Source of the DNA: Geodermatophilus ruber
Lineage (GTDB): Bacteria > Actinomycetota > Actinomycetes > Mycobacteriales > Geodermatophilaceae
DNA: 64,000 bases
Direction: 5' to 3'
NCBI RefSeq assembly: GCF_900114385.1
Contig: NZ_FOSW01000007.1
Span: forward strand, 168,491 to 232,490
The first letter of the stretch is position 1. Each line of letters begins with the position of its first letter. The translations under genes were made by a program, and so were the position numbers. The notes beneath the pieces are model-generated. The model was not told the DNA's origin and ran no database searches. It saw only the letters and a program-made list of their open reading frames with translations. Below are positions 1 through 64,000 of the stretch, one piece after another.

Positions 1-871
1 CGACCATGGCCTCGCCGAGCCCGCGGGAGACCTTGGCGATCACGTCCGGGTCGTCGAAGAACGTCGTCGCCTGCACGATCGCCGCGGCGCGCTGGGCGGG
101 GTCGCCGGACTTGAAGATGCCCGAGCCGACGAAGACGCCCTCGGCGCCCAGCTGCATCATCATCGCCGCGTCGGCCGGGGTGGCCAGGCCGCCGGCGGTG
201 AACAGCACGACCGGCAGCTTCCCGAGTCGCGCCACCTCGGCGACCAGGTCGTAGGGGGCGCGCAGCTCCTTGGCCGCGACGAACAGCTCGGTCTCGTCGA
301 GGGTCGCCAGGCGGCGGATCCCGGAGCGCAGGGCCCGCATGTGCCGGGTGGCCTCGACGACGTTGCCGGTGCCGGCCTCGCCCTTGGAGCGGATCATCGC
401 CGCGCCCTCGGCGATGCGCCGCAACGCCTCGCCCAGGTCGGTGGCGCCGCACACGAACGGCACGGTGAACGCGTGCTTGTCGATGTGGTGCGCCTCGTCG
501 GCCGGGGTCAGCACCTCGGACTCGTCGATGTAGTCCACGCCCAGGCTCTGCAGCACCTGCGCCTCGACGAAGTGACCGATGCGGGCCTTGGCCATGACCG
601 GGATCGAGACCGCCTCGATGATGCCCTGGATCATGTCGGGGTCGCTCATCCGCGCGATCCCGCCCTGCGCGCGGATGTCGGCGGGCACCCGCTCGAGCGC
701 CATGACGGCGACGGCGCCGGCGTCCTCGGCGATCCTGGCCTGCTCCGGGGTGACGACGTCCATGATCACCCCGCCCTTGAGCTGCTCGGCCATGCCGCGC
801 TTGACGGCCGCGGTGCCGGTGGTGGCGGCGGGGAGGACGGAAGGGTTCTGCTGTGCGTCGTGCGCTGCCAC
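1..871 (-). CDS. pdxS: PdxS, pyridoxal 5'-phosphate synthase lyase subunit (3' end cut by window)
   Basis: Makes pyridoxal 5'-phosphate from ribose 5-phosphate, glyceraldehyde 3-phosphate and ammonia supplied by the glutaminase PdxT, in the cytoplasm. The visible 290 codons cover nearly the whole family length of about 300; only the last few residues lie outside. Both Schiff-base lysines are visible: K95 in VMAKARIGH and K163 in [10 protein letters not shown]. The TIM-barrel phosphate-binding region near the end (FVGSGIF) is also present. The start is a GTG at 871 (product [10 protein letters not shown]), with a GAGG stretch about 10 bases upstream. It lies downstream of the pimA cluster in the same direction, the order known from mycobacteria and streptomycetes, where pdxT usually follows. 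Confidence 0.96.
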
Positions 872-923
872 GGGATGCTGCCTCAGGTTCGACGATGATC
901 GGGCAGGCTCATCGTACGGCCCG

Positions 924-1475
924 TCAGGGCCTGCCCCGACCGGCGCCGGAGACGCTGCCGGTCACCTCGTCCAGACCGTCCTCGATGTCGAAGAACCGCG
1001 GCAGCGGCCGGGAGGCGTGCAACCGCAGCAGCCCGGTGAGCCGCCGGGTGCGCAGCAGGTGGGTGTCGCGGACGGCGTCGTTGTAGAAGCGCCGGGCCAG
1101 CCCGATCCGGGTGGCGGTGCCCCGGAGGTCGGCGAGGAGCGCGGGAGGCACCCCCGGCAGCTCCGCGGGGAGCTCGCGCAGCTCGCGGCCCAGCTGGTTC
1201 TCCGCCAGCTCCCGGTCGCCGGCCCGCGGGTCGCGCGCCTCGCGCGCGGCAGCCGCCAGCCGGGCCGCGTGTTCCCTCCCCAGCGCGGCGGCGTGGTCGC
1301 GGGTCAGCTCGGCGGCCAGCCCGGCGCGCCGCCGCAGCTGGGTGTCCAGGGCGATCCGGGCGCGCTCCACGCGCGTCTCCAGGCGCCGCAGCCGGGTCAG
1401 CGTCCAGCCGGCCCACAGCATCAGCAGCAGCACGGCGGCGGCCACCGCCAGCAGCAGCCAGACGTCGGGAGTCAC
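924..1475 (-). CDS. LemA-like single-pass membrane protein of the pimA-pdxS cluster
   Basis: A 183-residue protein with one N-terminal membrane segment (about residues 5-24) followed by a long, charged, Arg/Ala/Glu-rich helical region that looks like a coiled coil. Residues 133-141 read RRFYNDAVR, which resembles the core of LemA-type proteins; the rest is weakly conserved. A gene for a conserved membrane protein occupies the same place between pimA and pdxS in other actinobacteria. The LemA assignment is inference from this short motif and topology. No enzymatic residues are apparent. Confidence 0.75.
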
Positions 1476-1486
1476 GACGGGTCAGG

Positions 1487-2716
1487 CTAGCGCTGGACCC
1501 ACCGCCGCAGCGGTGACCGGGACGGGGCGTCCGTGGGTTCCCCGGGCAGGAGTGCGGGCACGGCGGGCAGCTCGACGTCCTCCGCCGCGGTCACCTCCGG
1601 CCCGCCGGGCAGCACCACGGTCTCGTAGACGGCCAGGATCCGGCGCGCGACCACCGACCAGTCGTAGCCGGCGGCCGCCGCCCTGCCGGCGGCCGAGAGC
1701 CCGGCCCGCCGGTCGGGGTCGGCGAGCAGGTCGCCCAGGGCCCCGGCCAGCGCCCGGGGGTCGCCGCGGCGGACCAGGACGCCGGCGGCGCCGTCCTCGA
1801 GCACCTTGGCGAAGGCGTCCAGGTCGCTGGCGACGATCGGCGCCCCCGCGGCCATCGCCTCGATGAGGATGATCCCGAAGGACTCGCCGAGCAGGTTCGG
1901 GGCGCAGTAGACGTCGACCGAGCGCAGGAAGGCGGCCTTGTCCTCCTCGGCGAGCTCGCCCAGGAGCGCGACGTGCGCGCGCAGGTCCTCCCCCAGCAGC
2001 TCGTGCACGGCCCCGGGATCGCCGCGGCCGGCGATGAGCAGCCGGGCGCCGGGGTGCTCCCGGACGACGGTGCGCATGGCCTCGAGCAGCACCGGCAGGC
2101 CCTTGCGCGGCTCGTCGTAGCGGCCGAGGAAGCCGATGGTGGGCCCGTCGACGCCCCGGGCGTACCCGGGCAGCGTCGGTCCCTCCGCGAAGGCGGGCAC
2201 GTGCACGCCGTTGGGGATGATCACCGCGTCCCCGCCCAGGTGCTCGACCTGCACCCGGCGGGCGAAGTCGGACACGGCGATGCGGCCGCTGATCTTCTCC
2301 AGCCACGGGCGGATGACCGGCCCCAAGGCAGCCAGGAACTTGGACCGGGTGGTGGCCGCGTGGAAGGTGGCCACGATCGGGCCCCTGGCGATCATGCAGA
2401 CCAGCAGGCCGGTCGACGGGGGCGCCGGGTCGTGCACGTGGACGACGTCGAAGTGCCCGTCGCGCAGCCAGCGCCGCACCCGCGCGGCCGAGACCGGCCC
2501 GAACTGCACGCTGGCCATCGAGCCGTTGTACGGGACGGGGACGGTGCGCCCGGCCCAGGTGACGTGCTCGGCCGGCAGCGACTCCTCCCGCTCGGCGGGG
2601 GTGAGCACCTCGACGTGGTGGCCCATCCCGCGCAGGGTCTCGGCGAGGTCGCGCACGTGGTACTGGACCCCGCCGGGGACGTCCCACTGGTAGGGGCAGA
2701 CCAGGCCGATCCTCAT
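1487..2716 (-). CDS. pimA: PimA, phosphatidylinositol alpha-mannosyltransferase
   Basis: A GT4 glycosyltransferase of 409 residues that transfers mannose from GDP-mannose to phosphatidylinositol, the first committed step of phosphatidylinositol mannoside synthesis at the inner face of the membrane. The N-terminus reads MRIGLVCPYQWDVPGGVQYH, including the glycine-rich GGV loop of GT4 enzymes. The EX7E element appears as GESFGIILIEAMAAG around residue 285-300, and VVHVHDP is present in the first Rossmann domain. The frame stays open far upstream, but the ATG at 2716 overlaps the patA stop (ATGA) and matches the family N-terminus. The C-terminal 30 residues are a Pro/Arg-rich tail. Order thrS-HIT-PIP synthase-patA-pimA supports the call. 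Confidence 0.94.
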   Translation of the reverse strand: MRIGLVCPYQWDVPGGVQYHVRDLAETLRGMGHHVEVLTPAEREESLPAEHVTWAGRTVPVPYNGSMASVQFGPVSAARVRRWLRDGHFDVVHVHDPAPPSTGLLVCMIARGPIVATFHAATTRSKFLAALGPVIRPWLEKISGRIAVSDFARRVQVEHLGGDAVIIPNGVHVPAFAEGPTLPGYARGVDGPTIGFLGRYDEPRKGLPVLLEAMRTVVREHPGARLLIAGRGDPGAVHELLGEDLRAHVALLGELAEEDKAAFLRSVDVYCAPNLLGESFGIILIEAMAAGAPIVASDLDAFAKVLEDGAAGVLVRRGDPRALAGALGDLLADPDRRAGLSAAGRAAAAGYDWSVVARRILAVYETVVLPGGPEVTAAEDVELPAVPALLPGEPTDAPSRSPLRRWVQR

Positions 2717-3732
2717 CGGGACCGGTCTCCCCTCGCCGGGTCGGGAGGCACGTCGGCCCAGACCCGCCCGAGCATGTGCCAGTCCTCGGGATGCCGGGCG
2801 ATGCCGTCGGTGAAGGCGTCGGCCACGCCCTGCATCGCGGCAGCGACGCGGTCCCGCAGCCGGCCCGGGCCGTCGACGGGAACCTCGCGCCGGACGTCCA
2901 GCCGCCAGCCGCGGTCGGTGAACGAGCAGACCGCCGGGTGCAGCGCGGCGCCGGTGCGGGCGGCCAGCAACGCCGGCCCGCCGGGCATCGTCGCCGGCCG
3001 GCCGAAGAAGTCCACCGGGATGCCGCCGTGCCCGAGGTCGCGGTCGACGAGCAGGCAGACCGACCCGCCGGCGGCGAGCCACTCGCCCAGGACGGCGGAG
3101 CTGGGCCGCGGCCCCCCGGTCAGCGGCACCACCCGCATGCCCAGGGACTCGCGGTAGTCGAGGAACCGGCGGTACAGCGACTCCGGCCGCAGCCGCTCGG
3201 CGACGGTCATGAACGGGCCGTCGAGCCAGTCGACGAACCACACCCCCGCGGCGTCCCAGTTGCCGCTGTGCGGCAGGGCGAAGACCAGGCCCCGGCCCTC
3301 GCCTCGCGCCTTCTCGAGGTGCTCCCGGCCGAGCATCTCGGAACCGGCGACGATCCGCCCGCTCGACAGCCGCGGCAGCCGGAAGGCCTCCTGCCAGTAG
3401 CGCGCGTAGGAGCGCATCGCACGCCCGGTGAGCGCGTCGAGCTCGGCCTCGCCCAGCCGGCCGCCGGTGACCACCCGGAGGTTGGCGCGCAGCTGCCGCA
3501 CGCCCCGGCCGTCGCGCCCGGCCGCCCACCGCCCAGCCGCGTCGAACGCGGCCCGCACCACCGGCTCGGGCAGCAGCTTCACCGCACCCCAGCCGGCCGC
3601 GTAGCCCAGGTCGGTCAGCCGGGCCGAGGCCCGCGCGCCCGGCGAGGGGCGGCCCGGCACCGGGCGCAGCTCCACGGCCCCGCCGGGTCCGGCCCCCGGC
3701 TCCGGCACCCCGCCGCCGAGGGCCCCGCTCAC
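2713..3732 (-). CDS. patA: PatA-like phosphatidylinositol mannoside acyltransferase
   Basis: Probable acyltransferase of the LpxL/HtrB family that acylates the mannose of phosphatidylinositol mannoside. About 339 residues from the GTG at 3732, which overlaps the preceding PIP synthase stop (GTGA). The HX4D catalytic motif is visible as HSGNWD within LPHSGNWDAAGVWF. The region LVDRDLGHGGIPVDFFGRPA is typical of this family. It ends overlapping pimA by 4 bases, so the two are very likely translated together. Mycobacterial PatA is about 20 residues shorter; the extra N-terminal residues are Pro/Gly-rich, so the true start could lie slightly downstream. Confidence 0.92.
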   Translation of the reverse strand: MSGALGGGVPEPGAGPGGAVELRPVPGRPSPGARASARLTDLGYAAGWGAVKLLPEPVVRAAFDAAGRWAAGRDGRGVRQLRANLRVVTGGRLGEAELDALTGRAMRSYARYWQEAFRLPRLSSGRIVAGSEMLGREHLEKARGEGRGLVFALPHSGNWDAAGVWFVDWLDGPFMTVAERLRPESLYRRFLDYRESLGMRVVPLTGGPRPSSAVLGEWLAAGGSVCLLVDRDLGHGGIPVDFFGRPATMPGGPALLAARTGAALHPAVCSFTDRGWRLDVRREVPVDGPGRLRDRVAAAMQGVADAFTDGIARHPEDWHMLGRVWADVPPDPARGDRSR

Positions 3733-4373
3733 GGCGCCTTCTCCGGCGACGGCGAGGCCGCGGACAGCTGCTGGTCCCGCGCGGCCCGGTGCACCGCGGC
3801 GAAGCGCTGCCCGACGGTCACCGCGCTGCCGACGAGCAGCACCCACAGCCCCACGTGGACGGCGTAGGGCACGCCCAGGCCGAACAGCCCGGTGCCCGTG
3901 AGCACGAGGATCAGCCGCTCGGTGCGCTCGACGATCCCGACGTCGCAGGACAGGCCCATGCCCTCCGCGCGGGCCTTGACGTAGGAGGTGAGCACGCCGA
4001 GGACGAGGCAGAGCAGCGCCAGCAGCACCAGCAGCCGGTTGTCCCCCGCCCCGGAGAACCACCACACCAGCGCGCCGAAGATCGCCGCGTCGGCGGCCCG
4101 GTCGCCGGTGGAGTCCAGCACGGCACCGAAGACCGACCCGCCACCGCGCGCCCGGGCCAGCGCGCCGTCGAGCATGTCGAGCAGCACGAAGACCGTCACG
4201 GTGAACGCGCCCCAGAACAGGTGCCCGGTGGCGATGAGCCCGATCGCTCCGGCGATCGCGCCCAGCGTGCCGGTGAGGGTGACCATGTCGGCGGTCACCC
4301 CGGAGCGCACCAGGCGCGCCACGACCGGCGCCCAGAACCGCCCGACGGCGGCCCGGGCGTTGATCCCGAGCAC
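3729..4373 (-). CDS. pgsA1: Phosphatidylinositol phosphate synthase (CDP-alcohol phosphatidyltransferase)
   Basis: An integral membrane enzyme of 214 residues that joins CDP-diacylglycerol with inositol 1-phosphate to give phosphatidylinositol phosphate, the lipid later mannosylated by PimA. The complete CDP-alcohol phosphotransferase signature D-x2-DG-x2-AR-x8-G-x3-D-x3-D is present in DMLDGALARARGGGSVFGAV followed by LDSTGD, at roughly residues 66-93. Around six hydrophobic helices are visible. It sits between the HIT gene (1 base apart) and patA (4-base overlap). Neighbouring PimA and PatA favour the inositol enzyme over phosphatidylglycerophosphate synthase. Confidence 0.94.
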   Translation of the reverse strand: MLGINARAAVGRFWAPVVARLVRSGVTADMVTLTGTLGAIAGAIGLIATGHLFWGAFTVTVFVLLDMLDGALARARGGGSVFGAVLDSTGDRAADAAIFGALVWWFSGAGDNRLLVLLALLCLVLGVLTSYVKARAEGMGLSCDVGIVERTERLILVLTGTGLFGLGVPYAVHVGLWVLLVGSAVTVGQRFAAVHRAARDQQLSAASPSPEKAP

Positions 4374-4374
4374 C

Positions 4375-5049
4375 TCAGGCCTCCCGGGGTGGCGCGGCCC
4401 CGCCGTCGGGGGGCGTTCTCCGGTCCGGTTCCGTTCCGGGCTCGTTCGCCACGGCGACGCCCCCGCGGCTGTCGTCGGGGAACGGCCAGCTCTCGGCCAG
4501 CAGCGCCCGCGTCTCGCTCAGCACCTGCGGGAGTACCCGGGTCAGCCCGACGACCGGCATGAAGTTGGTGTCCCCGCCCCAGCGCGGCACCGCGTGCTGG
4601 TGCAGGTGGTCGGCGATGCCGGCGCCGGCGACCGAGCCCTGGTTCATCCCGATGTTGAACCCGTGGGCCCCGGAGACCGCCCGCACCACCCGCATCGCCG
4701 TCTGGGTGAACTCCCCCAGCTCCGCGACCTCCTCCGGCGTGAGGTCGGTGTAGTCGGGCACGTGCCGGTACGGCACGAGCATCAGGTGCCCGGCGTTGTA
4801 CGGGTACAGGTTCAGGACGGCGTAGACCGTCTGGCCGCGGGCCACGATCAGCCCGTCGTCGTCGCTCATCTGCGGGATGAGGCAGAACGGGCAGTCGTGC
4901 GCGCCGGTGGGCTTGCCCTCCCCGCGGATGTAGGCCATCCGGTACGGCGTCCACAGGTGCTCGAACACCGTGGCCGGGCCGCCGTCGTCGTTGGAGACCG
5001 GGGCGTGTAAACCCGCCCGGTCGCTCGCACCGTCGGTCCCGGCGGTCAT
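4375..5049 (-). CDS. HIT-domain protein, probable AP4A phosphorylase
   Basis: A 224-residue histidine-triad protein. The triad reads HLHQH followed by AVPRW at about residue 163. The mycobacterial neighbour of thrS with the same motif, Rv2613c, is reported to be a diadenosine tetraphosphate phosphorylase, so that activity is the best guess. CPFCLIP near residue 52 may bind a metal. The start ATG at 5049 overlaps the thrS stop (ATGA), which fixes it despite an open frame upstream. The last 35 residues are Pro/Gly-rich and probably disordered. Disposal of AP4A, a by-product of aminoacyl-tRNA synthetases, would fit coupling to thrS (inference). Confidence 0.9.
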
Positions 5050-7070
5050 CCGGCCACCAGCGCCTCGGCGGTGGGGTCGACGTTGGCCCGGCTCTCGACC
5101 CACTGCACGATCGCGGCCACCGCCTGGTCGACCGGCACGCCGTTGTGCTGGCTGCCGTCCCGGAAGCGGAAGGAGACCGCGCCGGCCTCGGCCTCGGTGG
5201 CGCCGGCGATGAGCACGAACGGCACCTTCTGCTTGCTGGCGGTGCGGATCTTCTTCTGCATCCGGTCGTCGGAGTCGTCGACCTCCACCCGGATGCCGCG
5301 CGCCCGCAGCTGCAGGGCGACGTCGGTCAGATAGGGCACCTGCTCGTCGGTGACCGGGATGCCGGTGACCTGCACCGGGGCCAGCCAGGCCGGGAACGCC
5401 CCGGCGTAGTGCTCGGTGAGGACGCCGAAGAACCGCTCGATCGACCCGAACTTGGCCGAGTGGATCATGACCGGCTGCGCGCGGCCGCCGTCGGCGGAGG
5501 TGTACTCCAGGCCGAAGCGCGCCGGCTGGTTGAAGTCGTACTGGATGGTCGACATCTGCCAGGTGCGGCCGATCGCGTCGCGGGCCTGGACGGAGATCTT
5601 CGGCCCGTAGAACGCCGCGCCGCCCGGGTCGGCCACGAGTTCCAGCCCGGTCTCCCGCGCCGCCTCCTCGAGCACCGCGGTGGCCTCGGCCCACTGCTCG
5701 CCGGAGCCGATGAACTTGTCCGAGTCCCCGCGGGTGGACAGCTCCAGGTAGTAGTCGTCCAGGCCGAAGTCGCTCAGCAGGCCGAGCACGAAGGCCAGCA
5801 GGTGCCGGATCTCCCCGGGTGCCTGCTCCGGGGTGACGTAGCTGTGCGAGTCGTCCTGGGTCAGCCCGCGCACGCGGGTGAGCCCGTGGACGACGCCGGA
5901 CTTCTCGTACCGGTAGACCGTGCCGAACTCGAAGAAGCGCAGCGGCAGATCGCGGTAGGACCGCCCGCGCGACCTGAAGATCAGGTTGTGCATCGGGCAG
6001 TTCATGGCCTTGAGGTAGTACTCCGCGTTCTCCAGCTCCATCGGCGGGAACATGGTGTCCGCGTAGTACGGCAGGTGCCCCGAGGTCTCGAACAGGCCGC
6101 GCTTGCTGATGTGCGGCGTGCCGACGTAGTCGAAGCCCTCCTCGATGTGGCGGCGGCGGACGTAGTCCTCCATCTCCCGCTTGATCACGCCACCCTTGGG
6201 GTGGAAGACGACCAGGCCCGAGCCGATCTCGTCGGGAAAGCTGAACAGGTCCAGCTCGGCGCCCAGCCGCCGGTGGTCGCGGCGCTCGGCCTCGGCCAGC
6301 TGCTCCAGGTAGGCCTTGTGCGCCTCCCTGCTCTCCCACGCGGTGCCGTAGATGCGCTGCAGCTGCGGGTTCTTCTCGCTGCCGCGCCAGTAGGCGGCCG
6401 CCGACCGGGTGAGGGAGAACGCCGGGATGTTGTTGGTCCGCGGCAGGTGCGGGCCGCGGCAGAGGTCGGTCCACACCAGGTCCCCGGTGCGGGCGTCGCG
6501 GTTGTCGTACATGGTCAGCTGCGCGCCGCCGACCTCGACGTCGGCACCCTCGGCGGCCTCCCCCGCACCACCCTTGAGCCCGATCAGCTCGAGCTTGTAC
6601 GGCTCGGAGGCGAGCTCCGCCTCGGCGTCGGCGTCGCTGATCTCCCGCCGGGAGAAGTACTGACCGGCCCGGACGATCTCCTGCATCCGCTTCTCGAGGG
6701 CCTGCAGGTCCTCGGGGGTGAACGGCCGCTCCGGGTCGAAGTCGTAGTAGAAGCCGTTCTCCACGGGCGGGCCGATGCCCAGCCGGGTGCCGGGGAAGAG
6801 GTCCTGGACCGCCTGCGCAAGCACGTGCGCGGTGGAGTGCCGGATCACCGCACGGCCCTCGGGGCTCGCGGCGGGTACCGGTTCCACCTCGGCGTCGGCC
6901 TCGGGCGCCCATGCGAGGTCCTTCAGGTCGCCGGTGGCCAGGTCCCGGACGACGACGGCTCCGTCGGGTCCCTTGAGTGGGATCCCGGCCTCCTTGAGCG
7001 CGTCCTGGGCCGTCGTCCCGGCCGGCACCCGGATCGGGGCGGTGGCGGCGAGGTTGGGCGCGGCTGACAC
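5046..7070 (-). CDS. thrS: ThrS, threonyl-tRNA synthetase
   Basis: A class II synthetase of 674 residues, the usual length. In order it shows a TGS domain (about 12-70), the editing/SAD domain beginning [11 protein letters not shown] near residue 78, the catalytic core with AMNCPMHN (zinc cysteine) and the motif 2 region [20 protein letters not shown], and a C-terminal anticodon-binding domain. It attaches threonine to tRNA-Thr. It is the first gene of the thrS-HIT-PIP synthase-patA-pimA run, all joined by overlaps of a few bases. No T-box or leader structure was recognised in the 127 bases upstream. Confidence 0.97.
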
Positions 7071-7197
7071 GGGAGCTCCTGGGAGGTCGATCGATGCGGC
7101 CCGGCCGGGTCGGCCGGGACTAGGGAAGGGTATCCACCGGAGCTCCGGGAACCGGCGCGCCGGACCCAGCCGGCAGCGATCCCCGGGTCGGGGCTCT

Positions 7198-7755
7198 CTA
7201 GGGGGTGAGCACCTCGACCCGATCCCCGACCCGCACCAGGCCGGGGGTGCGGACCTCGGCGTAGACGCCCAGACAGTGCTTGGGCGTGCGGCTCACCGAC
7301 AGCTCGACCTCGCCGACGCGCAGGTTCCGCCCCACCCAGGTGCGCTCGTCCTGCTCGTCGTCGAGCGCCAGCAGCAGGTTCGCGCGCGGGTCGTCGGCCG
7401 AGCAGCCCTCGGGGACGTCGCCCCCGGCGGCGCGGGCGATCGCCGACCGGCTGACCAGGTGGACGGCGGCGGCGTCCCCCTGCGGCGCCTCGGCGCGCAC
7501 CAGCCGCACCGGGAGGCCCAGCACCTCGGTGAGGGTGATCGTGTCGGCCTCGCCGTCGCCGGTGGCGACCACCTCGGCCATCGCGGGTGCGGTCCTCGTC
7601 GTCACCCGCTCGCCCGTCGTCGCGTCGACCACCGCCCACGCCCGGTCCCCGACCAGACCGGCCGGACCCACCCTCGCCTCACCGACGGTGCGGCCGGCCA
7701 GGCTCTTCACCGGGTAGACGGCGATCTGCGCCACGCTGCCCACGTTCTCGGTCAC
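7198..7755 (-). CDS. MOSC-domain protein
   Basis: A 185-residue protein starting [21 protein letters not shown], typical of the beta-barrel that precedes MOSC domains (YPVKSL motif). The C-terminal half has [14 protein letters not shown] and the conserved cysteine of MOSC proteins in [13 protein letters not shown] near residue 160. MOSC proteins bind sulfur or the molybdenum cofactor; the exact substrate cannot be predicted. It is shorter than mARC-type proteins (about 280), so it may be a minimal form. It is separated from thrS by 127 bases and lies alone. Confidence 0.85.
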
Positions 7756-7793
7756 GGCCCCTCCTCGCCGGCCCGGTCACCTCGCCGGCTCCG

Positions 7794-8213
7794 TCACATG
7801 GCGACGCTACGGCGACCCGGGGACCGTGCGCCCGCCGGCCGGGGCAGTCGTCGGCGCAGCCGGCGCAGCTGCGCGTCGAGGTAGGGCCGGGCCCGCCGCT
7901 GCCCACCGGTGCGGGTGATCGCCTCCTCCAGTCCGGTGAGCGCCCGGCCCAGCCGCGCCGCGTCGGGATCCCAGCCGCGCCGCTCGCACTCCTCGAGCCA
8001 GTCGACCGGGGCGCGGTGCCCGCGCTCGGAGTTGCACCGGCGGCAGGCCGCCACCTCGTTCTCCAGCCAGGACGGGCCGCCCTTGAGGCGGGGCACGACG
8101 TGCTCGGTGGTGGGGCGGATCAGGGGGCCGAACGCGCGGCCGCACCAGATGCACGTGGCGCCGTCGCGATCGAGGATCACGTCGAGGCGGTCGGCTCGGG
8201 CGAGCTGGGGCAC
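7794..8213 (-). CDS. HNH endonuclease
   Basis: A 139-residue protein with a complete HNH/zinc core: CIWCGRAFG, then TEHVVPRLKGG, then a conserved Asn in WLENEVAACRRCN and the second CxxC. The histidine of TEH is the catalytic position. The C-terminal 60 residues are Arg-rich, giving a basic tail. The frame is open further upstream, but the GTG at 8213 (VPQLARADRL) precedes the first conserved strand; an ATG in another frame overlaps it. Such stand-alone HNH proteins are common in actinobacteria and their biological role is unknown. Confidence 0.85.
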   Translation of the reverse strand: MPQLARADRLDVILDRDGATCIWCGRAFGPLIRPTTEHVVPRLKGGPSWLENEVAACRRCNSERGHRAPVDWLEECERRGWDPDAARLGRALTGLEEAITRTGGQRRARPYLDAQLRRLRRRLPRPAGARSPGRRSVAM

Positions 8214-8286
8214 TGCCCCATGGTGCGCCGCCGCGGCCGTCCCCGCCGCCGGCCGGCCGGGGCGGCAGCAGGCCGCGCGCCGCTCC

Positions 8287-8625
8287 TCAGGAGCCGGCGC
8301 GCGGCGCGTACATGATGACCAGCACGCCGACCAGGCAGATCGCCGCGCCGAGGATGTCGTAGCGGTCCGGGCGGAAGCCGTCCACGACCATCCCCCAGGC
8401 GAGGCTCCCCGCGACGAAGATTCCGCCGTAGGCGGCGAGGATGCGGCCGAAGTGCGGGTCGGGCTGCAGCGTCGCGACGAGCCCGTAGCCGGCCAGCGCC
8501 AGGGCCCCACCCGCCACCCACAGCCAGCCCCGGTGTTCGCGCAGGCCCTGCCAGACGAGCCAGGCGCCGCCGATCTCGGCCAGCGCGGCGAGCAGGAACA
8601 GGGCCAGGGAGCGCGCCACGGTCAC
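8287..8625 (-). CDS. YnfA/UPF0060 family membrane protein
   Basis: About 112 residues with four hydrophobic helices, the standard size and topology of the YnfA family of small multidrug resistance-like proteins. Conserved features visible are [13 protein letters not shown] in helix 1, [17 protein letters not shown] in helix 3 and [17 protein letters not shown] in helix 4. An ATG lies 13 codons upstream at 8664, but it would add a hydrophilic leader, so GTG 8625 or GTG 8619 is preferred. Function in actinobacteria is not established. Confidence 0.88.
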
Positions 8626-8666
8626 CGGGTGATCATCCCGCGGGCGGTCTCCGGAGCCCTGCACGA

Positions 8667-8701
8667 CGAAGGGTCAGGTCCGTGACGGACCTGACCCTTC
8701 G
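8667..8701 (-). terminator. Hairpin downstream of tRNA-Val(CAC)
   Basis: A near-perfect inverted repeat: arms 8667-8683 and 8685-8701 are exact reverse complements. It lies immediately 3' of the tRNA-Val gene on its strand and is the likely terminator of that transcript. It sits about 40 bases upstream of the ynfA start, so it also separates ynfA from the tRNA. Confidence 0.75.
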
Positions 8702-8708
8702 TGCGCGG

Positions 8709-8780
8709 TGGGCGATACTGGGTTCGAACCAGTGACCTCTTCGGTGTGAACGAAGCGCTCTACCACTGAGCCAATCGCCC
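8709..8780 (-). tRNA. tRNA-Val (anticodon CAC)
   Basis: A 72-base cloverleaf on the minus strand. The acceptor stem GGGCGAT pairs with ATCGCCC, the anticodon arm is CTTCG-TTCACAC-CGAAG (anticodon CAC, reading GUG), and the T loop is TTCGAAC. The discriminator base is A and the 3' CCA is not fully encoded. It is almost identical outside the anticodon arm to the tRNA-Val(GAC) at 11653-11724. Confidence 0.97.
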
Positions 8781-8805
8781 GTGCGTCATCGATTCTGCCA
8801 GACGC

Positions 8806-9294
8806 TCATCTCCACAGGGGTACCCACCCCGGCACCCAGCCGGGAACCCCCGTCACGTGCAGGGTGACGACCAGGACGCCGTAGACGGACGCCGCCGTCA
8901 CCAGGGCGACCGCCGCGCGCACCCACACGGGCTGCCGGCCGAGCCAGTCCGTCCAGGACTTGACGTGCTTCTTGGTGAACTCCAGCAGCCGCTCGGCCCA
9001 GAAGAACTCGGTGGCCAGCACGAACAGGCCGGCGATGACGGTCAGCCAGCCCGGGCCCGGCAGCGGGATCGTCGCCAGGCCCACGGCGACGATCACCCCG
9101 CCGACGACGCCCACGACGAGGCGGTACGCCGAGTCGACCGTCCGGCGGGTGGCCAACCGGCGCCGCCACCGGGTCTCGGCGACCCGCTCGCGCAGGCTGC
9201 GGAACCCGTCGTCGGCGAAGTGCTGCCGCCAGCCCTCGGGGGTGTGCTGGTGGCCGGACCGCTCGGGCGGCGCCGCCGTCTCCGGACCGCTCAG
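8806..9294 (-). CDS. TIGR02611-type (PGPGW) transmembrane protein, probable CTG start
   Basis: A 162-residue membrane protein with two central hydrophobic helices and the signature IPLPGPGWLTVIAGLFVLA at about residues 87-105, followed by the amphipathic EFFWAERLLEFTKKHVKSW. This identifies the actinobacterial PGPGW family of unknown function. No ATG, GTG or TTG exists in frame near the N-terminus. A CTG at 9294 is preceded at 7 bases by GGGGAGG and overlaps the anti-sigma stop codon (CTGA), so CTG is proposed as the start. It may be co-transcribed with the sigma/anti-sigma pair. Confidence 0.85.
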   Translation of the reverse strand: MSGPETAAPPERSGHQHTPEGWRQHFADDGFRSLRERVAETRWRRRLATRRTVDSAYRLVVGVVGGVIVAVGLATIPLPGPGWLTVIAGLFVLATEFFWAERLLEFTKKHVKSWTDWLGRQPVWVRAAVALVTAASVYGVLVVTLHVTGVPGWVPGWVPLWR

Positions 9295-10175
9295 CTGGGC
9301 ACCTCCCCGATCGCGACGTACTCCGACGGTTCCGGCGGAGCCTGGCGTCCGGGTTCGAGGCTGATGCCGTACGTGGCGTAGCCGTCCGGCCCGGTCGACG
9401 CGGAGCCTACGGTCTTCAGCTCCATTCGTGGGTGTACGACGTCGAAGGTGCCCAGCGCCACGTCCGCGCCCTCCCCGATTCCCCACACGACGTAAGTCTG
9501 TCGCTCGTCGTCGTTGACCGGGAGTCCGTGCGTCACCACCTGCAGCTGACCGGTACGGACGACGACGGTGGCCACCGCCGCCCCGTCGTCGTCGGACAGC
9601 GCCGCGACGGCGGTCCGACCGGGGGCCAGGAGGGCGTTCAGGATGCCGGCCTGCTCCGCCGCCGCGGTCCGGGCCTCGTCCCGCGCCGTGCCGAGCACCA
9701 CGTTCCACGTGCCCAGGGCGAGGATCGCGGCCACCACGGCGGCGACCAGCGCGTTGGGCAGCACCCGCCGCCAGGCCGAGGGCGCCACGTCGTCGTCGAG
9801 CGGCGGGGGCACCCGGTAGTCGGGGGGGCCGGTGGTGGGGTCGCGTCCCGGCCGCGCGGCCGGGACGGGTCCTGCGGGCTCGGCGGGACCGGGCGGGTCG
9901 TCGAGCCGCGGCACCTGCGGGGTCTGCTCCACCGCGGCGCGCAGCTGCGCCCGCAACCGCTCGGCCGGCGACGGCTGGGGCAGGTCGGTGGCCATCGCGC
10001 CCATGACCTCCGCGGTCTCCGCGACGGTGCGCAGGCAGCGCAGGCACTCCGGCAGGTGGGCGGCGACGAGCGCCTCCTCCTCCGGCTCCAGGGCGTGCAG
10101 CGCCCAGCCGACCGCGAGCTGGTCGAACCGCTCGTGCCCCTCGCGCCGGGCCGCGGGGCCGGGGTGCGCGCTCAC
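9291..10175 (-). CDS. RskA-like anti-sigma factor
   Basis: A 294-residue membrane-anchored anti-sigma factor. The N-terminal cytoplasmic zinc-finger-like part contains HERFDQLAVGWALHALEPEEE and HLPECLRCL; it is followed by a Pro-rich linker, one transmembrane helix (about 155-176, LPNALVAAVVAAILALGTWN) and an extracytoplasmic RskA C-terminal domain (TYVVWGIGEG, HPRMELKTVG). Its GTG start overlaps the ECF sigma stop (GTGA). By analogy with SigK-RskA, it should hold the sigma factor inactive until regulated proteolysis releases it; that mechanism is inference here. Confidence 0.92.
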   Translation of the reverse strand: MSAHPGPAARREGHERFDQLAVGWALHALEPEEEALVAAHLPECLRCLRTVAETAEVMGAMATDLPQPSPAERLRAQLRAAVEQTPQVPRLDDPPGPAEPAGPVPAARPGRDPTTGPPDYRVPPPLDDDVAPSAWRRVLPNALVAAVVAAILALGTWNVVLGTARDEARTAAAEQAGILNALLAPGRTAVAALSDDDGAAVATVVVRTGQLQVVTHGLPVNDDERQTYVVWGIGEGADVALGTFDVVHPRMELKTVGSASTGPDGYATYGISLEPGRQAPPEPSEYVAIGEVPS

Positions 10176-10771
10176 CGGCCCGCCCCGTCGGCCCGGGCGG
10201 CCTCGCCGAGCGCGCCCCCGGTCGCGGCGCCCGCGTGCTGGCCCAGCTCCTCCTTGAGGGCGCGCATGCCGGTGAGCATCCGGGTCCGGACGGCGTCGAT
10301 CGGGACGCCGGTCAGCGCCGCCACCTCCCGCTGGGTGTACCCGCCGTAGTAGGCCAGGGCGAGCACCGCGCGCTCCCCGGGGGGCAGGAAGTCCAGCGCC
10401 GTCGGCGGGTGCTCCGCGGCCCCGGCGGCCAGGGCGAGCTCGTCCCCGGCCCGGGTCTGCCTGCGCCGGTGGGGCTCCTCCCGGCGGACGGCGTCGACCG
10501 CGTGGCGGTGCACCGTCGCCAGCAACCAGGCCGCGACGCTGCCACGACCCCGGCCGAACGCGCCGGGCTCGCGCCATGCGGAGAGGAACGCCTCCTGGAG
10601 CACGGCCTCGGCCAGGGCGTCGTCGCCGACGACCCGCCGGGCCAGCGCGAGGGCCGGGCGGCTGAAGCGGTCGTACAGCTCGTCGAGCGCGGCCCGGTCC
10701 CCCGTGCGCAGGCGCAGGGCGAGGTCGATGTCCCCGGAGCTGCCGCCGGGGCGCCGTGCCGGACGGCTCAC
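10172..10771 (-). CDS. ECF sigma factor (SigK-like)
   Basis: A 199-residue ECF sigma factor. Region 2 spans about residues 30-100 (DRAALDELYDRFSRPALALA ... EAVLQEAFLSAWREPG) and region 4 about 130-180 with the helix-turn-helix GGYTQREVAALTGVPIDAVR. It directs RNA polymerase to a specific stress regulon and should be inhibited by the RskA-like product that overlaps it. The frame is open to 10942; GTG 10771 is chosen because conserved sequence starts soon after it, but an ATG at 10834 is possible. The last 25 residues are Ala/Gly-rich. Confidence 0.9.
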   Translation of the reverse strand: MSRPARRPGGSSGDIDLALRLRTGDRAALDELYDRFSRPALALARRVVGDDALAEAVLQEAFLSAWREPGAFGRGRGSVAAWLLATVHRHAVDAVRREEPHRRRQTRAGDELALAAGAAEHPPTALDFLPPGERAVLALAYYGGYTQREVAALTGVPIDAVRTRMLTGMRALKEELGQHAGAATGGALGEAARADGAGR

Positions 10772-10901
10772 CGCTCCATCGTCACACGTCCGGCCCGGAA
10801 GGGGCCGCGGTTCAGCCCCTGCCGGAGCGGGCATCACCAGAGCGACACGCCCGGGGAGAGTCCTGGCGTGACCTCGTACCGGAAAGGTCGTTCTACGGAA
10901 C

Positions 10902-11351
10902 ATGGTCAGCCGCTCGACACCCGGGTACACGTGCCCCACCACTCTCCATCTCGTCGGCCCGCAGTCCTGGACCGAGGTGCCCGCGCTGCTCAGCTACGAG
11001 ATCAGCGACCCGTTCGCGGTCCGCATCACCTTCGGTGACAGCAGCGCCGGCGGTGGCGAGGGCATCTCCTGGCTGGTCGGCCGGGAGCTGCTCCGGACCG
11101 GGCTGGACCGGCCGGCCGGCGAGGGCGACGTCCGGCTGTGGCCCTCGCGCACCTCCGGGGACGTCCTCTACCTGCACCTGCGGGCCCCGTCGGGCGAGGC
11201 GCTGTTCGAGGTCTCCCGCGGCACGGTGGCGGGATTCCTGCGGCTGACCGAGTCGATCGTCCCGGCCGGGGAAGAGAGCTCGGTCCTGGAGGTGGACGAC
11301 GAACTGGCTGCCCTGCTGTCCAACGGAGGGGCGGATCCGACGGGTCGCTGA
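10902..11351 (+). CDS. SsgA/SsgB-family sporulation and cell-division regulator
   Basis: A 149-residue SsgA-like protein. Characteristic strings are ALLSYEISDPFAVRITF, LLRTGLDRPAGEGDVRLWPS and LHLRAPSGEALFEVSR. Members of this family localise the cell-division machinery (SsgB recruits FtsZ in Streptomyces). The N-terminus is slightly longer than SsgB and the C-terminal 15 residues are unrelated. It is divergent from the sigma/anti-sigma pair and shares a 130-base upstream region with it. Whether it acts in division only or also in sporulation-like development cannot be read from the sequence. Confidence 0.9.
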   Translation: MVSRSTPGYTCPTTLHLVGPQSWTEVPALLSYEISDPFAVRITFGDSSAGGGEGISWLVGRELLRTGLDRPAGEGDVRLWPSRTSGDVLYLHLRAPSGEALFEVSRGTVAGFLRLTESIVPAGEESSVLEVDDELAALLSNGGADPTGR

Positions 11352-11419
11352 CCCCCCGGGGACCCCCCCGTGAACCCCGGTCGCGGGGTCAGGTATCGTT
11401 CTTCCTGCAACACAGCAAC

Positions 11420-11492
11420 GCGGACGTGGCTCAGCTGGTAGAGCATCACCTTGCCAAGGTGAGGGTCGCGGGTTCGAATCCCGTCGTCCGCT
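11420..11492 (+). tRNA. tRNA-Gly (anticodon GCC)
   Basis: A 73-base cloverleaf. The acceptor GCGGACG pairs with CGTCCGC, the anticodon arm is TCACC-TTGCCAA-GGTGA, and the T loop is TTCGAAT. The discriminator is T. It is the first of three tRNAs in tandem. Confidence 0.97.
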
Positions 11493-11533
11493 CGGAACCT
11501 CGGGCGCTGGTCGCGAGACCGGCGCCCGTGTGC

Positions 11534-11604
11534 GGTGGAGTGGCCGAGAGGCGAGGCAACGGCCTGCAAAGCCGTCTACACGGGTTCAAATCCCGTCTCC
11601 ACCT
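11534..11604 (+). tRNA. tRNA-Cys (anticodon GCA)
   Basis: A 71-base cloverleaf. The acceptor GGTGGAG pairs with CTCCACC, the anticodon arm is ACGGC-CTGCAAA-GCCGT, and the T loop is TTCAAAT. The discriminator is T, as expected for cysteine. Second of the tandem tRNA group. Confidence 0.97.
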
Positions 11605-11652
11605 CGGCTCCTCGCCGAGCGCGGTGGAGCGGACCGGCCTGCAGGCCGGATC

Positions 11653-11724
11653 GGGCGATTGGCTCAGTGGTAGAGCGCTACCTTGACACGGTAGAGGTCA
11701 CTGGTTCGAACCCAGTATCGCCCA
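11653..11724 (+). tRNA. tRNA-Val (anticodon GAC)
   Basis: A 72-base cloverleaf. The acceptor GGGCGAT pairs with ATCGCCC and the anticodon arm is CTACC-TTGACAC-GGTAG. The 3' CCA is encoded at 11725-11727, unlike the other tRNA-Val in this window. It is followed at once by a strong terminator. Confidence 0.97.
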
Positions 11725-11730
11725 CCAGCA

Positions 11731-11766
11731 CGAGAGGCCCGGGTCCACGTGGACCCGGGCCTCTCG
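11731..11766 (+). terminator. Perfect 36-base palindromic terminator after the tRNA trio
   Basis: Arms 11731-11748 and 11749-11766 are exact reverse complements (18 bp). It lies 7 bases after the tRNA-Val and no T-run follows, as is common in high-GC actinobacteria. It should end the Gly-Cys-Val tRNA transcript. Confidence 0.8.
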
Positions 11767-11943
11767 GCGTTCCGAGCCCCTGCGCGGAGATTCCTGCGCC
11801 CTACGACCGGTCCCCTGCGTCGTACGACCACCGGCACGGCGGCATGAGGCATGAGGCATCGGTTCTCGCCGTCTTGACGATGCCCGGACGACGGTCTGCG
11901 CGCGAGCCGCCCGGCTCCCGCACACCGATCCCCGGGAGATGTC

Positions 11944-12365
11944 CTGCGCGCCATCCCGCCCCGCCTCACGGCCGTCCTGTCCGCCGGACTGCTCGCCGGC
12001 CTCGGGCTCGCCGCGAGCCTGGCTCACGCGGCGCTGTCCTGCCCTCCCGACCCGTACGAGAAGGACTGCGCCGCCGCGGCCGCCCCGCTCGAGGTCGGTG
12101 GGACGACGACCCGGGCGATCCGCCAGGCCCCGACCCCGCAGCCGCGGACGGAGAGCCCGTGGGTTGTCACGGCGGTGCAGGGCAGCTACACGCTGAGCGC
12201 CCCGCTCCCGCGGGCGGGATGTACGTGCACCTCGGCAGCAGCCACGTCTACAACGCCACGCCTCAGTCGGCGTACACCCCGGCCGGCGCGAGCCGGGTGA
12301 ACGTCACGGTCACGACCCGCGCGAGCTCCAGCGACCTGCGGGTGACGCTCACCGCCCGGGGCGGG
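11944..12365 (+). pseudogene. Frameshifted remnant of a small secreted protein
   Basis: One frame from 11944 to about 12210 has strong coding bias and encodes a clear signal peptide (LTAVLSAGLLAGLGLAASLAHA) and then a Cys-containing region (SCPPDPYEKDC) ending PWVVTAVQGSYTLSAPLPRAG. Around 12212 the coding bias moves to another frame, which reads MYVHLGSSHVYNATPQSAYT and then a Thr/Val-rich beta-like stretch to about 12360. One missing G in the run at 12210-12214 would join the two. There is no ATG or GTG start in the first frame and no sensible stop in the second: it runs on antisense to coaE. I read this as a decayed gene for an unknown exported protein; a sequencing error is the alternative. 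Confidence 0.5.
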
Positions 12366-12477
12366 GTCGGCGATCGCCGCCCGCCGAGGACTCGGCATGC
12401 ACCGCGGTGGCGCCGAGCGCCTCGGCCTCCACCAGGACGGCGATCAGGGCACGCCGGGCGATGCCCGGCTCAGCCAT
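12349..12477 (-). pseudogene. Short fragment overlapping the coaE stop, possible GNAT remnant
   Basis: A 42-codon frame with ATG at 12477 inside the end of coaE. The segment IARRALIAVLVEAEALGATA resembles the helix-strand around the acetyl-CoA loop of GNAT acetyltransferases, but nothing before or after it matches. It meets the end of the secreted-protein remnant on the other strand near 12360. It is either a tiny real gene translated by coupling to coaE or a truncated leftover. Low certainty. Confidence 0.3.
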
Positions 12478-13063
12478 CACGAGCGACCCGCTCGGTCCAG
12501 AACCGGTCCACCTGCTCGGCCAGCTCCTCGGGCGTGCCACTGTTGTCGAGGACGACGTGGGCGACGGCGCGGCGCTGCTCGTCGGTGGCCTGGGCCGCGA
12601 TGCGTGCGCGGGCGTCCTGCTCGGCCAGCCCCCGGAGGACCAGCCGCTCGATGCGGGTGCCGAGGTCGGCCTCCACCACCAGCACGAGGTCGTAGGAGGC
12701 CGCCTGCCCGGTCTCCACGAGCAGGGGGACGTCCTGCACCACCACGGCCTCCGCGGGGGCCTCGGCGATCAGTTCGAGGGCCCGTTGCCGGACCAGGGGG
12801 TGCACGATCCCGTCCAGCCGCCGCCGCGCCTCGGGATCGGCGAAGACGACCGCGGCCAGCGCCGGCCGGTCGAGTGCGCCCTCGGCGGTCAGCACGTCCG
12901 GGCCGAACTCCGCCACGACGGCCGCCAGCCCCGGGGTGCCCGGCTCGACGACCTCGCGCGCGATGCGGTCGGCGTCGATGATCCGCGCGCCGCGGGCGGC
13001 CAGCAGCCCGGCCACGGTGCTCTTTCCCGATCCGATCCCGCCGGTCAACCCGATGCGCAGCAC
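12470..13063 (-). CDS. coaE: CoaE, dephospho-CoA kinase
   Basis: Phosphorylates dephospho-CoA to coenzyme A, the last step of the pathway. The 197 residues start [20 protein letters not shown], which contains the P-loop GGIGSGKS at about 7-14. [13 protein letters not shown] and [16 protein letters not shown] are standard CoaE motifs. Many mycobacterial CoaE proteins carry an extra C-terminal UPF0157 domain; this one lacks it. GTG 13063 is chosen because it lies directly before the P-loop strand. The gene follows rpsA in the same direction, a common actinobacterial order. Confidence 0.95.
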
Positions 13064-13207
13064 GGACGGACAGTAGCCAGCACGCGGAGACCGGTCACGG
13101 ACCGGTAACACCCGCCCATCTTGTCCGGCGCGTCGCTCCAGTCACACCCGTCACGCCACTAACGTCCGCCTCGGCGATCTTCCCCGCCGAGAGAGGCAGA
13201 ACCGACC

Positions 13208-13483
13208 ATGACCCGATCCGCCCACGCGGCCCCCTCGCCGTCCCCTGCTGCTGCACGACGGGGCCCTGGTCGTCACCGGATCGACCGCCCCGCCGGGGTG
13301 CGGGTCACCGACCTGCCCGCCGTGCGGGAGCGGCTGGAGCGCGACGGGGCCTCCGTGCGTCCGCGCAACGCCTTCCTGCGCTGGCTGTCGGCCACCGCGC
13401 CCGCGGGCCGGCACACGTGGCAGTTCCTCGCCAACTCCGGCGGGCGCCCGCGCACGGCGTTCGCCATCATCCTCAGCCTCTGA
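13208..13483 (+). CDS. Small hypothetical protein between coaE and rpsA
   Basis: A 91-residue frame starting ATG 13208 with GAGAGAGG about 8-15 bases upstream and a strong terminator right after the stop. Residues 32-91 (VRVTDLPAVRERLERDGASV and on to RTAFAIILSL) use codons typical of this genome. Residues 13-30 do not: there the neighbouring frame has much better third-position GC and would read LLLHDGALVVTGSTAP. The product I see is therefore either slightly wrong or carries two compensating shifts. No family recognised. Confidence 0.55.
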   Translation: MTRSAHAAPSPSPAAARRGPGRHRIDRPAGVRVTDLPAVRERLERDGASVRPRNAFLRWLSATAPAGRHTWQFLANSGGRPRTAFAIILSL

Positions 13484-13493
13484 GCAACCCACC

Positions 13494-13526
13494 GAGGGCC
13501 CCGCGGACGTCGTCCGCGGGGCCCTC
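13494..13526. terminator. Terminator after the small gene
   Basis: Inverted repeat with arms 13494-13509 and 13511-13526, 16 bp with a single central base; in practice a 12-13 bp stem with a small loop. It lies 11 bases after the stop at 13483. Confidence 0.75.
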
Positions 13527-13562
13527 GTCGTCCCTGCGGCGGGCCCCCCGCGCAGGGCCCGG

Positions 13563-13609
13563 GAACGCCCGAGGCCCAGGACCACGCGGGTCCTGGGCCT
13601 CGGGCGTTC
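13563..13609 (-). terminator. rpsA terminator, 21-bp perfect stem
   Basis: Arms 13563-13583 and 13589-13609 are exact reverse complements with loop ACGCG. It begins 16 bases past the rpsA stop. With the hairpin at 13494-13526 it forms back-to-back terminators for the two convergent genes. Confidence 0.85.
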
Positions 13610-13625
13610 AGCCGCGAGCTACTGC

Positions 13626-15092
13626 TCACTCACCGCCGGCGAGCTTGGCCCGCAGCGCGGCGAGCGCCTCGTCGCTGGCCAGCGTGCCACCGGAGGAGGT
13701 GTCGCCACCGGTCTCGGCGTCACTGCTGGAGTAGCTGCCGCCGGCCGCAGCCTCGGCGTCGGCGGCGCGGGCCTCGGCGATCTGCTTGCGGTGCGCCTCG
13801 AAGCGGGCCTGGGCCTCGGCGTACTGCCGCTCCCACTCCTCGCGCTGGGCGTCGAAGCCCTCGCGCCACTCCCCGGTCTCCGGGTCGAAGCCCTCGGGGT
13901 AGATGTAGTTGCCCTGCTCGTCGTACGAGGCGGCCATGCCGTAGGCGGCCGGGTCGAACTGCTCCTCGTCGCCGATGACGCCCTCGTTGGCCTGCTTGAG
14001 GGACAGCGAGATCCGCCGCCGGTCCAGGTCGATGTCGATGACCTTGACCAGGATCTCGTCGCCGACCTGCACGACCTGCTCGGGGATCTCGACGTGACGC
14101 TCGGCCAGCTCGGAGATGTGCACCAGGCCCTCGATGCCCTCGTCGACGCGCACGAACGCGCCGAAGGGGACGAGCTTGGTGACCTTGCCCGGGACGACCT
14201 GACCGATCTGGTGGGTCCGGGCGAACTGGCGCCACGGGTCCTCCTGCGTCGCCTTCAGCGACAGCGAGACCCGCTCACGGTCCAGGTCGACGTCGAGGAC
14301 CTCGACGGTGACCTCCTGACCGACCTCGACGACCTCGGACGGGTGGTCGATGTGCTTCCAGGAAAGCTCGGAGACGTGCACCAGACCGTCGACGCCGCCG
14401 AGGTCCACGAACGCACCGAAGTTGACGATCGAGGAGACCACGCCGGTCCGGACCTGCCCCTTGGCGAGCTTGTTGAGGAACTCGCTGCGCACCTCGGACT
14501 GGGTCTGCTCGAGCCACTGGCGCCGGGACAGGACGACGTTGTTGCGGTTCTTGTCGAGCTCGATGATCTTGGCCTCGAGCTCGCGGCCCACGTAGGGCTG
14601 GAGGTCGCGGACGCGACGCATCTCGACCAGCGAGGCGGGGAGGAACCCGCGCAGGCCGATGTCGAGGATGAGACCACCCTTGACGACCTCGATGACGGTG
14701 CCGGTGACGACCTCGTCGGCTTCCTTCTTCGCCTCGATCGTGCCCCACGCGCGCTCGTACTGGGCGCGCTTCTTGGACAGGATCAGGCGGCCTTCCTTGT
14801 CCTCCTTCTGGAGGACGAGGGCTTCCACCTCGTCGCCGACGCTGACGACCTCGTTGGGGTCGACGTCGTGCTTGATGGACAGCTCACGCGAGGGGATGAC
14901 GCCCTCGGTCTTGTAGCCGATGTCCAGCAGCACCTCGTCGCGGTCGACCTTGACGATGACGCCCTCGACGATGTCGCCATCGTTGAAGTACTTGATCGTC
15001 TGGTCGATGGCGGCGAGAAAGTCCTCAGCGGTGCCGATGTCGTTGACGGCGACCTGGGGAGTGCTGTTCGGACGGACCTGGGTGGAGGTCAT
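13626..15092 (-). CDS. rpsA: Ribosomal protein S1
   Basis: The mRNA-binding protein of the small ribosomal subunit, 488 residues. Four S1 (OB-fold) repeats are visible: about 37-105 ([20 protein letters not shown]), 122-187 ([20 protein letters not shown]), 208-277 ([20 protein letters not shown]) and 293-362 ([20 protein letters not shown]). The last two carry the canonical [11 protein letters not shown] and [11 protein letters not shown] ends. The C-terminal 110 residues are acidic and Ala/Glu/Ser-rich. Four repeats instead of the six of E. coli is normal in actinobacteria. The 220 bases upstream hold its promoter, shared with the divergent methyltransferase. Confidence 0.97.
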
Positions 15093-15313
15093 GTGGTCGA
15101 GTGCTCCGGACGGGGGATGCGTAGGGACAGGATTCCCCGCGGCCGGACGACCGCGGGGAAACGCGGGAGAGCCGGCTCGCGCCGCACCCGCGTGCGGGAT
15201 ACAGCACTCCAGACCTCTGGCGTATTCCCCATCGTACGGACGCCGAGACGCCCCGGTCCACCTGGGTCGCCCGCCGGTTTCCGTTCCGGGCGGCGTGTCA
15301 CCATCGGCGTGTC

Positions 15314-16165
15314 ATGACCTCTTCCCCGCGCCCGCACCCCACCCTGCCCCTGGGGAGCGACGGCTACCCGGTGCCCAGCGGGGTCGAGCGGCGCACCGCG
15401 GGCACCGTCGAGTCCGCCCGCGCCAACCGCCGCTGGTGGGACGCGGCGGCGCCGGCCTACCTCGCCGAGCACGGCGACGACCTCGGCGACGTGGACTTCC
15501 TGTGGTGCCCGGAGGGGCTGCGGGAGAGCGACGCGCACCTGCTCGGGAACGTCGCCGGCCGCCGGGTGCTCGAGGTCGGCTGCGGATCGGCCCCCTGCTC
15601 CCGGTGGCTGCGCCGCGCCGGTGCCGAGGTGGTCGCGACGGATCTCTCCGGCGGCATGCTCGCCCGCGCCGCGGCGCTGAACCGGTCGACCGGCGTCGAC
15701 GTGCCCCTGCTGCAGGCCGATGTCGGCGCGCTGCCCCTGGCGTCGGCCGGCGTCGACCTCGTCTGCTCGGCCTTCGGCGGGCTGCCTTTCGTGGCCGACG
15801 TCGAGGGCGCCCTGACCGAGGTCGCGCGGGTGCTGCGGCCCGGCGGCCGGTTCGTCGCGTCGGTGAACCACCCGCTGCGCTGGCCGCTGCCCGACTCCCC
15901 CGACCCGGAGGACCTCCGGATCGTCTCCTCCTACTTCGACCGGCGGCCGTACGTGGAGACCGACGAGGAGGGCCGGGCGGTCTACGTGGAGCACCACCGC
16001 ACGGTCGGCGACTGGGTGCGCGCGGTCGTCGGGGCGGGTCTGGTGCTGGAGGACCTGGTCGAGCCCGAGTGGACGCCGGACCGCACGCAGGAGTGGGGCC
16101 AGTGGTCCCCGGCCCGGGGGGCGCTGATCCCCGGCACGCTCATCCTGGTCTGCCACCGCCCCTGA
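15314..16165 (+). CDS. Class I SAM-dependent methyltransferase
   Basis: A 283-residue methyltransferase. Motif I is VLEVGCGSAP near residue 85, the acidic residue ending strand 2 is in VVATDLSGGM, and the post-motif region has VDLVCSAFGGLPF and VLRPGGRFVAS. An extended N-terminus (ESARANRRWWDAAAPAYLAE) and a C-terminal strand ILVCHRP complete the fold. Similar proteins stand divergent to rpsA in other actinobacteria. The substrate is unknown. Confidence 0.9.
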   Translation: MTSSPRPHPTLPLGSDGYPVPSGVERRTAGTVESARANRRWWDAAAPAYLAEHGDDLGDVDFLWCPEGLRESDAHLLGNVAGRRVLEVGCGSAPCSRWLRRAGAEVVATDLSGGMLARAAALNRSTGVDVPLLQADVGALPLASAGVDLVCSAFGGLPFVADVEGALTEVARVLRPGGRFVASVNHPLRWPLPDSPDPEDLRIVSSYFDRRPYVETDEEGRAVYVEHHRTVGDWVRAVVGAGLVLEDLVEPEWTPDRTQEWGQWSPARGALIPGTLILVCHRP

Positions 16166-16179
16166 CAGCGGCCGCCGAG

Positions 16180-16210
16180 CCTCACCCTCGACCAGAGCTG
16201 GAGGGTGAGG
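16180..16210. terminator. Terminator between converging genes
   Basis: Inverted repeat CCTCACCCTC (16180-16189) and GAGGGTGAGG (16201-16210), 10 bp with an 11-base loop. It lies between the methyltransferase stop and the end of the alpha/beta hydrolase on the other strand, so it can serve both. Confidence 0.65.
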
Positions 16211-16252
16211 GTCGGCAACCGCCGGGAGCGGGGCGCCCGGGGAGCGGGGCGC

Positions 16253-17230
16253 TCAGCGCCGCACCGGCGGACCGAGGCGGTCCTCGATCCAGGAGGCCAC
16301 GAGGGCCCACGCGTCGGCGTTGTTCTCCTCGTGCGCGAGGCCGTGCCCGCTGCCGGTCACGCCGTGCTCGACCAGATCCAGGTGGTCGACCGGCACGCCG
16401 GCGTCCCGCAGGAACCGGACGGAGCTCCGGTCCGCCTCGGCCCGCCCCGACGCCTCCGCCGTGACGACGCACACCGGCACCGTGGCGAGGCACGGCAACG
16501 CGGTCCCGTCCGCCGAGCGGGTGAGGGGCACCGCCGTGAGGCCCTCGGAGAGCCGGCCCAGCGGACCGAGGTCGCGGTGCGGCGGGCCGAGCGGCTCGAG
16601 CGCCACGACGGCGCGCACCCGACCCGGACGGCGGTCGGCGGCCAGCCACCCCGACGGCGCGCCGGCCGAGGCGGCGACCAGGACCGCGGGGCCGGTCCGG
16701 TCCAGCAGGTCGACCAGGCGGCGGGCGTCGAGCTCCTGACTGAGGGCGAGGTCGCGCAGCATGCCGGAGGAGGACGCCACCTGGGCGTCGGCGTGCGGGC
16801 TGCCCGCCGTCCGCCCCCAGGGCCACGCGGTGTGCGCCGCCGCCCGCGCCTCGTCGCGCGGCACGAGAAGCTCCAGCCCTGGATAGTCCGGGAACGGCGT
16901 CTTGCCCCCCAGTCGGGCCGGGTCCCACGGCGAGCGCCCGTAGCCGGGCCGGTCGAGCAGGTACACCGGGTACCCCGCCCGGACGGCCAGCTCGGCCCAC
17001 CCCACCGGGGCGCCCGTGGTCCCCAGCCAGTCCGTCGACTGGCTTCCGCCCCCGTGGACGAACACGATCGGCGGGCGCCCCGTGAGCTCGGCCGGCGCCT
17101 CCCACTGCACCCACGCCGGGCCGAGCTGCCACGGACGGCCGTCGGTGTGCTGCAGGTCGCCGGGCAGCCAGAACGCGCCGCGGCGGCGGTGGACGGGGTC
17201 GGCGAGCTCGTGCGGAGCGGGGCCGGTCAC
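16253..17230 (-). CDS. Alpha/beta hydrolase
   Basis: A 325-residue hydrolase-fold protein. The oxyanion-hole strand reads PIVFVHGGGSQST and the nucleophile elbow appears as VLVAASAGAPSG near residue 180 (AxSAG with Ser). The catalytic histidine is probably in EHGVTGSGHGLAHE near the C-terminus. It starts by GTGA overlap with the upstream FAD monooxygenase, which suggests a joint catabolic role such as opening a ring or hydrolysing an ester after hydroxylation. Substrate unknown. Confidence 0.88.
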   Translation of the reverse strand: MTGPAPHELADPVHRRRGAFWLPGDLQHTDGRPWQLGPAWVQWEAPAELTGRPPIVFVHGGGSQSTDWLGTTGAPVGWAELAVRAGYPVYLLDRPGYGRSPWDPARLGGKTPFPDYPGLELLVPRDEARAAAHTAWPWGRTAGSPHADAQVASSSGMLRDLALSQELDARRLVDLLDRTGPAVLVAASAGAPSGWLAADRRPGRVRAVVALEPLGPPHRDLGPLGRLSEGLTAVPLTRSADGTALPCLATVPVCVVTAEASGRAEADRSSVRFLRDAGVPVDHLDLVEHGVTGSGHGLAHEENNADAWALVASWIEDRLGPPVRR

Positions 17231-18426
17231 CACGCTCCGATCAGCGACTTGGTCTCCATCGCCTTGGTCACCATCAGGCGCTCGATCAGCGCCTCCCGAT
17301 CGGTAGCGAGCCGGCGGAGCCCGGCCATGTCCCGCTCGAGCTGCTGCGGGTCGGACGAGTGGAAGATCATCTTCTTGATCGCGGTGGCCGCCGGGTTGAC
17401 CATCTCGAGGAAGACCCGGCGGCGTTCCCGGGCGTACGCGTCGAGCACCGACCCGTCGGCCTCCCCGCGGATGACCGCGGCGAGCGCCTCCTGCAGGACG
17501 AAGGTGTCGAACAGCCCACCGGTCAGGCCCAGCCCGCCGGCCGGGTTCGTCACGTGCGCGGCGTCCCCGGCCAGCAGCACCCGCCCGTCGCGGAACCGCG
17601 TGGCGCAGCGCTGGTGCATCCGGTAGGGGGCGTGCTCGACCAGCTCGAAACCGTCCAGGTCGGGCAGCACCGCCGCGAAGAACCCCGGCATCCGGTCGAG
17701 GATGGCCTCCTCGGGCAGGGCCACGTCCTCGCAGTAGGTGTAGCGCCACAGCCCCCCGCCGGGCGACTCGTCGAGCTTGGCGATCACGGCGCCGTAGACG
17801 TCGTCGCAGACGAAGCTGGTCTGCGCGAAGCCGTGCTGCTGGAACGGGTAGCGGACGTTGGTCGCCACGAACCGCTCGGGCCAGGTGAAGCCCTCGAACT
17901 CGATGCCGAGCGCCCGCCGCACGGCGCTGTGCGCGCCGTCGGCCCCGATCAGCCAGCCGGCCCGCAACTCCCGCCGGCCCCCGGGCGCGTCGACCGCGAC
18001 GGTGACTCCCGACTCGTCCTGCGCGACGCCGACGACGGTGTGCTGCCACAGGACGGTGGCCGAGTCGTGGGCGGCCAGCTCCTCGAGGGCGAGCCGCACC
18101 AGATCGCCCTGCCCGAGGTGCAGGTTGTACGGGCGGGCCACGATGCCGTCGAGCGGCTCGAGTCCGAACCGGACCCGCTCCCCCGTCCGGTGCGCGCGGT
18201 ACTCGTAGTCCTGCTTGAGGAAACCGCGGGCGGCCGCCTTCTCGTAGACGCCGAGCCGGTCCAGCCCCTCGAGCACCGCCCAGTGGTAGACCGCCGCCCG
18301 CGGCGCCATCACCACGTCGTCCGCCCGGTCCAGCACGGTCACGGGGATGCCCGCCCGCGCGAGCCCGAGGGCGTTCAGGATGCCGACCGGCCCCGCGCCC
18401 ACCACCAGCACTGTGTCATCGATCAC
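17227..18426 (-). CDS. FAD-dependent aromatic-type monooxygenase
   Basis: A 399-residue flavoprotein hydroxylase of the p-hydroxybenzoate hydroxylase/PheA group. The N-terminal dinucleotide fold is VLVVGAGPVGILNALGLA, the DG motif is GADGAHSAVRR near residue 163, and the GD motif is VLLAGDAAHVTNPAGGLGL near residue 288. The last 60 residues are helical and do not form the thioredoxin-like domain of phenol hydroxylases. It is co-translated with the downstream alpha/beta hydrolase. The substrate cannot be told. Confidence 0.9.
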   Translation of the reverse strand: MIDDTVLVVGAGPVGILNALGLARAGIPVTVLDRADDVVMAPRAAVYHWAVLEGLDRLGVYEKAAARGFLKQDYEYRAHRTGERVRFGLEPLDGIVARPYNLHLGQGDLVRLALEELAAHDSATVLWQHTVVGVAQDESGVTVAVDAPGGRRELRAGWLIGADGAHSAVRRALGIEFEGFTWPERFVATNVRYPFQQHGFAQTSFVCDDVYGAVIAKLDESPGGGLWRYTYCEDVALPEEAILDRMPGFFAAVLPDLDGFELVEHAPYRMHQRCATRFRDGRVLLAGDAAHVTNPAGGLGLTGGLFDTFVLQEALAAVIRGEADGSVLDAYARERRRVFLEMVNPAATAIKKMIFHSSDPQQLERDMAGLRRLATDREALIERLMVTKAMETKSLIGAW

Positions 18427-18499
18427 GGCGCCAACGTCCCGGCCGGCGAACGGCGGGTCAACCCGCCCCTCCGCCCGCCGGAAGGGACGTTCGGGCAGG

Positions 18500-21253
18500 T
18501 CAGTGGGCAGCGGCGTCCCAGCTGGCGCCGAAGCCGACCGAGACCTCCAGGGGCACGCTCAGCTCAGCGGCCCCGGCCATCTCGCGGCGGACCAGCGCCT
18601 CCAGGGCCTCCCGCTCCCCCGGCGCCACCTCGAGCACGAGCTCGTCGTGCACCTGCAGGAGCATCCGGGAGCGCAGGCCCTCGGCGGCGATCGCCTTCTC
18701 CACGTTGAGCATCGCCACCTTGATGACGTCGGCCGCCGAGCCCTGGATCGGGGCGTTGAGCGCCATCCGCTCGGCCATCTCCCGGCGCTGCCGGTTGTCG
18801 CTGGTGAGGTCGGGCAGGTAGCGGCGCCGGCCGAGGGTGGTCTCGGTGAACCCGGTCTGCCGGGCCTCCTCGACCACGCCGTCGAGGTAGTCACGGATGC
18901 CGCCGAAGCGCTCGAAGTAGGCGTGCATCTGCTCGCGCGCCTCCTCCGGGGTGATCCGCAGCTGCTGGGCCAGTCCGTAGGCCGACAACCCGTAGGCCAG
19001 GCCGTAGCTCATCGCCTTGATCCGGCGGCGCATCTCCGGGTCGACGTCCTCGATCGGGATGTTGAACGCCCGCGAGGCGACGAAGGAGTGCAGGTCCTCG
19101 CCCGAGGTGAACGCCTCGATGAGCCCCTCGTCGCCGGACAGGTGGGCCATGATCCGCATCTCGATCTGGCTGTAGTCCGCCGTCATCAACGACTCGAAGC
19201 CCGGGCCGACGACGAACGCCTGCCGGATCCGCCGCCCCTCGGCGCTGCGGATCGGGATGTTCTGCAGGTTCGGGTCGGTCGAGGACAGCCGGCCGGTGGC
19301 CGCGATGGTCTGCTGGAACGTCGTGTGGATCCGCCCGCCGTCGTCGACCATCGGGATCAGCCCGTCGATGACCGTGCGCAGCCGGGTCACGTCACGGTGG
19401 CGCAGCAGGTGCTCGAGGAACGGGTGCCCGGTCTGCCCCAGCAGCCAGGTGAGCGCCTCGGCGTCGGTCGTGTAGCCGCTCTTGATCTTCTTGGTCTTCG
19501 GCAGGCCCAGCTCGTCGAACAGCACCGCCTGCAGCTGCTTGGGCGAGCCCAGGTTCACCTCGCGGCCGATCACCGCGTAGCACTCGGCGGCCGCGCCGGC
19601 GACGCCGTCGGCGAACTCCCGCTGCAGCTCCATGAGGAAGTCCAGGTCGGCGGCGATCCCGCGCTGCTCCATGCGGGCCAGCACGAAGCTCAGCGGCAGC
19701 TCCAGCTCGCCGAGCAGCCGGTCCCCGCCGCGCTGCCCGAGCACCGACTCCAGCGCGTCGGAGAGGTCGTTGACCGCCACGGCCTTGAGGACGTCTGCCC
19801 GGGCCGCCTCGCGGGCGAGGTCCTCCTCCGACGGGCCCATCCCGTCGAGGGTGAGCTGCGCCTCCTCGGCGGCGGCCTCCCTGAGCTCGCGGCGCAGGTA
19901 GCGCACCGCGAGGTCGCCCAGGTCGAACGACCGCTGCCCCGGCATCGCCAGGTAGGCGGCCAGCGCGGTGTCGCTGACCACGCCGACGAGCTCCCAGCCG
20001 CGGGCCCAGATGGCCAGCAGCGGGCCCTTGACCTCGTGCACGACCTTCGGCCGGTCGGGGTCGGCCAGCCAGACGGCCAGCGCCTGCTCGTCGGTGGCGT
20101 CGAGGCCGGGGCCGAGGTCGACGAAGGTCGTGTGGTCGTCGGCGGCGGCCAGTGCCAGCCCGCTGAGCTCGCCGGTGCCCCGCCCCCACGTGCCGCGGAA
20201 GATCACGCCGGTCCGGCCGGTGCGCGCGTGCGCGTCCAGCCAGGCACCGAGCGCCCCGGCGGGCACCTCGTCGACGGTGACGTCGAAACCGCCCTCGACC
20301 TCGGGTTCGGCGCTGCTCAGGGTGGCGAACAGCCGGTCGCGCAGCACCCGGAACTGCAGGTTGTCGAAGAGGGTGTGCACCTCGTTGCGGTCCCACGGCG
20401 CGACGGCCAGGTCGCCGGGCCCCAGCTCCAAGGGGACCGCGCGGTCGAGCTCGGTCAGCCGGCGGTTCTGCAGCACCGAGGACAGGTGCTCGCGCAGCTT
20501 GTCGCCCACCTTGCCCTTGACGGTGTCGACCTGGTCGACCAGCGCGTCGAGCGAGCCGTACTCGCGCACCCACTTGGCGGCGGTCTTCTCCCCCACGCTC
20601 GGGATGCTCGGCAGGTTGTCGCTGGGGTCGCCCCGCAGCGCGGCGAAGTCGGGGTACTGCGCCGGCGAGAGGCCGTACTTGGTCTCGACCTCCTCCGGGG
20701 TGAACCGGGTGAGGTCGGAGACGCCCTTGCGGGGGTACAGCACGGTGACGTGCTCGTTGACCAGCTGCAGCGCGTCCCGGTCGCCGGTGGCGATGAGCAC
20801 GTCCATGCCCTGCTCGACGGCCTGGACGGTGAGGGTGGCGATGACGTCGTCGGCCTCGTAGCCCTCCGCGGTGATGACCGGCACGTGCAGCGCGCCGAGC
20901 ACCTCCTGGATCAGGCTGACCTGCCCGCGGAAGTCCGTGGGGCTCTCGGCCCGGTTGGCCTTGTACTCGGCGTAGATCTCGCTGCGGAAGGTCTTGCGGC
21001 CCACGTCGAAGGCGACCGCCAGGTGGGTCGGCTGCTCGTCGCGGAGAATGTTGATCAGCATCGAGGTGAAGCCGTAGACCGCGTTGGTCGGCTGGCCCGT
21101 GGTTGTGGAGAAGTTCTCCACCGGCAGGGCGAAGAAGGCCCGGTAGGCCAGGGAGTGCCCGTCGAGGAGCAGCAGCCGCGGGCGCTGCCCGGCGCCCGTC
21201 GGGACGGCGGTCGTCGGGGCACTGGACGCGGGGGCGGAGACCGAAGCGGACAT
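18500..21253 (-). CDS. polA: DNA polymerase I
   Basis: Repair and Okazaki-fragment polymerase of 917 residues. The N-terminal 5' nuclease domain starts LLLLDGHSLAYRAFFALP at about 26 and includes GDRDALQLV and GDPSDNLPSIPSVG. The middle 3'-5' exonuclease-like domain lacks the DxE motif (the strand reads VIFRGTWGRGTGELSGLAL), so proofreading is expected to be absent, as in many actinobacteria. The polymerase domain has motif A DYSQIEMR near 694, motif B RRIKAMSYGLAYG near 744 and motif C QVHDELVLE near 867. ATG 21253 is chosen although the frame continues upstream past a divergent gene. Confidence 0.97.
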   Translation of the reverse strand: MSASVSAPASSAPTTAVPTGAGQRPRLLLLDGHSLAYRAFFALPVENFSTTTGQPTNAVYGFTSMLINILRDEQPTHLAVAFDVGRKTFRSEIYAEYKANRAESPTDFRGQVSLIQEVLGALHVPVITAEGYEADDVIATLTVQAVEQGMDVLIATGDRDALQLVNEHVTVLYPRKGVSDLTRFTPEEVETKYGLSPAQYPDFAALRGDPSDNLPSIPSVGEKTAAKWVREYGSLDALVDQVDTVKGKVGDKLREHLSSVLQNRRLTELDRAVPLELGPGDLAVAPWDRNEVHTLFDNLQFRVLRDRLFATLSSAEPEVEGGFDVTVDEVPAGALGAWLDAHARTGRTGVIFRGTWGRGTGELSGLALAAADDHTTFVDLGPGLDATDEQALAVWLADPDRPKVVHEVKGPLLAIWARGWELVGVVSDTALAAYLAMPGQRSFDLGDLAVRYLRRELREAAAEEAQLTLDGMGPSEEDLAREAARADVLKAVAVNDLSDALESVLGQRGGDRLLGELELPLSFVLARMEQRGIAADLDFLMELQREFADGVAGAAAECYAVIGREVNLGSPKQLQAVLFDELGLPKTKKIKSGYTTDAEALTWLLGQTGHPFLEHLLRHRDVTRLRTVIDGLIPMVDDGGRIHTTFQQTIAATGRLSSTDPNLQNIPIRSAEGRRIRQAFVVGPGFESLMTADYSQIEMRIMAHLSGDEGLIEAFTSGEDLHSFVASRAFNIPIEDVDPEMRRRIKAMSYGLAYGLSAYGLAQQLRITPEEAREQMHAYFERFGGIRDYLDGVVEEARQTGFTETTLGRRRYLPDLTSDNRQRREMAERMALNAPIQGSAADVIKVAMLNVEKAIAAEGLRSRMLLQVHDELVLEVAPGEREALEALVRREMAGAAELSVPLEVSVGFGASWDAAAH

Positions 21254-21355
21254 CGGCAACGATCCTAGAAGGACCCCACCGCTCCCCAACCCTCGCAGGC
21301 TCGGGTCGGGACCCTGCAGCGGGGCCGCTGAGCGAGCGCTGGTTACCGTGCCGGG

Positions 21356-21757
21356 GTGACCCTCGCTCGACCCGACTGGCTGCCCACCGGCCACATCAGC
21401 CCGCTCGACGAGAAGCTGGGCATCGAGATCACCGACTACGACCCCGACCACCTGGTGGCCACCATGCCGGTGGAGGGCAACCAGCAGCCGGCCGGGCTGC
21501 TGCACGGCGGGGCCACCTGCGCCCTGGTGGAGACGGTCGGCTCGTGGGCGGCCGCGCTGGGCGCCGGGCCCGGCCGGCGGTGCGTCGGGGTGGAGCTCAA
21601 CGTCAGCTACCTGCGCGCGGCCACCAGCGGCGTCGTCACCGCGGTGGCCACCCCGGTACGCCGGGGCCGGACGCTGGCCACGTTCCTGGTCGAGGTCACC
21701 GACGAGGCCGGCCGGACGACGGCCACGGCCCGGCTGACCTGCATGCTCGGCGGCTGA
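21356..21757 (+). CDS. PaaI-type hotdog thioesterase
   Basis: A 133-residue single hotdog domain. The active-site helix appears as GLLHGGATCALVETVGSWAA, with a conserved acidic residue (E) on the helix, and the central strands as VGVELNVSYLRA. Family members hydrolyse acyl-CoA thioesters such as aromatic acyl-CoA. It starts at GTG 21356 and is divergent from polA with 102 bases between them. No neighbouring pathway gene points to a substrate. Confidence 0.9.
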   Translation: MTLARPDWLPTGHISPLDEKLGIEITDYDPDHLVATMPVEGNQQPAGLLHGGATCALVETVGSWAAALGAGPGRRCVGVELNVSYLRAATSGVVTAVATPVRRGRTLATFLVEVTDEAGRTTATARLTCMLGG

Positions 21758-21769
21758 CCGCAAGCCGGC

Positions 21770-22453
21770 TCAGCCCTCGGCGGCGTCGAGCAGCGGGACG
21801 ACCCGGCCCATCGGCCGGCGGCGCACCGGAGGACGGCGCGGGACCGGGATGGTCACGCCGCCGCGCTGCCACGCCGCCAGCGACCGGGCGAGGGTTTCCC
21901 GCGGCACGATCCGGCGGGTGGTGAGCGGCGCGAAGCCCATCCGCACGAAGAACCGCTGCCGCTCCGCCTCGTGCCCGCCGACGGCAGCGACCACGTGGTC
22001 CGCGCCGGAGTCGACCGCGTGCTGCACCGCGGCCCGCAGCAGCGCCGCGCCGGCGCCGCACCGGCGGTGGTCGCGGTGCACCACCAGGTTGTCGACGGTC
22101 ACCTGGGGGACCCCCAGCACGACCGACAGCGGGTCGAGCCCGAGGACGGCCAGCCCGATGACGAGCTCGCCGGCGCCGTCCCCGCGGGCCGCGTTCGGCC
22201 CCGGCAGCACCGCGAGGACCACGCGGTGCCCCGGATCGGCGAGCAGCCGGCGGAAGCCGGCCGCTGTGGCGGCCCCGGGTGTCTGCCCGGTGAGGACGCC
22301 CTCGGCATGTGCCTCCGACCGGTGCTGGCGCACCAGGGCGAGCACGGCGGGCAGATCGTCGGGACGCGCCGTGCGCGTACCCACGCGGGACCGCGAACCT
22401 GTTCCTGGCACAGGAGCCCTCCCCTGGACGGTGGCCAGAGCGTGCACCTCCAC
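21770..22453 (-). CDS. GNAT-family N-acetyltransferase
   Basis: A 227-residue protein whose residues 25-180 form a GNAT domain: TARPDDLPAVLALVRQHRSE at the start, VTVDNLVVHRDHRRCGAGAA around the acetyl-CoA loop, and AERQRFFVRMGFAPLTTRRI at the end. The loop R-x2-G-x-G/A is present as RRCGAGA. The C-terminal 40 residues are Arg/Pro-rich. The start at GTG 22453 is uncertain, since the first 25 residues are low complexity. Substrate unknown. It converges on the thioesterase with a gap of only 12 bases. Confidence 0.82.
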   Translation of the reverse strand: MEVHALATVQGRAPVPGTGSRSRVGTRTARPDDLPAVLALVRQHRSEAHAEGVLTGQTPGAATAAGFRRLLADPGHRVVLAVLPGPNAARGDGAGELVIGLAVLGLDPLSVVLGVPQVTVDNLVVHRDHRRCGAGAALLRAAVQHAVDSGADHVVAAVGGHEAERQRFFVRMGFAPLTTRRIVPRETLARSLAAWQRGGVTIPVPRRPPVRRRPMGRVVPLLDAAEG

Positions 22454-22601
22454 CGGCCCGGGGGCACGACGGCGCGCCGCCCCCTGGTACGGGCGTGACA
22501 GAAGCAGCGTGTCGCGGAAAGGTCACAGCTCATCCCGAGGACAGGAGCGGGTGGGTGAGCTGGGTTACGGTCCTGCCTCACCACACCCGCTGGGAGGTCG
22601 A

Positions 22602-23933
22602 GTGACGCACGCGCCAGGGCGATTCCGACGGCCGGGACGCTGGACCGGCCCCGGAGAACCCGCCGCCCGGGACCGCCGGTGGGCCCTGCTGCGCCTGCTC
22701 CTCGTCGCGGTGTTCGCCACGGGCATCGCCGCCCTCACCCCGGGGGTGGCCTCCGCGGAGGGGGAGCAGCTCCTCGGGACCCTGCAGACCAGCCGGAGCG
22801 GCCCCATCGGGGGCGTCCAGATCGAGGTCACCACGCCCGGCGGCGAGGAGATCGAGACCGTCGAGAGCGACGAGCGGGGCCGCTGGTCGGTCGACCTCCC
22901 CGGCCCCGGGGAGTACGTGGTCACCCTCGACGCCGACGACCTCCCCGACGGGGTGGAGCTGGCCGGGGAGGACAGCCGCACCGTCACCGTCGACGAGAAC
23001 CGGCGCGAGCCGGTCATCATCGGCCTCTCCGACGGCAGCCGGGACTCCGGCGGCGGCACGGTCCGGGCCGTCCAGCTGCTCGTCGACGGCATCCGCTTCG
23101 GGCTGCTGATCGCGATGTGCGCCGTCGGGCTCTCCCTGATCTTCGGGACGACGGGGCTGACGAACTTCGCGCACGGCGAACTGGTGACCATCGGGGCGGT
23201 CGTCGCCTGGTTCATCAACGTGGAGGGCGGCGTCCCGCTGATCCCGGCCACGATCATCGCGATGGTGGTCGGCGCCGCCGTCGGCGCGCTCAACGAACTG
23301 GCCCTGTGGCGGCCGCTGCGCCGCCGGGGCACCGGGCTCGTCGCCGCACTGGTGATCTCCATCGGGCTCTCGCTGCTGCTGCGCTACCTGATCCAGATCG
23401 TCTACGGCGGCCGCTCCAGCCCCTACCGGTTCCAGCCCGGCCGGGCCGTGGACTACGGCCTGTTCACCCTCACCGACCGGGCCGTGGCCTCGATCATCAT
23501 CTCGATCGTCGTCCTCCTGCTGGTCGCGGTGATGCTGCAGCGGACCAGGATCGGCAAGGCGATGCGCGCGGTCGCCGACAACCGCGACCTCGCCGCTGCC
23601 TCCGGCATCGACGTCAACCGGGTCATCCTCGTGGTCTGGCTCATGGGCGGCGCGCTAGCGGCACTCGGCGGTGTGCTGCTGGGGCTGTCCGACCAGGTCC
23701 AGTGGGACATGGGCTTCCGGCTGCTGCTGCTCATGTTCGCCGGCGTCACGCTCGGCGGCCTCGGCACGGCCTACGGGGCGCTGGTGGGCAGCCTCATCGT
23801 CGGCGTGTTCGTGCAGATGTCGACCCTCGTCATCCCGAATGACGTCAAGTACGTCGGAGGACTGCTGCTGTTGATCGTCATCCTCGTCATCCGGCCCCAG
23901 GGCATCCTGGGCAGCCGCGTGCGGGTCGGCTGA
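22602..23933 (+). CDS. livH: LivH-type branched-chain amino acid permease with exported N-terminal Ig-like domain
   Basis: A 443-residue protein, about 150 longer than a standard LivH. Residues 27-52 form a signal peptide ending GVASAEG. Residues 55-145 look like a carboxypeptidase-regulatory-like beta domain (LLGTLQTSRSGPIGGVQIEV, GRWSVDLPGPGEYVVTLDAD). After a Gly/Ser linker, residues 153-443 are a full LivH permease with about eight helices, including GLSLIFGTTGLTNFAHGEL and RVILVVWLMGGALAALGGVL, ending VIRPQGILGSRV. GTG 22602 has GGGAGG 6 bases upstream. First gene of livHMGF. Confidence 0.92.
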   Translation: MTHAPGRFRRPGRWTGPGEPAARDRRWALLRLLLVAVFATGIAALTPGVASAEGEQLLGTLQTSRSGPIGGVQIEVTTPGGEEIETVESDERGRWSVDLPGPGEYVVTLDADDLPDGVELAGEDSRTVTVDENRREPVIIGLSDGSRDSGGGTVRAVQLLVDGIRFGLLIAMCAVGLSLIFGTTGLTNFAHGELVTIGAVVAWFINVEGGVPLIPATIIAMVVGAAVGALNELALWRPLRRRGTGLVAALVISIGLSLLLRYLIQIVYGGRSSPYRFQPGRAVDYGLFTLTDRAVASIIISIVVLLLVAVMLQRTRIGKAMRAVADNRDLAAASGIDVNRVILVVWLMGGALAALGGVLLGLSDQVQWDMGFRLLLLMFAGVTLGGLGTAYGALVGSLIVGVFVQMSTLVIPNDVKYVGGLLLLIVILVIRPQGILGSRVRVG

Positions 23934-23936
23934 GTC

Positions 23937-24935
23937 ATGGGTGAGCTGATCGACGCCCTCACCGTCGCCGGCAAGGCGGCCCTGGGCTTCCAGGCGATCT
24001 TCTTCGCGCTGCTGGCCATCGGCATCAACGTCCAGTTCGGGTACGCTGGCCTGCTCAACTTCGGGCAGATCGCCTTTGCCATGCTGGGCGGCTTCGGCAT
24101 CGCCATCTCGGTCAGCAAGTGGGGCCTGCCGTTCTGGGTGGGTGTGCTGGTCGGCGTCCTCGCCGCCGTCGTCCTCGCCCTGCTGCTGGGCCTGCCCACC
24201 CTGCGGCTGCGCGCCGACTACCTCGCGATCGCGACCATCGCGACCGCCGAGGGGCTCCGGCTGCTGTTCCGGTCGGTGTCGGCCACGCCGGTCACCAACG
24301 GCACCCGGGGCCTCTCTGCCTTCAACGGCGACTTCATCGCCCTGGCCCCGTGGGACACCGCCCGCCGGTACCGGTTCCTGGGCACCAGTTGGTCCGGCGC
24401 CGAGCTGTGGGTCGCCCTGGTCGGGTGGGTCCTCGTCGCGCTGGCCTGCCTGCTGGTGTGGGCGCTGGTGCGCAGCCCGTGGGGCCGGGTCCTCAAGTCC
24501 ATCCGCGAGGACGAGGACGCCGTCCGCGCCCTGGGCAAGAACGTCTACGTCTACAAGATGCAGGCCCTCGTCCTCGGCGGCGTCGTCGGCGCGTTCGGCG
24601 GCATGATCTACGCCGTCGGGACCGGGTCGGCCGTGCCCGACCAGTACCAGAACGCCAACACGTTCCTCGCCTACGCCGCGCTCATCCTCGGCGGCGCCGC
24701 CCGCGTGCTCGGGCCGGTCGTCGGCGCCATGCTGCTGCTGTTCATCCTGCAGTTCGCCGACACCCTGTTGCGAGCGCTGATCGACAACGGGGTCATCCCC
24801 TCGGAGCTGCTGTCCTCCACCGACGTCGCGCAGATCCGCTTCGTCCTGGTCGGGCTCGGGCTCATCCTGTTGCTGGTCTTCCGACCGCAGGGCATCTTCG
24901 GTGACCGACGAGAGGTGATGCTCGATGCCCGCTGA
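23937..24935 (+). CDS. livM: LivM-type branched-chain amino acid permease
   Basis: The second membrane subunit, 332 residues with eight to nine helices. Typical strings are GINVQFGYAGLLNFGQIAFA, LPTLRLRADYLAIATIATAE and VLKSIREDEDAVRALGKNVY, the cytoplasmic loop that contacts the ATPases. It follows livH after 3 bases and overlaps livG by 11 bases. It forms the import channel with LivH. Confidence 0.95.
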   Translation: MGELIDALTVAGKAALGFQAIFFALLAIGINVQFGYAGLLNFGQIAFAMLGGFGIAISVSKWGLPFWVGVLVGVLAAVVLALLLGLPTLRLRADYLAIATIATAEGLRLLFRSVSATPVTNGTRGLSAFNGDFIALAPWDTARRYRFLGTSWSGAELWVALVGWVLVALACLLVWALVRSPWGRVLKSIREDEDAVRALGKNVYVYKMQALVLGGVVGAFGGMIYAVGTGSAVPDQYQNANTFLAYAALILGGAARVLGPVVGAMLLLFILQFADTLLRALIDNGVIPSELLSSTDVAQIRFVLVGLGLILLLVFRPQGIFGDRREVMLDAR

Positions 24936-25898
24936 CCCCCGCTCCCCCGAGCCTCAGCGGCTGGCGCGGGCGGCGCTGCGCGACGTCGCCTGGGAGGTCG
25001 GCGTCGCCAAGCCCGACCCGGCCATCGTCGTCGACGGCGTCACCCGCACCTTCGGCGGGCTCACCGCCGTCGCGGTCGACCACCTGGAGATCCAGCGCGG
25101 CGGCATCACCGGCCTGATCGGCCCCAACGGGGCCGGAAAGACCACCCTGTTCAACCTGCTCACCGGCTTCGACCAGCCCAACGCCGGCAGCTGGACCTTC
25201 GACGGCCGGCCGCTGGGCAAGCTGGCGCCACACCGGGTGGCCCGGCTCGGCGTCGTCCGCACCTTCCAGCTCACCAAGGCGCTGGCCCGGCTCACCGTGC
25301 TGCAGAACATGCTGCTCGGGGCGCAGGATCAGCGCGGGGAGAGCTTCTTCCGGGCGCTGGTGCCCGGGATCTGGCGCCAGCAGGAGAAAGAGAACACGGA
25401 GAAGGCGATGGACCTTCTCGCGAGGTTCAAGCTGGACTCCAAGAAGGACGACTTCGCCGGGACCCTGTCCGGCGGTCAGCGCAAGCTGCTCGAGATGGCC
25501 CGGGCGCTGATGAGTGACCCCCAGGTCGTCATGCTCGACGAGCCGATGGCCGGGGTGAACCCTGCCCTGACCCAGAGCCTGCTCGGCCACGTCAAGGACC
25601 TGCGCGAGCAAGGGATGACGGTCATCTTCGTCGAGCACGACATGGACGTCGTGCGCGACATCAGCGACTGGGTGGTGGTCATGGCCTCCGGCCGGGTCAT
25701 CGCCGAGGGGCCGCCGGAGTCGATCAGCCAGAACCAGGCCGTGGTCGACGCCTACCTGGGCGCCCACCACGACGCCCCGCTCACCGTCGAGGAGGAGGAT
25801 CGCGTCCTCGCCCAGGCCGAGCGGGAGATCGCCCGCGAGGAGCACGTGGAGGGCGAGGTCCTCAGTTCCGACGTACCGCCGCAGGAGAGGACCGACCG

Positions 25899-25902
<4 letters not shown>
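24925..25902 (+). CDS. livG: LivG-type ATP-binding protein
   Basis: A 325-residue ABC ATPase. Walker A is GPNGAGKTT near residue 70, the signature is LSGGQRKLLEMARAL near 180, Walker B is VVMLDEPMAGVNP, and the switch histidine is in VIFVEHDMDVV. It has about 35 extra N-terminal residues and a 50-residue acidic C-terminal tail (TVEEEDRVLAQAEREIAREE) compared with enterobacterial LivG. It overlaps livM by 11 bases and livF by 4. Confidence 0.95.
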
Positions 25903-26753
<851 letters not shown>

Positions 26754-26759
26754 CCCGTT

Positions 26760-26900
26760 CCTCGGACGACGCCGCGCAGCGGCGGCCATGTCACGCAGCA
26801 TCGGGCGGGCGTCGGCGCCGGGCAGCCCGAATCGGTCGCCGGGGTCGGAGGAGTGGTCCGCGGCCGCGCGGGCCGCCGGAGCCGCGGTGGCACCGGGCCC
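26760..26900. other. Intergenic stretch between livF and terminator with coding-like bias
   Basis: No intact gene. On the minus strand one frame has good third-position GC (ADHSSDPGDRFGLPGADARP followed by an MLRDMAAA segment) but runs without a stop into antisense of livF and has no good start. It may be a leftover of a lost gene. I see no other feature here. Confidence 0.3.
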
Positions 26901-26908
26901 GGACAGCA

Positions 26909-26944
26909 CAGTGGCCCGGCACCACGAGGGGTGCCGGGCCACTG
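26909..26944. terminator. Bidirectional terminator between livF and livK
   Basis: Arms 26909-26923 and 26930-26944 are exact 15-bp reverse complements with a 6-base loop. It sits between the converging livHMGF operon and the livK gene (stop at 26982), so it probably serves both. Confidence 0.8.
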
Positions 26945-26981
26945 CGGTGGCTCTACCGGGTCAGTCACCCGGTCGGGACGC

Positions 26982-28307
26982 TCAGCGCTGGGGGCCGATG
27001 CCCTGGTCGTTGAGGCCCTGCAGGATCCGGGAGGACTCCTCGAACCCGATGACCACGATCGCGTCGGGGTTGAAGTCGACCATCTCCTGCACCTCGGCGT
27101 CGTAGTTCGCCGCCTGCGGGTCGTAGGTGAGGTCGACGATGTCGTCCTCGGAGAGCCCGGCCTCGATCAGGTTGTTCTTCGTGTTCTCCGACAGGCCGGT
27201 GCCGTACGAGTCGTTCAGCGCCAGGATGCCCACGGTGTTGTTGCCGTCCGCGATGATCATGTCGGCCAGGGCGCGGGCCTGCAGCGTGTCCGGGGGCGCG
27301 GTGCGGAAGTACAGCCCGTTGTCGTTGTAGTCGGTGAACTGGTCCGACGTGTTGGCCGGCGAGAACTGCAGGACGCCGGCCCCGGTGATGGCGTCGATGA
27401 CCGTGAGGCTCACGCTCGACGACGCGGCACCGATGATGGCGTTGGCGCCGGCCTGCAGCAGCCGGTCGACGGTCTGGGTCGCCGTGTCCGTCGAGGTGTC
27501 ACCGGAGTCGCCCTCGACCAGCTGCACCGGCTGGCCCAGCACGCCGCCGGCGGCGTTGATGTCGTTGATCGCCAGCTTGGAGGCGGCGACCTCCGGCGGG
27601 CCGAGGAAGGCCAGGTTCCCGGTCAGCGGCAGCAGCGTGCCGATCACCAGCGGCTCGCCGGTCGTCCCGGCCGGGGCGTAGGCCGGCCCCTCGTCGGTGG
27701 CCGCGTTCGCCTCGTCGCCGGTGATGACGAAATCGGTCGCGTCGGCGTCCAGCCGGTTGTCGTCCCCGAACTGGAGGAGGCCGATGCTCGCCTGGGCCGG
27801 CTCACCGGCATCGGTGAAGCTCAGCGGGCCGGAGATGCCGTCGTAGTCGACGTTGCCGCCGTTGTTGATGATCTCCAGGCAGGCGGCGAAGTCGGTGCAC
27901 TGCTCGCCGCCGAAGGTGATGCCGTTGACGTAGTCCTTGAAGACGTTGGCGTCGTTGGTGCCGGCCGCCTGCGCCGCGAGCGCGATGATGATGGCCGCGT
28001 CGTAGGTCTCACCGGCGTAGTTGAAGTCCTGCAGGTTCGGGTCGACCTCCCGCAGGCGGCTCATGAAGTCCTCGCCGAGGTCGGTGAGCGGCTGCGTGCC
28101 CCGCATGCCGGCCAGGGCACCGTTCTCGCTGAAGTCGTCCCCGGTGCCGTTCGCCGTGTTGCCGTCGACGCCGTAGACGTTGACCAGCTTCTCGCCGTCG
28201 CCGCCCCCGTTCGCGCTGCCGCCCTCGTCGTCCCCGCCGCAGGCGGTCAGGACGAGCAGAGCGGCACCCGAGACGGCGATGCTCCGGGCCAAGGTGCCAG
28301 TGCGCAT
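26982..28307 (-). CDS. livK: Branched-chain amino acid-type binding lipoprotein with permuted domain order
   Basis: A 441-residue lipoprotein: signal peptide with lipobox LTAC (Cys23) and a Gly/Asp/Ser-rich linker. The mature domain order is unusual. Residues 40-200 (KLVNVYGVDGNTANG, LQDFNYAGETYDAAIIIALA, GISGPLSFTDAGEP, FVITGD) are what normally ends a type I periplasmic binding protein of the LivJ/LivK group. Residues 219-441 start PLVIGTLLPLTGNLAFLGPP, the usual N-terminal strand, and end VIGFEESSRILQGLNDQGIG, where the C-terminal half would normally continue. A 19-residue Ala/Gly linker joins them. So all parts are present, in swapped order. ATG 28307 has GGGAG 7 bases upstream. It should supply substrate to LivHMGF, which faces it. 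Confidence 0.93.
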   Translation of the reverse strand: MRTGTLARSIAVSGAALLVLTACGGDDEGGSANGGGDGEKLVNVYGVDGNTANGTGDDFSENGALAGMRGTQPLTDLGEDFMSRLREVDPNLQDFNYAGETYDAAIIIALAAQAAGTNDANVFKDYVNGITFGGEQCTDFAACLEIINNGGNVDYDGISGPLSFTDAGEPAQASIGLLQFGDDNRLDADATDFVITGDEANAATDEGPAYAPAGTTGEPLVIGTLLPLTGNLAFLGPPEVAASKLAINDINAAGGVLGQPVQLVEGDSGDTSTDTATQTVDRLLQAGANAIIGAASSSVSLTVIDAITGAGVLQFSPANTSDQFTDYNDNGLYFRTAPPDTLQARALADMIIADGNNTVGILALNDSYGTGLSENTKNNLIEAGLSEDDIVDLTYDPQAANYDAEVQEMVDFNPDAIVVIGFEESSRILQGLNDQGIGPQR

Positions 28308-28499
28308 CAAGCAACTCCCACTGTCGTGTCGGTCATGCACCGGGCCGTCCCGTGCGGGGGCGACCGGATCAGTGGGGGGAAGGTAGCGGCTGCCCACGGG
28401 CCCCGAACCGGGGGCGACAGGACCGTGATGACGTTGTGACCTCCCGGATGGACGGCGGACACGTGCCGGGCCGCACCCCTCCGGGAGGAGACGCGGGTC
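28308..28499. promoter_or_regulatory. livK upstream region
   Basis: 192 bases between the livK start and the end of pdtaR (also minus strand). It should hold the livK promoter and any pdtaR terminator. I recognise only the livK ribosome binding site (GGGAG) next to 28307; no clear hairpin or operator. Confidence 0.4.
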
Positions 28500-29099
28500 T
28501 CAGTCCGCCGCGGCCTCGGGTGCCGACACCGGCTCGAGGATCTGCTGGGCCAGGGCCTTCATCGAGGTGCGCTCGTTCATCGCCGTCCGCTGGATCCAGC
28601 GGAACGCCTCGGCCTCGGTCAGCCCCTGCTCGGCCATGAGCTTGCCCTTGGCCTGCTCCACGACCTTGCGGGTCTCCAGCCGCTCCTCGAGCGTGCGGAC
28701 CTCACCGTCGAGGGCGGCGAGCTCGGCGAACCGGGCGCGGGCCACCTCGATCGCGGGCACCAGGTCGTTCTTGGAGAACGGCTTGACCAGGTACGCCATC
28801 GCGCCGGCGTCCCGCGCCCGCTCCACCAGCTCACGCTGGCTGAAGGCGGTGAGCACGATGACCGGTGCGATGCGGGCCGTGGCGATCTGCTCGGCAGCGG
28901 AGAGCCCGTCCAGCACGGGCATCTGGATGTCGAGGATCACCAGATCCGGCCGCAACTCGGCGGCGCGCTCGACCGCCTGCTGCCCGTCACCGACCTCGGC
29001 GACGACCGCGTAGCCCTCCTCCTCCAGCATCTCCTTGAGGTCGAGGCGGATGAGGGCCTCGTCCTCGGCGATCAGGACCCGGATCGGCTCGCTGCTCAC
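28500..29099 (-). CDS. pdtaR: PdtaR-like ANTAR response regulator
   Basis: A 199-residue regulator with an N-terminal receiver domain (about 5-120) and a C-terminal ANTAR RNA-binding domain (about 130-190). Receiver residues visible are the acidic pair in VLIAEDEALIR, the phosphoacceptor Asp in LVILDIQMPVLDG, Thr in VIVLTAFSQ and Lys in AYLVKPFSK. The ANTAR part has VVEQAKGKLMAEQGLTEAEA and AFRWIQRTAMNERTSM. Its mycobacterial counterpart Rv1626 is phosphorylated by PdtaS and acts on RNA hairpins as an antiterminator. No kinase gene is adjacent here. Confidence 0.94.
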   Translation of the reverse strand: MSSEPIRVLIAEDEALIRLDLKEMLEEEGYAVVAEVGDGQQAVERAAELRPDLVILDIQMPVLDGLSAAEQIATARIAPVIVLTAFSQRELVERARDAGAMAYLVKPFSKNDLVPAIEVARARFAELAALDGEVRTLEERLETRKVVEQAKGKLMAEQGLTEAEAFRWIQRTAMNERTSMKALAQQILEPVSAPEAAAD

Positions 29100-29177
29100 G
29101 GGCGGAGCCTAGCGATGCGGGGCGGGTAACGCCGTCGGGCTAGGCTGCTCGGGCAGCCGGAGCCCCGGTTCCGGCGC

Positions 29178-29251
29178 GCCCCCGTACCCCAATCGGCAGA
29201 GGGAGCGGATTCAAAACCCGCGCAGTGTGCGTTCGAGTCGCACCGGGGGCA
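29178..29251 (+). tRNA. tRNA-Leu-like gene (anticodon CAA) without long variable arm
   Basis: A 74-base cloverleaf. The acceptor GCCCCCG pairs with CGGGGGC, the D loop AATCGGCAGA is of Leu type, and the anticodon arm is GCGGA-TTCAAAA-CCCGC with CAA in the anticodon position. The T arm is GTGCG-TTCGAGT-CGCAC. The variable loop is only 5 bases (GCAGT), while leucine tRNAs normally have a long variable arm. The last pair of the anticodon stem is an A-C mismatch. It lies divergent from pdtaR. Charging identity is uncertain. Confidence 0.75.
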
Positions 29252-29275
29252 CCCAGGCACCACCACGACACGGTT

Positions 29276-29325
29276 GAGCGATTCACAACCCGCGCAGTGT
29301 GCGTTCGAGTCGCAGCGGGGGCACC
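29276..29325 (+). repeat. Partial duplicate of the 3' half of the adjacent tRNA
   Basis: Fifty bases that match 29203-29253 (the anticodon arm to the 3' end of the tRNA) with one deletion and two substitutions. The matching 5' half is absent, since nothing upstream pairs with the acceptor strand. Such truncated copies arise when an integrase uses a tRNA 3' end as attachment site, or by unequal exchange between tandem tRNAs. Confidence 0.8.
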
Positions 29326-29360
29326 GCCCCCGGGCGCCGGCCGCCCCATACGGTGGGGCC

Positions 29361-31037
29361 GTGAGCGAGCCGATCCCGACACCCCCGCACATGACGCCCG
29401 AGCAGTTCCGGCAGCACGGTCACGAGGTCGTCGACTGGATCGCCGACTACTGGACCCGGGTCGGCTCCCTCCCGGTGCGCTCCCCCGTCGCCCCGGGCGA
29501 CGTGCGCGAGGCGCTCCCGCCGTCGGCCCCCGAGCAGGGCGAACCGTTCTCAGCCGTCCTCGCCGATCTCGATCGCGTCGTCGTGCCCGGGCTCACGCAC
29601 TGGCAGCATCCCGGCTTCTTCGGCTACTTCCCCGCCAACACCTCGGGCCCCTCGGTTCTCGGCGACCTCGTCTCGGCCGGCCTCGGCGTGCAGGGCATGT
29701 CGTGGGTGACGAGTCCCGCGGCCACCGAGCTCGAGCAGCACGTCATGGACTGGTTCGCCGAGCTGCTCGGCCTGCCGGAGTCGTTCCGCTCCACCGGGAC
29801 CGGCGGCGGCGTCGTCCAGGACACCAGCTCGGCCGCGAACCTGGTGGCGCTGCTCGCGGCACTGCACCGGGCCAGCAGCGGGGCGACCGTGCGGAACGGG
29901 GTGAGCCCGGAGGAGTACACGGTCTACGTCTCCAGCGAGACGCACTCCTCCATGGAGAAGGCCGTCCGCATCGCGGGCCTGGGCAGCGACGCCGTGCGGC
30001 TGGTCGAGGTCGACGCGGACCTGGCGATGCGCCCGGCCGCCCTCGCCGCGCGGCTGGAGCGGGACACCGCCCGGGGCTTTCGCCCCGTGCTCGTCTGCGC
30101 CACGGTCGGGACGACGTCCACCACGGCGATCGACCCGCTGGCCGAACTCGGCCCGATCTGCCAGAAGTACGGCGTCTGGCTGCACGTGGACGCCGCCTAC
30201 GCCGGGGTGAGCGCCGTGGCGCCCGAGCTGCGCCCGCTGCAGGCCGGCGTCGAGTGGGCCGACAGCTACACCACCGACGCCCACAAGTGGCTGCTCACCG
30301 GCTTCGACGCCACCTTGTTCTGGGTCGCCGACCGGGCCGCGCTCACCGGCGCGCTGGCGATCCTGCCGGAGTACCTGCGCAACGCCGCCACCGACGCGGG
30401 CAGCGTCGTGGACTACCGCGACTGGCAGATCGAGCTCGGTCGCCGCTTCCGGGCGCTGAAGCTGTGGTTCGTGCTGCGCTGGTACGGCGCGGAGGGGCTG
30501 CGGGCGCACATCCGCTCCGGGGTGGCGATGGCCCAGGAGCTGGCCGGTTGGGTCGACGCCGACGACCGGTTCGACGTGGTCGTGCCGCACCCGCTGTCCC
30601 TGGTGTGCCTGCGGCCGCGGTGGGCCGCCGACGTGGACGCCGACGTGGCCACGATGACCCTGATGGAGCGGCTCAACGACGGCGGCGAGGTGTTCCTGAC
30701 CCACACCACCGTCCGGGGGCAGGTGGTGCTGCGGGTGGCCGTCGGTGCGCCCACGACGACCCGGGCGCACGTCGAGCGGGTCTGGGCGCTGCTGTGCGAG
30801 GGGCACGACTGGCTGGCCGCCGACTTCGCCGAGTCCGCCGCCGAGCGGGCCCGGCTCGACGCCGAGCGCCGAGCGGCCCTCGCGGCACCGGCGGAGGCGC
30901 CGGCGACGCAGGACGAGACGGCCACGCAGGCCGCGGCGCAGGAGGACCTGCCGGCCGGCCCCGCCGACGTGCCGCCGGGCACGGACTCGGAGCCCGTCCC
31001 GGACGAGGCCGACGCCGCCTCGCGCTCCGGGAGCTGA
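29361..31037 (+). CDS. Group II pyridoxal-dependent (aromatic-type) amino acid decarboxylase
   Basis: A 558-residue decarboxylase. The PLP-binding lysine lies in TTDAHKWLLTGFD near residue 313, preceded by the aspartate in WLHVDAAYAG near 274. QHPGFFGYFPANTS and SSETHSSMEKAVR are typical of the aromatic L-amino acid decarboxylase family. Residues 475-558 are an Ala/Glu/Pro-rich, probably disordered tail not found in characterised members. GTG 29361 is chosen because family homology begins with MTPEQFRQHGHEVVDWIADY shortly after. The substrate amino acid cannot be fixed from sequence alone. Confidence 0.92.
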   Translation: MSEPIPTPPHMTPEQFRQHGHEVVDWIADYWTRVGSLPVRSPVAPGDVREALPPSAPEQGEPFSAVLADLDRVVVPGLTHWQHPGFFGYFPANTSGPSVLGDLVSAGLGVQGMSWVTSPAATELEQHVMDWFAELLGLPESFRSTGTGGGVVQDTSSAANLVALLAALHRASSGATVRNGVSPEEYTVYVSSETHSSMEKAVRIAGLGSDAVRLVEVDADLAMRPAALAARLERDTARGFRPVLVCATVGTTSTTAIDPLAELGPICQKYGVWLHVDAAYAGVSAVAPELRPLQAGVEWADSYTTDAHKWLLTGFDATLFWVADRAALTGALAILPEYLRNAATDAGSVVDYRDWQIELGRRFRALKLWFVLRWYGAEGLRAHIRSGVAMAQELAGWVDADDRFDVVVPHPLSLVCLRPRWAADVDADVATMTLMERLNDGGEVFLTHTTVRGQVVLRVAVGAPTTTRAHVERVWALLCEGHDWLAADFAESAAERARLDAERRAALAAPAEAPATQDETATQAAAQEDLPAGPADVPPGTDSEPVPDEADAASRSGS

Positions 31038-31050
31038 ACGCGGGGGCTGC

Positions 31051-31944
31051 TCAGCGCCCGCCGGCGCGGAGCAGCCCCTCCTGGGCGACGGTGGCGACGT
31101 GGGTGCCGTCGGCCGACCAGATCCGGCCGAAGCACAGCGCCAGGCCCCGCGAGGCGGCCGGGCTGTCGGTCTCGTAGAGGAACCAGTCGTCGGCCCGCAC
31201 CGGGGCGTGGAACCACACCGCGTGGTCGAGGCTGGCCCCCTCGTGCTCGCCCCAGCCGCCGACCCGGGCCAGCCCGGCGCCCAGCAGCGTGAGGTCACTG
31301 ACGAAGGCCAGCGCCGCGCTGTGCACGGCGGGGTCGTCGGGCAGCCGCCCGGCCACCCGCATCCACACCCGCGTGGAGGTGTCCGGCGGCTGCTTGAGCC
31401 GGCGCTCGAACGGGTCCTCCAGCAGCCGTTGCTCGACCGCCCGGCTGATCTCCAGGCTCGACGAATCGCTCGCGTCGTGCCGGGCGGCGACCTCGGCCAG
31501 CGAGGGCAGCTCCGCGGGTGCCGGCACGTCGGGCATCGGAACCGCGTGCTCCACGACCGCCTGCTCGCCGGCGTGGAAGTCGGCGGTCAGCGCGAAGATG
31601 GCCACCTCCTCGCCCCTGCGGTGCTGCCACGCCACGACCCGGCGGGTGGAGAACGAGCGCCCGTCCCGGATCCGATCGACGGCGTAGCGGATCTCCTCCT
31701 GCGGGTCACCGGGCCGCAGGAAATAGGCGTGCAGCGAGTGCCCGAACCGCTCACCGGGGACGGTCCGGCCAGCGGCCATGAGCGCCTGCCCGGCGACCTG
31801 CCCGCCGAAGATGCGCTGCAACCGGGTGGTGGGCGTCTGCCCCACGAAGACGTCCCGCTCGCGCTCCTCGAGGTCGAGCACGCCCATCAGCGCCGCGGCC
31901 TGCGAGGTCTCGGCGGGCTCGAGCGGCCCCGCGGTCCCGCTCAC
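31051..31944 (-). CDS. tesB: Acyl-CoA thioesterase II
   Basis: A 297-residue double-hotdog thioesterase that releases fatty acids from acyl-CoA. TRLQRIFGGQVAGQALMAAG and the strand SLHAYFLRPGDPQEEIRYAV are standard TesB sequence. The second hotdog contains LDHAVWFHAPVRADDWFLYE. The catalytic Asp/Thr/Gln triad is consistent with DLTLLGAG (Asp) and the C-terminal Gln in ATVAQEGLLR. It overlaps the pyk stop by 4 bases, so the two are translated together. Confidence 0.94.
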   Translation of the reverse strand: MSGTAGPLEPAETSQAAALMGVLDLEERERDVFVGQTPTTRLQRIFGGQVAGQALMAAGRTVPGERFGHSLHAYFLRPGDPQEEIRYAVDRIRDGRSFSTRRVVAWQHRRGEEVAIFALTADFHAGEQAVVEHAVPMPDVPAPAELPSLAEVAARHDASDSSSLEISRAVEQRLLEDPFERRLKQPPDTSTRVWMRVAGRLPDDPAVHSAALAFVSDLTLLGAGLARVGGWGEHEGASLDHAVWFHAPVRADDWFLYETDSPAASRGLALCFGRIWSADGTHVATVAQEGLLRAGGR

Positions 31945-33356
31945 GAGTCGGTACCGACCTCGTGCACCCGGATGAGGTTGGTGGACCCGACGGTGTTGGG
32001 CGGGCTGCCGGCGACCACGACCACCCGGTCGCCCTCCTTGAGCCGGCCGATGGCCAGCAACGAGAAGTCCACCTGCTGCACCATGTCGTCGGTGTGCTGC
32101 ACCTCGGGCACCAGGAAGGTCTCCACGCCCCAGGACAGCGCCAGCTGGCTGCGCACGCGGGCGTCGACGGTGAAGGCCAGCAGCGGCTGGCGGGGGTGCA
32201 GCGCGGCCAGCCGGCGGGCGGTGTCCCCGGTCTGGGTGAAGGTGGCCAGCGCCCGGACGTCGAGGGACTCCCCGATGTCGCGCGCCGCACGGACGATCGC
32301 CCCCGAGCGGGACCGCGACCGGCGGACCAGCTCCGGGGCCCGCACCGAGTCGCTCTCGACCGCGTCGATGATCCGCTCCATCGTCCGCACCGCGGCGATC
32401 GGGTAGCGGCCCACCGAGGTCTCCCCCGACAGCATGACGGCATCCGCCCCGTCGAGGACGGCGTTGGCGACGTCGGAGGCCTCGGCGCGGGTCGGCCGCG
32501 ACGAGCTGATCATCGATTCGAGCATCTGGGTGGCGACGATGACCGGCTTGTTCCGCTCCCGGGCGGCCTGCACGGCCCGCTTCTGGACCAGCGGCACCTG
32601 CTCCAGCGGCAGCTCCACGCCCAGGTCGCCGCGGGCGACCATGATCCCGTCGAAGGCCTCGACGATCGCCTCGAGGTTCTCCACCGCCTCGGGCTTCTCC
32701 AGCTTGGCGATGACCGGGACGTGCACGTCCTCCTGGCGCATGATGTCGCGCACCAGCTCGACGTCGCGCGGCGAACGGACGAAGGAGAGCGCGACGAAGT
32801 CGACCGAGAGGTGCAGGGCGAAGCGCAGGTCCTCCGCGTCCTTCTCCGACAGCGCCGGCACGCTCACCGCGACCCCCGGCAGCGACAGGCCCTTGTTGTT
32901 GGAGACCTCACCGCCCTCGACCACGAGGCACTGCACGTCCGGGCCGTCGACGCCGACCACCGACAGGGCCAGCTTGCCGTCGTCCACCAGCAGCCGGTCC
33001 CCGACCTTGACGTCGGCCGACAGGCCCTTGTAGGTGGTGGAGACCCGCTCGGCGGTGCCCGGGACGTCCTCGACGGTGATGCAGACCCGGCTGCCGGTCT
33101 CCCAGTGCGCCCGCCCCTCGGCGAACGTGCCCAGCCGGATCTTGGGGCCCTGCAGGTCGGCCAGGACGGCCACGGCGTGCCCGGTGTGGTCCGAGGCCTC
33201 CCGCACCAGCCGGTAGGCCTTCTCGTGGTCGGCGTGCGAGCCGTGGCTGAAGTTCAGCCGGGCCACATCCATCCCGGACTCGACGAGGGCGGTGACCTGC
33301 TCGAGGGAGCTGGTCGCCGGACCGAGCGTGCAGACGATCTTGGCGCGGCGGGACAT
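31941..33356 (-). CDS. pyk: Pyruvate kinase
   Basis: Converts phosphoenolpyruvate and ADP to pyruvate and ATP. 471 residues starting MSRRAKIVCTLGPATSSLEQ. Visible are the substrate region DVARLNFSHGSHADH, the active-site lysine in PVIAKLEKPEAVENL, the metal-binding MVARGDLGVELPLEQV and VIVATQMLESMI, and the C-terminal regulatory domain. The ATG at 33356 is preferred to one 21 codons upstream. Downstream tesB is co-translated. Confidence 0.97.
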   Translation of the reverse strand: MSRRAKIVCTLGPATSSLEQVTALVESGMDVARLNFSHGSHADHEKAYRLVREASDHTGHAVAVLADLQGPKIRLGTFAEGRAHWETGSRVCITVEDVPGTAERVSTTYKGLSADVKVGDRLLVDDGKLALSVVGVDGPDVQCLVVEGGEVSNNKGLSLPGVAVSVPALSEKDAEDLRFALHLSVDFVALSFVRSPRDVELVRDIMRQEDVHVPVIAKLEKPEAVENLEAIVEAFDGIMVARGDLGVELPLEQVPLVQKRAVQAARERNKPVIVATQMLESMISSSRPTRAEASDVANAVLDGADAVMLSGETSVGRYPIAAVRTMERIIDAVESDSVRAPELVRRSRSRSGAIVRAARDIGESLDVRALATFTQTGDTARRLAALHPRQPLLAFTVDARVRSQLALSWGVETFLVPEVQHTDDMVQQVDFSLLAIGRLKEGDRVVVVAGSPPNTVGSTNLIRVHEVGTDS

Positions 33357-33428
33357 GCCCTGAACGCTAGTGGGAGGACCCTGGCGGCGCCGGGAGGGTG
33401 GGGTGTGACGATCGCCCACCGACCAGCA

Positions 33429-33461
33429 GGGCCGGGCCCCGCCTGTGGCAGGACCCGGCCC
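33429..33461 (-). terminator. Terminator downstream of gltD
   Basis: GGGCCGGG (33429-33436) and CCCGGCCC (33454-33461) form an 8-bp GC-only stem with an internal, partly paired loop. It lies 20-50 bases after the gltD stop and before the pyk promoter region. Confidence 0.55.
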
Positions 33462-33479
33462 CGGCCGGTCAGGGTGCGC

Positions 33480-34982
33480 TCAGCGCAGCGCGACCGCCGT
33501 CGGCGTCACCGGCCGCGGCAGCATCGACTCCCCGGTGAGCCACGCGTCGACGGCACCGGCCGCCGCCCGGCCCTCGGCGATCGCCCACACGATCAGCGAC
33601 TGCCCACGGCCCATGTCACCGGCGACGAAGACGCCGGGCACGGTGGACATGAACTCGCCGTCGCGGGCCACGTTGCCGCGGCCGTCGATCTCCACGCCCA
33701 GGGTGTCGAGCAGGCCCTCGCGCTGCGCGCCGGTGAAGCCCATGGCGAGGAACACCAGGTCGGCCGGGAGCTCCCGCTCGGTCCCCTCGACCTTCTGGAA
33801 CCGCCCGTCGACCCGCTCCACCTCGTGGATGAGCAGGGCGCGCACGTTGCCCTGGGCGGGGCCCTCCTCATGACCCAGGAAGCGCTCGGTGTTGACGCTG
33901 TAGAGCCGCTCGCCGCCCTCCTCGTGCGCGCTGGAGACCCGCATGATCATCGGGTACGTGGGCCAGGGGTTGCTGTTCTGGTCCCGCCGGTCCGGCGGCG
34001 GCGGCATGATCTCCAGCTGGGTCACCGACAGCGCGCCCTGCCGGTGCGCGGTGCCCAGGCAGTCGGCGCCGGTGTCGCCGCCGCCGATGATCACGACGTG
34101 CTTGCCGTGCGCGTTGATCGGCGGCTCGTCCAGCTCGCCGAGGGCCTGCCGGTTGCCGAAGGGCAGGTACTCCATCGCCAGGTGGATGCCCCGGAACTCC
34201 CGGCCCGGAGCGGGCAGGTCACGGCCGATGGTGGCGCCGCCGGCCAGGACGACGGCGTCGTACTGGGCCCGCAGCTGCTCGGCCGACAGGTCGTCGGCAC
34301 CGCTGCCACCGACCTCGACGCCGGTGACGAACCGGGTGCCCTCGGCCCGCATCTGGTCCAGCCGCCGGTCGAGGACGGCCTTCTCCATCTTGAACTCGGG
34401 GATGCCGTAGCGCATCAGCCCGCCGACCCGGTCGGCCCGCTCGTAGACGGTCACCTCGTGCCCGGCCCGGGTGAGCTGCTGGGCGGCAGCCAGCCCGGCG
34501 GGGCCGGAACCGATGACGGCAACCTTCTTGCCGGTGCTCTCCTGCGCCGGCACGGGGCGCACCAGATCACGCTGGAACGCCTGGTCGATGATCTCCCACT
34601 CGATCTGCTTGATCGTGACCGGCGACTCCTGGAGGTTCAGGACGCAGGAGCCCTCGCACGGCGCCGGGCACAGCTTCCCGGTGAACTCCGGGAAGTTGTT
34701 GGTGGCGTGCAGCCGCTCGATGGCCTCGGTCCAGTCGTCCCGGCGGGCGAGGTCGTTCCACTCCGGGATCAGGTTCCCCAGCGGGCACCCGTGGTGGCAG
34801 AACGGGATGCCGCAGTCCATGCAGCGGGCGGCCTGCTGGCGCACCGCGGCCACCGGGAAGACGGCGTCCTCGCCGTTCTGGCGGGCGAGGTACACGTCCT
34901 TCCAGTCCAGGATCCGGACGTCGACCGGGCGGCGCGGTGGCAGCGCCCGGTCGTGCTTGAGGAAGCCGGTGGAGTCAGCCAC
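33480..34982 (-). CDS. gltD: Glutamate synthase small subunit
   Basis: A 500-residue FAD/NADPH protein that passes electrons to GltB for glutamate synthesis. The N-terminal cysteine clusters CMDCGIPFCHHGCPLGN and CPAPCEGSC hold two iron-sulfur clusters. The first dinucleotide fold is VAVIGSGPAGLAAAQQLTRA (FAD) near residue 150, and the second is HVVIIGGGDTGADCLGTA (NADPH) near 290. It follows gltB after 50 bases and certainly forms an operon with it. GTG 34982 (VADSTGFLKHDR) matches the family N-terminus. Confidence 0.96.
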   Translation of the reverse strand: MADSTGFLKHDRALPPRRPVDVRILDWKDVYLARQNGEDAVFPVAAVRQQAARCMDCGIPFCHHGCPLGNLIPEWNDLARRDDWTEAIERLHATNNFPEFTGKLCPAPCEGSCVLNLQESPVTIKQIEWEIIDQAFQRDLVRPVPAQESTGKKVAVIGSGPAGLAAAQQLTRAGHEVTVYERADRVGGLMRYGIPEFKMEKAVLDRRLDQMRAEGTRFVTGVEVGGSGADDLSAEQLRAQYDAVVLAGGATIGRDLPAPGREFRGIHLAMEYLPFGNRQALGELDEPPINAHGKHVVIIGGGDTGADCLGTAHRQGALSVTQLEIMPPPPDRRDQNSNPWPTYPMIMRVSSAHEEGGERLYSVNTERFLGHEEGPAQGNVRALLIHEVERVDGRFQKVEGTERELPADLVFLAMGFTGAQREGLLDTLGVEIDGRGNVARDGEFMSTVPGVFVAGDMGRGQSLIVWAIAEGRAAAGAVDAWLTGESMLPRPVTPTAVALR

Positions 34983-35032
34983 GGCGGGTCTCCTTCGGGC
35001 CGAGGGGTCCAAGGGGCAGGGAGCGGCGCGGG

Positions 35033-38000
35033 TCAGCCACGTGCGGCCTCCATGACGGCGAGGTCGACGTCCGTGCCCGCGGCCTCGGCGGCCCGCCGGG
35101 CCTCGAGCGCCCGCCGGTAGTCGCGCGGCATGATCACGCTGAACCGCTCGGACCACCGGCCCCAGTCGGCCAGCAGGGCGCCGGCCACCGGGGAGTCGGT
35201 GTCCCCGTGGTAGCGGACGAGCACGTCGCGCAGCCACTGCGCGGACTCCCCGTCCAGCGGGTCGATGTCGACCATCTCGGTGTTCACCCGGTGCCGGGCC
35301 AGGTCGAGCACGTAGGCGACGCCGCCGGACATGCCGGCCGCGATGTTCCGCCCGGTGGGGCCGAGGATCACCGCGCGGCCGCCGGTCATGTACTCCAGGG
35401 CGTGGTCGCCCGCGCCCTCCACGATCGCCAGGGCCCCGGAGTTGCGGACGCAGAACCGCTCGCCGACCCGCCCGCGCAGGAAGATCTCCCCGCCGGTGGC
35501 GCCGTAGCCGATGACGTTGCCCGCCACGACGTTGTCCTCGGCGGCGAACGTCGCCTCCCGCGAGGGGCGGACGACGATCCGGCCGCCCGACAGGCCCTTG
35601 CCGACGTAGTCGTTCGCGTCACCGAGCAGCCGCATGGTGATGCCGCGCGGCACGAAGGCGCCGAAGGACTGACCGGCCGACCCGGTGAAGGTCAGGTCGA
35701 TCGTGCCCTCGGGCAGGCCCTCCCCGCCGTAGCGGCGGGTGACCATCGACCCCAGCATGGTGCCGACGGTGCGGTTGACATTGCGCACCGGCAGCTCGAG
35801 GGTGACCGGCCGCGCGTCGAGCAGCGCGCCCTCGCACAGCTGGATGAGGGTCTGGTCCAGGGCGACGTCCAGGCCGTGGTCCTGCTCCCGCACCCGGTGC
35901 CGCGGCGCGCCCTCGGGCAGCTCCGGCACGACCAGCATCGGCGAGAGGTCCAGCCCGGCGGCCTTCCAGTGGTCCACCGCGCGGCGGGTGTCCAGCAACT
36001 CGGCGTGGCCGATGGCCTCGTCGAGGGACCGGAAGCCCAGCTCGGCCAGGTAGTGCCGGACCTGCTCGGCCAGGAACTCGAAGAAGGTGACGACGAACTC
36101 CGGCCGCCCGGTGAACCGCTTGCGCAGCTCCGGGTTCTGGGTGGCGACGCCGACCGGGCAGGTGTCCAGGTGGCAGACGCGCATCATCACGCAGCCGGAG
36201 ACCACCAGCGGAGCGGTGGCGAAGCCGTACTCCTCGGCCCCGAGCAGCGCGGCGACGATCACGTCGCGGCCGGTCTTCATCTGCCCGTCGCACTGCACGA
36301 CGATGCGGTCGCGCAGGCCGTTGGCCAGCAGCGTCTGCTGCGTCTCGGCCAGCCCCAGCTCCCACGGCGAGCCGGCGTGCTTGAGCGAGGTGAGCGGCGC
36401 GGCGCCGGTGCCGCCGTCGTGCCCGGAGATCAGGACGACGTCGGCGTGGGCCTTGCTCACCCCGGCCGCGACCGTGCCGACCCCGACCTCGCTGACCAGC
36501 TTGACGTGGACCCGCGCCTCGTTGTTGGCGTTCTTCAGGTCGTGGATCAGCTGCTTGAGGTCCTCGATCGAGTAGATGTCGTGGTGCGGCGGCGGGCTGA
36601 TCAGCCCGACGCCCGGCGTCGAGTGCCGGGTGCGGGCCACCCACGGGTACACCTTCTGGCCGGGCAGCTGGCCGCCCTCGCCGGGCTTGGCGCCCTGCGC
36701 CATCTTGATCTGGATGTCGTCGGCGTTGACCAGGTACTCGCTGGTCACGCCGAAGCGGCCGCTGGCCACCTGCTTGATCGCCGAGCGGCGCAGGTCGCCG
36801 TTCGGGTCCGGGGTGAACCGGTCGGGGTCCTCGCCACCCTCACCGGTGTTGGACTTCCCGCCGAGGCGGTTCATCGCGATGGCCAGGGTCTCGTGCGCCT
36901 CCTGCGAGATCGAGCCGTAGCTCATCGCGCCGGTGGAGAAGCGCTTGACGATCTCGCTGACCGGCTCGACCTCGTCGAGCGGCACCGGGGTCCGCTCGCC
37001 GGTCTTCAGCGTGAAGAGCCCGCGCAGGGTGGCGGCCTCCTCCGACAGCTTGTCGACGGTCGTCGTGTACTTCTCGAAGACGTCGTACTGCCGCGCGCGG
37101 GTGGCGTGCTGGAGCAGGAACACCGTCTCGGGGTTGAACAGGTGCACCTCGCCCTCGCGGCGCCACTGGTACTCCCCGCCGGTCTCCAGCCGGCGGTGCG
37201 CCCGCTCGGCCGGGTTGGCCGGGTACGCCCGGCGGTGGCGCATGGCCACCTCCTCGGCGAGCACGTCGATGCCGACGCCGTCGAGGGGGGCGGAGGTGCC
37301 GGTGAAGTACTCGTCGACCAGCTCCTGGGACAGGCCGACGGCCTCGAAGATCTGCGCCATCGTGTACGAGCCGACGGTGCTGATGCCCATCTTGCTCATG
37401 ACCTTCAGGACGCCCTTGCCCAGCGCCTTGACCATGTTGCGGACGGCCTGGCCCGGCTCCACGCCGGTCAGGACGCCGTCGCGGATGAGGTCCTCGATCG
37501 ACTCGAACGCCAGGTACGGGTTGACCGCGGCGGCGCCGTAGCCGAGCAGCAGCGCCACGTGGTGCACCTCGCGGCAGTCGCCGGACTCGACCACCAGGCC
37601 GACCTCCATGCGGGTCTTCTCCCGCACGAGGTGGTGGTGGACGGCGGCGGTCATCAGCAGCGAGGGGATCGGCGCGCGGTTCTCGTCGCAGTCCCGGTCG
37701 GAGAGCACGAGGATCCGCGCCCCGGCGGCGATCGCCTTGCTGACCTTGGTGCGCAGCTGCTCGACGGCCTCGGCGAGCGCCTTCCCACCGCCGTTGACGT
37801 CGAAGTGGCCGGTGATCCGCACGGCGGCGTAACCGGGCAGGTCGCCGTCGTCGTCGATGTGCAGGATCTTGGCCAGCTCGTCGTTGTCGATGACCGGGAA
37901 GGGCAGGAAGACCTGCCGGCAGGACGCCGGGGTGGCGTGCAGCAGGTTCTGCTCCGGCCCGAAGGTGCGCCCGAGGCTGGTCACCAGCTCCTCGCGGATG

Positions 38001-39724
38001 GCGTCCAGCGGCGGGTTGGTCACCTGGGCGAACAGCTGACCGAAGTAGTCGTAGAGCAGCCGGGAGCGATCCGACAACGCCGCGACCGGGGTGTCGGTGC
38101 CCATCGAGCCGATCGGCTCGGCGCCCGCCGAGGCCATCGGGGTGAGAAGGACGCGCAGGTCCTCCTCGGTGTAGCCGAACAGCAGCTGCCGGCGGACGAC
38201 GGACTCGTGGCTGGGCCGGGCGCGGCGGCGCTCGGGCAGCTGCGGGAGGTGCACCAGGCCGGCGTGCAGCCAGTCCTCGTAGGGGTGCTCGGCGGCCAGG
38301 GCGCCCTTGACCTCCTCGTCGGAGACGATCTTCTGCGCCGCGGTGTCGACGAGGAACATCCGGCCCGGCTGCAGCCGGCCCTTGGCGACGACCTCGGCGT
38401 CGGGGATCTCGAGCACGCCGACCTCGCTGGCCAGCACGACCAGGTCGTCCTTGGTGTGCCACCAGCGGCCCGGGCGCAGCCCGTTGCGGTCGAGGACGGC
38501 GCCGATGAGCGTGCCGTCGGTGAACGCGACCGCGGCCGGCCCGTCCCACGGCTCCATGATCGAGGAGTGGAAGCGGTAGAAGGCCCGGCGGGCCGCGTCC
38601 ATCTCGTCGTGGTTCTCCCACGCCTCCGGGATCATCATGAGCACCGCGTGCGGCAGCGAGCGGCCGGACAGGTGCAGCAGCTCGAGCACCTCGTCGAAGG
38701 TGGCCGAGTCGCTGAAGTCGGCGGCGGTCACCGGGAAGATCCGGTCGAGGCCGAGCTCCGAGGCGGGGCCGGCCGGGCCGTCGAACAGCGCCGTCTCCAG
38801 CTTGGCCTCGCGGGCCCGCATCCGGTTCCGGTTGCCCTTGATGGTGTTGATCTCGCCGTTGTGCGCGATCACCCGGAACGGGTGGGCCAGCGGCCAGCTC
38901 GGGAAGGTGTTGGTGGAGAACCGGCTGTGCACCAGCGCGATCGCCGACTCGTACCGCTCGTCGCGCAGGTCGGGGAAGAACGCGGGCAGCTGGTCGGTGG
39001 TCAGCATGCCCTTGTAGGTGATCGTCCGGGAGGACAGCGAGGCGACGTAGAGCGAGCTGCCCGCCTCGGACGCGGCCCGCTCGGCGCGCTTGCGCAGCAC
39101 GAACGCGCGCCGCTCCAGCCGGGTGACCCCGTTGCAGACGATGTTGCCGCCGAAGGCGGCGGCGTCGGCGCGGGCGCCGATGGTCTCGGCGACGAACACC
39201 TGGGCGAAGTGCGGCATGACCGCGCGGGCGGTCGGGCCGACGTCGGCGCCATCCGCGTCGACCGGCAGCTCGCGCCAGCCGAGGACGGTCAGCCCCTCCT
39301 CGGCGGCGATCCGGGCGACGTCCTGGACCCGCGCGGCCCGCTCGGCCTCGTCGACCGGGAGGAAGGCGACGCCGACGGCGTACTCCCCCAACGGGGGCAG
39401 GTCGAAGTCGACCTCGGCCCGCAGCAGGGCGTCGGGGATCTGGGTGAGGATGCCGGCACCGTCACCGGAGTTCGGCTCGGAGCCGGCCGCGCCGCGGTGA
39501 TCGAGGTTGTGCAGCGCGGTCAGGCCGGCGGCCACGATCTTCCGGGAGCGGCGCCCCTGCACGTCGGCGACGAAGGCCACGCCGCAGGCGTCCTTGTCGT
39601 TGGCCGGGTCGTAGAGGCCCACGGCCGGCGGCACCGCGGAGAAGGGAACGGCCGTGCCGCCGGAGGCGGCGGACGCCGTGCCGGAGGCGGGAGACCCGGT
39701 GGCGGGGGCGGGGAACTCGGACAT
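35033..39724 (-). CDS. gltB: Glutamate synthase large subunit
   Basis: A 1563-residue enzyme that makes two glutamates from glutamine and 2-oxoglutarate. The class II glutaminase begins at the cysteine in [13 protein letters not shown] (about residue 43), so roughly 42 residues would be removed as a propeptide. The central and FMN domains include [16 protein letters not shown] and [20 protein letters not shown]. The 3Fe-4S cysteines are in [19 protein letters not shown]. The C-terminal beta-helix has repeated GG patterns such as GGRIVVRP and [12 protein letters not shown]. Length is normal. ATG 39724 is the most likely start. Confidence 0.97.
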
Positions 39725-40039
39725 GTCACTCCCGTCGTCGGCACGCCGTCCGCGGCCGTCGGCGGTGACGGGCGGGCGGGGGGCGAGGAGCCCGGGCCGG
39801 GTGGTCAGAGGGCGGAGAGGGCAGCACTGCGGGGAGCCGGGGAGCGGCAGGTGGTCGGGGACCACCTGCCGCACTGGCTCGCTAGCCCCGGGAGGGGTGT
39901 CCCGAGGCTGTCGTCCGCGGGGCGGCGCTGGCCCGGTTCCGACGGTTGGGACCCCCAGGATCACTGGGAGGTCTGGGTGAAGGGTACACATCCGTAACAC
40001 GGGCCTCACACGCGTGAACCCCGTTCCGGCGCGTCCCGC
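39725..40039 (-). promoter_or_regulatory. gltB leader and promoter region
   Basis: 315 bases without a gene between lgt and gltB, both on the minus strand. It holds a perfect 13-bp hairpin (39844-39856 with 39860-39872), about 120 bases before the gltB start. Further upstream, at 39983-39998, the minus strand reads GTTAC-6-GTACC, which partly resembles a GlnR box. Otherwise the region is plain GC-rich sequence. It is the natural place for nitrogen control of gltBD. Confidence 0.5.
39844..39872 (-). other. Perfect hairpin in gltB leader
   Basis: Arms of 13 bp, exact reverse complements, loop of 3 bases. It could terminate the lgt transcript (about 170 bases past the stop) or form a 5' untranslated structure on gltBD mRNA. 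No T-run follows. Confidence 0.55.
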
Positions 40040-41011
40040 TCAGGTCGTCCCGGCGTCCGGGAGACCGGCCTCACCTGCGGATTCGTCGCTCCGCCCGGCC
40101 TCCCGGGCCGGCGCGGCGGGCGCGGGCGGGCGGTCCTCCCCCGTTCCTGCACGGGGAGTGTCTGACTTGTCACTTCCGCGGGTGAGGACCTCCCGCGGAC
40201 GGCCGCGCTGCCAGACCAGGTAGGCCACCGCGAGCAGGCCGACGATCAGCGACGTGTACACGTTGAGGCGGACGCCGAAGAAGGTCTCCGCGGGGTCGCT
40301 GCGCAGCAGCTCGATCCACAGCCGCCCCGCGCAGTAGCTGGCGACGTAGAGGGCGAAGACCCGGCCGTGGCCGAGGCGGAACCGCCGGTCGGCCCAGATC
40401 ACGAAGGCCGCCGCGGCCAGGTTCCACAGCAGCTCGTACAGGAACGTGGGGTGGAAGGTGCCCAGCACCACCGGCTCGCCGCCGGGGCCCACCACCGCGC
40501 GGGCGCCGTCCCAGTCGTAGATCGTGAGCGCCCAGGGCAGGTCGGTGGGGCCGCCGTAGAGCTCGTTGTTGAACCAGTTGCCCAGCCGCCCGATCGCCTG
40601 GGCGACCAGCAGCCCGGGGGCGAGCGCGTCGGCGAAGGCCGGCAGCGGGATGCCCTTGCGCCGGCAGGCGATCCAGGCCCCGACCCCGCCGAGGGCGATG
40701 GCGCCCCAGATGCCCAGGCCGCCCTCCCAGATGGCGAAGGCGCGCAGCGGGTCGCCGCCCTCGCCGAAGTAGGCGCGGGGGCTGGAGAGGACGTGGTAGA
40801 GCCGGCCGCCGACGATGCCGAAGGGAACGGCCCAGACGGCGATGTCCAGGACGTCGCCCTTGGCCCCGCCGCGGGCCTCCCAGCGCTTCTCGGTGAGCCA
40901 GATGGCCGCGACGATCCCGGCGATGATGCACAGGGCGTAGGCGCGGATCGGCAGCGGGCCGAGCTCCCAGACCCCCTGGGTGGGGCTCGGGAGCGCCGCG
41001 AGGGAGGTCAT
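40040..41011 (-). CDS. lgt: Prolipoprotein diacylglyceryl transferase
   Basis: A membrane enzyme that transfers diacylglycerol from phosphatidylglycerol to the lipobox cysteine of prolipoproteins. 323 residues with about seven helices. The Lgt signature is GRLGNWFNNELYGGPTDLPW near residue 145, preceded by GGRLYHVLSSP with its essential Arg/His, and followed by HPTFLYELLWN. The C-terminal 45 residues are hydrophilic and Pro/Ala/Glu-rich, as often in actinobacteria. ATG 41011 overlaps the trpA stop by 4 bases; lgt after trpA is a known actinobacterial order. Confidence 0.96.
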   Translation of the reverse strand: MTSLAALPSPTQGVWELGPLPIRAYALCIIAGIVAAIWLTEKRWEARGGAKGDVLDIAVWAVPFGIVGGRLYHVLSSPRAYFGEGGDPLRAFAIWEGGLGIWGAIALGGVGAWIACRRKGIPLPAFADALAPGLLVAQAIGRLGNWFNNELYGGPTDLPWALTIYDWDGARAVVGPGGEPVVLGTFHPTFLYELLWNLAAAAFVIWADRRFRLGHGRVFALYVASYCAGRLWIELLRSDPAETFFGVRLNVYTSLIVGLLAVAYLVWQRGRPREVLTRGSDKSDTPRAGTGEDRPPAPAAPAREAGRSDESAGEAGLPDAGTT

Positions 41012-41826
41012 GCGGGCGCGCTCTCGTGCCGGCGCACGCCCGCGGCGAGCTCCCCGGCCAGCCGGCGGGTCGCCGCCGCGCCCGCGGCCTCGTCCTCGGC
41101 GTCCAGCACGCACCGCACGAACGCCGACCCGACGATGACGCCGTCGGCGAAGGCGGCCACCTCGGCGGCCTGGTCGCCGTTCGAGACGCCCAGGCCCACG
41201 CACACCGCCAGGTCCGGCGCCGCCGCCCGGGTGCGGGCGACCAGCTTCTCGGCGGCGTCGCTCACCGTGGCCCGCGTCCCGGTGACCCCCATGGTGGAGG
41301 CCGCGTAGACGAAGCCGCGGCAGGCCGCCGTGGTGGAGACCAGGCGGGCGTCGGTGGACGACGGCGCGACGAGGAAGACCCGATCGAGGTCGGCCCGCTC
41401 GGCGGCGGCCAGCCACGCGCCGGCCTCGTCCGGGATCAGGTCGGGGGTGATGGCCCCCGCTCCCCCGGCGGCGGCCAGATCGCCGGCGAACCGTTCGACG
41501 CCGTAGCGCTCGATCGGGTTCCAGTAGCTCATCACCACCGGGACGGCGCCGGCGGCGGCCACCGCCTCGACGGCGCGCAGCGCGTCCCGCATGCCCACGC
41601 CCGCACGGACGGCGACGTCGACCGCCTGCTGGATGACCGGGCCGTCCATGCCCGGGTCGCTGTAGGGGACGCCCACCTCGACGATGTCGGCGCCGCCCTC
41701 GACGGCCGCCACCATCGCCGCGATCGAGCCCTCGACGGTGGGGTAGCCCACCGGGAGGTAGGCGATCAGCGCCGCCCGCCCCTCCGCCTTCGCCGCGGCG
41801 ATGCGATCGGCCAGCTTGCTGCTCAC
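41008..41826 (-). CDS. trpA: Tryptophan synthase alpha subunit
   Basis: Cleaves indole-3-glycerol phosphate to indole for TrpB. 272 residues. The catalytic Glu is in [20 protein letters not shown] (about residue 50) and the catalytic Asp in [11 protein letters not shown] region shifted as GMDGP. Later strands [15 protein letters not shown] and [15 protein letters not shown] form the phosphate site. GTG 41826 overlaps the trpB stop (GTGA). Confidence 0.96.
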
Positions 41827-43172
41827 GCGGTCTCCCCCGCTTCCTGCCCGGCGACGGCGTCGCCGGCGGCGACCGCGCCCTCCGTGGGCTGCTGCTCGGT
41901 GTCCAGGCCCGGCCCCGGGTCGACGTCCTCGCGGTCGCCGAGCCCGAACCAGCGCGACGCGGTCTCGACGTCCTTGTCGCCGCGGCCGGAGAGGTTGACC
42001 AGCAGCAGCGCGTCCGGCCCCAGCTCCTCCCCCACCTTCAACGCGCCGGCCAGGGCGTGCGCGGACTCGATCGCCGGGATGATGCCCTCTGTCCGGCACA
42101 GCAGCGCGAAGGCCTCCATGGCCTCCGCGTCGGTGATCGCCCGGTACTCGGCCCGGCCGATGTCGTGCAGGTAGGAGTGCTCCGGGCCGACGCCGGGGTA
42201 GTCGAGCCCTGCGCTGATCGAGTGCGACTCGATGGTCTGGCCGTTGTCGTCCTGCAGCAGGTAGGAGCGGGCGCCGTGCAGCACCCCGGGCGTGCCGCCG
42301 GTGATGGTGGCCGCGTGCCGGCCGGTCTCCAGCCCGTCGCCGCCGGCCTCCAGGCCGATCAGCCGCACCCCCTCGTCGGGGACGAAGGCGGTGAAGATCC
42401 CGATCGCGTTGGAGCCCCCGCCCACGCAGGCGAGCACCGCGTCGGGCAGCCGGCCCTCGCGCTCGAGCACCTGCGCGCGGGCCTCGTCGCCGATGACCCG
42501 CTGGAAGTCGCGGACCATCTCCGGGAAGGGGTGCGGGCCGGCGACCGTGCCGAACACGTAGTTGGTGGTCTCCACATTGGTGACCCAGTCGCGGAACGCC
42601 TCGTTGATCGCGTCCTTCAGCGTCCGGGACCCCGTGGTGACCGGGATGACCTCGGCGCCGAGCAGCCGCATCCGGGCGACGTTGAGCGCCTGCCGGCGGG
42701 TGTCCTCCTCGCCCATGTAGACGGTGCAGGACAGGCCCATGAGCGCCGCCGCCGTCGCGGTGGCCACGCCGTGCTGCCCGGCGCCGGTCTCGGCGATGAC
42801 CCGCGTCTTGCCGATCCGCTTGGTCAGCAGAGCCTGGCCCAGCACGTTGTTGATCTTGTGCGAGCCGGTGTGGTTGAGGTCCTCGCGCTTGAGCAGCACC
42901 CGGGCCCCGCCGGCGTGCCGGGCGAACTTCGGCACCTCGGTGATCGGGCTGGGGCGGCCGGTGTAGTCGCGCTGCAGGCGGGCGAACTCCTCCAGGAACG
43001 CGGGATCGGTCCGCATCGCCTCGTAGGCCTCGGTCAGCTGGTCGAGGGCGGCGATCAGCGCCTCGGGGACGAAGCGGCCACCGAAGATGCCGAAGTGACC
43101 GGTGGCGTCGGGCCAGCTCGGGCGCGCCGGCTGGAGGTCTGCTCCGGGCTGCGGTGGGCTGGTCGTCGTCAT
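41823..43172 (-). CDS. trpB: Tryptophan synthase beta subunit
   Basis: PLP enzyme that joins indole and serine to tryptophan. 449 residues. The PLP lysine is in [18 protein letters not shown] near residue 107, the catalytic Glu in [14 protein letters not shown], and the phosphate-binding glycine loop in [12 protein letters not shown]-terminal tail of about 40 Glu/Ala/Pro residues extends beyond the usual end. It starts at ATG 43172. A hairpin separates it from trpC upstream, while trpA and lgt are tightly coupled downstream. Confidence 0.97.
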
Positions 43173-43246
43173 GGGCACAGTGTCCCGTGCCGCGGGCCCG
43201 CGCGGTGCAGCGGGTGATCGGGACACGCGCGGAACGCCACCGCACC

Positions 43247-43274
43247 GCGCCCCGTCCCCGCCGGGACGGGGCGC
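43247..43274 (-). terminator. Hairpin between trpC and trpB
   Basis: Arms 43247-43258 and 43263-43274 form a 12-bp GC-rich stem with loop CGCC, starting 5 bases after the trpC stop. It may partly terminate the trpE-trpC transcript, leaving trpBA-lgt to an additional promoter in the 75 bases before trpB. Confidence 0.65.
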
Positions 43275-43278
43275 AGGG

Positions 43279-44088
43279 TCAGCGGGTGGCGCGGGGCGTC
43301 GCCGGGTGCGACCCGGCGGTGACCAGGTCCGCGACCGCCTGACGCGCGTCCCGGGCGGTGACCAGTCCCTCGCCGACGAGCACCGCATCGGCGCCCGCGG
43401 CGGCGTAGCTGATCAGGTCGTGCGGGCCGCGGACGCCGGACTCGGCCACCTTGACGACGGTCGAGGGCAGCCCCGGGGCGATCCGCTCGAAGGTCGACCG
43501 GTCGACGTCCAGGGTGGTGAGATCGCGGGCGTTGACGCCGATCACCGAGGCGCCGGCGGCCAGCGCGCGGTCGGCCTCGGCCTCGGTGTGCACCTCGACC
43601 AGCGCGGTCATGCCGAGGGACTCCACCCGCTCGAGCAGGCCCAGGAGGGCGTTCTGCTCGAGGGCGGCGACGATGAGCAGGACGACGTCGGCACCGTGGG
43701 CCCGGGCCTCGTGCACCTGGTAGCTGGTGACCACGAAGTCCTTGCAGAGGATCGGCACGTCGACGGCCGCGCGGACGGCGGCGAGGTCGGCGTGCGACCC
43801 GCCGAACCGGCGGCGCTCGGTCAGCACGCTGATCACCCGGGCCCCGCCGGCGGCGTACTGCTGCGCCAGGACGGCGGGGTCGGGGATGGTGGCCAGCGCG
43901 CCCTTGGAGGGACTCTGCCGCTTGACCTCGGCGATGACCCCGACGCCGGGAGCGCGCAGTGCGGCCAGTGCGTCGAGCGCCGGACGGGCGTCCTGCGCGA
44001 CGGCCCGCACCTCGGCCAGCGGAGTGACCGCCTCCCGCGCGGCCAGGTCCGCACGGACACCGGCGACGATCTCGTCGAGGACAGTCAC
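43279..44088 (-). CDS. trpC: Indole-3-glycerol phosphate synthase
   Basis: A 269-residue TIM barrel that closes the indole ring from carboxyphenylamino-deoxyribulose phosphate. Catalytic lysine and partners are visible in [14 protein letters not shown] (about residue 57), [20 protein letters not shown] (about 112), and the glutamates in [14 protein letters not shown] and [12 protein letters not shown] 44088 is the start. Expected upstream trpD is absent here; trpE and a membrane protein precede it. Confidence 0.96.
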
Positions 44089-44231
44089 GCGTTCACCCCG
44101 CTGGGGATCACCATGGGATCCCGGTGGTTTCGGATCAGTGGGCTCACTCTAGAGGCGGGAACGGCCGCCGCGGCCCGGGGGGCCACCCGAGGAGCAGTTC
44201 TCGGTGGTTGAGCCCGGTGGGCCCGGGGTAG

Positions 44232-44882
44232 TCAAGGCCGCTTGGCGCTCGAGCCCCCGTCGTCGCGCCCGGGTCGGTCCCCGTCCCGCTCCTCCGTCGG
44301 GTCCTCCCCCCGGTCGAGGGCGCGCCAGGCGTCCACGGCGCGGTCCTCGTCGGTTCGTTCCCGTGGGCTCCCCCCGGTGCCGCCCTGCCGCTCGTAGCGG
44401 CGCCCCATCCCGGGCCAGGTCCGGCCGCGGACGACCGTCAGCAGCCCGGCCAGCACGGCCAGCACCCCGGCGACCACCGCGAGTACCGGCCACGCGGCGT
44501 GCACCTCGGTGGTGAGGGCGCCGCCGGACGGGCCGGCGGCGACGGCGTCGGCCGCCGCCGTCGCGACGTCCGTGAGCAAGGGGCGCAGGCCCGACCAGCC
44601 GAGCAGCCCGCCGGCGGCGGCGGCGAGCAGGCCCACCACCGCCCGCCCGGCCCCGCGGACGGCAACCAGCGCCACCGCCGCGGCGAGCAGGAGCAGCCCG
44701 GCCGCGGGGACCAGGGGCGCCAGCGTGGTCCCGGTCAGGGCCTCGGTGCTCGGGGGCAGGGGGGCCGGGCGGCTCACGGTGACCGTCACCCAGGCCTGCC
44801 CCCCGGCCGACAGCGCCAGGCCGCCGGCGACCGCGGCGCCGATGACCGCCGCGGCCAGCTCCCGGCGGGCCGGGGGCGTCAC
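44232..44882 (-). CDS. Tryptophan-associated transmembrane protein (Trp_oprn_chp type)
   Basis: A 216-residue membrane protein with four hydrophobic helices (about 10-28, 52-72, 78-95, 128-148) and a hydrophilic, Arg/Asp-rich tail (RTDEDRAVDAWRALDRGEDP) typical of the actinobacterial protein found in trp operons. GTG 44882 overlaps the trpE stop. Position between trpE and trpC supports the call. Its function is unknown. Confidence 0.9.
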   Translation of the reverse strand: MTPPARRELAAAVIGAAVAGGLALSAGGQAWVTVTVSRPAPLPPSTEALTGTTLAPLVPAAGLLLLAAAVALVAVRGAGRAVVGLLAAAAGGLLGWSGLRPLLTDVATAAADAVAAGPSGGALTTEVHAAWPVLAVVAGVLAVLAGLLTVVRGRTWPGMGRRYERQGGTGGSPRERTDEDRAVDAWRALDRGEDPTEERDGDRPGRDDGGSSAKRP

Positions 44883-46387
44883 CGGAGTTCCCGCATCCCT
44901 TCGGCGGTGGCGATCGCCGAGAGCACCGCGCGGGCCTTGTGCCGGGTCTCGGCCTCCTCGGTCGCGGGGTCGCTGTCGGCGACGACCCCCGCGCCGGCCT
45001 GCACGTAGGCCCGGCCCTCGTGCAGCACAGCGGTGCGGATGGCGATGGCCATGTCCATGTCGCCGCTGGCGTCGAAGTAGCCGACCGTCCCCGCGTAGAG
45101 CGCCCGGCGGGTCGGCTCCAGCGACTCGATGATCTCCATCGCCCGCGGCTTGGGCGCCCCGGAGACGGTGCCCGCCGGGAAGGTGGCGTCGAGGACGTCG
45201 AGGGCGTCGAAGTCCCCGGCGACCTCCCCGGCCACCGTCGACACCAGGTGCATCACGTGGCTGTAGTACTCGATCCGCATGAAGTCGGGGACCTCCACGG
45301 TCCCCGGCACGCTCACCCGCCCCAGGTCGTTGCGGGCCAGGTCGACCAGCATCACGTGCTCGGCGCGCTCCTTCGGGTCGGCCAGCAGCCCCTCGGCCAG
45401 CCGGGCGTCCTCGTCCGGGGTGGCGCCACGGGGGCGGGTACCGGCCGGCGGGTGGACGACGGCCGACGCGCCGGTCACCGTCACCAGCGCCTCGGGCGAG
45501 GAGCCGACGACCTCGAAGGGGGTCTGCCGCCCGGCGAAGCGCAGCAGGTACATGTAGGGCGACGGGTTGGTCGCGCGCAGCACCCGGTAGAGGTCCAGCG
45601 CCTCCACCCGGGTGGGCAGCTCGAAGCGCTGGGCGAGCACGACCTGGAAGGCGTCGCCGGCGCGGATGTGCTCGCGCACCTGCTCGACGCCCTTCTCGAA
45701 CACCCCCGGCGCCATGTTGCTGGTCACCGGCGGCGCCTCGACCGTGGCGAAGGTGGCCACGCCCGGCGGTACCGCCTTGGTGAGGTCGGCGGCCATCGCG
45801 TCGAGCCGGGCCACGGCGTCGTCCCAGCCGGTGCCCTCCTCCCCCGCGCCCCTCAGGGCATTGGCGATCAGCAGCACCGTGCCGTCGGTGTGGTCCAGCA
45901 CGGCCAGGTCGGTGATCAGCATCAGCGCCAGCTCGGGCATGCCGAGGTCGTCGACGCTGGTCGAGGGCAGCCGCTCCAGCCGCCGGACGATGTCGTAGCC
46001 GAGGTAGCCCACCAGCCCGCCGGTCAGCCGGGGCAGGTCGGGGGTGCGCGGGGAGCGCAGCCGGCGGGCCAGCGTGCGGACGGCGGCCAGCGGGTCGGCC
46101 GGCAGGTCGTCGGTCAGCCCCGGCAGCTGCTCCCCCAGCCACTGGGTGCGGCCGTCGCGCTCGGTGAGCACGCCGGCGCTGCGCACGCCGACGAAGCTGT
46201 ACCGGCTCCACTGCTTGCCCTGCTCGGCCGACTCGAGCAGCACCGTGCCGGGGCGGTTGCCGGCCAGCTTGCGGTAGAGACCGACGGCGGTCTCGCCGTC
46301 GGCCAGCAGCCGTCGCGTGACCGGCACCATGGCCTGGTCGCGGGCGGCGAACTCCTCCCGCGAGGGTGTCGTCTCACCGAGTCGCAC
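44879..46387 (-). CDS. trpE: Anthranilate synthase component I
   Basis: Converts chorismate to anthranilate with ammonia from a separate glutaminase not in this window. 502 residues. Conserved strings are [31 protein letters not shown]-like [27 protein letters not shown] and [20 protein letters not shown]. The feedback LLES element appears as [17 protein letters not shown] near residue 52, so tryptophan inhibition is likely. GTG 46387 overlaps the end of hisI by 14 bases. Confidence 0.96.
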
Positions 46388-46748
46388 GGGACACCTCCAG
46401 CTCGCGGTGGAAGCAGCTGCGCTCGCCGGTGTGGCAGGCCGGGCCCTCCTGGTCGACGAGGACCAGCAGCGCGTCGCCGTCGCAGTCCAGCCGCACGTCG
46501 CGGACCCACTGCCGATGGCCGGAGGTCTCGCCCTTCACCCAGTACTCCCTCCGGCTGCGCGACCAGTAGGTGGCCCGGCCGGTGGTGAGGGTGCGGCGCA
46601 GCGCCTCGTCGTCCATCCAGGCGACCATGAGCACCTCGCCGGTGTCGTGCTGCTGGACGACGGCGGCGACCAGGCCGGCCGGGTCGCGGCGCAGCAGCGC
46701 GGCGACGGCGGGATCCAGCGCGGAGTCGGCGGGCGGGGCGGCGGACAT
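46374..46748 (-). CDS. hisI: Phosphoribosyl-AMP cyclohydrolase
   Basis: Third step of histidine synthesis, opening the adenine ring of PR-AMP. 124 residues. The motif [20 protein letters not shown] and the metal ligands in [13 protein letters not shown] and [12 protein letters not shown] are complete. It stands alone from hisA/hisF (9 kb away) and is translationally coupled to trpE. The separate hisE domain is not fused. Confidence 0.96.
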
Positions 46749-46783
46749 GGCCCGATCGTCCCATCCAGCGCCGCCGGCCCGGG

Positions 46784-47476
46784 TCACCGGTGCTGCGTCG
46801 TCCCCTCCCCCGGGGTGCCGCCGAACCACTCGCGGGCGGGCCGGCCGACGAGCAGCCCGAGGCCGACGGCGGGGGCCGCGGCGAAGCAGAACACGGCGAA
46901 CAGCAGGACCGCCGAGGGGTTCGACCCGACGGCACCCTCGGCGAGGGCGAGCAGCCGCACCGCCCAGTACAGCGCCAGCGCCACCTGGGCGCCGAGAGCG
47001 GCGAGCAGCGTGCGGCGGGCGCCCGGGCTGCGGCGGTTGAGCGCGAGGATCCCGCCGGCGACGAGGACGATCACCGAGACGACCTGCAGGGCGGCCAGGA
47101 CCGAGGCCTCCGTGGCCAGCGCCTCGCCGTCCCCCGGGAACCCCGGCTCGGCCGCGGCCAGGGTGAACACCGAGGCGAGCAGGAAGACGTAGGCCGACGT
47201 CAGCGCGACCACGCCCGCCTGCACGAAGGCGAGCACCGCGGCGGCGATGACCTGGCCCGGCAGGCGGGGACCGCCCTGCGGCGGCCAGGGCATGCCGTAC
47301 GGGCCGGCCGGCGGCCAGCCGTACGGGGCCGCGCCGTAGGGAGAGGCGGGCGGCCAGCCGTAGGGGGCCGGCGTCCCCCAGGAGCTCGCCGGCGCCGTCA
47401 CCGGCGGGCCGGCGTACGGCGCCCCGGCCCCGGTTCCGCCGGCGGGATCGGACCAGGGGTCGACCGGACCGCTCAC
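46784..47476 (-). CDS. Membrane protein with Pro/Tyr-rich N-terminus
   Basis: A 230-residue protein. Residues 1-75 are Pro/Gly/Tyr/Trp-rich with repeated PYGWPP units, and residues 78-215 contain four hydrophobic helices ([40 protein letters not shown] and two more). This layout is common in actinobacterial membrane proteins of unknown function. GTG 47476 overlaps the stop of the FAD dehydrogenase upstream. Confidence 0.8.
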
Positions 47477-49134
47477 AGCGCCGCCGCCAGCGCGCGACCG
47501 GCCACCCGCCCGGAGAACAGGCAGCCACCGAGGAACGTGCCCTCCAGCGACCGGTAGCCGTGCATGCCGCCCCCGCCGAAGCCGGCCACCTCGCCGGCCG
47601 CGTAGAGCCCGGGGAAGGCCTCGCCGTCCGGCCGCAGCACCCGCCCGGAGAGGTCGGTCTCCAGCCCGCCGAGCGTCTTGCGGGTCAGCAGGTTCAGCCG
47701 CACCGCGATCAGCGGCCCGGCGGCGGGATCGAGCAGCCGGTGCGGCGACGCCACGCGGATCAGCTTGTCGCCCAGGTAGCCGCGGGCCCCGCGCAGGGCG
47801 GTGATCTGCAGGTCCTTGGTGAAGGCGTTGGTGATCTCCCGGTCGCGGGCCACGACCTCGGCCTCGACGGCGGCGAGCGGGAGCTCCGGCGTCCCGCCGG
47901 TGATCCGGTTCATGCCGGCCACGAGCTCGGGGAGGGTGCGGGCGACCACGAAGTCCTCGCCCTTGTCGAGGAACGCCTGCACCGGGCCGGGGACGCCGGC
48001 CCTGACCCGGCCCAGCAGCAGCTTGATGTCCCTGCCGGTGAGGTCGGGGTTCTGCTCGGAGCCCGAGAGCGCGAACTCCTTCTCCACGATCTTGTGCGTG
48101 GCGACGAACCAGGTGTGCTCGTGCCCGGTCCGGCCGATGTGCGCGAGCGTGCCGAGGGTGTCGAAGCCGGGGAACAGCGGAACCGGCAGCCGCCGGCCGG
48201 TGGCGTCCAGCCACAGCGAGGAGGGGCCGGGCAGGATCCGGATGCCGTGGTCGGCCCACACCGGCGAGTGGTTGGCGATGCCCTCGGTGTAGTGCCACAT
48301 CCGGTCGCGGTTGACCACCCGCGCACCGGCGGCCTCGGTGGCCAGCAGCATCCGGCCGTCGACGTGCGCGGGGACACCGGCGAGCAGCCGCTCGGGCGCC
48401 GGCCCGAGGCGGGCCGGCCAGTTCTGCCGGACCAGGTCGGGGTTGCCGCCGATACCGCCGGAGGTGACGACGACGGCCTGCGCGCCGATCTCGAAGGGCG
48501 CCACCTCGTGCCGGGAGCTGGCCGCGCCGCGGGCCGCGGAGCTGGGCTCCAGGACGGCCCCGCGCACCCCGGTCACCGCGCCGCCGCTGACGACCAGCTC
48601 GTCGACGCGGTGGCGGAACCGCAGCTGCACCAGCCCGCGGTCGACCGCCGCGCGCACCCGGCGGGCGAACGGCTCGACCAGGCCCGGCCCGGTGCCCCAC
48701 ACGATGTGGAAGCGCGGCACCGAGTTGCCGTGGCCGGTGGCGGTGTAACCGCCGCGCTCGGCCCATCCCACGATCGGGAAGAACCCCACGCCCTGCTCCT
48801 TGAGCCAGGCCCGCTTCTCCCCGGCGGCGAACTGCAGGTAGGCCTCGGCCCAGCGGCGGGGCCAGTGGTCCTCGTCGCGGTCGAACCCGGCGCTGCCGAA
48901 CCAGTCCTGCCGGGCGAGCTCGAGCGAGTCGCGCACCCGCAGGCGGCGCTGCTCCGGGGAGTCGACGAGGAACAGGCCGCCGAAGGACCACCAGGCCTGC
49001 CCGCCGAAGGAGGCCTCGGGCTCCTGCTCGAGGAGGACCACCCGCTTCCCGGCGTCGGCCAGCTCGGCGGTGGCGACCAGCCCGGCCAGCCCCGCTCCCA
49101 CCACGACGACGTCGATGTCCGTCACGGTCGGCAC
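47473..49134 (-). CDS. FAD-binding dehydrogenase (fumarate reductase/ketosteroid dehydrogenase type)
   Basis: A 553-residue flavoprotein with the N-terminal FAD fold [20 protein letters not shown] and the C-terminal FAD contact [20 protein letters not shown] near residue 500. Central parts include [19 protein letters not shown] and RLGPAPERL. The family (FAD_binding_2) includes ketosteroid dehydrogenases and an uncharacterised group of actinobacterial dehydrogenases; this protein fits the latter. A second GTG three codons downstream is an equally good start. Co-translated with the following membrane protein. Confidence 0.9.
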
Positions 49135-49135
49135 G

Positions 49136-49651
49136 CTATCGGGCGCGCACCGTCCCTCGCCCCTGGTCGGGCGGCCGCGTCGCCCGGCCGGGGCGGGTCC
49201 ACTCGCGGACGGGGCGGCGCAGGGTCAGCGCCAGGCAACCGACCGGACCGGCCAGGAGCAGCAGCCCCCACCACACCGCCTGCCCACCACCGAGGGCACC
49301 GAAGAGCACCACGAGCGCGACCAGGCCCAGCAGCGGCAGCACGCTGGCCGCGGCGAGCACCAGCCAGCCCCATGCCCGGCCCAGCCACACCATCGCCGCA
49401 CCCAGAACGGTGATCGCGGCGAGCACCGCGGGCAGCACCACGTACCAGTACCAGCCGGGTTCGGGCTCCCACAGCAGGTAGGCCAGGTAGATGTCCTCGG
49501 CGGCGACCAGCACGCCGAACACGGCGGCGAACGGGACCAGCAGCGGGCGCTCGTCGAGCGCCGGTCGCGCCCCGCGGGCCAGCGGCGAGCGGGGCGCCGG
49601 TCGCGGCGAGCGCCGCGTCGCCGCCCGGCCACGCGAGGAGGACGACGGCAT
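49136..49651 (-). CDS. Hypothetical membrane protein
   Basis: 171 residues: an Arg/Ser-rich N-terminus of about 35 residues, then four hydrophobic helices (LLVPFAAVFGVLVAAEDIYL, YVVLPAVLAAITVLGAAMVW and two more) and an Arg-rich end. Family not recognised. It lies between the ABC exporter pair and the FAD dehydrogenase; its TAG stop is 1 base from the next gene's start codon region. Confidence 0.75.
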   Translation of the reverse strand: MPSSSSRGRAATRRSPRPAPRSPLARGARPALDERPLLVPFAAVFGVLVAAEDIYLAYLLWEPEPGWYWYVVLPAVLAAITVLGAAMVWLGRAWGWLVLAAASVLPLLGLVALVVLFGALGGGQAVWWGLLLLAGPVGCLALTLRRPVREWTRPGRATRPPDQGRGTVRAR

Positions 49652-49680
49652 GGGCCGCAGCCTAGGTCCCGACGGCCCGG

Positions 49681-50100
49681 TCAGCGGGTCCGGCGCTCTC
49701 CCCGTGCGGGCCGCGGCCGCCCGGTCACCCACCGTCGCACCGGCGGCGTGAGCGCCAGCCCGGCGGCGATCACCGGGAGGACGAGGAGCAGCAGCGGCCA
49801 CGCCCGGCCGCCGTCCCCCTGCCCCGCCGCGATGACAGCGCCGGTGAACACCGCCAGCGGCAGGACCGCGAGCACCAGTGGCCACCAGGCCCGGCGGGCG
49901 ACCAGCCACGCGGCGGCCGCCACCTGCAGGACCGCGGCGGCCACCAGCAGGTAGGTCCACGGGTCGGGGCCGGCGTCCCCCGACAGGCCGCCGAGAGCGA
50001 TGGCGACCACCGCCAGCAGCGCCGGGGGCAGCGCGCCGAGGAAGCCGACGAGCCCGGCGGCCAAGGCCAGGCCCGGCATCCGGGGGTCGGACGGCGGCAC
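49681..50100 (-). CDS. Small hypothetical membrane protein after the ABC exporter
   Basis: 139 residues with four hydrophobic helices (LALAAGLVGFLGALPPALLA, WTYLLVAAAVLQVAAAAWLV and two more) and a basic C-terminus (VRRWVTGRPRPARGERRTR). It starts at GTG 50100, two bases after the ABC exporter stop, so it is probably in the same transcript. No family recognised; it resembles the preceding 171-residue protein in topology and tail only. Confidence 0.72.
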   Translation of the reverse strand: MPPSDPRMPGLALAAGLVGFLGALPPALLAVVAIALGGLSGDAGPDPWTYLLVAAAVLQVAAAAWLVARRAWWPLVLAVLPLAVFTGAVIAAGQGDGGRAWPLLLLVLPVIAAGLALTPPVRRWVTGRPRPARGERRTR

Positions 50101-50102
50101 GG

Positions 50103-51935
50103 TCAGCTCGCCTGCTGGGGGTCGCCGGCCGCGGACCGCCGCCACGAGGCGTGCAGCCGCGCGTAGGGACCCTCCGCGTCGACGAGCTCGGCGTGCGTGC
50201 CGCGCTGGACCACCCGCCCGGCGTCGACCACGAGCACCTCGTCGGCCCGCTCCGCGGTGGACAGCCGGTGCGCGATGGTCAGCGTCGTCCGGCCATCGGT
50301 GAGCCGGTCCAGCGCGTGGGTGAGCCGCCGCTCGGTCGCCGGGTCGACGGCGCTGGTGGCCTCGTCGAGCACCAGCAGGTCGGGGTCGGCGACGTAGGCG
50401 CGGGCGACGGCGACCAGCTGCCGCTCCCCCGCCGACAGCGATTCGCCGCGCTGCCCGACCCGGGTCGCTACGCCCTCGGCGAGGCCCTCGACCCAGGCGG
50501 ACAGGCCCAGCTGGGCGAAGGCGGCGAGCACCTCGGCGTCGGTCAGTCCCGGCCGGCCGTAGCGCACGTTGTCGGCGATCGTGGCGTCGAAGAGGAAGCC
50601 GTCCTGCGGCACCATCACCACCCGCTCCCGCAGCGAGGCGAACGAGACCTCGGCCAGCGGCACCCCGCCGAGCAGCACGCGGCCCTCGGTGGGGTCCATC
50701 AACCGCGTGACCAGCTTGGCGAGGGTCGTCTTGCCCGAGCCGGTCTCGCCGACGATCGCCACCCGCCGCCGCGGGGCGATCTCCAGGTCGACGTCGTCCA
50801 GGGCCGGGCGGGCGCCCGGCGCGTAGCGGAAGGAAACGTGCTCGAAGCGCACGCCCAGCGGGTGATGGGGCAGTTCGCGGGCGCGTGCGGGGTCGGCCTC
50901 GGCGGGGTCGCGCACGTCGGGCTCGGTGGCCAGCACGTCGAGCACCCGGCGGAACCCGGCGACGGCGTTCTGCGCCTCGTTGAGCACCTCGCTGGCCGTC
51001 TGCACGGGGGCGATGAACAGCGTCACCAGGAAGAGGAACGCCACGAGCGTGCCGGCGGTGATGTCGCCGGCCAGCCCGAGCAGGACGCCGGCGACGACGA
51101 CCGCGGCGGTGGCCAGCGCGGCGACGAACTCGCCGCTCACGAACACCGCGGCGGTGACCTTCTGTGCGGCGACCTGTGCGCGGTAGTGCCGGCCGATGGC
51201 GCGGTCGAGCCGGGCCGCGGTGCGCTGACGGATGCCGTAGGCGCGCACGGTGGGGGCGCCGACCACCGACTCGGAGACGGCGGCCAGCACGTCGCCCACC
51301 CGCTCGCGGACCACGCCGTGGGCGGTGGCCAGCCGGCGGGCGAAGACCCGGACGGCGAGCGCCAGCGGTACGAAGCAGCCCAGCACCAGCAGGGTCAGCT
51401 GCCAGGAGTAGACCGCCATCACGGCGGTGGCGACCAGCAGCTGGCCCAGGCTCACCACGCCGAGCACGCCGCCCCACTGCATGAACGTGGAGAGCTGGTC
51501 GACGTCGCTGGTGACCCGGGAGACCAGCGAGCCGCGCCGCTGGCCCTGCTGGTGCAGCATCGACAGGTCGTGGACGTGGCGGAACGCGCGCGCCCGCAGC
51601 CCGGCCAGCGCGGTCTCCGTCGTCCGGAACAGCCGCACGTTCATCCGGTAGACCGCGACGGCGGTCAGCAGCACGACGGCGGCGCAGAGGAGCACGAGGT
51701 TGCGGACCAGGTCCAGGTCGGGGCCGCCCGGGCCGGTCAGGCCGCGGTCGATCACCTGCTGGACGGCGATCGGCACGACCACCCGGCCGCCGGTGGCGAT
51801 CAGCGCGAGCGCGAAGGTCGCCGGCAGGCCCCGGCGGAACTCCGGCATCATCCGCAGCCCGCGTCGCAGGGTGGCCAGCGCCCCCTCCTCCCGGTGCTCG
51901 GCGAGGTGGCCGCCGCCGATCCCGGGCGCGCTCAC
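50103..51935 (-). CDS. ABC exporter half-transporter, catalytic partner
   Basis: A 610-residue fused membrane-ATPase protein with six helices (about 30-330) and a C-terminal ATPase. Walker A is GETGSGKTT at 396, Walker B ends in the catalytic Glu525 (LLVLDEATSAVD), and the switch His556 is in TIAHRLST. The signature is altered to LSAGE (499-503). GTG 51935 overlaps the partner's stop. Paired with the next gene it forms a heterodimeric exporter; this subunit supplies the Walker side of the working ATP site. Substrate unknown (drug, lipid or peptide). Confidence 0.93.
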   Translation of the reverse strand: MSAPGIGGGHLAEHREEGALATLRRGLRMMPEFRRGLPATFALALIATGGRVVVPIAVQQVIDRGLTGPGGPDLDLVRNLVLLCAAVVLLTAVAVYRMNVRLFRTTETALAGLRARAFRHVHDLSMLHQQGQRRGSLVSRVTSDVDQLSTFMQWGGVLGVVSLGQLLVATAVMAVYSWQLTLLVLGCFVPLALAVRVFARRLATAHGVVRERVGDVLAAVSESVVGAPTVRAYGIRQRTAARLDRAIGRHYRAQVAAQKVTAAVFVSGEFVAALATAAVVVAGVLLGLAGDITAGTLVAFLFLVTLFIAPVQTASEVLNEAQNAVAGFRRVLDVLATEPDVRDPAEADPARARELPHHPLGVRFEHVSFRYAPGARPALDDVDLEIAPRRRVAIVGETGSGKTTLAKLVTRLMDPTEGRVLLGGVPLAEVSFASLRERVVMVPQDGFLFDATIADNVRYGRPGLTDAEVLAAFAQLGLSAWVEGLAEGVATRVGQRGESLSAGERQLVAVARAYVADPDLLVLDEATSAVDPATERRLTHALDRLTDGRTTLTIAHRLSTAERADEVLVVDAGRVVQRGTHAELVDAEGPYARLHASWRRSAAGDPQQAS

Positions 51936-53707
51936 GCCGCCACCTCCGCCTGGGCGTAGGCGTGCACCAGCGCCGCGTAGCCGGGCACCTCGGCGAGCAG
52001 CTGCTCGTGGCTGCCGCGGGCCAGCACCCGGCCCGACTCGAGCCAGACCACCTCGTCGGCCAGGGCGATGGTCGCCTGCCGGTAGGCCACGACCACCACG
52101 GTGGAGGGCCGGTCGGCGGCGCGGAGGGCGTCGAGGATGCGGGCCTCCACCGCCGGGTCGACGGCGCTGGTGGCGTCGTCGAGGACCAGCAGCCGGGGCC
52201 GGCGCACCACCGCGCGGGCGAGCGCCAGGCGCTGGCGCTGCCCGCCGGACAGGGTCGCGCCACGCTCGCCGACCCGGGTGTCGAGGCCCTCGGGCAGGCG
52301 GGCCACGAAGTCGTCGGCCGCGGCCACCCGCAGCGCCGCCCACACCTCCTCGTCGGAGTGGTCGGCGCCGAGGGTGACGTTGCCGCGCACCGTGTCGTCG
52401 AAGAGGAAGGTGCCCTGGGCGACGAACGCGGCCTGGCCGCTGACCTCCCCCTCCCGCAGTGCGCGCAGGTCGACCCCGTCGAGCAGCACGGTGCCCTCGC
52501 TCGGGTCGACCAGCCGCACGAGCAGTCCGGCCAGCGTGGACTTGCCCGAGCCGGTGGGACCGACGACCGCGACCGTGCGGCCGGCGGGAATCTCGAAAGT
52601 GACGCCCGAGAGCGTGGGCCGCGCTGCCCCGTCGAAGCGGAAGCCCACGTCGCCGAGCCCGAGCGCGGCTCCGCCCGCGCCGGCCGCGGCGACCTCCCGG
52701 CCGTGCCGCGTCTCCCCGGTCGCGTCGAGCACGGGGGTGACCCGGTCGAACCCGGCCAGGGCCCGCGGCAGGTCGGCGAGCACCCAGCCGATCGCCCGGA
52801 TGGGCAGCGCGAGGAGCGTGAACAGGTAGGCGATGAAGACCAGGTCGCCGGCGTCGGTGGCGCCCTCGGCCACCCGCCCGGCGCCGATCAGCAGCACGGC
52901 GAGGGTGCCGAGGTTGGGCAGCGCCTCCATCATCGGGTCGAACAGCCCGCGGACCCGGCCGACCGCGACCAGCCCGTCGCGCAACTCCTCCGCGCGCCGG
53001 GTGAACCGCCGCGTCTCGACGTCCTCCCGGCCCAGGGTCTTCACCACCAGCGCGGCGTCGAAGCTCTCGTGGGCGATCTCGCTGACCTCGGCCCGCAGCT
53101 GCTGGGCCCGCCGCATGCGCGGGCTCATCGCCTGTGAGTAGACGGCGTTCACCACGAAGACCAGGGGGAAGACGACCAGGCCGACCAGGGCCAGCAGCGG
53201 GTCGGTGAGGAAGAGGGCGCCCGCGGTGATGCCGATCATCACCACCGCGCCGCAGGCGAAGGGCAGCGGCGCGACGAAGTACCAGGCGGCCTCGACGTCG
53301 GAGTTGGCGTTGGACAGCAGCTGCCCGGTCGGGTGGCGCTGGTGCCAGGACAGCGGCAGCCGCAGGTACTGGCCGGTGACCCGGCGCCGGTAGTCGGCCT
53401 GCAGCCGGTAGCCCATGATCCCGGCGAACAGCCGCCGGCCGAGGATGCCGAGGATCTTCAGGACCGCGACCGCGACGATGGCGACGGCGGCCAGGGTGAG
53501 CGCCGCGGCGGTGGTCGCGCCGTCCTCGAACGCGGGGAGGATGACGCGGCCGGACACCTCGCCGATGACGTAGGCGCTGGCGACGGTCATGCCGCCGTAG
53601 AGGCTGCTGGCGACGAAGGCCAGCGTGAACATGCCGGGTTGCTCGGCGATCGCCCGCCCGATGTGGCGGATTCCTCGCCGCACCACGGCGTCTCGGCGGC
53701 GGGGCAC
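51932..53707 (-). CDS. ABC exporter half-transporter with degenerate ATP site
   Basis: A 591-residue fused exporter subunit with six helices and a C-terminal ATPase. Walker A (GPTGSGKST, 383) and signature LSGGQ are intact. The residue after Walker B is Asp511 instead of Glu (LLVLDDATSAVD), and the switch histidine is replaced by Tyr542 (VVVVAYRQAT). This is the pattern of the non-catalytic subunit in heterodimeric exporters. GTG 53707 has AGGAG 5 bases upstream; longer frames upstream run into the divergent promoter. Confidence 0.93.
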   Translation of the reverse strand: MPRRRDAVVRRGIRHIGRAIAEQPGMFTLAFVASSLYGGMTVASAYVIGEVSGRVILPAFEDGATTAAALTLAAVAIVAVAVLKILGILGRRLFAGIMGYRLQADYRRRVTGQYLRLPLSWHQRHPTGQLLSNANSDVEAAWYFVAPLPFACGAVVMIGITAGALFLTDPLLALVGLVVFPLVFVVNAVYSQAMSPRMRRAQQLRAEVSEIAHESFDAALVVKTLGREDVETRRFTRRAEELRDGLVAVGRVRGLFDPMMEALPNLGTLAVLLIGAGRVAEGATDAGDLVFIAYLFTLLALPIRAIGWVLADLPRALAGFDRVTPVLDATGETRHGREVAAAGAGGAALGLGDVGFRFDGAARPTLSGVTFEIPAGRTVAVVGPTGSGKSTLAGLLVRLVDPSEGTVLLDGVDLRALREGEVSGQAAFVAQGTFLFDDTVRGNVTLGADHSDEEVWAALRVAAADDFVARLPEGLDTRVGERGATLSGGQRQRLALARAVVRRPRLLVLDDATSAVDPAVEARILDALRAADRPSTVVVVAYRQATIALADEVVWLESGRVLARGSHEQLLAEVPGYAALVHAYAQAEVAA

Positions 53708-53820
53708 AGCTCTCCTCTGAGGTCGTGCGGGGGCGGCGGCGTGACTGTACTGAGCCGTGCCGACCACCCGTGGCAGAAATCCGGCCGGTGCCGGACCGCT
53801 GTCGTCGGTAACTTCGGGCG

Positions 53821-54432
53821 GTGGCCTCCTCTTCCCGGCCCCTGTCCGACCGCGAGCGGGCCGGGCTCGCCGACCTGCTCGACGCCCTCGGCCCGGACGC
53901 TCCGACGTGCTGCGTGGGGTGGACCACCGCCCACCTCGCCGCACACCTCGCCGTCCGCGACCGGCGGCCGGACGCGATGCCGGGCTACGGGCTGGAGATG
54001 CTGCCCGTCGGCGGGCGGCTGGCCGGCTGGTCGCACCGGCTGGAGGACCGGCTGCGCACCGCCACGCCGTACGCCGCCGTGGTGGACCAGGTGCGGTCGG
54101 GTCCCCCGCGGTGGTCGCCGATGCGCCTGCCGCAGGTGGGCGCCGCGGTGAACTCGGCCGAGTTCACCATCCACCACGAGGACGTGCGGCGGGCGCAGCC
54201 GGGCTGGCAGCCGCGCACCCTGCCGGGGGCCGACCAGGACGCGCTGTGGCCGGCCGCCAGGATGTTCGCCCGGCGGGCCACCGGCCGCGACGGGCTGGTG
54301 CTCCGGCGCAGCGACGCGCCCGGCGTGGAGAAGCGGCTCGGGGCGGGTGGCCGCACGGTGACCGGCGAACCGCTGGAGCTGCTGCTGTGGGTGAGCGGCC
54401 GCCGCGACGTCGCCCGGGTCACCGTCTCCTGA
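53821..54432 (+). CDS. TIGR03085-type DinB-like metal-binding protein
   Basis: 203 residues of the maleylpyruvate isomerase/DinB-like four-helix fold. Metal-ligand histidines lie in TTAHLAAHLAVRDRRPDAMP (near residue 40) and in AEFTIHHEDVRRAQPGW (near residue 118). TIGR03085 members share the strings HLAVRDRRPD and EFxIHHEDVRRA. The function is unknown; relatives use mycothiol. It is divergent from the ABC exporter genes with 113 bases between them. Confidence 0.88.
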   Translation: MASSSRPLSDRERAGLADLLDALGPDAPTCCVGWTTAHLAAHLAVRDRRPDAMPGYGLEMLPVGGRLAGWSHRLEDRLRTATPYAAVVDQVRSGPPRWSPMRLPQVGAAVNSAEFTIHHEDVRRAQPGWQPRTLPGADQDALWPAARMFARRATGRDGLVLRRSDAPGVEKRLGAGGRTVTGEPLELLLWVSGRRDVARVTVS

Positions 54433-54442
54433 GCGGAGTCGC

Positions 54443-55213
54443 TCAGCGGACGGGGATGCCGGCGCCGGCCAGGGAGGCCTTGACCTCGCCGATCCGCAGC
54501 TTGCCGAAGTGGAAGACGCTGGCCGCGAGCACCGCGTCGGCTCCCGCCTCGACCGCGGGCGGGAAGTGCTCGGCCTCGCCCGCGCCCCCGCTGGCGATCA
54601 CCGGCACGGTCACCTCGCGGCGCACGGCCCGGATCAGCTCGGTGTCGAAGCCGGCCTGGGTGCCGTCGGCGTCCATCGAGTTCAGCAGCACCTCGCCCAC
54701 GCCCAGCGCGGCGGCCTGCACCACCCACTCGACGGCGTCCCGGCCGGTGCCGCGGCGCCCGCCGTGGGTGGTGATCTCGAAGCCGGAGTCGGTGGCCGCG
54801 CCGTCACGCACCCGCCGCGCGTCCAGCGACAGCACGAGCACCTGGTTGCCGAACCGGTCGGCGATCTCGGCGATCAGCTCCGGCCGGGCCACCGCGGCGG
54901 TGTTCACGGCGACCTTGTCCGCGCCGGCCCGCAGCAGCCGGTCGACGTCGTCGGCGCTGCGCACCCCGCCCCCCACGGTGAGCGGGATGAACACGCTCTC
55001 CGCGGTCCGGCGGACGACGTCGTAGGTGGTCTCCCGGTCCCCGGAGCTGGCGGTGATGTCGAGGAAGGTCAGCTCGTCGGCGCCCTCGGCGTCGTAGACG
55101 CGGGCCATCTCCACCGGGTCGCCGGCGTCGCGCAGGTCGACGAAGTTGACGCCCTTGACCACCCGGCCGGCGTCGACGTCCAGGCACGGGATCACGCGGA
55201 CGGCGAGGCTCAC
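54443..55213 (-). CDS. hisF: Imidazole glycerol phosphate synthase cyclase subunit
   Basis: A 256-residue TIM barrel that forms imidazole glycerol phosphate and AICAR with HisH. The catalytic aspartates are in [19 protein letters not shown] (Asp11-type) and in [15 protein letters not shown] (Asp130-type). Phosphate-binding loops are TVGGGVRS and [15 protein letters not shown] 55213 overlaps the RidA stop. HisH is not in the window. Confidence 0.96.
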
Positions 55214-55602
55214 GCCCCGGCCCCCCGCACCGCGTCGGCCTCGATCTCGACCAGCATCGCCGGGTCGATCAGCCCGGCCACCTGGACCATCGAGGTGGCC
55301 GGCCGGATGTCGCCGAACACCTCGCCGTGGGCGCGGCCGACCTCCTCCCACCGGGAGATGTCGGTGACGAACATCCGGGTCCGGACGACGTCGGCGATCG
55401 AGAACCCGGCCCGCTCCAGCGCATCCTCGAGGTTGGCCAGCGCCTGGCGGGTCTGCGCGGCCGCGTCGCCGGGGTGCACGACCACGCCGTCGACGGTGGC
55501 GGTGGTGCCGCTGACCCACGCGGTGTCGCCACGCACGACCACCCGGCTGTACCCGACCACGCCCTCCCAGGGCGCCCCGGAGCCGAGCCGGATGATGCTC
55601 AT
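55210..55602 (-). CDS. RidA-family enamine/imine deaminase
   Basis: 130 residues of the RidA/YjgF fold, starting [20 protein letters not shown]. The conserved arginine appears in [20 protein letters not shown] (about residue 88), and the C-terminal Glu in [12 protein letters not shown]. Such proteins hydrolyse reactive enamines released by PLP enzymes. It lies between hisA and hisF with 4-base overlaps on both sides, so it is expressed with histidine synthesis genes. Confidence 0.92.
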
Positions 55603-56333
55603 GCGGCGACCTCCCGGGTCACGGCCAGGGCCTGGGGCAGGGTGAACGCGCCGGCGTAGAGCGCCTTGCCGACGATCGCGCCCTCGACACCGACGGCGCT
55701 CAGCCCGGCCAGCGCGCGGATGTCGTCGAGCGAGCTCACCCCGCCGGAGGCGATCACGGGGCGGTCGGTGGCGGCGCAGACCTCCCGCAGCAGGTCCAGG
55801 TTGGGCCCGCGCAGCGTGCCGTCCTTGGTGATGTCGGTGACCACGTAGCGGGCGCAGCCCTCGGCGTCCAGCCGCGCGAGGGTCTCGTAGAGCTCGCCGC
55901 CCTCGCGGGTCCAACCGCGGGCGGCCAGCCGGGTGCCGCGGACGTCGAGGCCGACGGCGATCCGGTCGCCGTGCTCGGCGATCGCCCGGGCACACCACTC
56001 CGGCGACTCGAGGGCGGCGGTGCCCAGGTTCACCCGGCGGCAACCGGTGGCCAGCGCCGCGGCCAGCGACTCGTCGTCCCGGATGCCTCCGGACAGCTCG
56101 ACGTCGACGTCCAGCTCGCCGACCACCCGGGCCAGCAGCTCGCGGTTGCTGCCCCGGCCGAACGCGGCGTCCAGGTCGACCAGGTGCACCCACTCGGCAC
56201 CGTCCCGCTGCCAGGCCAGGGCCGCCTCGAGCGGGTCGCCGTAGGAGGTCTCGCTCCCGGCCTCCCCCTGCACGAGCCGGACGGCCTGGCCGTCGGCGAC
56301 GTCGACGGCGGGGAGCAGCTGCAGCGTGGGCAC
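55599..56333 (-). CDS. priA: HisA/PriA-type isomerase, probably serving histidine and tryptophan synthesis
   Basis: A 244-residue TIM barrel. Catalytic aspartates are in [15 protein letters not shown] (residue 11) and [15 protein letters not shown] (about 175). The segment RGWTREGG carries the Arg/Trp pair that PriA uses to accept the tryptophan intermediate. No trpF is seen among the trp genes of this window, consistent with PriA doing both isomerisations. It begins the hisA-ridA-hisF group. Confidence 0.93.
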
Positions 56334-56445
56334 GACCGACAGGCTAGTGACCCGCCGCGTGTAGCCCGCGTCACCGGCGGGCGACCCTCCGGTCGGCGGT
56401 ATCCCGTGTCGTCGGCGGCCGGCGCGGCCACCGGCAGCCGGGCTC

Positions 56446-57282
56446 TCAGCGCGCGTGCAGGGCGGAGAACTCCCCCGGCGTCATCCCGGTGACCCGGGCG
56501 AAGTCGCGGTGGAAGTGCGGCTGGTCGGCGTAGCCCAGCACCGCGGCGGTCTCCGCGAGCGTCGTCCCACCGGCGCGGAGCCGTTCGGCCGCCTCCTGGA
56601 GCCGGCGGCGCTGGATCAGCCACTTGGGGGTCAGCCCGAGCCGGCGCTGCACGAGCCGCTGCAGCGCCCGCTCGGACAGGTCGAACTCGGCGCAGACCTG
56701 CGCCACCCGGAGGACGGCGCTGTTCGCCTCGACGAACCCCACGACCCGGTTGACCAGCTCCCCCTCCGGGTCGACCGGGAGGAAGCGCCGCAGCACCTCG
56801 CCGACGGCGTCCATGGCCGCCCGGTGTGCGGCCGGGGAGGCGGGGTCGGGGCCCATCGCCGCGCGCACCCGGTCGGCCAGCCGCGCGCCGTCGTCGCCGA
56901 GGACGTCGGTGAGGGCGACGGAGCGGTCGGTGTGGCCGGAGACCGGTGTCCCGGTGAGGAGCCACCCCGCGGCCGGAGCGCACATCACCCCGACGGCCCA
57001 CCCGTCGCCGCTCAGCGTCGTCGTCGACAGACCCGTGGCCACTCCGTGGAAGCGGGCGTCGTGGGCCGAGACGACGACCAGGCACACCGGGTACTGCAGG
57101 ACCTTCTGCGGCGCCGCGGTGCCCGGCGGCACCGACCAGACCGGGATCCAGAACCGGCGGAGCAGCTCCTCGAACCCGGCATCCGGCGGGTACCGGAAGA
57201 TGACGTGCGAGGCGTCCCGCGGGTCCTTCAGGTGCGCCCGCTCGTGCGGTTCCCACGGCCGGGGACCGGTGTCGCCTTTCAT
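56446..57282 (-). CDS. AraC-family transcriptional regulator
   Basis: 278 residues. The C-terminal 100 residues form the double helix-turn-helix: [20 protein letters not shown] and [20 protein letters not shown] followed by [18 protein letters not shown]. The N-terminal half (DUF6597-like, [20 protein letters not shown]) is a probable ligand-binding domain. ATG 57282 lies 36 bases from the ATG of a divergent DinB-like gene, which is the likely target. Confidence 0.92.
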
Positions 57283-57318
57283 CAAGACCGAGTCTGCCGA
57301 CCTTCCTATGTTTCCTGC
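57283..57318. promoter_or_regulatory. 36-base divergent promoter region
   Basis: The whole space between the araC-type start (minus) and the DinB-like start (plus). It is too short for two separate promoters with leaders, so transcripts are probably leaderless or promoters overlap the coding ends. An operator for the AraC protein is expected to overlap here; no clear repeat seen. Confidence 0.5.
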
Positions 57319-57867
57319 ATGAACCGCACCGCGACGCAGTACGCAGCCGCAGACCGACGGCTGACCGACATCCTCGACGGCGTGCCGGCGGCCGGCTGGA
57401 CCAGCCCGTCCCCCTGCGAGGGCTGGTCGGCCCGGGACGTCGTCGGCCACCTGATCGAGACCCAGCGCGCGTTCCTCACCGGTCGCGGCCTCGACCTCGG
57501 CGCGGCGCCGGACGTCGCCCTCGATCCGGCCGCGGCCTGGCGGGAGCACGCCACGGCGGTGCTCGGCCTGATCTCCGACGACGGCGTGGTGGCGGCCGGC
57601 TACGACGGGGTCTTCGGGCCGACCTCGATCGGCGACACCCTGGATCGGTTCTACGTCTTCGACATGGTCGTGCACCGGTGGGACGTCGCCCGGGCGACCG
57701 GCGGGGACACCGGCCTCTCCCCCGACGAACTCGACCGCATCGAGGCCGGCGCGGACGGCTTCGGCGACGCCCTCTACATGGAGGGGGTCTGCCGCCCCGG
57801 CATCGAGGCGCGGGCCGGCGCCGACCGGGCGGCCCGCCTCCTCGCCCGGCTCGGTCGCCGGGCCTGA
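57319..57867 (+). CDS. TIGR03086-type DinB-like (maleylpyruvate isomerase N-terminal) protein
   Basis: 182 residues. WSARDVVGHLIETQRAFL near residue 40 and FDMVVHRWDVARATGGD near residue 118 hold the metal-binding histidines of the four-helix fold. Family members are thought to act with mycothiol, but the substrate is unknown. Divergent from the AraC regulator. Confidence 0.9.
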   Translation: MNRTATQYAAADRRLTDILDGVPAAGWTSPSPCEGWSARDVVGHLIETQRAFLTGRGLDLGAAPDVALDPAAAWREHATAVLGLISDDGVVAAGYDGVFGPTSIGDTLDRFYVFDMVVHRWDVARATGGDTGLSPDELDRIEAGADGFGDALYMEGVCRPGIEARAGADRAARLLARLGRRA

Positions 57868-57907
57868 CCGGGGCACCGGCGACCGCCGGCGGGCACGGGG
57901 GCCGCCC

Positions 57908-58774
57908 TCAGCGCCCCTGCCCGTCGGCGGCGAGCGGCTCCGGGTGGCGCAGCGGGAACGGGCTCATGCCGCCGCCGTCGATCGGGATCGCCTGCCCGGT
58001 GACGTAGCCGGCCTCGGGCGAGGCGAGGAAGGCGACCGCGGCGGCGACGTCCTCGGGCAGGCCCACCCGGCCCACGGGGATGGCGCGACCCCGCTGGGCC
58101 ATCAGTGCGGCCTCGTCGACGTCCGGACCCGAGCTGAGGAACGCCCGGCTGGTGCCGACCAGCCCGGGGCACAGCGCGTTGACCGTGATCCCCCAGGGGC
58201 CCAGGTCCATCGCCAGCGCCCGGGTGAGGCCGATGACGCCGGCCTTGGACGCCGAGTACGGCCCGGAGAAGGGGGCCGCGGTGAGCCCGGCCATCGAGGA
58301 GATGTTCACGATCCGGCCGGAGCGCTGGGTGCGCATGACCGGTACCGCCGCCCGGCTCATCAGCCACGGCCCGCGCAGGTTGACCGCGACGACCCGGTCG
58401 AAGACCTCGACCGGGATGTCGGCGACGTCGGCGCGGTCCGGGCCCTGGGGCGCCGCGGCGTTGTTGACCAGCACGTCGAGCCGCCCGAAGCGCTGCACAG
58501 CCTCATCGACCATGCGCTGGGCGTCGGCCTCGACGGCGACGTCCCCGAGCACGGCCGCGGCCGTCCCCCCGGCGGCGGTGAGGTCGGCGACCAGCGCCTC
58601 GACCCCGCCCCAGCCGGCCGACCGGTGCTCCTGCTGCCGGTTGGGCACCCCGGTGGCCTGCAGGTCGGTGACGACGACGGCGGTGCCCTGCGCGGCGAGC
58701 CGCCGCGCGATCGCCTGGCCCATCCCGTCCGGCTTGCCGCAGCCGGTGACGAGGGCGACCCGCTGCACGGTCAC
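57908..58774 (-). CDS. Short-chain dehydrogenase/reductase
   Basis: 288 residues. The cofactor loop is VTGCGKPDGMGQAIARRLAA, with a three-residue insertion; NNAAAPQG follows, and the catalytic Ser-Tyr-Lys lie in VNISSMAG and GPYSASKAG. Residues 43-65 (VPNRQQEHRSAGWGG) are an insertion after strand 2 absent from simple SDRs. The C-terminus reads VTGQAIPIDGGG. It overlaps the next SDR by 4 bases. Substrate unknown; probably an alcohol or ketone step of the cluster. Confidence 0.92.
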   Translation of the reverse strand: MTVQRVALVTGCGKPDGMGQAIARRLAAQGTAVVVTDLQATGVPNRQQEHRSAGWGGVEALVADLTAAGGTAAAVLGDVAVEADAQRMVDEAVQRFGRLDVLVNNAAAPQGPDRADVADIPVEVFDRVVAVNLRGPWLMSRAAVPVMRTQRSGRIVNISSMAGLTAAPFSGPYSASKAGVIGLTRALAMDLGPWGITVNALCPGLVGTSRAFLSSGPDVDEAALMAQRGRAIPVGRVGLPEDVAAAVAFLASPEAGYVTGQAIPIDGGGMSPFPLRHPEPLAADGQGR

Positions 58775-59607
58775 CGGTTCTCCCCGGCGGGCTTCGGCGG
58801 CTTGGGGCTGCTCGGGCCGCCGTCCACCGACAGGATCTGGCCGGAGATCCAGCGGGCCCGGTCGCTGGAGAGGAACAACACCGCCTGGGCGATGTCCCAG
58901 GGGCTGCCCTCGGTGCCGAGCGCCGACCAGCCCTTGCGGATCTCCCGCATCTCCGGCGACATGTTGGCGGCGGCGAAGGCCCCCCAGATGGCGCCGACCT
59001 GCACGCAGTTCACCCGGATGCCGCGGTCGCCGAGGGTGTTGGCGGCGCCGACGGTCATGTTCTCCAGGCCGGCCTTGGCCAGGTTGTAGACCATGCCCGG
59101 CCCGCGTGCCCGGACGCCGACCGAGCTGATGTTGACGATCGCCGAGCCGCTGGGCAGCACCTCCACCGCGTGGCGGGTCATCTGCCAGGCGGTGGTCAGG
59201 TTGAGGTCCATCAGCTGGTGGAACCGCTCGGGGGTCACCTCGAAGATGCCCGCGCGGTCGCCCACCGCCACGTTGTTGACCAGCGTGTCGACGCCGCCGA
59301 ACTGGGCGACGGTCTCCTCCACCGCCCGCTTGCAGGCGTCGTCGTCGAGCAGGTCGGCGACGACGGGGACCGCCTTGCCGCCGTCGGCCTCGATGGCGTC
59401 GACGGTGCGCTGCGCCGCGGCCGGGTCCCGGTCGAGGACCGCCACCCGGGCGCCGTGGGCGGCGAACACCCGGCTGATGGCGTAGCCGACCCCGGGCTCG
59501 TTGTCGCTCTGCTGGCCACCGCCGGTCACCAGGGCGGTGCGGCCGGCCATCCAGAGGTCACCGGCCCCGCCGAAGGGGTCGGTGAGGGACTCGCTGTACT
59601 CGGTCAC
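58771..59607 (-). CDS. Short-chain dehydrogenase/reductase
   Basis: 278 residues. The cofactor loop VTGGGQQSDNEPGVGYAISR has an unusually long insertion between the glycines. NNVAVGDRAG, VNISSVGVRARGPG and the catalytic MVYNLAKAG follow, then IWGAFAAANMSPEM and the C-terminal ILSVDGGPSSP. GTG 59607 overlaps the upstream 368-residue gene's stop (GTGA), so the UGSC group and both SDRs form one transcript. Confidence 0.92.
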   Translation of the reverse strand: MTEYSESLTDPFGGAGDLWMAGRTALVTGGGQQSDNEPGVGYAISRVFAAHGARVAVLDRDPAAAQRTVDAIEADGGKAVPVVADLLDDDACKRAVEETVAQFGGVDTLVNNVAVGDRAGIFEVTPERFHQLMDLNLTTAWQMTRHAVEVLPSGSAIVNISSVGVRARGPGMVYNLAKAGLENMTVGAANTLGDRGIRVNCVQVGAIWGAFAAANMSPEMREIRKGWSALGTEGSPWDIAQAVLFLSSDRARWISGQILSVDGGPSSPKPPKPAGENR

Positions 59608-60710
59608 TGCGCGGCTCCTACCGGAGTGGAGGGGGTGGTCCGGCCGACGACCGGCACGGAGCTGGCCGACCAGCCGGAGAAGACCCGCACGACCATCGAG
59701 ATACCGGCGTTGCGGGCGCCGGCGACGAGGATCGGCAGCGCCTCGGGGCCGTCGGTGGCGAAGAGGCGGTCGAAGGCTCCGGGGTCGGTGCCGCCGTCGG
59801 CGAAGCGGACGCCGTTGTCGCCGACGCCGTCCTTGCCGACCCGCGCCAGGTCGGCCTTGGACCGGCCGCACCGCTCGACCAGCCAGGCACGGACGTCGGC
59901 CTTGCTCATCCCGGCCCCGGCCAGCAACTGCGCGTGCTCCGGGCAGAAGACGATGCCGGCCGGGTGGTGGCGGAAGATCGCGGCGCCGCTGCGGGAGATC
60001 GTGTCGGCGAAGTCGGCGAGCAGCTGCTCGGGGTCGGCGGTGTGCCGGTTGTCGACGTACTCGACGGTGCGGGTGAGCATCCCGGAGACCGCCGAGGTGC
60101 CGGCGGGCACGCCGCCCTCCACGGCCAGCGGCTCCCAGGGGCTCTCCTCCTCGTTCTCGGCGAGGCAGACCTGCCAGCGGCCGGGCAGGCCCTGGGTGGC
60201 CTGCTCGAAGCCGTGCGGGACGACGCCGAGGGCGTTGCGCACCATCAGGCCGATCGCACGGGCGATCGTCATGTTGGGGCGGAAGCCGGGGCCGAAGGCG
60301 CCGCCGGCGGCATTGAAGCCCAGCTCCCGGCGCACCGGCCCGTTGACGACCAGCAGCGGCGAGGGGCCGCTGGTGCTCTGCCAGCCTCCGCCGGTGGCCG
60401 AGCGGTCGCGCTGGATGGCCTCCCAGGCGGCGAGCACCACCGGGAAGTACTCGGGGCGGCAGCCGGCCATCGCCGCGTTGATGGCGGCGAGCTCGAGGGT
60501 CACGCTGCGGTTGAGGTGCGGCAGCGTGCCGATGACCTCGTCGGGCTGCCGGTCCACGGTGGCGAGGAACCGGTCGACCAGCGTGCGGGTCGCGGGCACC
60601 AGCGGCAGGCCGTCGGACCAGTCCTGCGCGTAGCAGTGCTCGATCGCCGCCTGGGCGGCCTCGGGGTCGGCGTCCGGGACGGCGACCGGCGCGTCCGCCT
60701 GCAGCGTCAC
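59604..60710 (-). CDS. UGSC-partner protein (WxDGLPxxP type), function unknown
   Basis: 368 residues. The N-terminal motif WSDGLPLVPATRTLVDRFLA (31-50) and INAAMAGCRPEYFPVVLAAW (about 75-95) are typical of a widespread uncharacterised family that often stands next to UGSC proteins. GFNAAGGAFGPGFRPNMTIA and a C-terminal beta-alpha domain (EALPILVAGARNAGISMVVR) complete it. A cysteine lies in MAGCRPE. GTG 60710 overlaps the UGSC gene's stop. I do not know a proven function. Confidence 0.8.
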   Translation of the reverse strand: MTLQADAPVAVPDADPEAAQAAIEHCYAQDWSDGLPLVPATRTLVDRFLATVDRQPDEVIGTLPHLNRSVTLELAAINAAMAGCRPEYFPVVLAAWEAIQRDRSATGGGWQSTSGPSPLLVVNGPVRRELGFNAAGGAFGPGFRPNMTIARAIGLMVRNALGVVPHGFEQATQGLPGRWQVCLAENEEESPWEPLAVEGGVPAGTSAVSGMLTRTVEYVDNRHTADPEQLLADFADTISRSGAAIFRHHPAGIVFCPEHAQLLAGAGMSKADVRAWLVERCGRSKADLARVGKDGVGDNGVRFADGGTDPGAFDRLFATDGPEALPILVAGARNAGISMVVRVFSGWSASSVPVVGRTTPSTPVGAAQ

Positions 60711-61270
60711 GACGCCACCCGCTGCGCCGACGCGTCGGTCACCGTCGCCACGACCTGCGGCAGCAGCTGGCGGGCCCGCTCGCGGACCGCGTCGGCGTCG
60801 AGGATCGCCACCGGGTGGGCGGTGGTCAGGTAGGCGTAGCCGGGCGCGCCCTGGACCTCGGCCATCCCGCTGGCGGTGGCGGTGAAGGCGTCGGAGCAGA
60901 TGACCGCGGCCGGCACGCCGGCCCGCTCCAGCGCGATCCCGTCGGCGACCGCCGAGGCGCTGCAGGAGCCGCAGTCGCCGACCCCGGTGAGGACGACGTC
61001 GCACTCGCCGACCAGCTCGGCCAGCGTCTCCTCCGGCAGCGGCAGCGCGAACGCGGTCTTGGTGCGGCGCAGGACGGTGGCCGAGGCCCCGTGCTCGCTC
61101 TGCAGCAGCGCCGCGAGCTCGTCGAGCAGCAGGGCGGCGTTGTGCTTGGTGTTCTCCAGCAGCCCCAGCCGGACGCCGGTCAGGCCGGTACGCCGCGGCG
61201 CCCGCGCGGTGGCACCGATGCGGGCCGTCGCCCGGCCGGTCGGGTCGAGGATGTCGGCGAGGGTGGCCAT
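60707..61270 (-). CDS. UGSC-family protein (cysteine form)
   Basis: 187 residues. The family signature is GVGDCGSCSASAVADGIALE with Cys100 and Cys103; in selenoprotein members the first cysteine is selenocysteine (U-G-S-C). VKLGLLENTKHN-like GVRLGLLENTKHNAALLLDE and the C-terminal GYAYLTTAHPVAIL also fit. A redox or nucleophilic role for the CxxC pair is likely, but the reaction is not known. ATG 61270 has GGGAGGA 8 bases upstream. First gene of a minus-strand operon divergent from an IclR regulator. Confidence 0.85.
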   Translation of the reverse strand: MATLADILDPTGRATARIGATARAPRRTGLTGVRLGLLENTKHNAALLLDELAALLQSEHGASATVLRRTKTAFALPLPEETLAELVGECDVVLTGVGDCGSCSASAVADGIALERAGVPAAVICSDAFTATASGMAEVQGAPGYAYLTTAHPVAILDADAVRERARQLLPQVVATVTDASAQRVAS

Positions 61271-61635
61271 CAGGCGGTTCCTCCCGCGACGGGGTTCGGG
61301 TTCGGGTTCACGCTGCTCGTGTCCTCTCGGCGGGATGGGGCCGCGGGCCGGGGCCCGGAGGCCCGGCCGGCGCGCGGATCACGGCTGATGGACGGCGCGC
61401 ATGGCGGCCGGCGCACCGCCCTCCGGCGGGCGCCGGGCACCCGCCCGTCCTCGCCCCACCATGGTGTGCGGAGCCACACTCCCGCAGCGACGGGCCTTCC
61501 CCCCGGTGGAAGCCGGGCGCGCGGCACACCCACCGGCGGGCGTGCTTGACACCGCAGGAACCGCCTGCGCACAGTGGCGCGGCCCACGATGGGTGCATGA
61601 CCCAACGTGATGGGCCGCGAAACGAGAGGGCGTTG
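61271..61635. promoter_or_regulatory. Divergent regulatory region between UGSC operon and iclR-type gene
   Basis: 365 bases without a gene. It contains the UGSC ribosome binding site at the left end, GTGTG-6-CACAC around 61463-61478, and a nested inverted repeat at 61579-61618 next to the iclR-type start. Promoters for both directions must lie here. No CRISPR, tRNA or small ORF recognised. Confidence 0.55.
61579..61618. promoter_or_regulatory. Nested inverted repeat, candidate IclR operator
   Basis: Outer arms GCGGCCCA (61579-61586) and TGGGCCGC (61611-61618) enclose inner arms TGGGT (61590-61594) and ACCCA (61600-61604). It ends 17 bases before the ATG of the IclR-type gene. This suits autoregulation by a dimer or tetramer. 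Confidence 0.55.
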
Positions 61636-62508
61636 ATGGCAGTTCCGACACCGACCGCAGCCGCCACCGAGAGCCAGCCGGCCCGGCTCCCGGTCGGAGG
61701 GGCCGCGACGGCCGCCGGCCGGGTGCTCGCCGTGCTGTCCGCCTTCGGCCCGACGCACCCGTCCCTCACCCTCAGCGAGATCAGCCGGCGGTCCGGGCTG
61801 ACGCTGACCACCACCCACCGGCTGGTCGGCGAGCTGCGGCAGTGGGGCGGCCTCGAGCGGGGGCCCGACGGCCGCTACGCCATCGGCCTGCGGTTGCTCG
61901 AGCTCGGCGCGCTGGCCCCGCACGGGCTACAGCTGCGCGAGCTGGCCCTCCCCTACCTCGACGACCTGCACCAGGCCACCCGCGCCAACGTGCACCTCGC
62001 CGTCCGGGACGGCGCCGACGGCGTCTACGTGGAGGCGTTGCGGGCCCGGGGTGCGGTGCAGGTGCTCAGCCGGCTGGGCGGCCGCTGGCCGCTGCACGCC
62101 ACGGGCACCGGCCAGGTGCTGCTGGCCTTCGCCGACCGGGAGGTGCAGGACGAGCTGCTCCAGGCGCGGCTGAAGCGGTTCACCCCGGACACGATCACCG
62201 ACGTCGGCGAGCTGCGCCGGGTGCTCGCCGAGGTGCGCCGCACCGGGGTCGCCATCGCCGACAACCAGCTGACGCCCGACGCCCTCGCCATCGCCGTCCC
62301 GGTGCGCGGCCGGCGCGACGAGGTGGTCGCCGCCCTGGGCGTCACCGTGCAGCGCGGGACCGTGCCGAGCCACGCCCTCGCGCCGGCTCTGGCCGCCACC
62401 GCCCGCGGCATCTCGCGCGCCCTGGGCTCGCCCTCGGCCACCCCCGAGGCGGGCGGCGCCATTCGCGCGTCGCGCACCGGGGGTGCGATGACGCCGCGGT
62501 CGCGCTGA
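61636..62508 (+). CDS. IclR-family transcriptional regulator
   Basis: 290 residues. A winged helix-turn-helix (about 30-90, TLSEISRRSGLTLTTTHRLV) is followed by an IclR ligand-binding domain (about 105-265) with GADGVYVEALRARGAVQVLS, PLHATGTGQVLLAFA and a cofactor-like C-terminal part AIAVPVRGRRDEVVAALGVT. ATG 61636 has GAGAGGG 7 bases upstream and is better than upstream alternatives. It probably controls the UGSC-SDR operon and the alcohol/aldehyde dehydrogenase genes on its other side. Confidence 0.93.
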   Translation: MAVPTPTAAATESQPARLPVGGAATAAGRVLAVLSAFGPTHPSLTLSEISRRSGLTLTTTHRLVGELRQWGGLERGPDGRYAIGLRLLELGALAPHGLQLRELALPYLDDLHQATRANVHLAVRDGADGVYVEALRARGAVQVLSRLGGRWPLHATGTGQVLLAFADREVQDELLQARLKRFTPDTITDVGELRRVLAEVRRTGVAIADNQLTPDALAIAVPVRGRRDEVVAALGVTVQRGTVPSHALAPALAATARGISRALGSPSATPEAGGAIRASRTGGAMTPRSR

Positions 62509-62520
62509 CCCCCGCTGACC

Positions 62521-62554
62521 CGACGCCGCCGGTCCTCAGGGACCGGCGGCGTCG
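62521..62554 (+). terminator. Terminator of the IclR-type gene
   Basis: Arms 62521-62535 and 62540-62554 are exact 15-bp reverse complements with a 4-base loop, 13 bases after the stop. Confidence 0.85.
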
Positions 62555-62586
62555 TCGTGTCCGCGCACGGCTCGCCGGGCGCACGG

Positions 62587-62624
62587 CTGAGGCCGCCGGC
62601 ACCAGGAGGTGCCGGCGGCCTCAG
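62587..62624 (-). terminator. Terminator of the alcohol dehydrogenase operon
   Basis: Arms 62587-62603 and 62608-62624 are exact 17-bp reverse complements with loop AGGA. It is about 75 bases past the alcohol dehydrogenase stop on the minus strand. Confidence 0.8.
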
Positions 62625-62697
62625 CGTCGGGCCCCTACGACGGCCCCGTCCAGAGGCTCACCGCGAGCCTGCGAGCGGTGAGGAGGACGTGGTCCTT

Positions 62698-63819
62698 CTA
62701 CTCGTGCAGGATGACGCCGCGGATGTTCTTGCCGTCGGCGAGGTCCTGGTAGGCCTCGTTGACCTCGTCCAGCTTGTAGGTGCGGGTGACCAGCTCGTCG
62801 AGCTTGAGCTGACCGTCCTGGTACAGGCGGAGCAGCCGGGGCACGTCGAAGAGCGGGTTGCAGTCGCCGAACAGCGCGCCGCGGACCTGCCGCTGGTAGC
62901 CGATGAGCGCGCCGGCGTGGAAGTGCGCGGCCTTCTCGGTCAGCTTGCCGACGCCGGTGATGGTGACCTTGCCGCCCTTGCCGGTCATCTGGATGGCGGC
63001 GTTGACCATCTCCTCGGTCACCACACCGGGGGTGAGGATCGCGTGGTCGGCCAGCTGGCCCCAGGTGGTCTCGACCACGAACTCGTGCGCCTCCTTCGCC
63101 GAGGCGAAGGCGTGCGTCGCGCCGAAGACCGAGGTGGCCATGTCGCGCTTGAACTCGACCGGGTCGACGACGACGACGTTCTTCGCGCCGGCGTACCGGG
63201 CGCCCTGGACGGCGTTGCTGCCGACCCCGCCCGAACCGAAGATCACCACGGTGTCCCCGGCCCGGACGCCGGCCGCGTTGACCGCCGAGCCCCAGCCGGT
63301 GGGGACGCCGCACCCGACCAGGCAGGCGACCTCCCACGGGATGCCGTCGGCCAGCGGGATGGCCGCCCACTCCGAGATCACCGCGTACTGCGAGAAGGAG
63401 CCGACGGTGCAGAAGCCGCCGAGGTCCTCGTCGCCGAGGTGGAAGCGGAAGGTGCCGTCGAGGAACATGCCGGTCCCGGCGTTGAGCCCCTTGACGCACA
63501 TGTTCTGGTGCCCGGTGGAGCAGGGCCGGCAGGCGCCGCAGGCCGGGATGTAGGAGCAGACGATCCGGTCACCGGGCTTGACCCGGGTGACGTTCGGGCC
63601 GACCGACTCGACGATGCCGGCCCCCTCGTGGCCACCCACCACGGGCATGCGCACCGGCGCGTCGCCCTGGGTGATGTGGTCGTCGGAGTGGCACAGGCCC
63701 GAGGCGGCGAACTTGACCCGGACCTCGTGCTCCTTGGGGTCGTCGAGCTGGAGGTCGACCAGCTCCCAGCCCTTGTGCGCCTCGCGGGCGATGGCCGCGC
63801 GCGTCGTGATGCTGCTCAT
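62698..63819 (-). CDS. NDMA-dependent-type zinc alcohol dehydrogenase
   Basis: 373 residues of the class III-like zinc alcohol dehydrogenases. Catalytic zinc ligands are in SGLCHSDDH and GGHEGAGIVE, structural zinc cysteines in CGACRPCSTGHQNMC, and the cofactor fold in VVIFGSGGVGSNAVQGARYA. The sequence resembles the actinobacterial group whose cofactor is tightly bound and which needs an artificial acceptor (NDMA) or mycofactocin to turn over. ATG 63819 has AGAGGG 5-6 bases upstream; it follows an aldehyde dehydrogenase after 10 bases. Confidence 0.92.
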   Translation of the reverse strand: MSSITTRAAIAREAHKGWELVDLQLDDPKEHEVRVKFAASGLCHSDDHITQGDAPVRMPVVGGHEGAGIVESVGPNVTRVKPGDRIVCSYIPACGACRPCSTGHQNMCVKGLNAGTGMFLDGTFRFHLGDEDLGGFCTVGSFSQYAVISEWAAIPLADGIPWEVACLVGCGVPTGWGSAVNAAGVRAGDTVVIFGSGGVGSNAVQGARYAGAKNVVVVDPVEFKRDMATSVFGATHAFASAKEAHEFVVETTWGQLADHAILTPGVVTEEMVNAAIQMTGKGGKVTITGVGKLTEKAAHFHAGALIGYQRQVRGALFGDCNPLFDVPRLLRLYQDGQLKLDELVTRTYKLDEVNEAYQDLADGKNIRGVILHE

Positions 63820-63829
63820 GCGATCCCTC

Positions 63830-64000
63830 TCAGTTCCCGGTGCCACGGAGGGACACGGTCTTGACCTGGGTGTAGTCGAGGACCGCGTCGGCGCCCATCG
63901 ACCGGCCGAAGCCGCTGCGCTTGTAGCCGCCGAACGGCCCCCCGATGACCCCGGCGCCCAGCGCGGCGTTCACCGCGACCTGGCCGGCCTGCAGACCGCG
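63830..64000 (-). CDS. Aldehyde dehydrogenase, C-terminal end (cut by window)
   Basis: Only the last 56 residues are visible: VAVNAALGAGVIGGPFGGYK, then RSGFGRSMGADAVLDYTQVK and a short tail. This is the standard end of the aldehyde dehydrogenase superfamily (FGGYKxSGxGR). The catalytic Cys and Glu lie outside. It is upstream of the alcohol dehydrogenase in one operon, which suggests consecutive oxidation of an alcohol and its aldehyde. Confidence 0.93.
   Translation of the reverse strand, partial: RGLQAGQVAVNAALGAGVIGGPFGGYKRSGFGRSMGADAVLDYTQVKTVSLRGTGN

Follow-up and report, generated by a model that had tools for sequence, protein, structure and literature searches.

The 441-aa lipoprotein encoded by livK in the window (the whole 64,000-nucleotide stretch of Geodermatophilus ruber DNA analysed here) is, by sequence comparison, a complete LivK/LivJ-type (Peripla_BP_6) protein in circularly permuted form. 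The same comparison places its descent in the LivK/LivJ family, of which it is a topological variant with the lipobox followed by the canonical C-terminal part (B part), a linker and the canonical N-terminal part (A part; Table 1). The circular permutation is supported by profile searches, Pfam, alignment to PDB sequences, the order found in relatives and the presence of canonical relatives at the corresponding locus. A preliminary description of the gene had already claimed the permutation, which these lines of evidence bear out. The claim was understated though, as the order is family-wide and topology tests and trees point to repeated origins. We estimate that the LivK proteins of Actinomycetota were permuted on four separate occasions as a minimum, and possibly on five or more. 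Taken as a whole, the gene very probably encodes a working flytrap binding protein, whose lipid anchor would have moved to the other lobe and which was plausibly permuted in place by duplication, fusion and trimming.

Table 1. Permuted livK, its parts and its gene neighbours, in positions of the window
Feature	Position	Strand	Remarks
livH-type permease with leader domain	22764..23933	+	start approximate
livM-type permease	23937..24935	+	
livG-type ATPase	24925..25902	+	
livF-type ATPase	25899..26753	+	convergent with livK
Permuted livK, 441 aa	26982..28307	-	ATG at 28307, stop 26982-26984
Signal peptide and lipobox, Cys23	28239..28307	-	lipobox pattern in 81 of 81 permuted proteins
N-terminal Gly/Ser/Asp linker	28191..28238	-	residues 24-39
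B part (canonical C-terminal part)	27708..28190	-	residues 40-200, starts KLVNVYGVDGN; profile positions 219-371; ANF_receptor 267-349, sub-threshold
Internal linker joining old C- and N-termini	27657..27707	-	residues 201-217; profile leaves 192-218 unmatched
A part (canonical N-terminal part)	26985..27656	-	residues 218-441, ends QGIGPQR; PF13458 2-217; profile 2-221
Response regulator with ANTAR domain	28500..29099	-	frequent livK neighbour

Order and completeness of the permuted protein

The order of the parts was scored with a profile of 377 positions built from 48 canonical relatives. Residues 38-191 correspond to profile positions 219-371 (178 bits) and residues 219-440 to positions 2-221 (351 bits). 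Both parts thus occur once, cover the full circle and stand in inverse order, with no part missing and none doubled. The preliminary description had read residues 40-200 as the usual C-terminal segment and had counted every piece once, and both readings hold. Rejoining A and B in canonical order without the lipobox linker produces a single match of 542 bits over positions 2-371. When A is followed by shuffled B, the score averages 353.3 bits over 20 tries and never exceeds 359.5. Rotated mature chains in which the lipobox linker is retained are uninformative. PF13458 matches residues 220-439 of the protein as encoded (121.3 bits, cut-off 31.7), and the halves joined in canonical order extend this to one match over model positions 2-312 (135.7 bits). 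The B part alone falls below PF13458, its sole match being to ANF_receptor at 21.7 bits, under the cut-off. Among PDB sequences, re-ordering raises the best match from 56.7 to 65.3 bits, reaching residues 5-310 on 4gnr, and hardly alters several other matches. The NCBIfam LivK-type model (cut-off 477) gives 60.6 bits for the window protein and only 67.5 for the canonical protein L058.

The reading frame contains no internal stops. In an alignment of 22 rows the mean column identity is 79%, and the motifs YGxDGN, GAASS, SPANTS and YGTGL, which we assume from LivJ to have a role in ligand binding, are invariant. At 28131-28169 the window protein has VDGNTANGTGDDF, where 19 of its 21 aligned relatives have MGNAL following DGN; this divergence is local and adjoins the presumed ligand motif. 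NG86 estimates of dN/dS are moderately low, with dN of 0.09-0.13 and dS of 0.25-0.40 for seven relatives, and values of 0.31/0.55 and 0.32/0.41 for two more distant ones.

A first genome search matched 52 of 61 genomes at E<=0.001, with genomes of the same genus matched over residues 1-441 except for G020 (distant match only). The survey at order level sampled 397 genomes, 75 of them from the family of the window (f1, Geodermatophilaceae according to its named loci of Blastococcus, Geodermatophilus and Klenkia). The search of relatives for the same order, which had been advised earlier, gives a uniform answer in f1: 67 of the 75 genomes match, with all 67 best matches permuted end to end (start 1/2, end 439/441), and eight are listed without a match. 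The preliminary description had counted such a shared linear order against a permutation if residues 40-200 lacked a counterpart in the usual C-terminal half. Close homologs do share the order, but residues 40-200 still match the usual C-terminal part. The rarity of such an order among described families is the sole point in favour of an artefact of assembly or annotation, or of a decayed gene. This explanation is barely credible given the identical order in dozens of separate assemblies, some of them single-contig, the intact reading frame, the complete domain coverage and many invariant residues.

A record titled Bacillus sp. AZ43 (SPQJ01000006.1, locus L035) also holds a permuted livK, 80% identical, which groups with Blastococcus atacamensis; the record is probably a mislabelled Geodermatophilaceae. 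Some f1 genomes carry a second permuted livK (L193, L064), and the second copy of G109 (L193) has no match to liv or regulator proteins within the 17 kb fetched.

Relatives, cut sites and gene neighbours

Of the 243 distinct relatives that match the profile, 118 have the permuted order and 124 the canonical one, and one is truncated by a contig end; these proportions are not frequencies, since relatives were gathered by similarity and targeted surveys. The cut positions fall into two groups at about 221/222 and about 241/243 of the 377-position model, about 22 residues apart. The first cut immediately precedes the VDGN strand and the second comes just after the helix following it; two outliers are explained by one contig end and one masked stretch. 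The permuted proteins are grouped below as alpha (families f1, f13 and f16), beta (f39 and genus g168 of f49), gamma (genus g125 of f41) and delta (f81, f122 and g290 of f68; second cut). End-to-end permuted matches occur in at least 67 sampled genomes of f16. All seven f8 proteins that were compared have the canonical order, with 60-66% identity over A. In G058, from another family of the same order, the A part (58%) is directly followed by the B part (45%), the two meeting at ORF residues 313/314.

The window livK is encoded beside livHMGF and beside an ANTAR response regulator that we take to be PdtaR. The recurring neighbour order is pyk, sometimes tesB, the ANTAR response regulator, livK and convergent livFGMH. 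In ten loci (L165-L168, L181-L185, L190) canonical livK has both the regulator and livFGMH beside it, and these ten proteins are 56-66% identical to the window protein over A. In the canonical loci L162, L187 and L188 the regulator lies beyond livH, and in L186, L191 and L192 livFGMH is present with the regulator absent from the stretch. Permuted livK adjoins pdtaR and livFGMH in f1 (L036, L037, L040, L179, L180), f49 (L169, L198), f41 (L172) and f13 (L164, with the contig beginning inside livM). It stands beside livFGMH alone in L170, L171 and L174-L178, with livFGMH on the other side of livK in L174. At the f39 and delta loci pdtaR is absent from the fetched stretch, and seven f16 loci (L059, L159-L161, L163, L195, L196) show no match to the window's liv or regulator proteins within the 16-19 kb fetched. 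One f16 genome, G357, carries a canonical gene as well, which lies near liv genes (L162). The gene setting of livK is hence not uniform across relatives, with several settings that differ.

The leader of LivH (22764-23060) matches CarboxypepD_reg at 26.0 bits, below the cut-off of 32.3. Similar LivH leaders adjoin both canonical and permuted livK in other families, and a link between the leader and the permutation is not supported, as the leader stands beside canonical genes too. A pyridoxal-dependent decarboxylase gene at 29274-31037 lies between the ANTAR regulator and a thioesterase; a decarboxylase occupies that position in all five f1 loci that have this arrangement, and no other locus of the comparison shows it there. 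The canonical LivK of L056, from a MAG labelled Bifidobacteriaceae, has a very long branch and liv genes in the same direction.

Both orders of livK can be found within one genus. Of the 118 genomes sampled from genus g125, 68 have a match at 1e-40 and 5 have one that is permuted from end to end; the listed matches of the other g125 genomes cover one part or two separate parts. The permuted loci L311-L313 and the canonical locus L314 of this genus share pyk, pdtaR, livK and livFGMH. End-to-end permuted matches in f49 are found in 5 of 59 genomes (45 with a match), all of genus g168; in a sixth f49 genome (G1129) the A part ends in a stop at the contig edge. The canonical order is found in G1137 of g168, and permuted L169 and L198 and canonical L309 of this genus share pdtaR, livK and livFGMH. 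In f81, 35 of 101 genomes have a permuted match (60 with a match), and both orders are present in genus g243 (L315, L316). The genome G1296 has two permuted livK in tandem (L306, 5686-9291), each about 41% identical to the window protein.

Number of origins

The permuted proteins are not one clade. Although AU p-values are weakened by the naming of groups after tree inspection, the tests reject a single clade of all 41 permuted rows among 92 (dlnL 158, p=3.2e-38), of all first-cut rows (p=2.6e-93) and of alpha with delta (p=9e-4), and for beta with gamma give p=0.044 with the single gamma row then known and p=0.0047 with better sampling. The tests do not reject a single clade for alpha (p=0.44), and for delta the outcome is borderline (p=0.021 and 0.046). 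A careful tree of 66 rows (27 of 93 rows excluded) requires five changes of order, five of them forced by starred branches. A quick tree of 153 rows, which excluded all but 10 chosen of 61 f1/named permuted rows and then near-copies, requires five changes with four forced. Six changes (three forced) are needed in a tree of A only and five (two forced) in a tree of B only. The trees count changes only, with gain and reversal indistinguishable. The alpha group (f1, f13 and f16) may represent one or two events, with canonical f8 in an unresolved fork with alpha, and delta may likewise represent one or two. The gamma proteins branch as a clade from within the canonical f41 proteins, with a canonical g113 protein as the nearest row (support 94), which places the event within f41, perhaps within the genus. 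We infer from this one separate permutation, found in a single genus, nested among canonical relatives and with the locus unchanged.

Recurrence would be only apparent if a single ancient permutation had been spread by horizontal transfer and differential loss. Some observations fit such a history. The alpha proteins of f1, f13 and f16 share a G[DE][ED] junction signature near the old C-terminus (58 of 60 in f1/f13, 7 of 8 in f16, 2 of 52 among canonical proteins), those f16 copies that were examined stand apart from liv genes, and f39 groups with genus g168 of f49, other f49 genera being canonical. The signature and the position of the f16 copies make paralogy or transfer within alpha likely. 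The signature occurs in 0 of 7 beta plus L086 and in 0 of 6 delta proteins. A single origin is nevertheless highly improbable, as AU tests reject the clade of all permuted proteins and the larger unions, two different cut sites exist and gamma is nested among canonical proteins. The trees were built from the genes themselves, so transfer cannot split one clade. Repeated permutation is thus the preferred reading. Four events within a 22-residue stretch of 377 would have a chance of about 2 in 10,000 if cuts were uniform, a post hoc hand calculation whose assumption of uniform cut sites does not hold. Structural tolerance would explain the shared cut site as well as selection does.

Route, fold and comparison with known permutants

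Sequences at the junctions make duplication and trimming a plausible route. The proposed steps are an in-place tandem duplication, a read-through fusion and the loss of redundant ends, and such a rearrangement would have happened at least four times among the LivK proteins of Actinomycetota. In gamma, the old C-terminus, canonically ...YIAGEI and a stop, runs on as ...YITGQI, followed by some 16 residues and by KPGDGVLTVG, which resembles the canonical PKGDGTLTIG preceding A. This junction fits the trace expected if the end of copy 1 had been joined to the end of the leader of copy 2. Tandem canonical livK pairs exist (L181, L189). Searches of 81 flanks on the upstream and 81 on the downstream side, each up to about 1 kb long, with queries taken from 12 proteins found no leftover A or B piece at E<=0.01, in line with the preliminary description, which had seen no remnant of the moved segment. 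No duplicated, half-trimmed or split gene was found among 316 loci; no ORF there repeats the model, and 11 partial matches consist of nine contig or locus ends and two distant paralogs. The duplication and trimming proposed earlier is thus plausible, given linker ends that resemble the old termini and the tandem canonical pairs, but no intermediate was found in the 316 loci and no remnant in the flanks.

Duplication and fission-fusion are given as the two main models for permutation (PMC3320104). Fission followed by fusion in the other order would yield the same final order. The split halves are absent among the 316 loci, as is the duplicated intermediate, and the end of the internal linker resembles that of the canonical linker preceding A, which fits the joining of a copy end to a leader. 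Fission and fusion is an unlikely route here, and duplication and trimming a plausible one.

An AF2 model based on 22 sequences has a pTM of 0.80, a mean pLDDT of 76.8 and alternating strands and helices; the pLDDT is modest, and the other four models reach 60-74. The best 30 Foldseek matches to solved binding proteins align 219-240 columns, which is expected if only one segment is collinear; such matches require collinear order. By homology, both cut sites would lie in lobe 2, given the limits of the lobes that we assume for LivJ. Junctions near the lobe crossings, as described earlier, are not borne out, since the cut of the window protein sits within lobe 2 before the VYGVDGN strand. With both cuts in lobe 2, the lipid anchor would move from lobe 1 to lobe 2 and the linker would have to cross between lobes. 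The N-terminal linker that follows the lipobox Cys has median lengths of 17 residues (f1/f13), 9 (f16), 19 (beta plus L086) and 28 (delta), compared with 30 for the canonical proteins, of which 49 of 52 show a lipobox, so that a shorter anchor is not general.

The window protein would act as a lipid-anchored substrate-binding protein of the LivK type serving the adjoining Liv-type ABC importer livHMGF, with branched-chain or other amino acids or amides probably as the putative ligand. The chain would have been opened in lobe 2 just before the VDGN-motif strand, and the old termini joined by a linker of about 20-30 residues. The permutant is expected to adopt the common two-lobed flytrap fold and to function normally, with the predicted exceptions of a lipid anchor on lobe 2 and a linker forming a fourth lobe-to-lobe connection. 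Canonical LivK/LivJ proteins (PF13458; PDB 4gnr, 3ipc, 4n0q, 1usg) share with the window protein all sequence parts, the motif order within parts, neighbouring livHMGF and, in most relatives, the lipoprotein export signal. The window protein differs in its reversed parts and in its new termini, which would lie in lobe 2.

Natural permutation of type I binding proteins is already known, in another family and with another cut. TpMglB-2 (Tp0684) of Treponema pallidum has been described as a natural permutant of a type I binding protein with a fourth crossing, for which a Type Ic was proposed (PMC4990184). As described there, TpMglB-2 likewise is a lipoprotein, has relatives with the same order and has the extra lobe crossing expected for the permuted LivK. 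It belongs to the glucose-binding MglB family, and its first three N-lobe strands have moved to the C-terminus with 13% identity there. The LivK of the window differs from what is described in its cut in lobe 2, in re-ordered parts that are clearly homologous and in the several origins proposed. Of the Type Ic features, the window protein has, judged by sequence, the permuted type I fold, and it lacks the three-strand move; with the cut at about 221 of 377, the whole first 58% of the domain stands last. Permutants also occur among glycine-betaine-binding proteins, a relation that we presume to involve ProX and OpuAC. The glycine-betaine-binding permutants were found by structure search and are likewise binding proteins of ABC importers, but from another family (PMC2395249). 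The matches listed from the open literature, with subscription journals mostly outside, contain no report of natural permutation in the LivJ/LivK family, and no open-literature paper on circular permutation in Geodermatophil- was found.

Profiles and fold searches that depend on linear order give a score to only a part of such permuted proteins. As a rule, natural circular permutants are known from one old event each. Among LivK proteins, related canonical and permuted genes coexist, even in one genus code, at the same locus and with the same partners. The permutation route, the effects on folding and transport and the preferred cut site are thus directly testable. The repeated rotation would serve as a natural experiment on the freedom that a protein fold allows in where its chain is cut. 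One transporter gene at a mostly conserved locus might have been permuted at least four times near the same place because a shift of the lipid anchor, or of the N-terminus in export and folding, from lobe 1 to lobe 2 is repeatedly favoured, an idea that we advance tentatively and with more doubt than conviction. If true, repeated lobe-2 anchoring would represent convergent evolution of protein topology.
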